The notes beneath the pieces were generated by a model that was not told where the DNA came from, did not search any database, and saw only the letters and a list, made by a program, of their open reading frames with translations. Position numbers and translations under genes: made by a program. Shown here in pieces: positions 1 to 64,000 of a DNA stretch of 64,000 bases (its first letter is position 1; each line of letters begins with the position of its first letter). The stretch comes from Sanghuangporus weigelae (taxonomy: Eukaryota > Basidiomycota > Agaricomycetes > Hymenochaetales > Hymenochaetaceae): contig CP137329.1 of NCBI GenBank assembly GCA_033182465.1, positions 310,001 to 374,000 on the forward strand, written 5' to 3'.

Positions 1-1873
1 TATTTGAATCTGTTCGTCGTCATTATAAGCCGTGGAATTGAATTCGAGGCATAATCGCTGCGAGAGGCATGCAAGCTCCACGTGAGCTGGAGTTTCCTTC
101 TTCCATTTGTCGTTGAATTTGCTAATATCATCACATATCAGCTTGTCCATTGCAAGTCGAAGGATACCATTTTTGACACCATTCCCGTACACGAGAGTAA
201 ATCTGCAAGGCGGTTAGTCAATGATTTGCGAATCGGGTGTTTGAGGCATACAAGGGTCGACCAAATCGAACTATGAAGGCAGTATTGGTGATAAGAGGCA
301 GCGTTAGCGTTTGGTCCTCAGCAGCTTGTAAATCCGTTACACCGTCATTTCGTGTCGGTATTTGATCTTCAGATAACATAAAGGATCCATCTTTTGCACG
401 TATTAGCTGAGGCCCGTAGAGATCATATCTGAGAGTCGTAAATGGCGGAACCGGTTTATACTCCTCGTTCTTGACGCGCATTGAAGGATCTACACCTCGG
501 TGGGGATTGGACTGCGAGATCTGTCCTGTGGTTGAGAGGAAAATTACATAGACTGCGGTAGGATATAGTGCACGGATCACATCCCGAAGAGTGATGAAGA
601 GAGACCAAACTCCTTCTACCACGGTAGGATTGTTGAACACCCTCTCGGTTAGGACATGCGCTTCGTCGAATGCTACCACGACTTCTACTTGATCTGAACC
701 AGAACAGTCCACTGAACGAAGAAAGTCGACAAGTGCATTAGCAGCATTGATCATGTCAAGTACCGCACGTCTTCCCGGGTTTGAACTTGTGCTCGACGGT
801 TCCGTGCTTTGCGAGCCATCCTTCTGGGCGTCTTGTACAACAGTCCTAAAAAATTCCTTTCGGAACGTGTTGTTCTCAGGCGGTGCCATGCGACTGTAGA
901 ACCAGCGTATCATATCCGCTTTTGTCAACACACTGGCATCATCATTCTGTGCACGGCGGAGTGCCAGCAGAGTGTTTCGGAAAAGGCTGCAAAAAAATCT
1001 GATACAGCGTCTCCGGGCGCGATCCGGACTGTCTGTCGCTCCTGAATCGCTCATGACGAGGAAATCGCGCACTTCATCATCGGGAGGCGGATAACCTATC
1101 CGTTACTGAAATCTGTAAATGGCTCAGTGATACTCAGGGCATACGCACCAGAAGTACCTTTCCTCAAAATCATAGGAATCAAGAAATGCGTTTTCCCGAG
1201 TTCATAAACTGTCCTAGACTTGCCCATTCCCGACGATTGGACAACTGCGCACATGTTCGCATAGAGCGCGTAGCCTTCGGAACTTCCGTAGTAACGACAA
1301 ATATGGTCCCAGAGCAGCTCATGACTTATCCCCTTGTACTCAGCTCCCCATGATTTGGCGGTCGCTAGTTATCAAATGAGCGAAGCATACTTAAGGATCA
1401 AAGACATGTCTGACCTTCCCATCCTTGAGAGGTTTGCACTGTACCGAGGAACGTCGGTCACTTATAAGAATGCGGTCACAAGATAAAAGTTGATTACCTT
1501 GATTTCCATACCGCTCCGGTGCAGCTTGTCTGAACAATGTATCTTTGTACAGGCGGTCAAACAGGGAATAGATTTGCTACATATGGAATCAGAACGTACC
1601 TATGCTTAGAAAGTCTGACCATTCATCTTTATTGCAGCCTCTGAGCAGTGCATTCCATATCCGATCCTTTTCTTCCTCGTTAATTGAAGATATGTAATTT
1701 TCGAATCGATGAGGTTGAATGCCTTGGAGCGCAGCAACGAAGAGGAGATGATCGCACTCGGGAGCATCATAAAGAAGCCTAATGCTTGCAGCGAGCGCAT
1801 CCTCTCTTGGGTCGAGATTCTTTGTGTACTTCAGAATCCAGCGTTTCACGTAGTCTGTGGCATTCAAAGACAT
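1..1873 (-). CDS. P-loop NTPase family protein (Agaricomycete-expanded), 3' end outside window
   Basis: Multi-exon gene on the minus strand, starting at 1873 and still open at base 1. A Walker A loop, SSGMGKSRT, is encoded at about 1215-1240 and is followed by the family motif GYPPPDDEVRDFLV near 1055-1098. A Walker B strand, VVVAFDEAH, lies near 655-690. An intron at roughly 200-256 joins the GRP(L) segment to the last exon, which reads out of the window. The motif order matches a large family of P-loop NTPases that is abundant in mushroom genomes and poorly characterised. Membership is recognised from the motifs, and any link to the NTPase module of Crinkler-type proteins is inference. The N-terminal exon (1589-1873) carries no motif I recognise. 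Biochemical function is unknown. Confidence 0.7.
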
Positions 1874-1957
1874 GGTGCAATGGACCAGCTTTCGGACAGC
1901 GAGGAGCTTACAACGAAGTGTAGAAGAGTGGCTTCAGTTGAAGGAAGCACGTCTTGA

Positions 1958-2384
1958 TTTGTGACGATGTAACTGTCACTTGGATTATTATTACTTACAC
2001 ACCAGGCAGGCAATAACCCATTCTAAAGTTATCAGAGTTTTGTTCGGAATTTGATACCAATATGCAAAATTAAAAAATACATTTCTAAGATTCAAGTATT
2101 ATTATTGTAAAGATATCTGCAGTGAAAAAAAGAGTGTTGCACAATATAAAATTTGGTAGAGCAATAGTACGACATAGGACTCTGATGAAAACTAGTACGA
2201 GTAAGATAAGTAATAGTAATTAATAATATGTATCGAATTATGCACGTGACAGTACGTGTCACGCGTTACCAGCATCTGCACATTCTCGGAGGAGAAACGG
2301 CATTCAAGCAGCCGTGGTAAGCACTCATTCATTCACAGTCGTCTGGGTCTTTGTCGGCGACGACGCAGGCGCATAGGCAAAAAA
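1958..2384. other. AT-rich divergent intergenic region
   Basis: This region separates the minus-strand NTPase gene from BRO1. It is rich in A and T between about 2040 and 2240, with no open frame that looks coding. The only ordered element I see is the inverted repeat with an E-box at 2243-2263. Confidence 0.6.
2243..2263. promoter_or_regulatory. E-box within a 7-bp inverted repeat, BRO1 promoter
   Basis: CACGTG lies at 2243-2248. It overlaps a perfect inverted repeat, CGTGACA (2245-2251) and TGTCACG (2257-2263), around a 5-base spacer. The site is about 120-140 bases upstream of the BRO1 start. CACGTG is the known core of bHLH factors such as Cbf1 and Pho4 homologues. Which factor binds here is unknown. 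Confidence 0.4.
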
Positions 2385-5300
2385 ATGACAACCCAATTAC
2401 CGACCATATCGATACCGAAGAAGACGACAGAGGAGGTCGACTGGACATCACCCATTCGCAATCTGATCGCTCAGTCGTATGGTGAGAATCCGGACAATTA
2501 TATGGCAGAGTGTGCTGCTCTGCAGCGATGTAGACAGGATGCTGTGAAAGGCGCAGGTAGCGATACTACGGGTGAGTGGCCCATTGCATCTCTCTGAACC
2601 CGGCTCTAAGGTCCAAGTAATCAGCGCGAGACTTGTTGTACAAGTATTTTGGTCAACTTGAGCTTCTTGAGCTACGGTTCGCGGAGATCAGAGTATCATT
2701 CCCGTGGCACGACGCGTTCACGAACAAGCTCACAACGCAGACGTCACTAGCATACGAGAAGGCGTCTGTCATCTTCCAGCTCGCTGCCACACATTCTGCC
2801 ATCGCAGTTGCACAGAACCGTGGTGATCCTGAGGGACTTAAGCGTGCATTTCATTATTTCCGAACAAGCGCTGGCATGCTCACCTACATCAACGACAACT
2901 TCTTACATGCTCCTTCAACTGATTTAAGCCGGGAAGTCGTGAAATTCCTGGTGAATATTATGGTGGCTCAAGCAACAGAGGTCTTTTACGAGAAATGTGT
3001 CGATGAGAGGAAAGGCAGTGGTCTCGTCGCCAAAGTGGCCAATCAAACAGCGTCCATGTATACCGCGCTTTGCGAAGAAGTGAAGGAATTCATGGGCAAA
3101 GGTATCTTCGATCGTAACTGGGTGACGGTGCTTCAGGTTAGTACATACGTTTAGTCATGACTCTTATCTGATTTATTATATTTGTTAGATCAAATCTAAG
3201 TATTTCACCTCGTTAGCGCAACTTCATCGCGCACAGGCCGACAATGCCGCTGGTAAGCACGGTGATGCACTTGCTAGGTTCACGGCGGCGGAGTCCGCCG
3301 CAAAGGAAGCTTCGAAGCTAGCATCGTCGTTCGGTGGAATGTTCATGCCACAAATGTCTCCTAATCTGCCTCCGGATACGGGTTCGGCCATGCAGGAACT
3401 GACAAAGTTTCACCTCGCTTTGTGCACCGATAAAAAGAATGAAGCTTCGCGAGACAACGACCTGATCTACAATGCCGTGGTTCCACCCCTCGAGACCTTA
3501 CCACAGATCGACAAGCTCCAAGTTGCCAAGCCTATACAAATACAGGAGGTTTACAGTGCTCCAGACGTGCAGAAGACCATCGGACCGGATATCTTCATCA
3601 AGCTCATCCCGTTAAGTGTCCACGAAAGCGCGAGCGTCTACTCCGAGGAGAAAGCGAAGCTTGTGCGCGCGGAAGTCGAAAGGGCAGATACCGCTGAGAC
3701 TGAAAAGCGATCAGTTCTGGATGCTTTGGGTGTCCAGGAAGGACTGGGTCGCTACAAGGCGATGGTGGAAGGTCTGCATGTCGAGGGTTCGACTGAATTG
3801 CCGCCAGAGGTAACTCGCATGCGTGATGACATCGGCCTCATCGAAGATCGTGAACCTGTCTCTCGCCTTTTGTCTGACTTGTCACGTCTCCGCGATGCCG
3901 TACGGGACGATCTCGATAGTGTACAGCGCGATCTTGAGATTGAACTGCGGGATTGCGAAGCAATGCGCGTCAAGTACGAGCACTTGTTTACGCAGGAGCC
4001 ATCTGCGGGTCCATCTCGCTCGTTGCGCCAGGATCTGAAGTCTCACAAGGATGCGCTCGAAGCAGCAGGTGCATCTGATCAACAAGTACAGGCCCTTTGG
4101 GACAGTGTCAAGGGTGACATCGCGGTTCTCTTATCCGATCAAATTGAAGACGTGTTCAGACAAAGCGCGGATCGAGGCCCGGGTGGAAGCCTTTTGGACT
4201 TAGATCCGAACAATGAAGACAGAGATGAAGAAGAACGGTCCAAGATAACAACATTCATTGATGAACTTGAGCAGCGATTGACACGGCTGAACAAAATCTC
4301 GACAGAGAGGAATAACGTCCTTAAAGATTTGAAAGAGAAGGTCAGTGTTACCTTTGTTTGCTCGTGTCAGTCATGCTTATCCTACGTGTTAGATCCAATC
4401 GGACGATGTTTCACATTTGCTTTTACTCAACCGTCGGAACCAGGCTGTTGAACCTGCTTTGTTCGCTGCAGAACTCGAAAAGTTCAAACCATTTCAGAAC
4501 AGCCTTGTCTCTACGGTACAATATGAGCAGACGGTCTTATCGGAGATCACGCAGCTCTGGAAAGGCCTCAAAGATCTTGCCGGCCGCGGCCCTGGCGCAC
4601 GAAAATGGGAAGAACGTGAAAAGAGAAAGAGAGAAACTATGCGTCGGTTTACTCGTGCTAGGGATGGGTATATGGAAGTTCGGGATGGTTTGGCGTAAGT
4701 GTGTTTGGCCTTTAGAGTACATCAAAGTACTCACAGCGTGTGTACAGGAAGGGTCTTCAGTTCTACAGAGATTTGACAGGTCTCTGTACCGCGCTAAAAC
4801 GCAACGTAAAGTCATTTGTTGCGGAGCGTGTGGCAGAACGGGATGTTCTTGTTGCAGAAGCTGCGCGGAAGAAGTCTTTGTCTGCTGCCCCTCCGCCTTT
4901 AGCAGAGAAACCTCGTTCGCTTGCACCAGGACCGCCTCTGTCGGTGAATAGCTTGGACTCGTCTTTCAGGTCCATGAACCTACGAGACAGCTCATCTCCT
5001 CCTTCACGCCCGCCGATGCCCGCTCATGCTCAGAACTCGAGCTATTCGTCCTTACCTCCACCACCACCTAGACCTTCTGTCAGCTATTCGACGCCTTCAC
5101 CTCCTCAGCAGCAGCCAATGGACCCATACGCGAACATGTTCAGCACTCCGGGGCTCCCGAGCCACTTCTTAGGTAGCAATGCGCCTCCGACATCATCGCC
5201 TTATGATCGGCAGAGAAATCAGCCTCAGTTTCAGCAGTATCCGCAGCATCAGTCTCAGCAGCAGCAGCAGCCATCATCATATGCACCACCAATCAACTAT

Positions 5301-5495
5301 GGTAGCCAACTACAACATGCATCTCCGTTCCCTCCTCCTCCTCCTCCAGTTAATTATCAGCAGCAGCAATACGGAGTGTCTCAATCGCGAAGTGCTTCGC
5401 TGCCACAACCGCCATCGCTCCCTTCGGTTCCTCCACCTCCATCGCAACCGTACGGACAATATCAGCAGAATCCATACAGTCCTTATGCTCGGTAA
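2385..5495 (+). CDS. BRO1: BRO1-domain protein, vacuolar sorting (Bro1/ALIX family)
   Basis: ESCRT-associated adaptor that acts on the cytosolic face of endosomes, binding ESCRT-III (Snf7) and, in yeast, recruiting the deubiquitinase Doa4 during multivesicular body sorting. Five exons (2385-2571, 2625-3136, 3189-4340, 4393-4694, 4748-5495) give 966 residues in frame. The N-terminal half is a BRO1 domain starting at TISIPKK and including LLYKYFGQLELLELRF. A helical V domain with charged coiled-coil stretches follows (about 400-750). The C-terminal ~170 residues are rich in Pro, Gln and Ser with several PPPPP runs. The start is the methionine directly before TTQLPTISIP; an upstream in-frame ATG at 2256 would only add a basic leader. 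The paralogue Rim20/PalA has the same architecture, but the N-terminal sequence fits Bro1 better. Confidence 0.85.
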
Positions 5496-6917
5496 TCTTT
5501 AGGTTTTCGTTTCAAAGAGCTGGATAAACTGAACTCTGTAATGTTTGTGTATACCTTACCTATACGTGTACTACATCGATGGTCCTCTCATGATTCATTA
5601 TCGGTCAACTTATTATTGCGATTTGCACGAACGAACTTAGATGTTGTGCATTAGTTTACATCAGGCCCCGATTGAACCTCTGGATTGCTTAGTATAAGTC
5701 CGTTGATGAAACACAATTTTTCGTAACACCACGACTCCATCTAACTCTTCTTCGCTCCAAAAAAATGGAGAAGACTTCTCTTCTGTTGGTGCCCTTCAAC
5801 TGTCCCTTCGCTGTCATGCTAACCAAATACGATCTTATATCCTCATATGGGATAGATGTGAGTTGACTCATACATTTTCCCGAAAGTCGTTCTTTCGAGC
5901 AGTAATTATATCCGTTTTAATATGGGCAAACTACCAAACATTTGCGTCTCTGCTTCTCGCTGTATTAGCAGACGGTAGGCGCAGACCCATTTGTTATCTC
6001 AGAAGGAATTCACAATCAATTTAGCAATACTGATGATACGAATTTACGCATTATACAACGGAAGGTCAGAAGCAGAAAAGTATTTGTTACAATGGTGGTT
6101 CTTTTCGTTGCTCTGCTCGGTGCGACAGTAGAGGAACTTGTTCAGTATGCCCTGAAAACTAACAGTACGTATATCACTGCTGGCGAGTTCCGTTTTTGCG
6201 CTGACCCTCTGACCTCGGGAAACAGCTTGAGCTTGATACAGACGTTAATTAGGGATTCAATAATTTATTACGCCGCATAGGTCCCCCACTATCACAAAAT
6301 ACCCTACCTCAGATCACGATATATATCTAATCTGAATTAACTTTAAGGATCTTTCTGGCTTACCTTGCATGCGTGGTAATGGCGCCTATTGATGACGTAC
6401 GCAATGCATAAAAGACCTGACTCTATTCCTTCTTGACGAACCGATTAACTTGCTTTTACATACATGACTTTTGGAAACGATATTCAAAGGTTCCGACGGG
6501 ATTTACAATTACGACGGCAGTGCCGGGCGTTATGGCCTAGTCTCTTATTCTCACTCTCCGAGAAAACTACGTCCAGGCTTGCCGACTTTGGAGCAGAGAA
6601 GAACTTTGATGATCTCCATTTGGCATGCAACAGTGAACGGCATGGACTGAGAGTTGAGGTAGGAGCAGGGTCGGAAATTGACGATGAGGAATTACATGTA
6701 TCCTCGCTTCGGATTCTAGCAGCAAACAGTTCCGAAAGTGCAATGCATGTACAATACGTGAAGAGAACTCAAACAATCGTGCATAAGCACTTTCAGGCTT
6801 TCATTCGTCCAATTATTGTAGACAGTATAGTACATTTTCCTACACATCCAGTTAGCAATATAAAATGACCAGACTGAAGTGCCATACCTTGAAAATACTA
6901 GACCCGAAAGATATGGG
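5496..6917. other. Intergenic, possibly one small gene
   Basis: No recognisable gene. A TATA-like CATAAAAG near 6406 stands about 55 bases before an ATG at 6464. That ATG opens 134 codons (to 6868) with no family resemblance, ending just before the convergent PAC1-like gene. It may be a lineage-specific small gene or chance. The rest (3' flank of BRO1, 5500-6400) shows nothing. Confidence 0.3.
6464..6868 (+). CDS. Possible small hypothetical protein, 134 aa
   Basis: Single open frame of 134 codons preceded by a TATA-like box (about 6406) and a pyrimidine-rich stretch, which is the usual fungal promoter layout. The product has no signal peptide, membrane segment or motif I recognise. A Glu/Asp-rich patch lies near the middle. 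It could equally be a chance frame. Confidence 0.2.
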   Translation: MTFGNDIQRFRRDLQLRRQCRALWPSLLFSLSEKTTSRLADFGAEKNFDDLHLACNSERHGLRVEVGAGSEIDDEELHVSSLRILAANSSESAMHVQYVKRTQTIVHKHFQAFIRPIIVDSIVHFPTHPVSNIK

Positions 6918-8029
6918 CTAAATGTACATTCCTTCTTCTGTCTCGGTTAGTCGTCTTCGTCCGTATGGTTTCGCGGTTTTCTTCTCTCTCCTGTTAACTA
7001 TAGAGTCGGTCCATTCTCCGGCTCTGTCGTGAATGCCAGCTGCTTCCAGAGCCACTTGGTGCGTCTGGCGAAGGAGCGCCGGATCCCAGTCTTCTGAATC
7101 CTCGATAATTGAAAGTGCGGACGATGTAGCACTCGCGCTCTCATCTTCGTCAGGGGGGATACTTTTGGGGCTAGGCAGTGGTGCGCGTCGCGACGGGACA
7201 AGTATCGCAAGGCCAGACGACGCCTTTTGCGACCTGGAAGGAAGTGCAAGGAGGTTTAGGAACGCGGCTGTAGTTGACTGTATAAGGTTTGGAGGTGCGA
7301 ATAAGGATAGAGGTGAGCTATTCGGCGATACTTTACGTTCCTGCGTTCGAAATCACTAATCAGAATGACTTTACTGGAGGAAAATCCCGGAAAGCTCACC
7401 GTGCTAAGATATCGTAACAGAGCCGCATGGTGTGGTATGGGTTCTGGCGAAATATATGTCGCCGTGGAATACGCATCAAGCAGGACCGTCCTATACGTAT
7501 GAATGCATAGTCAGGATTAAAAACCAATATCGGGAAGCTATGAAAAAGACGCGCACTTGGAAGGGTTCCAACGATCAAGTACAGCCCTTGCGTAAGAGTT
7601 CATGGCGAATACAGGAAGCCGTGTGAGCGCCTCGGAGATTATGATCGTTCCGTTAGTTCCTGCCCACGCTGGGTGAAATATAAGACCGATCTACAATCCG
7701 TGTACAGAATTCAGAAACTCTTTCCCCAGAAGCTATAAAGACATACTGACTGCACGTTTATTAACATTTACTTGACCGACCTGCTCCCCTAAGCTTGCAC
7801 CACGCGCCCAAGCTACACCTATCCCGCCAGTCGCAATTATCAGAGTGTCTTCTTTTTCCTTGTCGTTCTCTCTTTCAGCTGGTGGTAAAAAACGGACTTC
7901 CACGGTAGAGGCATCTGCCGAAGAGTCTGATGGAAGATTTATAACGTCCAGTTCGTCTTCATCGTCAGATTCATATGAGTAACGCGGAGGCAGAGTATCT
8001 GCAAGTGGGTCTACGTCTTGACGAGACAT
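6918..8029 (-). CDS. Proteasome assembly chaperone 1-like protein (PAC1/PSMG1)
   Basis: Four exons on the minus strand (8029-7772, 7690-7557, 7490-7400, 7340-6918) splice in frame to 301 residues. The N-terminus is acidic (ESDDEDELD). Next comes a hydrophobic segment (DTLIIATGGIGVAWARG), then a region ending RAVLDRWNPSKTVLLDAYS. A segment LFAPPNLIQSTTAAFLNLL then matches in position and character the conserved PNIVHDLPAAVLSY stretch of human PAC1. Dedicated chaperones of this type build the proteasome alpha ring in the cytosol. The assignment rests on weak similarity and should be read as probable, not certain. Two CACGTG boxes lie 58-76 bases upstream. The C-terminal tail is basic and ends EEGMYI. 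Confidence 0.5.
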
Positions 8030-8086
8030 TTATCGTCGTTGCGTTTCTGTCTGGTCTGGACGAGCAGACTGATGCGCGGCCCACAG

Positions 8087-8106
8087 CACGTGTAAAAGTC
8101 ACGTGA
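8087..8106. promoter_or_regulatory. Double CACGTG box, promoter of the PAC1-like gene
   Basis: CACGTG occurs at 8087-8092 and again at 8100-8105, the second within the palindrome TCACGTGA (8099-8106). They are spaced 13 bases apart and lie 58-76 bases upstream of the start at 8029. Confidence 0.4.
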
Positions 8107-8831
8107 CTCATCTTTTGCCCCACATCTAGACTCTTACTAATTATTCGTATGTTATTCTTGCACCAGAGCCTCTTGTGCTGAGAATATGTGCGAAGACTGA
8201 GGCCGATTCTCTGTGGGGTCGGAGTCAGACTGTCAGACTCACCATGCGAACCACAGTGGTACTGTACCTTGGTCGGTATATCGCGAGCAAGAAGTTGTCT
8301 TCCTACACAATGTTACGCATGTTTTAAATTTAATGTTCTGTGCTTGTGGTGCGACCCAATTTTTAGATTGGAGTGCGCAAAGGTAAGCAATGTGACTGCT
8401 CCTGAAGAACTGGCCAATTCGCATTCAATTTACCAGATCGACTGGCTGGTCATGTTGGATGGATGGACTTAGAAGAGACATGGGTTGATACAAATTCCGA
8501 TCCTCGGTTAAATTTTATTCTAGAAATTCCATCGCGCAGGCCTCCAGCCCGGGACCCCTGGTAATGCCCACTTACAAAGGGAATTCTACATCTCCCCGGT
8601 TAATCTGACCCAATTTTCATACGTTTCAGAACAATCGGGGCAATTTTAGAAAACAAATTCGAAAAGTTCGTCCTTGGGGACCCAGGCCTCCACTGGCATT
8701 GCCGGGAGTCTTAAGCCTCCGTGTCATTGTTTCGTAACAACGCCTCGTCCCAGCTTTCTGTTCAGGCTAAGACACGGAATTGGTTGTCTAACTTCATTTA
8801 TATTTGGGTGCGTTAGCCCGCACAGAGGCAA
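8107..8831. other. Intergenic between PAC1-like gene and permease copy 1
   Basis: No gene seen. An open frame from 8674 runs into the permease region. In the second permease copy the matching frame is interrupted just upstream of the coding start, so this stretch is best read as non-coding leader. Confidence 0.5.
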
Positions 8832-8930
8832 CTCTGCCAGTTTGGTGTCCCACTTCCAGGTGAACATCTCGCATTGTATGATTCGGAGAGACAAGCCAAC
8901 TCCAGAAGACGTTTTCCACCTGTTTTTCTC

Positions 8931-11660
8931 ATGGGACCAACTTGTAAGTTGCAACTTTAGTAATATTACTAACAGGGTAACTCATGTCTGTAAAAATACA
9001 GTGAGCGTTCAGGACGTTTCTTCTGTACAATCTGTACAGCTCCCCTCTTTTGCAGAGTCTCAGTTTGACTTTATTCTTCGTCGTCAAAGATCCCGACACA
9101 AAGAAAATGGTGGACTCAAGCTGACAGCGTCCCCTTCCCGATTTCATACTCTATCAAATGATTTCGAATTCGCCGGATGGGGTTCCGTTTCGTATCTCGA
9201 GTTCACAGAGGACGATGTTCGAAAAGGCGAGGAAACAATAAATCAAGACAAATCCGGACCTGTACTTGGACCCTGGATGGCAAGTGCTGTTGCCGCAAAT
9301 GAGGTCTTTGGAAGTGTGTTTTACGCTTTCCCTCCTGTCATTGCGTCGGCTGGCGTATAGTGAGCCCAAAGCATTTGAAGTTGACGCAGTGCTCACTTTA
9401 TTGAAATTTTACTTCAGTTCTCCCGTATCTCTTCTGATCGCAACCTCGACACTCTTTCTGTGGAGACCGATCATCGAAGAGCTTACGTCTGCATTTTCTA
9501 CTAGCGGCGCAAACTACACGTTCTTGTATGTCAGCATCTTGACCTTGAGTAGCTTGCTCACCTTCTCTCATAATAATCTGTTCAAACTATTGCGCGTTGA
9601 AAGAATCAACTCAAGCACAAAATCAGCGGCTCCAGTGGGTGGAGCTCTGGCTCTTCTTGACTACTCGACAACCTCTGTAGTATCCGCAGCAACCGCTTCG
9701 GAGTATGTTGCCGGCGAGACATCGCTACCCTACCCGATCTATGTCGGAACAATATTGTTCGCGATTTTCCCGTTGGTGATCAGCCTTCTCGGTCTCAGGG
9801 AAAGCGCGAGGACGGCATTCGGGATCCTCACGCTTCATGTACGCCGCTCTTCGGTTGTAGAGATCACTATGCTAACTCTCGGATGTTAGATAGTAACTAT
9901 GATTGCTCTTACCATAGCCGCTCTCATTGCGTGGTTCCGTCATGGCAATTCAATCATTCACAGCAACTGGGTAAATGGACAACCTGGATCGTCATCTGGA
10001 ATTGCCCACCAGATTTTCAACGGTGTCTGCCTCGGGATGCTGGGAATGACTGGTTTTGAATGTATGCGTTCAAAACTGCCTGATATCTGGAATAATCTGT
10101 CTCACCCGCTTTGCAGGCTCGCCCGACTACGTGCCTGTTGTTCGTCCTGGTGCCTTTCCAAAAGTTCTTAGGAATATCCATTATCCAACAGTGATGCTCT
10201 ATGCCCTGCTGATGCTCGTGGTCCTAGCCAACATACCTCTTGACGTCGTTGAAAACATGCCTAATATGCTTAGCGTCCTTGCTGAACGGGTCCGCCTCCC
10301 CCTTTCTTCTGATTTATCCTCGCTTAACTCTGATATTGATTAAATTAGGTGGGCGGTAGATGGATGCGTATATGGGTTGTCGTGGACGCCAGTATTGTTC
10401 TAAGTGCCGGAGTTCTGACAGGTCAGACTCCACCCTTTTCCTCACCTTTGTTGATTAGTTACATTGCTCTTCCCCAGGAATTTTGAGTGCTTGCGCTCTG
10501 CTCGAGAAACTTGCACGAGACAGGGTCGTCCCAACGAAAGTCCTATACCAATTACCAAAAACCAATGCTCAAGCAATCGCCATCGCTTCGTTCACTGTTC
10601 TTTGTGGTATATTGTACGTGAGCGCAAGTGCAAACTTGACTATAATTTCGAAAATGTGCGCATTTTCATAGTCATGACCCTCCGTTGTCGGATTGGCCTA
10701 ACTTTTCGCCCTTCCACAGGTTTGCAATGACGTGGCTATCGGTTATGACACTCTTCCCTATCTCGGATTTACTTCTGAAGTTTAACCGTGGACGGATCCC
10801 GCGTTCTCGCCGCGCTTCACTGCTAGTGGTTTTCGCCGCACTCCTAGTGGGAATAACTGCGTTCGCAGGTAATATTGCCATTGACCCGACAACTGTGGGG
10901 TAAGCGCACTCACATACTTTGAATTTGCGCAGCTCGTTCATTCCTGTGTTCTCCTAGATACTTCTCAGCATACGCAATAGCGATATGCTCGCTCTTCTTC
11001 ATCACGAATAATAAAGCAAGGCTCGTTGAATGGATTTACTGGATATATGATCAATCACCGATTATGCATGAGTGGCGATGGGCGCGTCGTTTTAGCGACG
11101 GCCTTGTCAAGATTCTCCGAAGATTGCGTCGTCGGTCCATTTGCATATTTGCCAAATCGGACGAGGTAGGCCTTTTTTGAGAACACGCGTCAAATACGTT
11201 CATTAAATATTTGCACTTATCTTGCGCAGATCCATCACTTGTTCCGGATGATAACCTATGTTTCGAAGAACGAGGAGACGTCTTGCATAAAACTCGTGCA
11301 TTTCTACCAAAAAGTCGGAGAGATTCCTTCCGAGATTGAGGCGAACGCAAAATGTGATGTTCATTATTTTGAGCAACGAAGGGATGAACTGACATCTCCA
11401 CATCCTTCCATGTTGTTTAGTACTTGACGAAGCATTTCCTGAAATCACAGTAGACCTGGTAAGTTACTTACATATAACGGCCAGCCCGCTCCTCTCACAC
11501 GAATAAGATCTTTGTCCAGGCTCAATTCACGCCTTCTTCCATTACAGCACTCTCTCATAAACTGAACATTCCGCGTGCATTGATGTTCATGTCTTGCCCA
11601 GGCCCGGAGTTCAAAGCAGGCTCTGCTGCAGAGCTTGGAACCCGGATCATCGCATTGTAG
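8931..11660 (+). CDS. Amino-acid permease, APC superfamily, copy A
   Basis: Plasma- or internal-membrane amino-acid transporter of a basidiomycete APC family. About a dozen exons splice in frame to roughly 650 residues. The first exon, 8931-8943, encodes only MGPT and part of a Leu codon before a GTAAGT donor. Features include the LGPWMASAVAANEVFGSVFYA helix 1 region, at least ten further hydrophobic segments, and a soluble C-terminal domain of about 150 residues ending GTRIIAL. That soluble tail, with HLFRMITYVSKNEETSC and the closing FMSCPGPEF segment, is characteristic of the family. All splice sites I checked are standard, and no break is visible. Substrate cannot be told from sequence. 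Parts are identical to copy B at 14293, introns included. Confidence 0.8.
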
Positions 11661-11963
11661 ACGCCTGCTTTGTGCATCTTTAACGACACGACAGATTATG
11701 ACCTTTATCCTCTCGTACATATCTTTATTGGTAACATATAGCTTCCCTTCACTTCCATTTGCGATCTGCTTTTGAATGTGCTGTACTGTCGTATTTGCTT
11801 ATTACTTGTCATTACTCGCACGTCCATACTCGTATACTTCTCTTTGGGTCGCAGTAATTAGTCCTTAATTCATCGCATGTAGCAAGCGGAAAGCACAATC
11901 ATGACGGATAGGATCACCACCCGAACCATACAAATAGAAAATAGAAAACAACATACGGATCTT
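11661..11963. other. Convergent 3' region between permease A and YIPF
   Basis: Short spacer between two convergent genes, containing a few 3'-UTR-like T-rich runs. It is missing from unit 2. Confidence 0.5.
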
Positions 11964-13119
11964 CTATAATAGCCACCTTGCTGACGGAGTTTCCTCTGGA
12001 CTGTCCCCACCGAGTGGATCGTCACCTCCGATTTCCTTCACCACGTAATACGAGAAGAAAAGAACTTTAAACGTAAGAGCCAGTGCTAGGTGCAGCAAGA
12101 CGATGACAATGATGAAAGCACGGGGCGCCTTCGAATCCGCAGTCGCTAATATCGGGTAGACATTTGAGAGGAGGAAATATCCCGATAGACCACATGCAAG
12201 GCCAACGAGGACCCAACGCAAAATGGGTACGGGAATGACACAAAGAGCCTGAGGCGAGAAGTGTGTGAAGCTCAATAGGGCCAGGATGAAAGCAAATGAA
12301 CGCACGGCGACCGGAATCCAGACAAATTGTCCATATCCCCACACAGCAACTGCCTCGATAAGGCTCCACTCCGTAACGCCCATGTATCTTAGCGCACCCC
12401 ATAAAAGTGCAGGAAAGCCGAGGCCATACGCGTACACGAGCGAAACGGCTATAGAAAGGAGCTGGAAGTTGTAATCATACTTCGCAGAAGGGTGTGAAAG
12501 GTATGAAGCAATCGACGCGGCGAGCGACGAGAAGACAAATAACGCGAAAATCACTGTCGTTAAAGTCCAGAATGGACCATAGAGGTCTGGTGATGGCGAG
12601 AGGTAGTTTGCCACGTAGTTCGGCGCAGAAGTCGGAATGAGTGTGATCCAACATCGCTGAAGGACCTGTTTGGACAAAGATAGCTTGTGAATGGAGAATA
12701 TGTTACGGCAGAGGTACGAGTGTAGATACAGTTTTTGTGTCCACGTCAAAGTATCGCTGATAATATTCAAATGTCCAAAATCCCGAACGTTGTTGAGGCA
12801 AATAGCCTTGAACGCGTCTTCTTCGATATCACCAATGAAATAGCAGAGTATATGTGCGCACCTCGGTCAACATTAGATGTACCTCTTCCACCCCCGGTAT
12901 TTGTATTCGCTTCATTCGGGAGAAAAGCTACATTTTCAGTCGTGCATAAGCATCACGACTTGAACAAAGTTGTTGATGCGTCACCGACTCTTGAACTCGA
13001 GGGCGGTGCCCTGTTCTGTGATCTGGTGCAGAAAAGGATGATCGTGAGCCCGCGCAAGTTCGTATCAATCCACTGGGACTCACATCATCAGCTTCTACAG
13101 GTACGTAGCCAGACGCCAT
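11964..13119 (-). CDS. YIP1-family Golgi membrane protein (YIPF1/YIPF2, yeast Yip5 type)
   Basis: Multi-pass Golgi/endosomal protein that binds Rab GTPases in its better-known relatives. The first exon starts at 13119 (MASGY, then VEADD). Middle exons give LPQQRSGFWTFEYYQRYFDV, the conserved segment before the first membrane helix. After an intron ending near 12690 the reading continues RCWITLIPTS through five hydrophobic helices to a short hydrophilic tail ending SARWLL. The order FWTFEYYQ, DVDT, five helices matches YIPF1/2. Exact borders of the second and third exons (about 12830-13060) are uncertain because that stretch contains weak splice sites. In unit 2 only the first five codons of this gene survive (near 17022-17036). 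Confidence 0.75.
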
Positions 13120-14192
13120 GGAATTAGTTACAGAATCTTGCGCTGTGGACTGACTGGTAGAGGGCGTGAATAATGCACGTGAGCTCTGGAGATGTTGACG
13201 CGATCTTTTCAAATTTCATTCGGAGATTCAATATGTGTGAACGGATTTTCAATCTTGTTCTGAGTATTTTGAAAACACAGCACATTCTCAGCCATCCAAT
13301 CATTTAAGCCCGAAATTGGAATAGAACTTCTTTCGTACATGAAGCATAATACAAAAGCATGATGATGTCTGGAGATATGTTACAAAGTAAATGTCGCTGC
13401 TAGCGGAGCCTTGAATAGAAGCAAGGAACATACGGAAATGTGGAGATTCGCGTGCAGGTAATCTGTACAGCTAAAATGCATACTTCCTCACTAGAACACC
13501 AAGAACGAGAGCGATCGCAGATACAATAGCAATTTGCAGACGGTATTGGAATACGTCTGAATACACTACATTAATAGTTAGTATTTGGACTGAGACCATA
13601 TTCCCTTGGAAATATACCTTCGCTTTTCAGCAGTATCTCAAGGGATTCGATGGTCTTCCAGTCCGCTGCATTAGCGACTTCGGCAGGAGCATCGGACGCT
13701 ACTAGTACGTTCAAAATGCCTCCGACCGAGTCTCGGCCAGATAACGGGAGTAGTCACTAACTTCATCAGTAATCTCGCGCAGATAAAGCATCAATGAAAA
13801 CCTTCTCCGCAGCTCTAAGAAGCATAAGGCCTCAAAAGTGGTGCCGTGTGGGACAGAGTCACAGAAAATGACATGCGAATTAACAATCTGGTGTTTACAC
13901 CAGGAACAATCCCATAATTATATCACGCCCTACTTCGACATGCATGGGCCAGAAGTGCAGAATAGGCCGGGCAGGAGTAAGAAGGTCTGAAGCCATCGTT
14001 GCCCATAGATACATAGACATCCATGTCCAGGCAAGACCTCTCATTGGCGCATACAGATCTGTACTGTTTCTCGTGACCGGAGCATCGCGCCCGATCGGTG
14101 AAGGAAGATTCACTTCGCCTGAATCTTCATGGTTGCGGACAAAAGAAAGATCGGTGTGCTCGTAGACTTGTTTGAATTAAGAGGTATTAAAG
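13105..14192. repeat. Duplicated segment after YIPF, shortened copy
   Basis: Bases 13105-13737 match 17022-17650 and bases 13738-14192 match 19182-19622. By eye the match is clearly weaker than that of the permeases. It contains the YIPF 5' flank with a CACGTG at 13176-13181 (57 bases before the start), the 3' end of the uncharacterised tail-anchored gene, and a final stretch of unknown nature. Confidence 0.75.
13471..13737 (-). pseudogene. 3'-terminal remnant of the tail-anchored gene
   Basis: Reads, across one intron, a segment like that of the 17404 gene: DAPAEV, then ADWKTIESLEILLK, then FQYRLQIAIVSAIALVLGV and a short basic tail. The upstream two thirds of the gene are absent because the homologous sequence jumps from 17650 to 19182. 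No start is available here, so it is a gene relic. Confidence 0.6.
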
Positions 14193-14292
14193 CTCTGCCA
14201 GCTTGGTGTCCCGCTTCCAGGCGAGTATCCCGTATTGTATGATTCGGAAAGACAACCCCACTCCAGAAGACGTTTTCCACCCTTTTTTTCTC

Positions 14293-17022
14293 ATGGGACC
14301 AACTTGTAAGTTGCCACTTTGGTAATATTCCAACAGGATAACTCATGTCTGTAAAAATACAGTGAGCGTTCAGGACGTTTCTTCTGTACAATCTGTACAG
14401 CTCCCCTCTTTTGCAGAGTCTCAGTTTGACTTTATTCTTCGTCGTCAAAGATCCCGACACAAAGAAAATGGTGGACTCAAGCTGACAGCGTCCCCTTCCC
14501 GATTTCATACTCTATCAAATGATTTCGAATTCGCCGGATGGGGTTCCGTTTCGTATCTCGAGTTCACAGAGGACGATGTTCGAAAAGGCGAGGAAACAAT
14601 AAATCAAGACAAATCCGGACCTGTACTTGGACCCTGGATGGCAAGTGCTGTTGCCGCAAATGAGGTCTTTGGAAGTGTGTTTTACGCTTTCCCTCCTGTC
14701 ATTGCGTCGGCTGGCGTATAGTGAGCCCAAAGCATTTGAAGTTGACGCAGTGCTCACTTTCTTGAAAATTTACTTCAGTTCTCCCGTATCTCTTCCGATC
14801 GCAACCTCGACACTCTTTCTGTGGAGACCGATCATCGAAGAGCTTACGTCTGCATTTTCTACTAGCGGCGCAAACTACACGTTCTTGTATGTCAGCATCT
14901 TGACCCTTGAGTAGCTTGCTCACCTTCTCTCATAATCCTCTGTTCAAACCATTGTGCTTTGAAAGAATTAATTCAAGCACAAAATCAGTGGCTCTAGTGG
15001 GTGGAGCTTTGGCTCTTCTTGACTACTCGACGACATCTGTAGTATCCGCAGCAACCGCTTCGGAGTATGTTGCCGGCGAGACATCGCTACCCTACCCGAT
15101 CTATGTCGGAACAATATTATTCGCGATTTTCCCGTTAGTGATCAGCCTTCTCGGTCTCAGGGAAAGCGCGAGGACAGCATTCGGGATCCTCACGCTTCAT
15201 GTACGCCGCCCTTCAGCTATAGTGATCGCTATACTAACTCTCGGATGTTAGATGGCAACCATGATTGCTCTTACCATAGCAGCTCTCATTGCGTGGTTCC
15301 GTCATGGCAATTCAATCATTCACAGCAACTGGGTAAATGGACAACCTGGATCGTCATCTGGAATTGCCCACCAGATTTTCAACGGTGTCTGCCTCGGGAT
15401 GCTGGGAATGACTGGTTTTGAATGTGCGTTCAAACCTGCCTGATACCTGGAATAATCTGTCTCACCCGCTTTTCAGGCTCGCCCGACTACGTGCCTGTCG
15501 TTCGTCCTGGTGCCTTTCCGAAAGTTCTTAGGAATATCCATTATCCAACAGCGATGCTCTATGCTCTTCTGATGCTCCTGGTCCTAGCCAACATACCTCT
15601 TGATGTTGTTGAAAACGCGCCTAATGTGCTTAGCGTCCTTGCTGAACGGGTCCGCCTCCCCCTTTCTTCTGATTTATCCTCGCTGAACGATGATATTGAT
15701 TAAATTAGGTGGGCGGTAGATGGATGCGTATATGGGTTGTCGTGGACGCCAGTATTGTTCTAAGTGCCGGAGTTCTGACAGGTCAGACTCCACCCTTTTC
15801 CTCGCCTTTGTCGGTTGGTTACGTTGCTCTTTCCCAGGAATTTTGAGTGCTTGCGCTCTGCTCGAGAAACTTGCACGAGACAGGGTCGTCCCAACGAAAG
15901 TCCTATACCAATTACCAAAGACCAATGCTCAAGCAATCGCCATCGCTTCGTTCACTGTTCTTTGTGGTATATTGTACGCCAGCGCAAGTGCAAATCTGAT
16001 TATCATTTCGAAAATGTGTGCATTTTCACGGACATAGTCCTCCGTTGTCGGATTGGCCTAACTTTTTGCCTTTCCATAGGTTCGCAATGACGTGGCTATC
16101 GGTTATGACACTCTTCCCTATCTCGGATTTACTTCTGAAGTTTAACCGTGGACGGATCCCGCGTTCTCGCCGCGCTTCACTGCTAGTGGTTTTCGCCGCA
16201 CTCCTAGTGGGAATAACTGCGTTCGCAGGTAATATTGCCATTGACCCGACAACTGTGGGGTAAGCGCACTCACATACTTTGAATTTGCGCAGCTCGTTCA
16301 TTCCTGTGTTCTCCTAGATACTTCTCAGCATACGCAATAGCGATATGCTCGCTCTTCTTCATCACGAATAATAAAGCAAGGCTCGTTAAATGGAGTTACT
16401 GGATATATGATCAATCACCGATTATGCATGAGTGGAGATGGGCACGTCGTTTTAGCGACGGCCTTGTCAAGATTCTCCGAAGATTGCGTCGTCGGTCCAT
16501 TTGCGTGCTTGCCAAATCAGACGAGGTAGGCTTTTTTCTGCGAACACGCGTCACATATCTTCATCAAATATTTGCACTTATCTTGCGCAGATCCATCACT
16601 TGTTCCGGATGGTAGCCTATGTTTCGAAGAACGAGGAGACGTCTTGCATGAAACTCGTGCATTTCTACCAAAAAGTTGAAGAAATCCCTTCCGAGATTGA
16701 GGCAAACGCAAAGTGTGAGGTTCGTTGTTTTGAGCGATGAGGGGATGGACTGATATCTCCGGCATCCTTCCATGTTATTTAGTGCTGGACGAAGCATTTC
16801 CTGAAATCACTGTAGACCTGGTAAGTTATTTACATATGACGGCGGGCCTGCTCCTCTCACACAAATTAGATCTTTGTCCAGGCTCAATTCACGCCTCCTG
16901 CCATTGCAGCACTCTCTCATAAGTTGAACATTCCGCGTGCATTGATGTTCATGTCTTGTCCAGGCCCGGAGTTCAAAGCAGGCTCTGCTGCAGAGCTTGG
17001 AACCCGAATCATCGCGCTGTAG
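14293..17022 (+). CDS. Amino-acid permease, APC superfamily, copy B
   Basis: Tandem paralogue of the gene at 8931, with the same exon layout and every splice site I checked conserved. It starts at 14293 with the same MGPT first exon and ends ...GTRIIAL. Differences from copy A are scattered, for example IVTM to MATM after the LTLH segment and NMPNML to NAPNVL. Two long blocks (14339-14760 and 16084-16387) are identical to copy A. Only about 100 bases of 5' flank are shared with copy A; beyond that, copy B sits behind the end segment of unit 1, so its upstream control region is different. The stop codon lies directly at the deletion junction. It looks intact. Confidence 0.8.
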
Positions 17023-17036
17023 TAGCCAGACGCCAT
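17022..17036 (-). pseudogene. First five codons of a lost YIPF copy
   Basis: The minus strand reads MASGY, as in the YIPF gene at 13119, then runs straight into the permease stop codon. A CACGTG about 40 bases upstream (near 17073) is retained from the YIPF promoter. Confidence 0.65.
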
Positions 17037-17403
17037 GGAGTTAGTACAGAATCTGAGGACGGGCACTAGTACACGTGAGCTCTGAAGGCGCATGACTTTG
17101 ACGCGATCTTTTCATTCTCATTCGGAGGTTCAATATGTATGATCGGATTTTCAATCCCGTTCCGAGTATTCTTGAATGATACGATGCTCTCACGGAAAAA
17201 CTCAATCATCAGAACCTAAAATTAGCATAGAACGTCTTTCGTATATGTATCATGATACATACACAAGTATGATAGTATGTGGAGATGGTAGATATGCAAC
17301 AAATACATGTCGCTGCTAGTGGAACCTTGAATGGACGCAAGGAACGTACGGAAACGTGGAGATTCGTATGCAGACAATTGAATTAATACAGCTAAAAAAA
17401 TAC

Positions 17404-18345
17404 TTACTTCCCCATGATAACACCAAGAACGAGAGCGATCGCAGATGCAACAGCAATTTGCAGACGGTATTGGAATTCCTCTGCATACACTACATTAATA
17501 ATTAGTATTTGGACTGAGACCAAATTTCTTTGAAGCATACCTTTAATTTTCAGTAGTATCCTGAGGGATTCGATGGTCTTCCGGTCCGCTGTCTCAATAA
17601 CTTCGGCAGGAGCATTGGACGCTACGCCCAAAAAGCCCCCAACCGACCCGTCAGGAGCTGAAATTGGATCATTCTCGTGATTACCTAGGACGTCTTGATC
17701 CGAATCTGCTTCTGTGGCAATGGCCGGAGGCATCTCTAGAACTTGACTGTGTTTTGACGAGTTTAGATTTAGAGCATCCTTTTGTGCAGACGAGAACGAG
17801 TTAATTCTGAACGGATGAATATCTGCGCAAGTGATATGAAACGCGATTCCTTCGGCAAAATCGCTAGCAAGACTGTCATTCGCACATCCAGCGCATACTT
17901 CTTCGTTTGTATATCCGCTAGATAAAACCTGCTCGATCGTCATAACTCTGACTCCATAATCAAGTCGACGCAAGTAAAGCTCTTCGCTTAAGCGAGTCCA
18001 TGCGAACGCGCCTGTTGTGAATAGGCTTTTCTCGTCCATTCCAGGACCTTGGCGTATGCTACAGGAGAGCAGTGAAGGACACAAATTTGAAATTTCCCGG
18101 GGTTCCTAAGGACCTTCCGATGAGCGCACTGAAGCTCAACACGGAGGTGTTCCGGTTTAGTCCCGTCTTTCACTGAGGAAACTACTTCCAGATAGACCTT
18201 TCGTCCAAGTCTTGGGAGAAGGATCGTGGCTAAATGGGACTTGTTTCCATCTTCGTCGGAACTGGCGACAAGCGTGGAATATCTGATTGACGAGAATGCA
18301 TCTCCTCGTTTCACTTCGACGTACTTCTTCACGACCGGTCCGATT
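17404..18345 (-). CDS. Uncharacterised protein with C-terminal membrane anchor
   Basis: At least three coding pieces on the minus strand appear to form one product. The first (about 18332-18090) contains LATILLPRLGRKVYLEV and reads like a beta-rich domain. The second (18084 down to about 17540) includes DYGVRVMTIEQVLSSGY and a low-complexity linker. After an intron the last exon gives FQYRLQIAVASAIALVLGV and ends IMGK, a single hydrophobic segment at the extreme C-terminus, typical of tail-anchored membrane proteins. I do not recognise the family. The 5' end is uncertain because the sequence upstream joins into a broken MFS gene. The gene is present in part in unit 1, so it predates the duplication. 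Confidence 0.45.
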
Positions 18346-18544
18346 TCTATCCGCTCATTTCTATCCGTTTCGCTACAGCCTTTATAATAGTTAGAACAGA
18401 GTCATAGAGCCTGATATTTGTGTACCTCAGGAATTCCAAGTGATACTCTACAAGCAAGAATCCCGGAAGAGTCGCGAGTGATCTGAAGCAGAATGGCCGA
18501 GTTATAGGATTGACTTCTGGGGATTCTGGAATGCAATTCACACC

Positions 18545-19071
18545 CATCCCACTAACAAGTTCCCACAGAGTAACACACAATCCAATGTATAATAATGGCC
18601 TAGCACCGATCATAAGGCAATCATCGTGACTATGTTGCACGTAGCATGCGTGCCTTGTCATTTGGTTCAAAATCTGCCCAGTCAAGTAGTCAGACGACTC
18701 ATTGCATTTTCTAGACTGTTTTACCATGTTCGATGGAATCTGAGCAATGCAGTAGGAGGCATATAGAATAGCCACAGTTGTGTCGTATTGAACGTCTGAA
18801 CAAAAAGAGACAGAAGCGTTGAGCTTTCTGATAGCTAAATACGAGAGTACGTACCTGACAAGCCCAGATCTTGCTCAAGACCTTTCAATCGAGCTGCGGG
18901 GATGGCTTTACTCTGGATATATAAATAATATGAACTCGGTAGGCAAGCCATACCTTGAAGACTCACATCGATGCAATTCACAAGATAGATCAGGAAAATG
19001 GTTGGCAAAAACCGCATATCCAACTCGCGCAGTACTCGTCTCTCCACCTTGGACCGTTCACTAAGGAGCAC
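18545..19071 (-). pseudogene. Truncated MFS transporter (anion:cation symporter type), N-terminal part only
   Basis: Starts with ERRVLRELDMRFLPTIFL, the hallmark N-terminus of fungal allantoate/nicotinate-type MFS carriers. It continues ARLKGLEQDLGLS, then YDTTVAILYASYCIAQIPSN and LLYIGLCVTLWELVSG. These are the first helices in the right order with plausible introns between them. The frame then leaves the family after about 135 residues and runs into unrelated sequence near 18545. A complete member has about 450-500 residues and twelve helices, so this piece cannot be a working transporter. Whether it is transcribed together with the gene downstream is unknown. Confidence 0.65.
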
Positions 19072-19181
19072 GACTTCAGCTGCTTCAGATTCAGATATTT
19101 ATTGCTCGTCGGACGCACGTGAGCTTTCCGCATCTCTCCGCGGCATCGTCTAAACTATCAGCGTTCGTGGCATCCATGGGG

Positions 19182-19622
19182 TCAGATAAGGGGTACACAC
19201 CAACTTCATCAGCAATCTCGCCCAGATAAAACATCAATGAAAGCCTTCTCCGCAGCTCTAAGAAGCATACATATAAGACCTCCAGAAATGATGCCGCATG
19301 GGACAGAGAATGTCATGCGAATTAACAATCTGGGGCTTTTATCAGGAGTAATCCCACAAATACAGCACACCCTAGATCGATATGGACCAGATGTGCAGAA
19401 ATAGGCCCGGCGAGAGTAAGAAGGTCGGAAGCCATCGTCGTCCATAAATACATAGACATCCATATCCAGGCAAGGCCTCTTATCGGCGCTACAAATCTGT
19501 ACTATTGTTCGTAATCAGAGCATCGCTCTCGAATGGTGAAGGAACATTCATTTCGCCTGGAACTTCATGATTGCGGACGGAAGGTCGGAGCGTTCGAAGA
19601 CTTATTTGAATTAAGAGATGTT
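19182..19622. repeat. End segment of unit 2, matching 13738-14192
   Basis: Homologous to the last 450 bases of unit 1. On the minus strand both copies give a similar stretch (GLAWTWMSMYLWATMASDLL in unit 1, with the same register in unit 2), which looks like part of a membrane protein. The frame is interrupted in unit 2. I cannot name the family. Confidence 0.5.
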
Positions 19623-19918
19623 ACAGAAAAGCAGTAATCGAAGCAAGAAATAGTCTCTTCGTCGAGTACTGACATCGAAGTGACCCTTTATCCTTGTTGG
19701 TGTTAAAGTGGGGTTGGCTAATGGCCCTTCGGCAGATAGAATTCGGAAAGTCCAGGAACTGAAAAGTAACTCAGTGCCGTCGAAAGTGCCGGGAAAATTT
19801 GAGATTAAACAAAAAAATGTTGTTACAGGATACAGATAGGTCATTAACGAAACCATCGAAAGCATCACTCATCAGACGTATTTTCGTTCGAAAGCAGAAA
19901 GGTTGTAGTGCCTAAATT

Positions 19919-22900
19919 CTATCTTCTTGCTCGAGCCCGAGTAGAACGAGATGCTGGTGCCGAGTCCTCATCTTCCGTCTTCGTCTTCAGAGTCTTTGAA
20001 GGAAGCTTTGTCTTTCCCATACTAGCCTTCGTCTTGCTCGGGGCTGCTGTCCGTGTCCCAGCTCGAGTTTTCGAAGTTGCCTTTACAGGTCTCGCAGAGC
20101 TATCATCACCAGATTCAGAGACTGGGCTCGTCTCTGGCGTGTTTTCTTTATCTTCTACCTGCGAAGTTCCTTCGGAAGTAGCGTCTGCAGCTACAGCTTT
20201 GTTTGTACCAGCCCGCTTCTTCGGAGGCGCGTCTTCAGCACTGCTGTCGGTGCGCATCCGAGTGCGACGACTCCGCGTTGGTATCGCCGAAGGTGTTTTG
20301 CGCGGAGGTTGAGCATTGGTAGACGCTGGTTCTTCTTCTTCTGGTATTGTCTCGACTGCCATAGCTCTGGGCTGAGCACTCGACTTGATATTTGCTTCAG
20401 CAGTGTCGTCACTGGCGGGTTCAGCGCTTCGTGAACGCGCACGAGTGCCACAGCGGGTCGCTGGAGTCGCTTCTTCCGGCTGGGACGTGCTTACTCGTTT
20501 ACCCCGTCTTGCTGGTTGCGGAACAACATCAGTACCCGTCTCCGGATCCGGGTCAAGTGTTGTATGATCCGCCGCACGCCGACCTCTGGACTTTGAGGGA
20601 GGCTTCGCAGACGCTTCGCCAGCTTCTTCCTTTATTTCCGCATCCTCAGCAGTCTGTTTTCCCGGTCGCCTGCGACGAGGCGATTTGGTGGCTGCTTTAT
20701 TATCGACATTCAACGCCTATTGAGATCGGAACAAAGGTCAGTACTCGGAGCTTAAGAGAAACATAGAATGGGCTCACTTCTGGTCTCCCTGTATCAGAGT
20801 CTGCCTCATTCATGGTTGCACGTCTCGTACGTCTGCTACGATGTACCACGGCTGACTCGGGAACTCCCTCGCTCGGTTTCAGTCGCTTGGACAATTCTGT
20901 GGGGCCTGCGTCAGGCGTTGCCTCGTCATCCGCCATTGTCGACGCGTCTGTAGGCGTCCCGCGCGAACGGATCAATGTAGGGCGCTTCCCTTTGCTGCGA
21001 GTAAGTGTTCGCGTTGCAAGAGGAAGCTTTCGAGAAGACGCAGGTTGTCGGACAAAATCAGAAGTCTCAGCCACATCCTCGGGAACGTCCGAAGACCGCT
21101 TCTTGTCATTTGAAGAGTCACAGGTATCCTGCTCGTCGACGGGCATCATGTCGCCGATGCCATCGAAGTCCGGAGTTTCTTGGGCATGTTGCTCAACAAA
21201 TAACTGACGCACGCCATCCATGCGTGGTGTCTGAAGCAATTTAGGAGCGCGGAACATTTCACGCACGCCGTCCAGATGCGGCGTCTGAAGCTGTTTATAA
21301 GTCGGTTGTGTGTTCTCGCCAATAGATTCGACGTTTCGCCTGTCATGGACTCCTGCGACGACATCCACGTCCATGGACTCACGTTTCGGGGTCTGATTTT
21401 GCATCTCCTTCATCATTTCAGCCTCAAATTCTGGCAATTCTCGGACGGGACTCTTAAGCCGCGCTGCTGCCGTAAGAAGTGAGAATGTCTTAGTCGGCGA
21501 AGATGGAATCATCCCGTCATTCTCTCGAGCGATCCTTGGTCGTGTAGGAGACAACGATGCACGGCGCTCGGCAACCTGTGCTTGCATGCGCTGGAGCACG
21601 ACCTGAGTGTCCTCGCCTTCATCGATGTGAGAACTGAGCGTCTTGAATGGAGAGGTCAGAGGCGGAAGGGAAGGCGGCAATGCGGATGTCCCGCACTCTC
21701 CGACTTTGTGTATGCTTTCGCCAATCTCGGGATCGGGTATCTTCAGCGCAGATTTACGACGCTCAAGAATAGCCTTTGGAAAATTGTAAGCTCAAAAAAT
21801 ACAGAAAGCGAATACAACAAATTACCTTGCGCTCTTCCTCAGAGATCTCGCGGCGTTTCGTGGGTGAAGTTGGTCGCGCTTTGAACCCGGGCATGTCCTG
21901 GTCCATATCTTCTTCCTTTATCACCATAGACTTCGAATCTAGCCCAGGTGCCAGGGAGAAACGGAATCCGGGCGGAGGTCTTTGAGGACCAGTCTTTCTT
22001 CGTACGTTTTGACCATTAGCTTTTATAGCGAAGAGACCAGGCTGCGGCGTCTTGAATGCTCCAAGATGAAGAGTTCGGCTGACTTGCAGTGGCGTGGTGA
22101 ATCGACCTTCTTCATTCTCTTCCTCGAGAAATTCTTTCTGAGCCTGATTATTGAGTCAGCGACGATGTTTTAAACTATGCAACATTTGAGCTCACCTCAG
22201 TGATATCTTGTTCATTAGCCTGAGGCATTTCTTCATCCTCATCACCGCTACCTAAAATCATCTCTTTTTCCTGCTTGTCCGTCACATCTCCTTCGGACTC
22301 TTCTGAGATATCCAGAATGCTGTTGACTACCTCATCTTCTTCCTCCTTTTCGTCATCCGAGTCTTCATCTTCTCCCTCAGTATCTCCTTCCTCAAGATCA
22401 ATATCTTCGAACTGTGTATCAGGATGCGACGATTGCTGCTGTTGCATGTGCTCGTGAGTCTCTCGTATGAACGCAGTGCGTTGTGCAGAACGAATAAGTA
22501 CAGCACGGTGGAGGGAAGGCTGGGAACGTCGACGAGGCGTCTGCGGTAGTCCTTGTCGAACAGGGGGAAGGTTTTGTAGGCGCATAGGAGAAGATGGTAC
22601 TACGCGGTTTGGATGATATCCATTCAACTGCCGCTCGATCTCTTCAAGAATGACAAGATCCTGCTCTTCTTCGTATACACGAGGATGATCCCCATCAACG
22701 AGCCTCACTGGTGCGTCGGTACTTGGCAGCTTTAACGGGCTCTGCAGCACACGGAGGTTTTCGCGCGGACGGGGTGACGGGGCCGGCGAGAAGACTTGAG
22801 CACTTTGAACCAGACTCATGCGAATGCTTTTCCGGTGCATAGTGGCGGGAGTAAACAACTGCGGACGGAGAGCTTTCGGTGGATAATTGAACATGAACCG

Positions 22901-23239
22901 CTTCTTGTGTATCTCGAATATGCTTCCATTGGGAAGCGGCACCGTCACGGTCATGGAAGGCTCGCCGAGTATAGTGGACTTTATAGGATACACAGGACAG
23001 TCGTCAACGATGACACCGCTCCCTCCAAACACTTGGAGAAAAGCCTTGCGCTCCTCAAATACAATCTTGCAGTGCAGAGGACTGACTTCCGGGTAGTACA
23101 AGCGAACACTACAGCTGGCATCTCGACCAAACGAGACGTCTTCGTCGTCAATCGGGTATGCGGCGACGACGCCCGTTGGTTCACGTCGCCTGAGAAGTCT
23201 AATTGTTCCATATTTCCCTATTTCTGCAGGGTCTGCCAT
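19919..23239 (-). CDS. FHA-domain protein with Ki-67-like repeats
   Basis: Nuclear-type protein of roughly 1,000 residues in about four exons. It starts at MADPAEIGKYG (23239). An FHA phosphothreonine-binding domain follows (about residues 12-110) with core SFGRDASCSVRLYYPEVSPL. The middle is disordered with acidic runs (EDEDSDDEKEEEDE near 22320-22380). Around 21148-21293 three copies of a short repeat occur: TPHLDGVREMF, TPRMDGVRQLF and a worn TPDFDGIGDMM. The C-terminus is Lys/Arg/Ser/Ala-rich, chromatin-protein-like, ending RARARR. An N-terminal FHA plus TP..GVREMF-type repeats plus a basic tail resembles animal Ki-67, a chromosome-periphery protein, but no orthology can be claimed. A CACGTG lies at 23352-23357. 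Confidence 0.65.
21148..21293 (-). repeat. Three short TP-x-DG-V/I repeats inside the FHA protein
   Basis: Units of about 18-22 residues: the first two are nearly identical in the core (TP.[LM]DGVR[EQ][ML]F) and the third is diverged (TPDFDGIGDMM). Each carries a Thr-Pro, a possible CDK phosphorylation site. Confidence 0.6.
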
Positions 23240-23351
23240 AGCTGTAGTGCAATCCCTGTCTGAAGCAAGGATGATTGGTGAGTAAAGCGAGTGCGGAAGA
23301 TGAGCAAAAACGAAGGAGTAGGTTGTTGTGTTGGGTGGCTGAAACCTTCTC

Positions 23352-23357
23352 CACGTG
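23352..23357. promoter_or_regulatory. CACGTG box upstream of the FHA gene
   Basis: CACGTGAC about 113 bases upstream of the FHA-protein start, on the side facing the gene. Confidence 0.35.
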
Positions 23358-24277
23358 ACCGCGACGTTGTATTTCACTTCCTAGTTGGGAAGTACATCAC
23401 AACTTTCTTCGCGAGGATCAGTCTATGCGGAAAAAGAAGAGAAATATGGTATAAATTAACTTTTCACCAGAGGCAATAATTTGCATGACTCAAATTTGCA
23501 TGACTCAAAGTAAGTTCAAATTACGTTCGTTCGGTCTAAAATTATATGACAAATTGCAATCTACTCGATCAAATGATGCACTGAGTAGTACTATCGCACG
23601 TACAGAAATCACCTTGCTGCCTGAGACGGTCCGCTTCGTAGCAAATGTCAGCACCGCTTAAAAACAAAGAGCGGATTCATTCCTTCTGATTATCACAGTC
23701 ATCATCACTCGCCCGCCATCTACTCACAGAATGAACACGATAGAACTGGTTCTTACTCAATTACTCCCGGTACGTCCTACTTATAAGTCGAGAGTTATAG
23801 AAGATGGACATAGTCACTCAATAATCTGCGTCCTTTGTATGTGGTCACAATGGACCGGGCGCTCAATTCAAATACTGCAGAATCAACTAGTAAACACAAA
23901 CCGCGCAGAAAATCCAACGGACGGTTATCATCTTGTCCCTGTTTCTCTACACAAGTGGGTCAACCATTTCTATCATCTCTTCTTATTGTCTTTGCGAAAG
24001 GAATGATGAATTTTCTTGACAGGTAATCTCTACGTTTCGGTCTTGGCTAACTGAGAGGTGCATGTCTGCCACTTTCTCTTTCTGTCAGCCATTCTTTTAG
24101 CCAGTGGCAAGATTAAAATGAACGCTAGTATTAACGCTGGTGGCTGACGTTCCCCGAAATGTTATAAGTATTGCTTCGGATCGCACGCTTTCTCCTCAGC
24201 GTCCCCTTTCCTTCTTTTCTCAGCTTACAGAACTGTCTTCAGTCAAGTCCCTCACTATCCACTCCCACTCCTTCAAT
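23358..24277. other. Divergent intergenic region with protease promoter
   Basis: No gene recognised. A short open frame from 23731 has no support. A TATA-like TTATAAG near 24161 lies about 115 bases before the protease ATG and is followed by a CT-rich stretch, a likely core promoter. Confidence 0.4.
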
Positions 24278-25814
24278 ATGATTGCATACACTCTTCTCCT
24301 TCTATCAATGCTCGTAGCTGCGGCACCACCTAATGCCCCCATTATAGGTGGAACCCATCCGCACACTTCGATTCCATTCTCCCGACGAGTTCAGCCTTCG
24401 ACTGGTACGATTGCGGAGCACGACCGGGCTCGTGCAGCACAGCTGTATGAGATGGGCAAGGCGCGTGCTAGCGGTCAGCATGCGAAGCGCCAGAATTCTC
24501 TCCCCATTACGAACCAAGTTGTCACCTACGTCGCTGAAGGTCAGTCATGCCATTAAGGCTTCTACGCCGCAATTATACTTACATCCTGAAATGGTTAATA
24601 AGTTGGCGTTGGAAGCCCATCTACCAAATATAGTCTGATTATTGACACAGGATCGAGCAATACTTGGTGAGTAGCTACCTTATCCCAGTTCCGCCAATAA
24701 TCTCAGATTGACTGATCCGTTCCCCTGCATAGGGTCGGAGGTCAGAATTTTGTATCGTAACACCATGAGACGTTTCTGACATCCATAAGTAGCTGGCCAG
24801 CACTACACTAAAACGAGTACGAGCCGACCGACCGACCAAGAGGTTAGCGTGGTTTATGGTTCGGGTTTTTTTATCGGTTATGAAGGTATGATAATCTCAT
24901 GCCCATAATTGTCCGCGAAGCATGGTTCACTTTTTTTTGTCATATTTAGTCAATGATACAATAACATTTACAAACGATCTCGTCATCGCAAACCAAAGCA
25001 TCGGCGTCGCTATGGCCTCCAAGGGATTTAAAGGTGTTGATGGTATCCTCGGAATCGGGCCAACGGACCTCACAGGGGGGACTGTGAACCCCGATGGCTC
25101 GGCTATCCCGACTGTGACGGACAATCTTTTATCCCAGGGAAGGATCTCAGAAAAGGTCGTTGGAATCCATTTTGCGCCCTCCTCGAAAGCCAACGACACG
25201 AACGGCGAAATGACTTTCGGTGCAGCCGACAACTCAAAGACCACCGGTCCTATCGTCTTCGCACCTATAACTTCGACATCACCATCCAACGAGTTCTTCG
25301 GCATTGATCAGAGTATCACGTACGGCACGAAGAAATCGACTATCCTCGATCTAACTTCTGGAATTGTGGACACAGGAACCACTTTGACGCTTTTGGCGTC
25401 AGACGCATTCAATAAATACATGTCCCTGACTGGGGCTACAGAGGACAGAACAACTGGATTGCTCCGTATCTCCCCAGAGAACTACGCCAACTTGCAGAGC
25501 CTCTCTTTCTTCACTGCCGGGACGACGTTCGAGTTCACCAGGAATGCTCAGACTTTTCCTCGCGCATTGAACTCTGCAATTGGCGGTTCTGCGGGCGTTA
25601 TTTACCTGGTCATTGGGGATGTAAGCCTACTTTCGCTGTGAATACATACGTGTTGAACTCACTTGTTGTCCTGCAGTTGGGTCAGACTGGAGGCAGCGGG
25701 TTAGACTTCATCAATGGAATGTCGTTCCTTGAGCGTTTCTACTCCGTTTTCGATTCCACTAATAACCAAGTGGGTCTTGCGACCACGGCACATACCTTCG
25801 ACACCACGAACTAA
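24278..25814 (+). CDS. Secreted aspartic protease, pepsin family A1 (polyporopepsin-like)
   Basis: Extracellular acid endopeptidase. Six exons (24278-24539, 24603-24666, 24733-24740, 24793-24885, 24950-25620, 25677-25814) splice in frame to 411 residues. A signal peptide (MIAYTLLLLSMLVAAAPPN) is followed by a propeptide with a dibasic AKRQ site. Both catalytic triads are present: LIIDTGSSNTW in the N-lobe and SGIVDTGTTLTLL in the C-lobe. The flap reads VVYGSGFF with the expected tyrosine. The third exon is only 8 bases long and supplies most of the codons for Trp-Val-Gly-Ala after the first active site. The product ends with the family's usual NQVGLATTAH segment. No break seen. Confidence 0.93.
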
Positions 25815-26219
25815 GAGGCTTTGGGGATCGAGAGAACGATACGTCTTTTGAAGAGTTTCTTATCTATATTGAGAACGGATATTGTGCATGTGCATACACT
25901 CGTTGCCGTCGATAACACTCTCACTTTCATTATGCTGTATTCTGTGTATTCATTAATTGTGGAGAGGGTAGATCATGGTCGCTCCAAGAGAAAAAGGGCG
26001 CCTTTTAAGTGTATGATTAGTAATATCTGAGTTCGAAATCCCGGGAACATCCGACATCCAATTGTAATTGTCGTGTTCCGTAAACTGGGACCTGTAAACT
26101 TGCAGGACGACGTCAACGACATTCCCCGCCGCCGTCGAGCAGCCGCTTTTCATCGCCATCGCTGCATTGCTCGGCGTCGACGAAAGTACAGGGACGCTAA
26201 TAACGGGCGTCTTGTAGCC
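25815..26219. other. Intergenic between protease and complex I gene
   Basis: Both genes point the same way. Nothing recognised; a tRNA-like GTTCGAAATC near 26031 has no matching acceptor stem. Confidence 0.4.
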
Positions 26220-28939
26220 ATGCTAGTCAAGTCTATACCGTCATCGACTGCTCGCATCGCCAAGGCTGTCTCGTCTTCATGTCGCAACAGTTAGCACCGT
26301 CCATTTTACTCCTTAAAATATTTGTCTTACCTGTCGGATGGAGGTACACGATCGTTCGCGTCGACTTCATCGTTACATGCAGATATAACACTGACGGTTG
26401 ATGGGAAGGAGGTCACGGTTCCGCAGGGTGCGAATCCAACCGTGTTCGAAGAACAGATTGATTGACTAATACACTAAACAGGGTCCGCTTTAATCCAAGC
26501 TTGCGAGGCTGCAGGCGCTACTATTCCTCGGTGCGTCTGCTCTTGTTTTGTGTGATTCAAATGGTTAAATGTTGTTCTGCAGATTTTGCTACCATGATCG
26601 GTACGTATTGCTATCATAGGCAGTCTTGATTTTGTGCTTATGTCTCTTGTAGACTAGCTATTGCTGGCAATTGCAGGTCAGTTTTGTTGAGTTCCAGGTT
26701 TGAGCCTGTGTCGCTGACGTCTCTGTAGAATGTGCCTGGTGGAGGTTGAGAGATCACCGAAGCCGGTAGCATCATGGTTAGTTGCTTGACCATTGATGTC
26801 GGTAAAATGTTTACGTTTGGTTTCTTTGTAGTGCAATGCCCGCTATGCCTGGCTCGAAGGTAAAAACAAACTCGCCTTTGGTGCATGCTGCGCGGTAAGT
26901 TTATTTGTTTTCTGGAATGCTATTCCTACTGAGCTCTGTCTAGTGAGGGCGTCATGGAATTCCTTCTGGCCAATCACCCTCTCGATTGCCCTATTTGTGA
27001 TCAAGGTGGTGAATGCGACTTACAAGATCAGTCAATGCGATATGGGTCCGACCGCACACGTTTCCATGAGTACACTGGCAAGCGCGCGGTCGAGGACAAG
27101 GATCTTGGGCCGCTCGTCAAGACCGTCATGACACGATGCATTCAGTGCACGCGATGTGTACGGTTTGCGAATGAGGTTGCAGGTGTTGAAGAACTTGGGA
27201 CGACGGGACGGGGTAACGACATGCAAATTGGCATGTATGTAGAGAAGACAATGGATTCTGAACTGTCAGGAAATGTTGTCGATCTTTGTCCTGTCGGTGC
27301 ACTTACTAGCAAGCCATACGGATTCCATGCTCGACCATGGGAGTTGAAGAACACGGAGTCGGTTGATGTAATGGATGCTATTGGATCAAATGTTCGCGTT
27401 GACTCGCGCGGGATACAGGTTATGCGCATCCTACCCAGGACAAATGATGATGTGAATGAAGAATGGATCAGTGACAAGACGCGTTATGCATATGATGGCT
27501 TGCGCTTCCAACGATTGACGACACCCTTGATCAAGCAGGGCGACCGGTTCGTTGCAGCATCGTGGGAGGAGGCGCTGTCGGCCATCTCTAATGGTCTCAC
27601 CTCGAGCGGAGCGAAGGGGGATGAAATCAAAACTGTCGCAGGCTATCATGCCGACACAGAATCCCTCGTTGCACTGAAAGACCTGATTAACCGTCTCGGA
27701 TCTGACAACCTTACACTAGACCAACCAAACGGTGACAAAATTCCAGTACACGGCGTCGACATTCGTTCAAATTATTTATTCAATTCAACCATCCCTGGGG
27801 TCGAGGAGGCCGACGCGATTCTCTTAGTCGGCACAAACCCCCGTCACGAAGCGGCCGTGCTGAACTCGCGGATACGGAAGAGCTGGCTACATACGGGTCT
27901 TGAAGTTGGTCTCATCGGCGAGCGGGTGGATACCACATATGGATACGACTACATCGGCTCCGACGCCAAGGCTCTCGCGAATTTCGTTGCAGGGAAGGGT
28001 TCGTTCGTCGAGAAGTTCAAGGCCGCGAAGAAGCCGCTTATTATCGTTGGTAGCGCGGTCGCCGAGCACTCAGATGGTGCAGCAGTCTTCAATGCACTAG
28101 CGAGGTATGCGGAGGCAAACAAGGAGCGGCTCATCACGCCTGAGTGGAACGGTCTCAGCATCCTACAGCGTATCGCTTCACGACCAGCGGCGTATGACAT
28201 CGGTTTCGTGCCGTCAAAGAAGGCGTCCGAGACGAAACCAAAGTTCATTTACCTGCTGAATGCAGATGAGATTGACCCCAAGTCGATCCCGAAGGACGCG
28301 TTTGTGGTGTATCAGGGGCATCATGGTGACCTTGGCGCACAGTTGGCAGATGTTTGCTTGCCTGGTGCTGCGTACACTGAGAAGTCGACCACTTGGGTCA
28401 ACGCTGAGGGTCGACCACAAGTTGGCCGTGCTGCTGTCCCTCCACCTGGTGCAGCCCGCGAAGACTGGAAGATTATTCGGTAAGCTGTCGCAACTTTGAC
28501 ACTTCACCTCCCAGATAGATTTTCTAACCCGTCCTTCAATCTCAGTGCCATCTCTGAGGTACTCGGGAAACCACTTCCGTATGACGATGTCATGAGCTTA
28601 CGAGACCGAATGTGGGAAATCTCACCAACGCTTATACGATACAACATTACGGAGCGCACCTCCGCGGACCTCGCCTCTCTCGGCCTCAAGACCCTTGCCT
28701 CCATCAACAAATCTGCGAAGGTCTCAAATGCGCCGTTCAAGAAGCCTATAGAGAACTTCTACCAGACCGACGTTATTTCACGAGCGTGAGTTATATTGCC
28801 TATATATTTTCTGCCAACATTGATGACAAACTGGACTATCTTTCTTAGGTCGGTAACGATGGCACAATGCACGCGCGCATTCGTTAAAAAGGAAGAGTAC
28901 GGGAACTCTGGCGCCGCCGCCGAAGCGGCTTTCGCATAG
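26220..28939 (+). CDS. NADH:ubiquinone oxidoreductase 75-kDa subunit (NDUFS1/NUO-78), mitochondrial
   Basis: Largest iron-sulfur subunit of complex I, in the peripheral arm on the matrix side. About ten exons; most N-terminal exons are tiny while the main exon (about 26942-28481) is long. The start [15 protein letters not shown] gives an Arg/Ser-rich presequence ending near RSFAS. The ferredoxin-type [2Fe-2S] region follows ([17 protein letters not shown]...ASCAMPA). Next comes the His/Cys ligand segment ([18 protein letters not shown]), the 4Fe-4S motif RCIQCTRC, and [16 protein letters not shown] molybdopterin-like domain follows. The C-terminus is ...AAAEAAFA at 28939. All cluster ligands expected of the family are visible. 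Confidence 0.95.
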
Positions 28940-29574
28940 TTGCTCTTGTACATTCTTAGAAACAAATACAGGGTTGTCGATCGTCAGCCATCTTCCATGC
29001 CTCGCTTTCGTCTCGATCACGTTTAACTAAAACGTATACATTATTTTGTCTAAATTGAATTCAATTTGCTGTCCTTGCATCATACCCCGCTTCGAGCTCT
29101 TTTCATTCGATTGTCAGTGTAAAATACCTAGTAGGTGCTCTCGAGCTTCAATTACGTTCAAATGCATGAAGATCTCGTAGCAATAAAAATAATTTCATTC
29201 CGAGTCATCAATCATATGAGCCTATGTAAAATCGTACGCTAAACTTGAAGGAGGTAGGCTAGGAGAACAATGGGGAAGACAATGGCGTTATTGATAAAGT
29301 ACAAAATGCCGAACCAAAATGTGATTAGTCAAGTCATGGGCAGAGATCGTCGCTGAATCGTTCCGAAGCGTGCAGACATCAAATATCTGAAGATTGAAGA
29401 GAAGAAGAGGAAGATCAAATGAAGGACGAAGTCAAAGTTAAGAAATAAAAGTAATCACCAGGATCAGATATGTGGAAAGAAATAAAAGTTCGGTCCAGCG
29501 TGTATTCCCATCATAAAGAATAAGAAACCCGGGGAAAGTAAGCAAAGCAAAGATGAGAGGCGTCAGGAGTCGGC
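28940..29574. other. Convergent 3' region
   Basis: AT-rich 3' flanks of the complex I gene and the ABC transporter, with AATAAA-like stretches (for example around 29180). No gene. Confidence 0.5.
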
Positions 29575-32500
29575 TCACTCGCCAACCCATTCACCCCCGC
29601 GAGCAAGCTGAGCAAAAGTACCGTTCATCCTCACAAGCTCCTCGAACGTTCCCTCCTCCGCAACACGACCATTATCAATGACAACAATCCGATCACATAA
29701 CTGCATCACGGGCAGCTTGTGCGTTACCACCAGCGTTGTTCGCCCTTCCTTTGCAGAGCTGATAGTCTCCATAACAGCTTTCTGACTCGCCGGGTCCAAA
29801 GCGCTTGTACATTCGTCCAGAATGAGGATCCGCGCTGGACGAGCAAGCGCTCGTGCGATAGCGAGACGCTGCGCTTGTCCGCCAGATATGAGAGAAGCGT
29901 TTTCTCCGAGCGACGTTTCGTAACCCTGCGGCAAAGTCATGATGAACTCGTGTACGTGAGCTGCCTGAGCGGCATGTACGACGTCCGCAGGAGAGAGACC
30001 CGCGTTCCCGTAGGCAATGTTTTCCGCTACGCTTGCATCGAAAAGATGTGGGTTCTGGCTGACGACAGCGACATGCGCACGAAGATGCTTGACGTCCATG
30101 GCATGCACATCATGTCCGCCAATCGTTATCGACCCAAAAGAAGGCTCGTACAATCTTTGCAACAACGCTGCTATTGTTGACTTTCCGGAGCCTGAAGCGC
30201 CTACGACAGCAACACATTCATTCTTCCAAAGCTTGAGAGAGATACCCTGAAGGACAGGAACATCCGCGCGTTCGGGATACGAAAATTCGACATCTGTGAA
30301 CTTTATGTCGCCTTCGACTGGGGGCATTGTGCTTCCGCGAGTCTCCTCGGTGTCGGTAGTGAGGAAGAGTATCTTATTCAGATCCCGTGTCGCGTTGGTT
30401 GCTCGCGCAATTTTTTGAGCTAAATCAAACGGACATCAGAGTCGGAAAAAGGGTGAAAAAGACCAGCAATATAACTTACTGAAACTCATAAGTTGCGCGC
30501 CGATCGTAACCGTGAATACGACCAGATTGAGGACTTCAAACATCTGCAGGTATGTGTACGTGCCCTTCGCTACGAGGACAGCACCGACAAAGAACAGAAG
30601 AGCTTCAGCGAAGTAGATCAGCCCATTAGCGATACCGAATGAGCAGCCTTCAATGAAAGCTCCTCTTATCCCAGTAGAATAGGCCCTTGCGACTGTCTCT
30701 TCGAATTGCTCCTGAAAGACACCTTCAAAGTTCATGCAACGGATGGCGCGAATGTTCGAGATGCACTAGATTGAAGAAGTCAGGAATCATGAGAATTTAA
30801 TAAGACTTTTAAGCTTTACCTCATAGTAGCTCTTTGCAATCTCCTCGCGCGCAGCTTTATTCCTTCTCTCCGCACGAGCGACCAAATTCGCTTGGACAGC
30901 CATCGTGACCGCAAAGATTGGTCCAATTGCAAACCCGGCAAGCGTAAGCTGCCATCCTCTCGCCAGCGCCCAAATCAGTCCTACGCTAATCATCGTACAC
31001 ACAGCTAGGCTCTGCGCAAGCACTATTGCAATCAAGTTCCTTGCGTCATCACCGTCTTTCAGAATCGTTTGGACAATCTGAGCTGGGTTGTTTTCAGAAC
31101 GGTCGAAGAACGCCTTTGGTTGCGAGAGAAGCTTGCTATAGCAGGCTTTGCGAAGACGCGTTATCCATCTCATTGCTCCGGATTCCATGACGAAGAACTT
31201 CAGTCCGAGGAGGATACCATCGGATGCTGCGACGGCGAGGACGATCCCACCAAAGGTGTTGATCGCTCCGACGTCCTTCGCGCCCGTGGATACTTGGAAC
31301 AGAAGTCGCGAAAGGAGGAAGGAGAACAGGGGCGTTTGGACACCGCTAAGAACGCAGATAATGCTGCCGACGAGTATGACGGACTTATTGGGTACGGTAG
31401 GATAGACATCTCGAACGAGTTGGATGAACGACGTTGACTCTTGCGAATTCTTCGACGACGGAGTGTCGATTGCGACATTATCGAGCTTCACCTCAGTCCA
31501 AGCTAACCTCTTCGCAGCTGCGCGTCGCTGACGATGTCGAGCGGCCTCTTCGGCCATGCGTTCCAACGCAGTCTTCTCTAGTTCATATTCAAAATCATCC
31601 GTGTCATCCTTCTCATCGAACTCATCATCCTCTTCCCTCCGAGTTTCCATGATATTATTGCCGTTGAAAATGGAACGTCGGAAAGAGACAGTCCGAACGG
31701 AGGGCGTGAATTGTAACGAGAAATGCCTTCGTAGACTCGATCTCCCCGTGCTCGGTGGTTGCGCTTGTCCTTGTCCTGACACGGTCTTCTTTGCCGTATC
31801 GACACTTTGGCGCTTCGACACCATCATCGTCGCCGCAGGCCCCAAACTCCGATGTTTCTGCAACCTCGGAGTAGGTCTCGCATTGAGAGTCGACAACGAG
31901 GATTGAATTATAGGTCTTCTTTCCCGATCTCTGTTTTCCCGAACAGTCCGAGAGCGCGTCAGGTCGCGTACAACATCGACCATCCACCCACTCAATCCGA
32001 CACTTTGATGGTGTCTTTGCTGCGTCGAAGCAGGCAAGCCTAGCATAGTCACTCTCTTGCTGTTCATCTCCTCTTCCTCTCCGTCCTGTGCAGCTTCTTC
32101 CAGCATTCTTTCCACGTCGGCTTGGTCCACCAAGGCAGCACCCGTTGGGTCAACCTGAGCGATCTGGCTCTCTCTTCTCGGTCTGAATCCGCCTTGTTCA
32201 CCTTGCGCGCACATCATCCGCCTAAAGGCTCCCTCCTCTTCCCTTCCATCCGGAGCTATGACCGTCTCTTCGAGATCCGCTCGATAGCCCTGCTCCGCGA
32301 CGCATCCGTCTTGCAAGACGTACACGAAGTCTGTGGAAGTGATTTGCGAGAGATCGTGCGTGATGACGATTGTAGTTTTGTTCTTTCGCCATGCTTTGAT
32401 CGCTTCGAAGACCAGGACTCGAGAAGTTGCGTCTAATGCTGAAGTACACTCATCTGCGTGCCGGAAAGTTTGGTCTAAGTTTCAAAACTCATCCATTATA

Positions 32501-34701
32501 TGACTAAAATAAGCTTACCGAGGACAAGTACTGTCGGATCCCTCAGCATAGCCCTCGCAATAGCAAGACGTTGCTTCTGTCCACCCGACAGACTCACACC
32601 CGCGCCGTTCCCTCCACTATTTAACTTCGTATCATACCCATCTGGCAAATCCCTAACGAACTCGTGCATCAGCGCAGCAGTACACACGCGCTCGACTTCC
32701 TCTCGCGTTACATCTTCCGGTCGTCGTCTCGGCACTTCACCAGAGTTGGAATTTGATACTGAAGGGAAGCTGAAAGCGGAATCCGGGTTGGTAAGAGGAG
32801 CGACGCATGCGCCGAGCGCGACGTTGTCGTGTATCGTCCCCGAGAAGAGGATACACGATTGCGATACGACCGCAACGTGTTCGCGGAGCCATCGTTCATC
32901 AAGATACTCAATATCCTGATCATCCAGCGCAACGACTCCCCCTTCCGGTCCGGAAGACGAATACAGTCGTATAAGCAACTGCGCGACGCTGCTTTTCCCA
33001 CTTCCACTCCCACCAACGACGAATGTTGTCTCCCCGGCGGGGAAATACAGCGATACGTTTTTCAATACTGGAATAGTGGGACGAGAGGGGTAGGCGAAAG
33101 TTACCTCGTCCAGGCTGAACTCGCCTAAACATCGGCTCGGTCGGATCTTCGTGAGTGGGATGGGTCGACTACGGCGAGGAGAACGTGAAGCGCGAGAAGG
33201 ACGCGAAGCATTGCTTGAGGTACGTGAATGGGAGCGGAATTTAGCTTGTCGGCGTGGGGAAAAGGGAAGGGGCGTCAAATTAGAGGACGTCGATGCCTGC
33301 GAGTTCCTAAACGGCTTGTTCTCAGCCTCGGAGGCTCCGGGAGCAGGAGCTGGTGGGGGAGGCGGACTGATCAGCGTCACGAGGGACACCATCGCAAATT
33401 TCCCCTTCATAAGTGTGATCAACTGTGGTATGCTCAGCTGCAAATTGCTCGCCGCAATCAAGCACGCCCAAAATACTGCCATAACGTCTCCGGCACTTGC
33501 GCTTCCTCTTCTCACAAGGAACGCGCCGAACCAGAAACCCTGGACGAACATAGCCATGCTGACGAATTGGCTGCATGCGCTTGTAGCTCCCCACACTGCA
33601 TTCACTTTCACAGTGACCTTATCGATAGTGTCGAGTGCAGGGTTCAATGCTGCTTGTTCGGCTGATTGCGCGTTGAATGCTTTGACTGTAGCGATAGCTC
33701 CCAAGGCGCGCTCGATAAAGCTCGCTGCCACGCCTGTGTATACTCTCTCGGCGTTCACGAGCGGTCCGGCGAAGCGCTGCGAAATAATTTGAATGACTGT
33801 AAGGATTGGAACACCGGAGAGGATAACGAGTGTTAGAGCCCAGGATCGCATGAACGCGAGCACCAGACATGCGGTGCAAGTTGTTAGGTATTGAAGGAGC
33901 ATTCCTGACGCGAGGGAGCTGGCCATTCGAACATCATCCGTGTCTCTGTATCGCGGGTCAGTTTTATTCCAAAAGTAAGTATAGCTTATATAGCACGAAC
34001 CTGTTGAACTTGGCCATAAGCCCGCCAGCACCGATTGGTCCTTCACCCTCAAAATGTACGTCCGACTCCTCCGCACCCATCTTTAAATCAAACCATTCCA
34101 TATCTCTCCCACTTACAGCTCTGTACACTCCATTCCTCAATCGCATCACATTCCTCTCTCCAGTCGAGATCCATAGAGCTGAAGTGACACTCCCCAGCGC
34201 AATCGCACCTACGGCCAAAGCAACCAACTCCAAAGCTGCTATACCAATACCTTTGATTAATTCGTCTTTGTCTTCATCTGTCGCACCTGATAAAGGAAAC
34301 TTTGAGAACCGGTCAAAGACAGATCCGACGACGAGGGTCATGAAAGGCGCGACACCGCCTGCAACGAGGGAAGAGAGAATCGCGGGGAGGACCATGACGA
34401 GTAGGTCTCGTCTCGAAAGTAAAGAAAATAATAATCTAATAGTCGGAGCAGGTGGGCTGTATCCCGGTGTCGCTTGTCGTTGACTCGAAAGATGCTGTAC
34501 AGTGTGCTCTTGTTCAAAGGATGATCGGGAAGTCTTAACGTCGCTCCTGAAGGAGCTCGTAGACTCGTGGCCGACGCTCGTCGAGCGTTTCGCAGTAGAG
34601 TTGCGCACAGAAGGCGACTGCGTAACTTCGTATACTTGTCCATGAGATATCGCATGAGTGTTATTGTTACAGTCTAGTGTGAGATCTGTCGGTCGGCGCA
34701 T
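29575..34701 (-). CDS. STE6: Full-size ABC-B transporter, Ste6-type (pheromone/peptide exporter)
   Basis: Membrane exporter with two repeats of transmembrane domain plus nucleotide-binding domain; introns split it into about six exons. TMD1 follows a hydrophilic N-terminus of ~100 residues. NBD1 has Walker A GGSGSGKSS, signature LSGGQKQRLAIARA and, across an intron, DECTSALDA. A long linker of about 300 residues, rich in Arg and Ser with an acidic patch, leads to TMD2. NBD2 has GASGSGKST, ISGGQAQRLAIARA and LILDECTSALDP. NBD1 carries an extra Ser/Pro-rich insert of ~40 residues between Q-loop and signature. In fungi this architecture belongs to Ste6, exporter of the farnesylated a-factor-type pheromone, the only pheromone type in basidiomycetes. 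That substrate is inferred from the family. Confidence 0.8.
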
Positions 34702-35827
34702 AGCTGCTCAAGTTCCAAGATGTTCAATGTGCTCAAGAAGGTCGTCGGTGCGCGACGTCGTCGACGACGACGGCAAATAAAAGTCGGAGAAGAAAGCGAA
34801 GAGATGTGAAGAAAGAGAAGAAGAGAAACGTTGCTTGTGCTCTTCATTGTGTCTGCCTTGGATGGTTTTGCTAACTGGCGGCGCAGTGGAATCAGTTCTG
34901 AACAATAGCGCTCACATAAAGCATTGAACAATAGACAATCCTGATCGCACTGCCTAATAAAGCAATCCAACTTATCTAATATAGACTCTTTATTGTCTCG
35001 CCCAACCGCTCATCCGTTCTCACGCTCAGTGACAAAGTACCCAAATGCATCACAGACAATAGCCTTAAGGACCTACCGATATGCATTTCTCGGGTGAACG
35101 TGTCGAGTTTTGTCGCTATGCATGCGTATTTAATTAACAAGAAATGGGCCTAAGTACTTCGCAATGGATTGGCCTATCCGACTTGACCGAAGCTCGGATG
35201 GACCATGCACAGCGTTCGCCGCGCTACGGCGCAGTCCTCATCAAGCACTGTCACAATGCTTAGAGTGCTGTGGCTTTGCTGTGGCTTTTCCTGTGGGGAC
35301 TTCTGTAGGCGTTTGGATCGGCGTTGACTAACTTTTCTTTGCTCTTTGACTCACACCACCGTCCGGTGCCTGATCGTGCTTCGACCACATGTAAACACAA
35401 AAGACAGTTGTTCTGAGTCTACTGGATCCATGAATACGGTTTGCTTGCCTTCGCTCAATAGCAGGAACGAGTCAAGATTGGACATGCAGTTAATGCTATT
35501 CTTGATACGATACGTTTGCATTCGATTTGACTCCAACAAACCGTCTACTTCCTACAATACCTAATCCACGACCGATCCATCCATTACTCTTTAGCCTCTA
35601 CCCTAGCTAATATCAAACTGTACCCCGGTCAGACCACACAATAACATATCGTAGATCAAAGGTGTTCCCAATCCGAGCGTCGTGCATAACTACAACTATA
35701 CACCACTCTAAACTCGAGATATTCTCGGGGCCTTCCAGGACGTATACGCCATAATCAGCTTCGAACCAAATCCAAATCCACTGTATATGCATACACATGT
35801 TCCATCCTCTAAGGACTCGTCACCCGA
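34702..35827. other. 5' flank of the ABC transporter and intergenic
   Basis: No gene recognised. The first 250 bases upstream of the transporter are rich in Arg-codon-like CGACGACG runs and C/T, consistent with promoter and leader. Short open frames on both strands at 35346-35800 lack any support. Confidence 0.4.
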
Positions 35828-36905
35828 TCAGCGGGCGAGGAAAAGGAGAATGACTCGTTGCCTCATGGCCCACTGCAGCCCGTCATATCTGGTGAACTCG
35901 AAAGGTCCCGACATTAATATTAAATCACTCGAGTTGCACAAGTATTCATGACATCGGGAATACAGCGGCTTGAACGCATCCAAGGGCACGTACTCTCCAG
36001 ACGGCATGGATTTTGTACTCCCATCGTGTATTGACGCAGGTACCAAGAAGTAAGAAGGCTCTACAAGCATGGCCGCCTCAAATAAATGGCGGCAATGATG
36101 CGCGTGCGGAGATGGATCATCGTCAAAAACCCACGAATAGGAACAAGTAGAATAATAAATTATCGCACTGTTTTTTGACAACGGGAAACAACCTTGCAAT
36201 TTCAAGGAAGTGAATAAATCGCCTATCTTCCCTCATCGCGGAGTTTAAAGTGCTGCGAGTGATACTATCCCTTGAGATACACTCGCAGACAAAAGAGATA
36301 CCTCACCACAGCTGACCATAAGATCGTCCGTGTCATATGTATGACATGAAATCTCAGAAAAAGAAAGTGAAATCTTCGAGGTCATCGGTACGACATTCTT
36401 GGCCTGCCCACAATACGCCCCGTCTCTGACAAACATATTCGGTATGAACAGAGAGCACTTACAGTGTGCCCCACTATTGTCGAACACCTCAGATCGAGCC
36501 AGCGCTCTGGCCTCGTTCGGCATCCACATACGCATCCACATTCGACCAAGCTCCTGGTCCTGTGAATGCAACGGGCTCTGGCTCTGGCTCAGCCTCAAAT
36601 ACGGTCGCCGTACCATCCCACTCACCGCACGAGCTCGTTAGACCATGAACAAAGCTGGCAGGAAGCACACATACATCCTCATGGATGAGCTTTACGCAAC
36701 TATGTTCATGTTCCAGGAGGGCAGGTAGGAAGCACAATCGCTCCATCTTAATCACGCTCGCAACGAACGTATTGACATCAAAAATGCCTTTCATACCTTG
36801 TCTAGGATCCTTAGATCCGGCGAGATCAAGGCATCGCTGGTCAAACGGCCAGGAGCTCGAAGTTCGACATGAAGGTTGGAAGTAACCCTCGTGAGTTTGC
36901 ACCAA
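35828..36905 (-). CDS. Possible hypothetical gene, several exons
   Basis: Three successive minus-strand open stretches (36905-36489, 36625-36245, 36205-35828) could be exons of one lineage-specific gene. The pieces share no motif I recognise; one contains EAEPEPEPVAFTGPG and another the segment DTDDLMVSCGEVSLLSASVS. Splice sites were not resolved and the frames overlap, so the model is weak. If real, its 5' end lies only about 140 bases from the divergent purine nucleoside phosphorylase. Confidence 0.25.
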
Positions 36906-36943
36906 TCGATCGATATGGAAACGGATGACCTAATCTTCACGAT

Positions 36944-36966
36944 CACGTGTAAGGTACCCTATTTAA
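36944..36966 (+). promoter_or_regulatory. CACGTG box and TATA-like element, PNP promoter
   Basis: CACGTG at 36944-36949 and TATTTAAA at about 36959-36966. They lie 98 and about 80 bases upstream of the PNP start codon, a normal order for a regulatory site and TATA box. Confidence 0.45.
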
Positions 36967-37041
36967 ATTCTGCGGTCTTCCAAGATGCCTTTATCTTCCC
37001 TCTCCATCTACAAGAATTGATATTTCTAAGACTCCCCTACA

Positions 37042-38309
37042 ATGTCTATCAAGCCTCTCAACGAAGTGCTCGAAGCGACCTACGCAACCATCCAGTCGTT
37101 TCTTCCTCCCAAGCTCGCATCTCCAACAGTCGGAATCGTGTGCGGATCAGGACTGAGCACTCTTGCTGATAGTCTGAGGGACGTTATTCTGGTTCCGTAT
37201 GACAAGCTGGAAGGTTTCGGCAAGAGTACTGGTACGTGTTGTCTTAGCTCTTGCTATCAAATGGAAATTGAATGGCGTGCACGCTGCGAATAGTAATTGG
37301 ACATAAAAGTTTGCTAGCTTTTGGACTTGTGGGTCCGGGTGAAGGAGTTCCGGTCGTAGTTATGCTTGGACGGGTAAGCTCCTCGCTTGATTCGATTCCG
37401 TCCGATCTGTTGAATATTGACGGGTACAACTTCTGGCTAGCTAGTTCCATCCTTATGAAGGATATCCGCTCACGACTGTGACCTACCCGATACGTGTGAT
37501 GAAGAAGCTCGGCGTTAAACATCTCATAAGTATGTCTTTATATCATAAAATAAATTTATTCGGATCAGACTGATATTTATGCTTTCCCTGTAGTCACTAA
37601 TGCAGCTGGATCCCTGAATCCGGACATTCCCGTTGGCACAAGTCAGTTTGTACTACTAGAATCTGTCGAAACACTGATGCAAACACCCCTGCCCTATCTT
37701 TTGCGACATAACAGTTGTTGTCATCCAAGATCACTTTGCCGTACCAAATCTTTCCGGTTCCCTTCATCCCTTACTCGGACCCGTAACCTCTCCTGAGCAC
37801 CCTCGCTTCCTCCCACTCTCAAACGCCTACTCCCCATCCCTGCGCCGACTCGCTTTCCTTACATCACACAAACTGGGACTCGGAACTTCCGCGCTCGCTG
37901 AAGGTGTCTACGCCTGGGTCTCCGGACCTACATATGAGACCCCCGCGGAAGGAAGGTTCTTGAGGATCGCTGGGGCAGACGTTGTTGGTATGAGCACCAT
38001 TCCCGAGGTGGTTGTCGCTAGAGAGGAAGGGATAGAGGTTATGGTGCTTAGCCTTGTTACGAATATGGTCGTCATTCCTGACAGGTATAGGAGTATTAAG
38101 CAGGAGGTCGAGGCCGAGGTTAGTCCCCTATCTTTCTCCCGATAGGGTATGACTCATTGACTTCGACGTATCAGCTTGCTGGAAAGAAAGTCGAGCTCCC
38201 AGCAGAAGTAACCGTATCCCACGAAGAAGTCCTTGAGACTGGTAAAGCCAAAGCTGAGGTCATGAGGCAGCTTGTTGAGAACATCATAATTGAGATTCCA
38301 AAGCTCTAA
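37042..38309 (+). CDS. PNP1: Purine nucleoside phosphorylase
   Basis: Cytosolic enzyme of purine salvage: splits inosine and guanosine with phosphate into base and ribose 1-phosphate. Six exons. Visible family motifs are VGIVCGSGLSTLADSL (phosphate loop), GRFHPYEGY, HLIVTNAAGSLNPDIPVGT, DHFAVPNLSG, YAWVSGPTYETPAE and DVVGMSTIPEVVVA, in the usual order and spacing. The C-terminus reads ...VLETGKAKAEVMRQL and ends EIPKL. Length, about 300 residues, fits the trimeric PNP family. The first intron begins after the FGKST segment and is about 80 bases. Nothing looks broken. Confidence 0.93.
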
Positions 38310-38934
38310 ACATCTCAATAGTGAGGCGGAATATTTGTACATTGGTATCTACCTTCATTTCCTGGTATATTACAGTGGTGGAAGGGAGCATATGTATTGT
38401 AACGCTGTAGAAATCTCTAGATTCTCAGGAATGATAGACGTATGCTGACATTCTGGGTTGTTTGAGTATATCGTATATCCTTGTTAGTTTAGAGATATTT
38501 CTTGCGTGAGATTGCAGGCAGGCAAAGTAAGAAATGGATCCGGTATCAATGATCTGGTAGATTACATCCCGTCGCATTTCCTCCGTCTAGTCATTAGTGG
38601 CCATTTTCCAGATATGCTTATACGTAGGCACTTGAGCAAGCAGAGTATACCCCTTTCCCTCTTGCTCATTTCATTTTCGAGGCAATGGTGTGAGCATTGA
38701 AGTCAGCGTCTCGGGGTTAGTTATGATGATTCCCACTTGACGACTAGTCCTCAAATCAATAATCTCTGATTACCGTATCGTAACGTCCTTCCACAAGACA
38801 TTTCACGTTCTGCTCTAGTGTCCTTGTTTAGGGCATCGAGCCTACATGGTATTGGAGTGTCACGAAAGAACGAAAGCAAGAAATCGAATGCCCTAGCTGA
38901 AAGCTCAAAAATGGCAAGTAACTGCTATCAAAAG
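38310..38934. other. Convergent intergenic region
   Basis: AT-rich 3' flank of PNP followed by sequence without coding character. Nothing recognised. Confidence 0.5.
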
Positions 38935-39204
38935 TTATCGTGGACGTTGACGTAGCCAATGGCGAAACATAGCGTATGCCACACATCCAAGAACGATCAA
39001 GAAAACAGCAGTTGTCCGAAAGCTGAACTTTGAGTCCTCGTGTTCTATCTGTGGATTACCGGCTCGTATCAGTTCTCTATCTTCTTTAAACACCCCCGGG
39101 AACGGTATGTAGAAAGAAAAGGCAACGTACAATAGAAGTGAAAGGGGAGAGAATCGGAATGGTAAGGTGAGGCCGAAAAGCGCGATTCTTGGTGAGTCTG
39201 TCAT
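38935..39204 (-). CDS. Small membrane protein, 89 aa, hypothetical
   Basis: One uninterrupted frame from 39204: a first hydrophobic stretch (FSPLSLLLYVAFSFYIPF), a charged loop (KEDRELIRAGNPQIEHED), a second helix (TAVFLIVLGCVAYAMF) and a basic end (RHWLRQRPR). Two membrane spans with a basic tail suggest a small endoplasmic reticulum or mitochondrial protein. No family recognised. It may instead be the 3' part of a longer gene including 39359-39967. Confidence 0.45.
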   Translation of the reverse strand: MTDSPRIALFGLTLPFRFSPLSLLLYVAFSFYIPFPGVFKEDRELIRAGNPQIEHEDSKFSFRTTAVFLIVLGCVAYAMFRHWLRQRPR

Positions 39205-39358
39205 CCGAAGAACTGTGGTGTCGGAAGAGGAGAATGAGAGTGATAAGGACGATAGTTGATATCAGCCCGAGCTTTCGAAGAATGAGTTCAACGGCTTCAG
39301 AGTATGAAAGTGAGAATTAGAACATACTGCAAGTCTCTCCAATCGTCGCTCTCTCTCT

Positions 39359-39967
39359 TCATAACACGAATGTGATGTACCACGCGTACTCTATAGAGAT
39401 AAAACGTATATAAGTCACCACAATTAAATTTAAATACGAGATTGAATCGAAACATGCCTGTCTCCTAAGCTCCTCCTTCAATCTCTCAAGTTCGTCCGCT
39501 CTAACTCCCATTAGTTCAGCCAACTTCACTTCCGCGACGATGGCGCGATATGCCCAGTATCTCTCCTCTTCAGTCCGAGGTGCAGGAACCGATTCATACG
39601 AAGGCGCAGGATCGTACGAACAAGACGAACGATAATGTAGATGCGGTGAAGTCTGGTGGGAGGATGTGTTCGCTACAGCCGCATTTGGCGGTCGACGTGC
39701 AAGCTGACCCATGTTTTTTACATAGCTTGATTTTCCAGCATAGTTATTTGGAGAGCTTAATTGCCCTCTTGCATAGGACATTGTTCGAGAGACGAAAGAT
39801 GAAGACGGGCAAGCATCTTTCTGCGCTGTATTGAAATTTGAAGACGACGGATACCAGATGTCCCAGCCATTTGAAGGGCTCCATGAAGGTCCTTGAGATT
39901 CACTCGGTGAGTGTTTTTGAGGGAAAGAGCTCATGGCACCTGGAGGTCGTTTGTGAAGCTTAGCCAT
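39359..39967 (-). CDS. Hypothetical protein with C-terminal coiled coil
   Basis: From 39967 (MAKLHKRPPG) the frame encodes about 110 Ser/Pro/Tyr-rich residues, then a helical segment YWAYRAIVAEVKLAELMGV followed by ELERLKEELRRQ. After a possible GC-AG intron (exon end at 39458) the coil seems to go on as REERERRLERLA-like sequence near 39330-39360. Family not recognised. The C-terminal end is not settled: the unspliced frame runs to 39359 through a hydrophobic, low-quality stretch that looks like intron. Confidence 0.4.
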   Translation of the reverse strand: MAKLHKRPPGAMSSFPQKHSPSESQGPSWSPSNGWDIWYPSSSNFNTAQKDACPSSSFVSRTMSYARGQLSSPNNYAGKSSYVKNMGQLARRPPNAAVANTSSHQTSPHLHYRSSCSYDPAPSYESVPAPRTEEERYWAYRAIVAEVKLAELMGVRADELERLKEELRRQACFDSISYLNLIVVTYIRFISIEYAWYITFVL

Positions 39968-40111
39968 GAGGCCAACTGAAAGTTGAACTGCCAAGTGGAG
40001 TGGATAGAAATTGCCGATCACCTCCTACCAAACGTGGTCACCACCGTATTACATAATATACTGAATCAAGACGCGATTGTTCCCGCCTCGTGCACGAAAT
40101 GCTTCTCGACG

Positions 40112-42108
40112 ATGGACTCGCAGCTCAACGGCAGCGATGGCGAGCACAGCGCGCAACGAAAGGGAAAATGTCGAGCTGCTCCTGAGGAAATCTCAGAAGC
40201 AACTCCTCTACTTGGAGCTTCGCAACCCCTCATACAGGATGACGATCCCTCGGCCAGCTCCTTTCGACGTCGCAGGCGACTGATTTTTCTCCTCACGACC
40301 GTCTTCTTTACGACTCTAGGACTGTGCTTTCTACTTGTGCTGATACTCTTCCTTCTCACTTACTCTTACTCACCGAAGTTATCGAATTCCGTGCGCGATG
40401 AAGTGCTCGACCGTGCGGTAGTGATACGAGGTCCGGACCGTGTGGATGTGCTCAACGCCACCGAGGGTTCTATATGGGTCCAAATAGACATGAGAGTCGG
40501 ATTGGATGCTGGTACAGCTATTGATGTAGTACTCGAGGCCGACAAGGGCGAGAAGGTAGACTCTGGATCGACAGCCATCCGAAGAACGATTACACGCTGG
40601 GTAGCGGGTCGGCTGCGCACGGTGACGGTTTCTGCCGACGAAGCCTCTCTATTCTCCAATGACAGGCTCATAGCGAACATGACGATGCCGACGGTATCCG
40701 TGCCACTAACTTTGGATGCACCAGACGATTTATCGTGGCTGACGAACCTTTCTTTCCCTGTGCTTGTGAATGTAACGGATAATGCGAGTGATTTAGAGTT
40801 GATCGCTCAAGAAGCCTGGAGGAGCGGCGTCTTGCTCTTAAGCGCTTCAGTGCGTCATGTACATGTTTATGGAGGAGTCAAAGGTGAAGATGGGTGGAGA
40901 CGAAGGTTAAATCTGACTCAAGAAATCGTCACAATCCCATCACGGATCAAAGGTAATATCAGTGTTTCATCCCAATTATTTCGCATTCTTATTCCGCTTT
41001 CGCAGTTCCTGAGTTGCCTGGTTTGCCTCTACCTGGAAAGGGCACTCCATTCCCTGGACTCTCTGATTTGGTCACTTTGGAATCATTCAACATCTCATCG
41101 ACGAACCGCAGTGTATCTATCAACGCAACTGCATCTGTTATAGATCCGCTCCCCATCTCTTTGCACATGAGGGTTCCTTCTGTTCCATTTTCTGTATCCT
41201 TGTCCGACGCGAACAACACCAACGAGACTGCGACCGTCACCACCGGACAGACCGAGCCGTTCTCGCTCACACACCCGAACATTACTCTTCGCCTAAGTGG
41301 TATTGTTCCTCCCCTTCCGCGTTCTTCATCGCCATTGCTCTCCTCGTTCCTTTCATCGTATCTCGCTGGACACGACGTTCCTATCGTAGTGGGTACGCCA
41401 CTCCTTCCCTCACTTAAGATCCCCACGTTTTTTCCTGCGCCGCATCCGAAGCCTCGAATCATCCGAGACGTGCACATAAAGGACATGCGCATCTCATTGC
41501 GCGGAGAAAGCGTACTTGCAAGTGGAACAATCAACGCTCAGGTTGAACTACCTTCTGGGGTCAACGTAATGGTGGATGCAAGAAAGATCTGGCCCGACGT
41601 TCTAATCTTCGATGGCAAAGTCCCGTCTGAGGAAGAGCTTACTCCTTCCCGTGCTAGCGTAGACAACACTCAGAACTACCATGATGATGATGATGATAAT
41701 GACGACGACGACGATGGCCGTGCATCAATACCTAAAGACCCCCTCCCTTCTCCGCTTCCAAAACGCGCCTTCGCGCGTATTCGACCCAATGACTGGCTTC
41801 CTGCACAGTGTTCTCCAATCCCTGACTCGAATAACAGCGCGTATGATGTCACAGCGCAAGTCGTCGATGTCCCTCTCGAAGTCCTGCCCGGACGTGATAA
41901 CCTTTTACGAAGCTTCATTTCGAAGGTATTGTTTAGTGGACGTGAAGGAGCACTGGCAGGCGTCAATGGAACTGCTGCTGTTGGCGTTGCTGTGGCTGGT
42001 TTACCTGTGGAGGATGACAAAGACGAGGAAGAAGAGGGCAAGCATGTTTTCGAGTTGACGGGTTTGCCGTTGTCTGGGACTGTACGTGTCGGAAGGAAGA
42101 GTCTGTAG
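40112..42108 (+). CDS. Type II vacuolar membrane protein, Tag1-like (DUF3712 family)
   Basis: Two exons (40112-40952, 41006-42108) give 647 residues. The short cytosolic N-terminus contains EATPLL, a textbook [DE]xxxL[LI] signal for AP-3 sorting to the vacuole. Then come basic residues (RRRRR) and one transmembrane helix (LIFLLTTVFFTTLGLCFLLV...). The rest is a large lumenal part with many N-glycosylation sequons and repeated beta-rich LEA-like modules. An Asp-rich run (about 41680-41719, GAT/GAC repeats) interrupts it. Architecture and sequence fit the fungal family of yeast Tag1, a vacuolar protein reported to help end autophagy, long annotated as pre-rRNA processing protein. Function here is inferred. 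Confidence 0.65.
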
Positions 42109-42429
42109 TTTGTTGTATCTACTCATACACAGACTCAGACTGTCTACGGCGTCGGATGTATGTAATATAATATTATTTGTAGAATCAGTCTGTGCTATCC
42201 TTTGTCACATAAATAATCCTCCCAGTCAACACTGATTATTATAATGCAATATTGATGGAAACGCCCTCTTACTTTTCAAATCAAATGCATTGTCGACCGT
42301 GGATCAGGTATCTGGCAGATTGGTTACTCCCGCTCAACCAATAGCCGGCAGTAGCCGTAAATCACGAGTCGATTACTACTACTTATACCTTACACTTTGA
42401 TCTCACACGTCTTTTCCCCCATTACTTCC
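42109..42429. other. Intergenic between Tag1-like and MaoC genes
   Basis: AT-rich 3' flank (around 42160-42260) and the short promoter of the MaoC gene. Nothing else seen. Confidence 0.5.
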
Positions 42430-43894
42430 ATGGCTGCGGAACTAGAGAAGGCGATTGGATTTGAGCTTGATAGCGACGCTGTAGGTTTACTAGACTATTT
42501 GAAAAGAATGATCGAATGTGTTGCGACGTTCACGTCTATTCGTAGGTTGCTTGGAATCGTCGAGACTTGCTCTTGTACGCAGTCGGGATTGGGTTCAAGA
42601 AGGACGATTTGCCATTTGTATATGGTGAGTCAGTAGCTCCCGTGGACGCATGATGGCGCTGAATGGTTATTCTTATAGAACTCCGTAAGACTTGATCAAA
42701 ATAACTCATGTACTTCAAAACACATCGATTGACACATTTCTCACTCAAGACCCGGAATTCGCGGCTTTCCCGACCTATCCTGTTGGTCTCCCATTGAAAG
42801 GAGAGAGCGAGGATGTCAACTTATTCAAGGACCGCGTGCAATCTCGCGCAGTTCCTGGTCTGCCAAACTTTGATCCCAACCGAGTCGTACGTCCCAATTC
42901 TTCCCTCGGTTGTTCCTGCCCGGAGTCTGTTTGTTAATAATTGTGATTCCGGGACAGGTGCATGGCTCGCAGACAATTGAGATCCTCCGACCACTACCCG
43001 TCGTGAGTGGCCCAGGATGGAAAGTAACAAAGCGGATCGTTGGAATCCATGAAAATAGTAGGCATTCGGATGACTCGAAGATAGAAAATTGGAACTGATC
43101 TCATTCTGTTTCAAGAGTCTGGAGTCATTGTTGACCAGGAAAGCGTTCTTGTTGATGCTCAAGGAACTCCATACGCAAAATGTTATGTCAGTACCCCCTT
43201 TCATCAACCTTTCTCGAACTACATTCGGGCTTGACTGAATGGAACTTTCCTTTGTTTGCTTCCTCGGGAAACGCAGAGCGCGGCATTTAACGTCGGCTCG
43301 AAATTTACAGGACAAAAATTCTCAAAGTCTATTGCTGGTGCCCCGGTTGGTAAACCCATCCCGAAGGACCGAAAACCAGACTGGATCGTCACGGACAAAA
43401 CTATTACCGAGCAAGCGCTTATTTATCGTCTGACGGCTGATTATAATCCTTTGCATATTGGTCAGTCTTTTATCAATTTCTCTTGACGCAATATTGTTTT
43501 TTGAACTGATCTGAAATTTACCTCCATTTTACATCTCCGCGACGGTCTGAAAACCAACGCTTTTAAAATTCGTCCTTTTTCAGACCCGAGCATTGGCAAA
43601 GCAGCCAACTTCGGTGGAGTCATACTGCACGGATTGTGCACGTTCGGATTCGCAGCACGCGCCGTGCTGTCCTCCGTCGGCGGGAACGATCCCTCGGCAC
43701 TCCGTTTCTTCGGGGCGAGATTCACAAGTCCTGTTCGCCCAGGTGACGCGCTCGAGACTTCAATTTGGGAAGTCGGCAAAGGACCGAATGGGACGACTGA
43801 AGTAAGCTTCGTTGCGAAAGATCTGGATAGTGGAAAATTTGTGCTTGGAGGTGGGATTGCATACGTGAAAAAGGCCGAGAAGAGTAAGCTGTAG
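42430..43894 (+). CDS. Peroxisomal MaoC-type enoyl-CoA hydratase 2
   Basis: Hydrates trans-2-enoyl-CoA to (3R)-hydroxyacyl-CoA in peroxisomal beta-oxidation. Eight exons (42430-42480, 42546-42624, 42679-42684, 42750-42886, 42958-43057, 43116-43186, 43277-43460, 43584-43894) splice in frame to 312 residues. The N-terminal half is the substrate-binding hot-dog fold ([25 protein letters not shown]). The C-terminal half carries the hydratase 2 motif ([36 protein letters not shown]) with the catalytic Asp and His. The protein ends KSKL, a perfect PTS1 peroxisomal signal. Exon 3 is only 6 bases long and, with its neighbours, makes the Glu-Leu-His codons of the conserved ELHPEF. Matches the stand-alone counterpart of the MFE-2 hydratase domain. 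Confidence 0.93.
42679..42684 (+). other. 6-base microexon of the MaoC gene
   Basis: Bases AACTCC between an AG acceptor (42677-42678) and a GTAAGA donor (42685). It is needed to read ...FVYELHPEF.... Without it the conserved residues are lost. Confidence 0.8.
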
Positions 43895-44216
43895 AGTGCG
43901 ATGTACGCAGCGTTGTGATCTGTTCAGCGAAGAACTTCTTGTTCTTGTTAGATTATCAGCCTTTAACCATGTGCATTCACCCCGAATTGTCTCCTTGATT
44001 CATGTTTGACACGTAATAGACCGTCTTTCTTCTCTCGTCTACAATATTGCTACAACAAGCACAGTCGCAATCAACGCATTGTTTGTTCCCACCCTGTACG
44101 TACACGCACGGAAAGGTTCGTATCGAATAATAGGATATGATTGTAATACGGCACACAAAACAAGAATCATCAACATTTGTTCACTGAAAGCTTCATGTAA
44201 AATCTTTATAGCTCCT
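43895..44216. other. Convergent 3' region
   Basis: 3' flanks of the MaoC and peroxidase genes. No coding signal. Confidence 0.5.
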
Positions 44217-45360
44217 TCATTCGGAAATTTCCTTCATCTTCTCATCATGACTATTTTCATTAAATCTGCTATATGCCTTGCCTTCCGTCGGATGTCCATA
44301 ATCACCACCCAGTCCCGAGCTACCGTCAATACCCAGCTCAACTCGGAACACTGTTAGGTTGAATTTCGCGAATGTCAATCCAAATGGGTCGCGCTCGCGT
44401 GACTCCCAGCCATCAGGAATGCGCTCTTCTTTCAATAGAGTTTCGATATCACCAACTCGACCGCCGAAGATCGTCAGCAGCGTCGAAGAGCTAGAATGGA
44501 CACAGATCAGTAAGTAGTGTATTTATATATGAAAGACAGTATACGGACTTGGAGCTGCCAAAGAGCTTGTGGAATGTCGACAGCGTAAACGAGCTGTTGT
44601 TCGCTCGTGCCTCACGTCGACGTCTGGTAGAGACAACCGACAGATCATGAGAAGTAAGCGTATTGTTCGGCCCAGTAGCGGAAGCGAGCAAATCCTCAAT
44701 CAAGTCAAGCGCCGGCTTTGATTGGTCCGGTTGGAAATACACATCATGTCCTGAAATAGATAAATCTAAGACTCAAACACGACCGCAGATCGTGTGCAAA
44801 AGGAAACTTACGCGTTAGAGAAGCATCATGCTCAATTCCATTGTGCACACTGATGTCGTGGAGATTGATCGTATCACGATTATGATCCCGCGTGAGGAGG
44901 TCCGCCATGTACTTGGGCACGAAATAGCAGAACGTTGGGGCAAAGTTGTAAGTCTTCCTAATTGCTACACTCAAGTCTTTGTACGGGATGTTCCTTCCGT
45001 CTCGAGGAATGATGCCTACGCAAGTCAAGGTTTTAGCCAGGTTCTTGAGCCAAAAGGACAAGAGAAATCACCGTGATTTGCCATAGCATTCAATGCAGGA
45101 CAAGCTGACCGACTGTCCGTCTCTTTTGGGGGGATAAACTCAGGCCACTTGCCTCCGTACCCAGCGTTTCCCTTCAGCGTCACTTCTCCGACCTTTCTCT
45201 TGAATGAAACAAGGTTCAGAAGGAACAGGGCAAAGTCCCATGAGAATATAAAGATATTGTTAGCTATTCCAGCAAAGGAGCTAGAAATCGCTCCAAATAT
45301 CCTCGAGAGTGCTTTGAAAAAGATCATTCTCTGAATTTCTTTTCGTGAAGTTTTTTGCAA
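44217..45360 (-). CDS. Heme-thiolate peroxidase (chloroperoxidase/unspecific peroxygenase family)
   Basis: Four exons or so on the minus strand. The proximal motif SACPALNAMANHG carries the Cys that ligates heme (ACP instead of the more usual PCP). DLSVAIRKTYNFAPTF follows, then NGIEHDASLTR with the EHD acid-base motif, then the family's STFHKLFGSSNSSTLLTIFG and RIPDGWESRERDPFGLT segments. The N-terminus (MIFFKALSRIFGAISS, then FIFSWDFALFLLNLVSF) is hydrophobic and long. It looks more like a membrane anchor than a cleaved signal peptide. Extent from 45360, or 45327 if the second Met is used. Family members oxidise organic substrates with H2O2; the substrate is unknown. Confidence 0.85.
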
Positions 45361-46343
45361 TGGAGAATGGGTGATGGGGGCAAGAGCAGAGCAGAGTTAC
45401 GTGGAGAGAGTTCTTAAAGCCATTTGGAAGCAAGCAATGGAAGTTAATCGGACACGAGGCCACGGTAGTACATAAAACAGGCATGGATGAGTGTTGCAGG
45501 TCAAGGTTTATGGCTCAGAAGCTGCCAAAACAGACCAGCGGTGCCGAAACGAAGTGATCTTATTCTTACGTAATTGTTTACTGAACAGGACTCGCCGAGG
45601 TCGGCACGTACCGAAGAAGAAAAACTTTAGTCTAAACAATGATGAGTCTTCTTTTTCTTTCATTCGGAGACATCTAGTCAGATCAGGAGCGAGATGTGCA
45701 TGAAATTGATACCGAATAACTCCCCTTCAATCCTGCATTTTGCATGGCAGGTCCAGGTAGGGTGACTAGTGCCCGTTCAACGCCACAAATCTGAAGGACT
45801 GCACATTTCAGAGTCCATTTGATAATATTGACAGTAAGCTAATCATACTTTTTTACTTCCGTCTTAGTGCATTATCAATAGATCCAGACTTCGGGGTTTG
45901 ATTAGACGTTGCTGCAACCAGACGCAAGCGCTGGTCCAATCGACTTCTCCGTATCTGCATGGCCGGGATTCCGATGGCGTTGTTAGCAAAAGGAATTCTA
46001 CTGGATCGAAAAATCTATACAAAATGGCGATATTCACATCACCTCCCCATCTCGGTCGTCTGTCAGTACAGAATCACGACGCATCTCGAGGTAGCCCGCA
46101 TTCGCGTATATTCACTTTGACGCAATCTTATAAGAAAAGCAAACTCACCATCCATGGCCCTTTCCTAGTCGAAACTTTAGATGCAATGTTTGCTTATCAT
46201 TCCGCATTGCTCCTACAGGTGACAGAGACTCAAAATCTACTAATGCTTCCCGCAAATTCTCATTTGCCATTCTAGCTACTGTTTCCTCTCGTTTCTTTAC
46301 TCACGCTCGTTAAATTCTAGCGTTTTCTCTCATTCCGTTCTTT
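45361..46343. other. Intergenic between peroxidase and coiled-coil gene
   Basis: No gene recognised. An open frame of 125 codons at 45898-46275 has no family resemblance and is probably chance. A TATAAGAAAAG at about 46129 could serve the gene at 46344 as TATA, though at 210 bases it is distant. Confidence 0.35.
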
Positions 46344-47270
46344 ATGAATACTGATCTGAGTATGACGAATTCTGTTGACCAACAAATTGACAAGGAAACG
46401 CAAATCCATCAGCAGCTGCAGCCAGGGCTGGCAAATATTATTGAATCTCAACCGAGGCCAGATGAGCAAGCGCAGCCTCAGGTGCATCCAGCACTAGAAT
46501 TGCAGTACCAGGTACAAGCTCCGGATACTGATGCGCCTCAGCAGCCTCAAGTTCCGCAGGTAGCGTTCCAGCCTGTGCCAAGAATCCAACCGGAAGAGGT
46601 TCAAGTGCTGGCTCCTCCAGAGCTACAGGAGCCTGAGATGACCACAGCACCACCTCAATCTTTACCTCTTGTTCAGCAAGCTCAGATCCCAATCCCAGTC
46701 CCAGCTCCTATCCCTGGAATTCATAACCCTCCTGAACAAGTCGCTGAAGTTACCACCAGCGTAGATTTCAATGCCCAAGTGTCCCAGCCAAGTGACGCTG
46801 TCTCCGAGCTCCAGCAACGCGCTAGCCTCGCAGCCTCGCGTGTCCAGCTCATGGATGCGACAATCGATGTTCTCGTCGAGACCTTCAAGAACAAATACCA
46901 ACTTGACAAGGAGCTCGAGAAGCGATGCAGCAAGCTGCTCAAGGCGTCTGTACTCGAGACGACAGATCACACACTCAAAGAGGACTTGGAGACTCTTTCA
47001 AACTCGACCGGATGGGTCCGGGAGCAAGTACAGAACCTGGAAGAGTGCCTGCATGAGAAGCATCGGAACATGCAGCTTGCCGGTCCACTGGTGGATACGA
47101 AGCGCGAACGTAAGAAAGAGGAGAAACAGATGAAAAGTATCGAAAAAGCTGCGAGGAAAATTCAACAGAGGGCGATGAACAGGGATGCGGCTCAGATGAA
47201 GAAAGGGAAGAAGCAGAGCGAAGGGAAGATGATTGATGAGGCGTGGCAGCAGCTACATCCTTGCCAGTAG
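46344..47270 (+). CDS. Hypothetical Pro/Gln-rich coiled-coil protein, 308 aa
   Basis: Single-exon gene. The first ~140 residues are Pro-, Gln- and Ala-rich (for example PQQPQVPQVAFQPVP) and probably disordered. From about residue 150 it becomes helical with heptad character (SELQQRASLAASRVQLMDAT, KNKYQLDKELEKRCSKLL). It ends in a strongly basic helix (KRERKKEEKQMKSIEKAARK). No enzyme motif and no family I recognise. The even base composition and long open frame make it likely coding. Confidence 0.6.
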   Translation: MNTDLSMTNSVDQQIDKETQIHQQLQPGLANIIESQPRPDEQAQPQVHPALELQYQVQAPDTDAPQQPQVPQVAFQPVPRIQPEEVQVLAPPELQEPEMTTAPPQSLPLVQQAQIPIPVPAPIPGIHNPPEQVAEVTTSVDFNAQVSQPSDAVSELQQRASLAASRVQLMDATIDVLVETFKNKYQLDKELEKRCSKLLKASVLETTDHTLKEDLETLSNSTGWVREQVQNLEECLHEKHRNMQLAGPLVDTKRERKKEEKQMKSIEKAARKIQQRAMNRDAAQMKKGKKQSEGKMIDEAWQQLHPCQ

Positions 47271-49423
47271 ACGGTAATCCACAAGCTAGTGGCGGCGTTA
47301 AGCGCTAGTTTCATGCTCGTTTGATTTGTTGCTGCTTCAGAGAATTCATACGTATGACGAATATGAACTTATAAGTGAACGAGCTACTTTTTGAAGCCTC
47401 TACTCACCTTGCTATATGAAGATGTTCCTTCTTTCAACCAAATCTCTTTCGATCAGGCAAACTGCGTGAGCTCTTTTTTCATTCCGTACCAGATTGGATC
47501 GACAAACCGGAAAATCGGCAACATACATACCTGTGTTTTAGTTTCGTCATCTCTTAAGTCTCCGTGCTTCTTCCACGGAGATACGGCGGAACGCGACGAC
47601 GGAAGTTCCTGAAGTTCTCAGTTACCTTTCGCAAGATGGCATCCGTATAGCCCTTGCACAAATGCTTCGAGTTCGAAGTTCCTGAGTGTTCTGTTGGTAG
47701 ATAAAAGTGACATCATATCTGGAATCGCGGCCAGTGATGTGTGAGGAAATCGAGAGTTGCCAGTGAGTCAGATTCTTGGCCGGTTCTGACTCGTGTTTAC
47801 GTCAGACGATGAGGCCCAGACTCAGATTTCCAGAGACCGTCAAAAACTCCCGTTCGCGATGTCGTTTTTGTTCGTTCTCTCCTTGGCTCCTTGAATTGCG
47901 TTTTCATTTTGTCCTCGTAGATGGGAATCTGACTATTTTCAGCTGCTTCTTGAGATGTGATGGGGAGTGCGGTGTATCTGTTTTGTGAGCGATTAGTAGA
48001 GATAACGGAATTCTCTGCGATCCAACGCCTTTCCGGGTTCTTTCGCCACGCTTGGAATTCTCTTCCAGCCGGTAAGCTGGGGTCTTTCTACACTATTTCA
48101 CTTGTGAGGTTGTTTACTGCCATAAGTTGAACGAGCGTTGCCTTGAGGCTCTAGCTCCCAAACATTCAAGACTTAATGACAGTTCCTGTCGGCTTCAAAT
48201 TCACTATCGAGAACCCACAGGCCTTTTGCCTTTCCCTCCGAGCAGAAGACATCCTGCAGGCCATAGTCCTTTCATATCACCGCTTGTACCAAATATCTCG
48301 TTGGCTCTGTTTGAAGAAGCACCGTCATCTCTCAGTGATATCACATTCGATGCTTCTCATTCTAGTACGTTCTGCAAAATGCGCAATGTGATATCATTTA
48401 CAATCACTACAGGTTACAGTGTCCAAATGAGAACCGCTCAATTAAGCCACAATACGGTGTTATGGAGCTATAGTCTTGTATTGTCTGGTCTAGACTTGGC
48501 TATTACATGATGCCACGTAATCGAGAAAGACTTATGCCTCGTTCTCTGTGAATCCTACGGTCACAACGCAGCAATCCCAAAGTGCTATTTTGTATCCAAA
48601 AATAAGCAGGATGTCCTTTTGGGCTAAACAGAAGTTCTGTCTTCCAGTTCAGAGTAGAATCTTTGCCAGTGATGTCTCTGCTTGCGTGTTCCTACCTTGT
48701 GGTAAGTAACCAGTTTTCGGTAAAAAAACAACAACACTAGGTTCTGAATAAAATAATGACATCATATCTCATATCTCACAGGCCAGCTAAATCGACAGAA
48801 TCATCTAGAATAGAAGTAGCGAAACTGATGTCACGAGAAGTACAAGGAAGGTCCTTCAGTATTCCATGAGGTACTCAGGGACTAGGAATACCGGACGATT
48901 ACGGAAGAACGTTTCTGCCCTTGAAGCGATGTATATACTGTACAACTCATCGATGAGATAGGTCTGGACATCTTGGAAGTCTCGAGATGAAGAGCCAATA
49001 GACATATTACTACTAATTTCCATCTTATGGGGAGCCCGTCAACCGCGGCTCAAGCATCGTAGTCCTGAAGTAGTTGTCCTACCTACTAGGATTATTCATA
49101 ACTTCGCAATCAATCTCGTCATCCATTCAATTCCATGATGACTCACTCACTGAGTCGACCAATTTGGGCAAAACACTGTCACGAGGTCACTTATATCCGG
49201 GCCGATTAGATATACGTCTCCTATCAAGTGAGCCCCGCCGCGAACAGAAATGGAAGATAGAAACATCAGTGCTGCACCATGTGCTGCTTTGAACCACATG
49301 GTCAGTTGTTTCGAGTGGTAAGTCACCGGTATATTGTGTGCGGGAATATACATCAAAGAAGTAGCAAAGGCGCGTCATGTCATGAATGGTTCATTTCGAT
49401 CATAACGGATAGTGAATAATCAA
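47271..49423. other. 2.1-kb gene-poor stretch
   Basis: No gene recognised on either strand. Frames such as 48127-48510 and 48176-48391 overlap in different phases and lack motifs. No terminal repeats, transposase-like frame or RNA gene was found by reading. Confidence 0.4.
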
Positions 49424-51445
49424 TCAAGCTTTCTCCACATCTCGCTGTTGGGCGTCTTTAGCAACAGCTCCATTCACACCACCATCGTCTCGTGTCCCCT
49501 GCAAAGTCTGAGCTTTGAGCGCGAGCTTCTCCGCTCTCATTTGCTGGCTCCTCCTGACTCCAAATCCATCTCTGAAGATCTCCGTAACCTCTTCCAAACT
49601 AAGCTGCGCCGTCTCCGGATAGCAGAATAGGCAGAACAGCCAACCAAGGAAACACAGACCGGCGTAAAAGCCGAAGGCTCCAGCAGGTGTGATCGCATCC
49701 ATTAAGGAAAGGTAAGTGGAACCGATGAGGAGATTCGCGCCCCAGTTCATTGCTGTTGCGGCGGAAGTGCCGATTCCACGCACGGAGAGCTCAAATAGTT
49801 CGCCTTGCTGCCATGGGACGTTTCCGAGACCGGTTGCGTAGGAGGCGACGAAGATGATCATGGAGGCGAGCACGATTCCTGACCAGGTCTTGTTATAGTC
49901 TGCACCGTCGACGAGAACATTATTTGTGTGTATAGTAAGGACTGGAAAGAGATCAGGTGTCATTTCAGATAGTCGAAATACAAGGGTCAAAGTTCACTTA
50001 CAGTGGAATGCGACACTAGCAAGAGTAAGCCCTACAACCATCCCTGGTGCCGAGAAGATCATAATCCGCCTTCGCCCAACGATGTCAATGTACTTCAATG
50101 CGACAAGAGTGAATAGGAAGTTCGTTCCGGCAACAATCTCTCCAACAGCAGTGGGCTGATCGAATCCAATCGACTTGAAGAGTGTAGCAGAGTAATACAT
50201 CAGCGTGTTGAATCCACACAGCTGCTGGTACGCTTGGAGTCCACACGCGATAATCAGAGCTCTACGATGCGTAGGAACAAGAACGATGGACTGCATTCGC
50301 TGGAAGAGAGTAGTTGTCTTCTCGATCCGAATGCTTTCCTGAACGGCGGATTGTAAAACTTTGACCTTAAGCTTGATTTGCTCAGGAGTTGCGTGTGAAT
50401 AAATCTTCTGCATCACAGCATCCGCTTCTTGTAGTCTGCCTCGCATGATCATGATTCGAGCTGAGCGTCTCGAAACAATTTCCTCGTCAGAATGACAGAC
50501 ATTCAAAGTTTATTGAGGTAGATGCACTTACGAGATTCGGGGAGCATGAAAAGGAACATCAGCTGGAGACCAGCGGGAACGGCACCAAGTCCGACCATCC
50601 ATCGCCAACCGCCGTCCATAGTCTCAAAGCCTGCACCTATGGCGTACGCAATGACCTGGCCGAGTGTAATCATCACGACATTAAGTACTACCAACCGACC
50701 GCGTAGTCGTGTTGGAGATAACTCTTGAATGTATAACGGAGCAACGCATGATGCTAGACCCACTCCAACGCCAATGAGGAAGCGTGCGCCAATCTTTCAA
50801 AAAAAAAAGTTCCTGAATAATCAAAAGAAGGAAAGAAAGACTACCCACCATCGCAGAGACGGTATGGCAGGCCGCTTGACCAATAGCACCGCCAATAAAG
50901 ATAATGTCACCTATACCTAAAACTGGTTTCCTTCCCGTGTAGTCGGAAAGAGCACCTGCGACCAAGCCACCGATGAGTGCACCCAGAGTCGTCGCCGAAG
51001 TAATGAGTTCCTTACGGTGATATGGTGAACCTCAGTACATATAGGAAGATTATCAAAACGTACTTTTTGTAATGAGGATAAAATTTCAGGTCCCAAGTCG
51101 GAGTTGATTGATACAAGAGCACCGGAAATAACGCCAGTATCATAGCCTCAACAAGGTCATCAGAGAAGGTTTATTACAAGACAATGAGAAAGCGGACGTA
51201 CCGAAAAGCAGGCCGGCAATGCTACAGCAGAGAACAAGGATCCATACGAACCACGTCGTACGTTCTTCCCCCTCTGCAACGACGGTCAGCTCAGCAAGCT
51301 CGGCATTTGTATGCACAATCTCTGAGCAGTCCTCGTCAATCTTAATGCCGTCGCTCCTTACGGACGACGCTCTCGGAGACCTCATGTCTCCAGGGCTGAT
51401 CATGGAGGGCAGATGTTCTGTTCTAACGATGGAGCTATTTATCAA
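49424..51445 (-). CDS. MFS sugar porter, myo-inositol transporter (Itr) type
   Basis: Twelve-helix plasma-membrane symporter. About six exons, starting at 51445 or at the second Met, 51409. Motifs in order: LLFGYDTGVISGALVS after helix 1, SDYTGRKPVLGIGD (loop 2-3), RFLIGVGVGLASCVAPLYIQ, the PESPRIMIMRGR segment spanning an intron, then LQAYQQLCGFNTLMYYSATL. The downstream stretch GNVPWQQGELFELSVRGIGT and the end YPETAQLSLEEVTEIFRDGF follow. The GNVPWQQGE..VRGIG stretch is characteristic of yeast Itr1/Itr2 rather than of hexose carriers, so inositol is the best guess. Hydrophilic N- and C-terminal tails. No break seen. Confidence 0.85.
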
Positions 51446-52627
51446 TGGCTACACGGAGGTTATAACTCTCTATAGGCCGGAAGAAGTGTGGGGAAGAGAA
51501 GAAACAAAGCCTAGGATTGGGCTTCATTATATAGTGTCTGCTCGCTGATATGCGGGCGTAAGCAGGTAGGAAGTACGGAGCATGCCGTCATTTTAGGTCA
51601 TATGCCTAGATTCCAGGTAAGATAACCTCTCAACGGAAGCACGGACAAAAATTTCCTGCCTTGCCATCGATCCGGCCATCGGTGACGGCACCCCGACATT
51701 GCTGACGTAAGAAACGGGATATGTTTTTTTCGGGAGAAACATCTCGAATTTAGTAAATAATTATATATAAACGACATCACGGATCAATTCATTCCCTGAT
51801 CGTGTCAATCAATTGGATCGGCAAACTCTATACGGTGTCTTATGTGGTCTTCAAGTTACAGGTCTTATACAGTCTCCCTTGGCAACGACAAATGTGGTCG
51901 TGTGACGGAGGCTGGGTGCAACATCGAACAGAGACGACGCATAAAACTCACAAATTTACCAATCGATCCGGTTACAGGCGGCAGGTGAAAGAATCCTCCG
52001 ACTCAGAGTTGAACTGCAGCACGGGTCACTGATCTATTCTCAATCATAGCGTCAAGTGAAGCACGTAGTCGCCTAGAGCAACCGCCAATAACAGTACAAA
52101 CTATCAGTAACTTGAGGCAAGACTTACACACGCGTGGTTCGGCGAGCCTCTTGACGTCCGCCGCTAACAGGCTATTCATCCCGAAAGCGCCTAAAAGCAT
52201 AATGGATTAAGCCAACGAGCAGAAACTAATCATTGAGAGCACCTACCCCGGCCTACCCCGCATTTCCTTGCCGATCGCTCATGCTGACGAGACACCTCAT
52301 TTGTGCCTCTCCGTCCATAACCGAAGATGCTTGAAAAGAGCGACTGTCAACAACAGCGAAAGCAGAAGTATGAGACGATCAACATAGAGAGTGATCGGTC
52401 TCGGGCTTGAGGCTCTATCAAGGGAAAACTTATCGAGAAAATTGTGGCGGACTCGGAACTAGGAGCAGTCAGATAATATGGCACGCTTTCGGTAAAGCAG
52501 TTAATTTGCTTCTTCCGCAGCGTGTCTTAAATTTAAAACACAATTAGAACAGCTGCCAATCCCAGCGTCCGATGCTCGGGATATCGCAAACTCCGTCTTC
52601 AACCGCAGTCTGCGAAGGGAATAGTAA
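51446..52627. other. Intergenic upstream of the inositol-type porter
   Basis: No gene recognised. A TTATATATAA run occurs near 51760. The frame at 51802-52032 is unsupported. Confidence 0.4.
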
Positions 52628-52794
52628 TCAAGAATTCTTCATTCGCAACGTAGTAGATATCTGGCCAGTCAATTGCCCTTCAGGACCGCCGTTGCAACAC
52701 TGAAAGGAAAATTTTGCGTGAGTTGCTAAGTATTAATAAAGAAAGCACTCACTGTGTTCTGGGAACGAAGGCGATATTGCGAGGTGCCAGTCAT
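52628..52794 (-). CDS. Possible 37-aa peptide gene
   Basis: A TATAAAG box on the minus strand (about 52883-52889) lies 90 bases before an ATG at 52794. Two small exons (52794-52753 and 52699-52628), separated by an intron with GTGAGT and TTTCAG ends, would give 37 residues ending TLRMKNS. It has a CC pair but no C-terminal CaaX box, so it is not a pheromone precursor. The evidence is promoter and splice layout only; chance is a real possibility. Confidence 0.2.
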
Positions 52795-52936
52795 TCCTGT
52801 AGAGACACGGAGAGATCTTTATGATTTGAGACAGCAAAGAGGTTTAAAGACGAGAGTGATCTGGACATTCGGCACCGAACACTTTATAGGTCAAAAGCAA
52901 AGCGTACAAAATCTAGGTCCAAGAAATACCACATAA

Positions 52937-54576
52937 TTACTCAAATCGCTTCCAAGCGAACTTCTCGACTTCCTTCGTTGTCGCGCGATGCCTCTTGGGC
53001 CTTCAAAATACAATTAATCACGGGAAGAAAGATGAAATAACGAGAAGGACGTACAAGACACGGGTGCGCGGCTCGAGTAGTGCACGATGTTGTAAGCTCA
53101 AGAAGCGATCTCTGAATAAGTTGCCCTCAACCTTCAGACAGCTCGTCAGCACCAATGCAAACATCACGATATCACGAGCAAAGAAAATGAGTGTACCTTT
53201 AATCCTCTCAGACTTTCAGACAAATCGTCTCCCAACTGAACCTCGGGTTCCGCCTCAGGAACAACGTGCTTTCCAAGTCGTTGACCGGCCAGCCCTGAAC
53301 GCCGAAGCTTTTCTTGTAAGAGCAACCGTCGTTGCATACGCGCGCGTTCTCCAGAGGAAAGAGTCTTGTCGACGGATTTTCGGGTTGACTTGAGCGTGTC
53401 GAGGGAGGCGAGAAGGCGTCTCTGACGCATGCGTTCGGCTAGGGCACGTTTCTATTCCGCACAGTAATCAGAAAAACTGAAAAAAAAACGAAAAAATCTA
53501 CACGAACCTCGGCACGCAGCTTCTCCGCCTTCTTGCGTTGTTGCTTCGTCTTCCGAGTGGGAGGCTTCTGAGGTAAAGGCAACTCTTCCGTACTCTGGTT
53601 ATTATCATCCTCTTCAGATTTCTCTAAGTTATCAACAATCATCCCAATGGGGACGCCAGATTTCGTCCCAGACCATTCAGCCTTCCTCGCTTTCTCCATC
53701 TTATCCTTCACTCTCGCGTACCGCTCAGATTCCTGTTCCACCTTCTCAGCCTTCTCATGCGCGACTCTTAATAGCTCCTGGTATTCAGTTGCCGGAGGGT
53801 TGTATGAAGCACCGGCATGTGGAGGGACAACAGCTGGGAGCGAGATCTCTTCGCGTAGGCTCGGCACCTGCGGAGGCTTCACGGAAGGTTTCTCCACGAG
53901 TGGAGGCAGGAATTCCTTTTTCTCTTCATCGACGTTTGCGCGAGGGTCTCCTTGCACCTGAGAAGCCCAGACATCGTATGTTCCACTCTGTTTTACGGCG
54001 TGACTCGGTTCAAGTAGCGCACTACCTTGCCCAGGCTTCGTCGTGTCCTCAATGCTGTTGAGAGGTCCTTGACGTTTTCGTTGCGCGATGCGGAGGAGGC
54101 GCTTCTTCTCTTCCTGTGTAACGCGAATATGCTTCTTCGCCGGTGCCGCTGAGGCTCGAGAGAAGACAGCGGGAATCGCTGATCGATGCGTTAGGTTTTT
54201 GTAATATGATAGTTGTGTCTTGTCAAATTTGGGAGTATGTCGTCGAACTAGAGTGAACCTTTGCATTAGAGGAAGCCAAGTTAGTTGCAAATAAAAATCC
54301 ATACCGTCGTTGTCTCCTTTTACATCCACCTGGAACAGCTCTTCGTTTGGCTTCGACCGCAATGACGAGCTTTATGCTAATGATCAGCGAAGGTCCATAA
54401 TTGATGTGTCTTGTTGCTCACCCAGTTACTCGTTCCTCGGCACGCATCTCATCCAAACCGTCCTCGACCTCCTGGATGTCCACATTTTTCCTCCATGCCT
54501 TCTTTCCCTTTCTGCTCGATTGCTTGAACTGAGATGGAGCACCTATGCTGCTCTTGGACAGCTTTTTGGTTGCCAT
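52937..54576 (-). CDS. NOP53: Ribosome biogenesis protein Nop53 (GLTSCR2/PICT1 family)
   Basis: Nucleolar protein of 60S subunit assembly; in yeast it recruits the exosome helicase Mtr4 to trim the 7S pre-rRNA. It starts at 54576 (MATKKLSKSSIGAPSQ). Clear segments are GKKAWRKNVDIQEVEDGLD, SKPNEELFQVDVKGD, then AIPAVFSRASAAPAKK, a charged middle region with YQELLRVAHEKAEKVEQES and KTKQQRKKAEK, and a C-terminal KRALAERMRQRRLLASLDTL. The last exon ends TKEVEKFAWKRFE, like fungal Nop53. About six exons; the small C-terminal ones (52937-53160) were placed by eye. Shares a short divergent promoter with ISY1. Confidence 0.85.
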
Positions 54577-54732
54577 AATCGAGGTCACAAGTCAAGTTTT
54601 TCAAAATTTCTTCAACGAATTTCGTTTCCCGAAAAGGCAATTTAGCACTGCCATCTGATTGTCTGGCACGGCACGCTCACTTCTTCAGGTCACGTTTAGA
54701 CTCTCGCTCACTCCGTCCTCCTCACACTCAAA
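54577..54732. promoter_or_regulatory. 156-base divergent promoter of NOP53 and ISY1
   Basis: The two start codons are separated by only 156 bases. The region is CT/GA-rich without a TATA box, typical of fungal housekeeping promoters that serve both directions. Confidence 0.5.
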
Positions 54733-55996
54733 ATGGTCAGTAAAATAATTCATAACACTTATTGGTCCCTAACATCCCAATCTGACTCATAGGCCCGAAA
54801 TGAAGAGAAAGCACAGTCCATGCTCTACCGTTTCCGCGAGGCGCAGGCCGCTGAGCTTGGTCTCGGTACTCGGGCGGACCGACGACCACGCATGGCTAGT
54901 TCATGCAAGAGTCTTCGAGAGTGTGAAAGGTGGAGAGGCGAAATCCTAAGAGAAATCAGTCGAAAGGTCTCAAAAATTCAAGATGGTGCGTCGTCTCCAT
55001 TTTGTTTAAGTCTTTGCCTCCCAGACTGAAGCGCTGTCTCCTTCGCGAATAATTTCAGCTGGCTTGACGGACTATGAAGTACGAGACCTCAACGACGAGA
55101 TCAACAGGCTTCTTCGCGAGAAGCGACACTGGGAGAACCAGATCGTCGCTCTTGGTGGAGCGAACTATCGGCGGAATGTCGCTATGTTGGACGACGAGGG
55201 GAAAGAAGTACCTGGAACGAAAGGTTACAAGTATGTTTTCTCATTTATTTATAGATGTTTTTCTCCTTCGAGTACGAATCCGTACTTATATATGGCATAA
55301 CTCAGATACTTTGGTCGTGCAAAAGAACTTCCCGGAGTGAAAGAGCTCTTCCAAGGCCGAAAAAAGGAGCAGGAAGAGGAGGATCAAATACATGCCTTCT
55401 ACAAGAAGTTCACTGGGCAAGGGCCAGCGTATTACGGTGATCTGGATGAGAAAGATGGGGATTTAGTCAAGTATGAACGAGAGCAAGAGGAAGATGGTGC
55501 GTCTTGATTTCCCTATGCTTAGTCGAGAAATTCTGATATTGGTCACTTGCTTCTTGTTTGATGTACAGAGTGGGAGGAGGCATACTCAAACGTCCGAGCT
55601 GTACTTGGCATACCAGACGATGAGCCTGCACCTCCTATACCAGGACGGGACAAATCCATTCTCAATACCGTGGGTGCACCACAAGATTCAACAAAACGGA
55701 AGACTCCCGACGCTGACACCGACGTCCAAATGGCCCCTCCCACCACTGACTCATCCGACTCCGACGGGACCAAGAAATCCAAAACTACTAATGGCGCAGC
55801 GCCTTCAACGGCACCAGCGCCATCCGACTCATCACAGGCAGCGGCTCTCCAAAGTGCCCAACTCGCTGCAGCCTTTATACCCTTCCTCGCACCCGAGGAC
55901 CTCCTCCCGCCCAAGTTACCCTCAAAGGAAGAGATGGAGACCGTTTTGCTGGAGTTGAAGAAGAAAAAACTTGTAGAGGAGTATTTCGGGGAGTGA
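54733..55996 (+). CDS. ISY1: Pre-mRNA splicing factor ISY1
   Basis: Component of the Prp19-associated (NTC) complex of the active spliceosome. Five exons (54733-54735, 54793-54985, 55059-55230, 55306-55496, 55569-55996) splice to 328 residues. The first coding exon is the ATG alone, followed directly by GTCAGT. The protein begins ARNEEKAQSMLYRFREAQ, continues WRGEILREISRKVSKIQDAG, GLTDYEVRDLNDEINRLL, then the GYKYFGRAKELPGVKELF signature. It ends in a Ser/Ala/Pro-rich region and KKLVEEYFGE. These match ISY1 of other fungi throughout. No break. Confidence 0.93.
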
Positions 55997-56704
55997 GATG
56001 TTAATTAGTTACCGTGGTTCTTGACGCCCCGCTCCTCGAGTGGGGTAAGGATGGTTGCTTCAGGTCTGCGATCCCCACCCTCATACTGCCTTTGTATCAT
56101 TAGCCTCAGTTTAATCGACTCTCGCACTTGTTCGCTGGCAACGAGAGAGAAAAAATCCGGCAGAGATGAGCTTAAGAGACTAGCACCCAGAAACTCAGTA
56201 AGGCCAGGTGACCAGGCGCGAGATCTGAATACAACATCGACTCTAGAATCTATAACAAAGCAATACAGTTTGCAACATACAGCTTACAACGCATAACATA
56301 CGACAAGGGCATGTCAATACTTCAATTTAAGACCACAACTACCCCGCCACCGGCCACACAGTTACCTCACGACTTCCCCTCTACATCTTCATACAGCAAA
56401 TAACTTAATTCCAATTGCGAGTTGCACATACAAATGACATAGTTGGATCCGGGAGCATAGCGGTCCGAAAATAAAATATAGCTGAAGCGTGTAGCGACGT
56501 TCGTCAAGCACGTAATGCGTGGTGCACTTAGCAGCGGTACTATACAGTGTGATTTGCTGGAAAACAATTCGACGGTCTATACATCTTTCAAATCTTTTCT
56601 TGATTTGAGCAGGGTCACTTGGCTGAGGACAGTGAGCAGCTCTTTTGTCACTTCAATTCTGAGGAAAATGTGAAATGCTCGGTAGGTAGTGATTGCCGAC
56701 ATTG
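55997..56704. other. Convergent intergenic region
   Basis: 3' flanks of ISY1 and the AMSH gene. Short frames at 56021-56296 and 56367-56567 have no support. Confidence 0.5.
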
Positions 56705-59152
56705 CTATCGCAGGTCCACGATCTCAAGAGGCAAATCCCTCATCTGCACATGTCCCTTATCCGCGTCCTATAATCAAGAACAAAACGAAAACAATAAAAT
56801 AAGTGAAGTAAAGGGACGAAAAACACTACTCACCGTGTAAATAGGTAACTCCGGATGCGGGTGGAACGCGCTCTTTTGATCACACTCCAGTATCGTTTGC
56901 AGTCCCGGAGGATCTGTCAGGCGAAATATACCGAAGTTGGGACTATGCTGAGGTGCACATACGACTGCGAAGGATTCGGGTAACATGCATTGGAAACCAG
57001 AATGCGTGTGCAGGTCAACGGAGGACATGAAGCCTATGCAAGGGATAAAACGATAAACTGGTTGATTGATATAAGGCAAGGAGGGACTGAGCGTACATGA
57101 TTGTGTTGGGTGTGTGTGGATCTGAGATCAGAAATAGAAAGCTCAGTTCAATACTCTACAAGCATAGCATGATTGGACTTACCCAACCGAGGATGATCAG
57201 ACCTCTCTTCTCCGTAAACTCGAGCACAAGCTCCTCTTCATCCATATTACACGTATCGCTCGTCGAATGCTGCTTCGGTATCAACAGCGTTGTCACAATC
57301 AGCTTACTCCCACTCTTCGGTTTACCCAAAAGTAGACCGCAGGTCTCCCTGTTCTTAGCTGTGTTGACGGCTGCGATAGCGAGGAATCGCGGTAGGACGG
57401 CGCGAGGAAACGAGACGGTGCGTAGTTCTTGGACACCTGGTACTGGTGCTGACGGCAGAGCAGGAGCAGCGGACGGGGCAGGAGAACGGGCAGGAGAGGC
57501 TCGTGGTGGTGGTAAACCGGCGGCAGTTGGAATCGTCAGATTCGCCTGGGTTTGATACGAATAAGGTGAGGGTTGAGGTTGAGGCATTTCGTACGGTCTT
57601 TGAGGAACCAATGGGCGAGGGGAAGCAGAATGTGAACGAGAATGAGAATGCGGTGGAGCTTCGCGTGGACCGTACATATATGATCTATCACGCTCGCGAT
57701 TCTGTTGTGAGTATTCTCTCTCTCTTTCGTGTCCAGGAACAGGTTGTGAAGCAGGAGGCAAAATATTTTGATATAAGCTTTTCGGTTGCGGTGATGCGGA
57801 GGTATCAGGCATCGGTGACGATTGGTGATTGATTGGGGGAATGTAAACAAGTAAAGCCTGGTTAGCAGGTATATATCCTTGCGTTCGCTGATGCTGGGTC
57901 ATCAATTGCGGGTATGATACCGCACTTATATTGGGAGGCGGATTAGAAGTGGTCGTTATAGGCAACGGAGCCGGCCTGTAGGCGAATTCCAAAATGGATT
58001 CTGTTCAGCTTTAACATCAGATCATTCAGAAAGGAACGGAACATACCCTCCGAAGGGATTTATCAGAGTAGATGATGAGGAAGGCGATGCATCGCGATCT
58101 CGAGACGATCCCATACTGAGCTCGGCGACACGTCTATACAGTTGTTCATCATTACCTTCTTCCGTTTCTGGATCCGTTAAGTCCCCATCGTATCGCCTCA
58201 CCGGACTTTCTAGCGGCAATAACGGCGGTGTATCGATTGTGCTTGTACTATCAGAAGCACTATGGGCTGATGATTGACCTGCCGATCTTTGATGTGCCAA
58301 GGACGGTGCGATTGGTATTGAAACGAATCCAGAAGAGTTGAGGCTAATGCCATTATTGGCGTTATACTGTTGTTGTACTTTCCGAACGGTCCGAGCTTCC
58401 CCATCAGCTTCTCGCAGTCTTTGTAAAATAGCTTCTTGATCTGCGCGTGTCTTTTGTGATGCTCGAAGTGATTGGGTAGGTGAGTACGACTCATCGCCTT
58501 GTCGACTTGGCATCTCTTGTTCTGTATCCGGATACCGCATCTGTCGGGAGTCCCGCTGGTCCCAATTATGACCATTGACAACGATACTGGGTTTTCGAGA
58601 TGGTGGCTGGTCTCTGACCCGGACCCGGTCTCGCGATCTACGTTCCGAATCATAAGTGCCTGGTGGAGCTTGCTGATTCCGCGGTGTATGTTGCGCATTT
58701 TCCCAAGCATTATGTTGGTCAATCAGAGGCGGTTTCAGCGCGCCCATTCGGTCAAGCACACCTCTCCCTTTCTACACGTACATGTGAATATTAAAATAGA
58801 AAGCAAGCTTAGAAACACGCACTGAGATCAGCGTGTCTCTCTGTATTTGTGTAAGTCTAACGTGATAATCCCGATGCGTCGGGATTTTATCAAGTATAAG
58901 CGTCGCCGCACGCGCGTATTCGACGAACGCTTTCTCCATGTCCCCATGCAAGTCATAATCCTGGCCCAAATGGCGAGCCTTTTCGGCAACTTTAAGCCAG
59001 TACTTGAAATCGCGTGAGGCATCCCATTTGATCTCGGCGCGTTGTGCAAGTTCCTGGATTGACGCTGGTCTTCTCGGAGTCGATGAAGAGGACGGCGATA
59101 GGCCTTGTTGGGAGCGTGAGTAGCCCGCGTTGGGAGGACTAGCGGAAGACAT
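56705..59152 (-). CDS. AMSH/STAMBP-type JAMM deubiquitinase (S. pombe Sst2-like)
   Basis: Zinc metalloprotease that cuts K63-linked ubiquitin chains on endosomal cargo at ESCRT. It starts at 59152 ([10 protein letters not shown]). An N-terminal USP8-dimer/MIT-like helical region ([40 protein letters not shown] type) binds ESCRT-III in relatives. A disordered middle with repeated Ser/Gln/Arg stretches follows. The C-terminal JAMM domain has the Glu in [12 protein letters not shown], the split motif [20 protein letters not shown] (zinc ligands and Ser) and the AMSH-specific [19 protein letters not shown]. The last exon ends [16 protein letters not shown], as in the family. About seven exons. 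Catalytic residues are complete. Confidence 0.92.
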
Positions 59153-59446
59153 GGCGGTTGGGAGCAAAGGGCGGAGGGAGGACCCGACCAGGCTAAGGCT
59201 TAGTAGCGGTGCTGGTTAGTTCCATGGCTGAAGCTGCGCGTCGTATTACTCAATTAAAGCTAGACTCCTAATCTACCAAATCTGTATAAATGTATTAGAT
59301 AAGCTAGCTGCTTACGCAAACAAACCGCTTTATATGGCATCTAGGGTTTTGATTCTTTTCCAGATTTAGCTCTTCGACTTGCTTCCTTCCCATTAACAGA
59401 ACGCGACACCGCCCAACGCCCGACGCTTTTATCACTTTCTGCCACC

Positions 59447-62077
59447 ATGGCGGCAGACGATGTGCAAAAGTTGTCTGGCATTCGCGGACTTTTCTTCGTG
59501 CTCGGCGTTTTTGCCGTCTTTCTTCAAGCAGGTCTTTATGCAGGGCGACACCAGTCGGTTGTCCCAGTGCAAAAGACTCGACATGTCAGACCCGGCTCCA
59601 CGATAACCGAACACCCTATACCCAAGCTCATGGCTGATGCTGAAGATACTTTTAGAGATATGCTCAAGATACAGAGCAAGTCACTAGGCGAGGCGGTTAG
59701 AGAGTACAAGAGGAGATATGGACGTGATCCACCTAAAGGATTCGATGACTGGTTCAAACTCGCGAAGGAGAGAAACGTGTTGATTATCGACGACTATGAC
59801 GCTATACACGAAGATCTATCCCCATTCATGAGTCTTTCAGGAGCGGAACTACGAAGGAGAGTAGACCAGGTATGTCTTCATTTCGTGTGGAGCGACGGGT
59901 TCCTGAACATGCTCAATTACTGTTACTCGTCGTGCAGGTCAGCCATCTGCCGTCAATTGATATGGTTCGGATCCAAAACCATACTGTTAAAGCCATGAAC
60001 ATGCAACAAAACAGGTGGCAAGATGAAGAAGTTAGTGGTCGTGCGAACGGGTTCAGACGAATGATAGAGAAGGTCGGTGACAGGGTACGTCTCCACTGTG
60101 GAATAAACCAAGGGTAAACCCATCGCTCAACTCTTGTGACTTATCCTCAGCTCCCGGACTTGGACTTCCCAATTAACGGCAAAGCTGAAGGCCGGATACT
60201 CATTCCCTGGGAGCACAAGGAGTACCCCGAACTCTCGGTACAAGATACTTCAGGTATTCATTCGTTCACTCACCACTCTTCTCTTGTTTTAAATAAGCTT
60301 TGTTCATCATTGCCTCGTGTTAGGCGGAATTGACGAAGTACTTGGAGCATACTTCACCGCGGACTGGCGCGGAGACGGCAATGTGTGGGAAACCTGGCGA
60401 CGCACCTGCCCGCCAAAATCGAAAGCTCGAAAACACTTCTCTTCCATCAGGCCTTCAACCCAAGCTCCACACGTCGTCAACCACCTTAGCGCCGTCCGAT
60501 CTAAAAATAAAAATAAAAATAAGAAAAGCCAGAACTCTGTTGCCGAGTCGACATTGGATGATACTTTGAAGTTTGCTGAGAGTATAGACGATAAGTATGA
60601 CTTCTGCGAGAATCCGTCTCAGCATTACATACAAGGCCATTTCTTCTCCGACTGGCGGACTATCTCCGTGCTGTATCCCGTCTTCTCGCCTGCAAAGACT
60701 CAAGGATATGCGGACATTCGGATCCCGAGTCATTATTATCATCAGGCGACTCCGGCCTATACATACGGATGGGATACCATTTTCCTGAGAGGAAAGGCAA
60801 CGGACGATATGGAAATTGCTTGGGAAGACAAGAAAGACATCATATTCTGGCGAGGCGCAACAACCGGAGGAGGGAACACGCCTTCTGGTTTCGCGGCTCA
60901 GTATCAACGCCACAGGTAAGTAAATTCCCCACGCCTCGGACCATAATTATCATTGAATTAATGTTTGATTCTTTGTATGATCTAGGTTTGTGCGCATGGC
61001 CAATTCTCAGAGTAACGAGAATTGGACAATCGCGTTTCCCTCTCCAGACTCGGAATCAACATACACCACAACTTCCGTGCCCCTCTCGAAACTCAATTCC
61101 GAGATGATGGACGTGGCGTTTGTGCGTCTTCTTGGAGGAGAGAACTATCCCGGCGGACGCGCTGCGCTTCGCAAAGCGCACCGCTTCGACAAAGCTGTTC
61201 CACTGGGAGAGCATTGGAAGTATAAATACCTTGTTGATGTTGATGGAATGGGTTATTCCGGACGGTTCCTTGCTTTCTTGGCGAGTGATAGTGTTCCAAT
61301 GAAGTCGACGGTGTATCAGGAGTATTTCTCGGATTGGTTGCAACCTTGGTGAGTGCGCGTTTCCGTTTCGGTGGCGTTACCCCTACCTCCACTCTCACCC
61401 AGTCTCCGCCTGTCTTTTCCGCCCCGTTTGTTGCGCATGAGTTTCACACATTTTGATCTCTCCTGTTTTCGCCGGTTTTGGTCGCCCTGCTGACCTGCCT
61501 CCTTTCCGATAGGCTACATTACATCCCCCTCTCACAGACATACGAGGAAATTTACAACATATACGCATTTTTTTCTGGAGCCACGCCGTCCATGCTTGAG
61601 GCTGTCAATGCCTCATCCTCTTCCAATGATGATGCTACAGGCGTGCCTACCCCGCGTGATCGACGGGATGATGGTGAACGCCGATTACGGCGTATCGCGC
61701 GTGCGGGGAAGCATTGGAAGAACACGATTGGGAGACCGGTGGATATGGAAAGTGAGTCATCTTGCTCGTATTTCTTGATCAGCCCTTTGCCATTCTCTCT
61801 ATGCCTGAAACCTCCGTGCTCCATTTCGTGTGAGGTACGGCCAAACGATCAACGCGTAGAGCAGCATCGAGCAGTCTGCTTTCTCCTTCTCTTCCAATTC
61901 TACTTTACTACTTAAGAAGCTGAGAATCTCGTATACTAACGAACGTACCCCTGCACCTTTTCCCCTCTCGTAGTTTACATATACCGCCTCGCTCTAGAAT
62001 GGGCGAGACTCTGGGCAGATGACCGAGAAGCAATGAGCTTCAAATTCGGGGGTGATATTCCAGAGAACTCCGCGTAA
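59447..62077 (+). CDS. CAP10-like glycosyltransferase, GT90 family
   Basis: Type II Golgi enzyme related to Cryptococcus Cap10 and to Cxt1-type beta-xylosyltransferases. The start sits in a perfect GCCACCATGG context. A single membrane anchor (GLFFVLGVFAVFLQAGLY) is near the N-terminus. A stem region follows, then the GT90 domain: YDFCENPSQHY, HFFSDWRTISVLYPVFSPAK, KKDIIFWRGATTGG, and, after introns, EMMDVAFVRLLGG and KYLVDVDGMGYSGRFLAFLA. SVPMKSTVYQEYFSDWLQP and HYIPLSQTYEEIYNIYAFF complete the domain. The last exon reads VYIYRLALEWARLWADD and ends PENSA. About nine exons; a Lys/Asn repeat (about 60503-60525) adds a short insert. Sugar donor probably UDP-xylose, by family. Confidence 0.9.
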
Positions 62078-63944
62078 CGACGAGGAGCTTATTATGTATT
62101 CGTTATGTCCGTCTTTGTGGAGGATGTAGGTGGGATTCCCCTTCTGTTGTGACTGTGAGAGAGGGTGTTGCCAGAAAACCTTTCAGGGGTTCCCCTCGAT
62201 TACAGCTATGGACAGTTACAGCGTAGACTAATAGCTTCTTTGTTTCCATGTATAGTGGTTTGGGCTGACTGTGCATAATTTATTCTCTTTTGTTTCGAGC
62301 TTCCTTTTTTTTCTCGTGAAAACCTTCAATGACATTTCCTGGCTCTTTATCAACACGCAGATCAAAAAGAAAATTCGTTATCCCGTTTATTCGCTTACAG
62401 AGGCGTTTTGTTTACGTATGTGCCGCGGGAAATGATAAGTCAGCACGCGTGAAACGCATTTTCTTTTTCTTTGTTCTTCGATGCACGCATTGGCCAGGAT
62501 TATGATCAACCGACAGGTCCTCCTGACTCAGTATGGCCTCACCTGACCGATCTGCCAGCTGCGGCCAACTCATCAGCCCAATCATATATCAATCACAATC
62601 TGACTCAACGGGCAATCTCAAATGAACGGGACGGGTGGACGGGGTGTCGTCAATGCGTCATCAGATCGTTAGTTTGTAGAGTTGAGGTGGCAGATTTAGC
62701 CAAGATCGTTGAAGACGAGATCCTCCCTAGACCCAAGAATCGCTATCATCTTAGTATGAAACCCAGAAGAATCGATTCAATGACGACGACACCACCGGAA
62801 GCGGCGCTCGTGGCTGCTGATTCTCGAGTGGTCGCTCAAAGGAGAAGCCAAGTGGGAAGATTCGAAGTAGCAGTGGCGGTACTAATACTAGTTGTTGGAA
62901 GCCGATACGGAAGATTGGTCCAGGCGTGCGGTTCCAAGTCTGCTGGGACCTTGAGCCTTCTTTGGTTCTTGGTCTGCCGCGTTGAAAATGCGTGGCCTTC
63001 GTTGAAACATCGGAATCACTCCATCAGGGAGTCCAGAATCAAGAATCAGAAACGCTTCAAGGTTTGGCTTGAAAGGATCATTCAACTCCCATGTTGTTAT
63101 TCATTGTGTCCTGTGATACAAAGGTTCGGTTGTTCCGTTATTCTTTTTCCTCATGGATAATGGAATGTTTCGAGCGGGCTACGGTTTTCGTACACCACCA
63201 CGTGCAAAATATTTGGGGGATAATTGTGTGGAAGTGTCTGAAAAAGAACGAAAAAAGAACGTGCTAATTATCTACTGATAACGCCAGTCATATGGACTAT
63301 TCAACGGGTGTAGAACACTGGTGCGTGCCGTCTCTCCGCTGAGGACATTTTTCTCGTCTACTGCAGCTCTGACGACATAGGACTGGAACCAAGGAGAACA
63401 ATAATGAATGAATGCAACGATAATTCGCCGAAACCGTCCTATTAAAAGCGCGGCCCATTCACGTCGAAGCAACGCGAGCAATAGAATTACTGAGATTAAG
63501 ATTGATGGGCGGTGGCACGCCACGATTCTTTTATGGCGTATCGCGGAATCACTGCACAGTGTGCTCGTTCCTCGGAGCTCTGCGCATTTCGTGATGTACA
63601 CGAGGCTTAGGCGTGTCCGGACCCTGTCCTGGCCTTCTGCTTCGGGTTCTGGAGTTCTTTGATTCTTTTGATTCTTTGGGTGTCGTCAGGGGACCACCAG
63701 CACCGGAAACCTTTTTGCGGCAGATTACGACTTGCATACTTACACAGTAATCGGAAAGGCCATGGCCCGCCATACCACGCATTGATGGAACAATGGTTCG
63801 TGACAAAGCTGTTCCCCTCTCCGCAATCAGTTGATTCATATAAGAAAGGCTCTACCCCTTGTCTATGCAATTCTTGCTCTCTCCCCTTTCTCCCCCCTCT
63901 TTCGCGTCTTCTCTCGGACTTTTGTCGCTTGTTAGACCTAAAAA
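62078..63944. other. Intergenic region with one long unexplained frame
   Basis: No recognised gene in 1.9 kb. A plus-strand frame of 229 codons (62471-63160) is unusually long for non-coding DNA, but its product has no motif and mixed composition. Close to 63850-63925 the sequence becomes pyrimidine-rich, probably the promoter of the gene starting at 63945. Confidence 0.3.
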
Positions 63945-64000
63945 ATGCCTCGTACAAGCGTAGCGGGGAGCTCTTCGTCATCGTCGAACTCTAACTCTTA
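63945..64000 (+). CDS. Start of a gene cut by the right edge
   Basis: AAAAATGCC context and a CT-rich leader (63870-63925) precede MPRTSVAGSSSSSSNSNS, a Ser-rich N-terminus still open at base 64000. Too short to identify. Confidence 0.35.
   Translation, partial: MPRTSVAGSSSSSSNSNS

Follow-up and report, generated by a model that had tools for sequence, protein, structure and literature searches.

Our results demonstrate that the 64-kb stretch of DNA analyzed here (the window) contains two abutting homologous units in tandem, each without a different part of the other, and that the permease gene present in both units is less diverged at neutral sites than the other blocks that they share. This is probably the outcome of an old tandem duplication followed by complementary losses and then by gene conversion in the permease. 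In the history that we propose, a single tandem duplication of approximately 5.4 kb or more would have doubled a segment with a permease gene (plus strand), a YIPF gene (minus strand), and a tail-anchored gene (minus strand). One deletion in unit 2, reaching from right after the permease stop codon to codon 5 of YIPF, would have removed YIPF there, and in unit 1 the middle of the tail-anchored gene would have been lost and its remains would have decayed. Each unit would in this way have been left with the sole usable copy of one of these two genes, YIPF in unit 1 and the tail-anchored gene in unit 2, with the permease staying double. Gene conversion, the non-reciprocal copying between repeats, would then have repeatedly overwritten parts of the permease. 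This repeated conversion would make the permease seem of more recent origin than the other parts of the unit, and the deletion and the unit edge would bound the copying because homology ends there. We infer this order of events, the single-copy ancestral order, and conversion as the cause from one genome.

Layout of the two units

Self-BLAST of the whole window (E value of ≤1e-5, each pair counted once) gave three collinear matches on the same strand and none further: block A (8832-11660 versus 14193-17022; 94.9% identity; E value, 0.0), block B (13105-13702 versus 17022-17625; 76.2% identity; E value, 5.8e-124), and block C (13735-14192 versus 19180-19626; 79.2% identity; E value, 2.7e-109). 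Chance similarity between the units is ruled out by these E values. The order from 5' to 3' is A1, Y, B1, C1, A2, B2, X, and C2, with Y (11661-13104) confined to unit 1 and X (17626-19179) confined to unit 2. The units abut at 14192/14193 with zero bases between them and, being collinear, homologous, and in the same orientation, constitute a tandem segmental duplication. The offset of 5361 and the meeting point given in the original prediction agree with this result, as does the stretch of 1444 bp that it described as missing in unit 2. The stretch that it assigned to unit 2 alone is real, but self-BLAST places the borders as above and not at 17651-19181; faint homology may extend a short distance beyond both BLAST borders. 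The features are as follows.

Block A1, 8832-11660, plus strand: complete amino-acid permease gene 1 with approximately 100 bp upstream (self-BLAST, gene model, Pfam)
Permease 1 coding sequence, 8931-11660, plus strand: 13 exons, 670 amino acids (hand-built model)
Block Y, 11661-13104, minus strand: YIPF (Yip1-domain) gene minus its first five codons; unit 1 only (self-BLAST, Pfam)
Block B1, 13105-13702, minus strand: first five YIPF codons, YIPF upstream region, and 3'-terminal part of the tail-anchored gene with a frameshift
Block C1, 13735-14192, minus strand: right end of unit 1; relic of the tail-anchored gene's start or of sequence 5' to it
Block A2, 14193-17022, plus strand: complete permease gene 2 (self-BLAST, gene model)
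Permease 2 coding sequence, 14293-17022, plus strand: 13 exons, 670 amino acids (hand-built model)
Block B2, 17022-17625, minus strand: YIPF stub, former YIPF upstream region, and 3'-terminal part of the tail-anchored gene (stop codon at 17404-17406)
YIPF five-codon stub, 17022-17036, minus strand: abuts the permease 2 stop codon and marks the deletion junction of unit 2
Block X, 17626-19179, minus strand: unit 2 only; its left part carries on the tail-anchored frame (self-BLAST, codon score)
Transporter-like fragment in X, 18423-19122, minus strand: truncated N-terminal part with introns kept; relatives on contig C6
Block C2, 19180-19626, minus strand: right end of unit 2 (self-BLAST)

When unit 1 was used as the query against its own genome (33.87 Mb in 13 contigs; match counts are lower bounds), at least four matches were obtained, namely, unit 1 itself and the three block partners, and no third copy of the unit was among the matches listed. 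The size of this genome and its many short introns suggest a fungus. A Pfam scan of the neighborhood, covering 20 of the 30 longest open reading frames of the window, revealed neighbors of housekeeping type (BRO1/ALIX-like, NADH dehydrogenase subunit G-like, and Nop53) at 2621-5492, 26933-28480, and 53442-54371.

Probable complementary losses in the two units

The Yip1 family (PF04893) was recognized on the YIPF gene with an E value of 1e-9 and 39 bits (cutoff, 28.6; Pfam, hand-joined sequence), and the gene was found once in the genome (two exon matches); of the two units, unit 1 holds the one complete YIPF, as had been claimed. Unit 2 had been said to retain nothing of it except five codons, and this stub is indeed seen: the first five YIPF codons lie at 13105-13119 in unit 1 and at 17022-17036 in unit 2, where the junction reads CTG TAG (permease stop codon), then the reverse complement of YIPF codons 1 to 5, followed by the region upstream of YIPF. 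For unit 1 to have gained YIPF by insertion, the gene would have had to land precisely next to five start codons that already matched it, which is implausible and argues for a deletion in unit 2. The removal of YIPF from unit 2 by deletion is thus well supported, with a clear polarity.

The YIPF start codon and the four codons that follow it in unit 2 continue antisense into permease 2 as a frame of 39 codons. We consider it very doubtful that the orphaned YIPF upstream region drives an antisense transcript through permease 2, and not permease 1, with this frame at its head; the 26.7% divergence of the former upstream region speaks against a preserved promoter there. If there were such a transcript, two nearly identical permeases would be under different regulation.

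The tail-anchored gene is on the minus strand, to the right of YIPF. Its frame in unit 2 (17407-18105) has a coding-like codon score, as do the permease exon and the YIPF gene tested alongside. The remains in unit 1 have no coding-like codon score in any frame and carry a one-base frameshift at approximately 13608, and judged by its codons the unit 1 copy is a frameshifted relic. The original prediction of one longer copy is correct in that the unit 2 copy is longer, but it understates the difference, as the short copy is a relic with no coding signal. For the family and name of this gene, Pfam gave zero families and the PDB zero matches. Over the 222 coding sites of B, the two copies differ at 31 (15/74, 6/74, and 10/74 by codon position); a third-position excess is absent there, and the substitutions show no constraint on the gene. 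Differences in block C (34/146 versus 19/146 and 21/147 by codon position) show a mild excess at one position. The gaps of block C, of 7, 8, 4, 4, 1, and 1 columns, are a misfit to a coding frame.

Because the frame at 17407-18105 spans the border of B2 and X at 17625, unit 1 most likely lost the stretch from 17626 to approximately 18330. Although each unit is without a different part, the polarity of the YIPF loss is given by the stub and that of X is seen only for this left part. Farther to the right, the segment at 18423-19122 (approximately 0.7 kb) has relatives at three sites of contig C6 (2058798, 2104565, and 2108386), with 66 to 69% DNA identity and a correspondence that extends exon by exon, and the remainder of this transporter-like gene was not found in the 64-kb window. 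The fragment may be ancestral and lost from unit 1, or it may have been inserted later in unit 2. The predicted loss of about 1.5 kb from unit 1 consequently holds for the left part, and with the fragment as a possible later insertion the loss would range from approximately 0.8 to 1.5 kb. From its motifs, we presume that the fragment belongs to the MFS family; Pfam returned zero families for it at an E value of ≤10, MFS_1 on the exons of a C6 relative reached 12.8 bits, below the cutoff of 33.4 (a longer join gave zero families), and the transporter-like gene had zero matches in the PDB. The region C6:2105500-2111500 suggests two adjacent copies of the transporter-like gene, at least one of which is cut by the locus end.

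With three ordered blocks, abutting units, and a stub of YIPF in unit 2, the tandem duplication with complementary losses that had been proposed for this region is supported, as regards the loss from unit 1 for the left part of X.

Divergence of the permease pair and of its surroundings

Permeases 1 and 2 each comprise 13 exons, 12 GT-AG introns, and 670 amino acids with no internal stop codon (hand-built models), so that the two permeases predicted originally are both full-length, intact genes, and in both copies the stop codon is the final codon of block A. AA_permease_2 (PF13520) was recognized on permease 1 with an E value of 1.6e-50 and 172.7 bits (cutoff, 27), the Pfam query being the hand-joined core of copy 1, from which copy 2 differs at few residues; permease 1 had zero matches in the PDB at an E value of ≤0.001. 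A protein search of the genome with the permease gave 18 matches, all within these two copies, among the best candidates that such a search lists; more distant paralogues may escape it. Block A as a mobile element is unsupported, as it is a single intron-rich gene with listed matches only in these two copies. Between the copies, dS is 0.084, dN is 0.016, and dN/dS is 0.19. This last value suggests that both copies are probably in use, with the caveat that conversion too purges harmful changes; dosage would be a reason for retaining both.

At the neutral sites of block A (introns, 5' flank, and fourfold sites), the copies differ at 93 of 1175 positions (7.9%), and in the introns alone at 63 of 714 (8.8%). 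Divergence is 92/344 (26.7%) in the intergenic part of B, 118/590 in the whole of B, and 74/439 (16.9%) in C (Fisher's exact test, 3e-18 for A versus intergenic B, 5e-7 for A versus C, and 1e-13 for A introns versus intergenic B). The step in divergence coincides with the deletion junction at one end of A and with the unit edge at the opposite end. Division of the neutral sites in A into ten blocks of equal size gives divergences of 10.3, 2.5, 1.7, 12.7, 7.7, 4.2, 13.7, 0.8, 12.8, and 12.7% (chi-square of 38.7, 9 degrees of freedom, P = 1.3e-5), and the longest identical run covers 130 neutral sites (8978-9399), a length reached in 0.115% of 20,000 shuffles (P = 0.001). Two features expected under gene conversion were thus found, lower neutral divergence in A than in B and C and patchy identity tracts at neutral sites. 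Against conversion, interior blocks (12.7% and 13.7%) are as diverged as the outermost ones (10.3% and 12.7%), and there is no smooth fall in identity from the middle to the edges. Exon 2 and parts of its flanking introns lie in the best-conserved run, and constraint there may contribute. Moreover, C (17%) and coding B (31/222) are less diverged than intergenic B, so that part of the contrast is explained by unequal rates, with no need of conversion. The original prediction offered one history for all blocks; a single duplication does remain the simplest reading, but the uneven divergence of A versus B and C had been left out.

The contrast in neutral divergence (8% versus 17 to 27%) would also arise without conversion if the region were of two ages, that is, if B and C derived from an old tandem duplication and the permease (block A) had been copied much later between C1 and B2; the coincidence of block A with one whole gene, with a stop codon at its end, is in keeping with this. 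We nevertheless regard such a history as unlikely. The late copy must have hit the old junction of C1 and B2 exactly, with the orientation and order of a tandem unit, and the old duplication must have ended at YIPF codon 5. Furthermore, had A been copied just once and recently, its neutral divergence should be even, and patchy divergence is found instead (chi-square P of 1.3e-5). An assembly artifact, with two haplotypes of one locus placed end to end, is less probable still. Assemblers can lay alleles of unlike size, with indels and 5 to 25% divergence, in tandem. However, there is no N anywhere in the window, the junction at 14192/14193 is free of the stretch common to both flanks that end-to-end haplotypes would give, both unit ends are diverged, and the search of the genome itself listed no third copy. 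That one duplication occurred without conversion and that selection alone kept the permease less diverged, as its dN/dS of 0.19 might imply, is highly improbable given the permease introns (63/714) versus intergenic B (92/344; Fisher's exact test, 1e-13) and the patchiness of neutral divergence inside the permease gene.

Duplication, complementary losses, and subsequent gene conversion in the permease are thus our preferred reading. The region would then be a compact example of a small tandem duplication pruned complementarily while a doubly kept gene escapes divergence. It also carries a warning, as the age of a duplication taken from its best-conserved gene misleads; the permease alone would give approximately one-third of the age of intergenic B.

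Comparison with known systems

In the reciprocal loss that follows duplication (fractionation), each copy retains what the other has lost, and genes return to single copy. The same mutual retention is seen here, but in one small tandem unit as opposed to a whole-genome duplication.

The literature describes related cases of conversion. Converting paralogues exchange tracts of a few to several hundred bases, such duplicates look too young, and dosage favors their likeness (PMC3924837); in yeast, pairs from one duplicated set differ widely in divergence (PMC2728529). As in the concerted evolution treated in the two studies (PMC3924837, PMC2728529), the pair kept here seems more recent than what surrounds it, tracts of identity a few hundred bases long are interspersed with diverged sequence, and divergence is very unequal among pairs that would stem from one duplication event. 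Conversion in yeast is described there as lying almost always within coding sequence (PMC3924837), whereas here 12 introns and approximately 100 bp upstream would be included, and the limits would be the unit edge and the deletion, unlike the coding-sequence limits of yeast. In Aspergillus, ectopic conversion is coupled with deletions and gene loss, and conversion was deduced with the aid of a sister species, in contrast to the one genome used here (PMC12844118). As in that system, neighboring fungal paralogues, conversion, deletions, and gene loss would be brought together in one region. This is a clear and ordinary case of known genome evolution, with no new mechanism.
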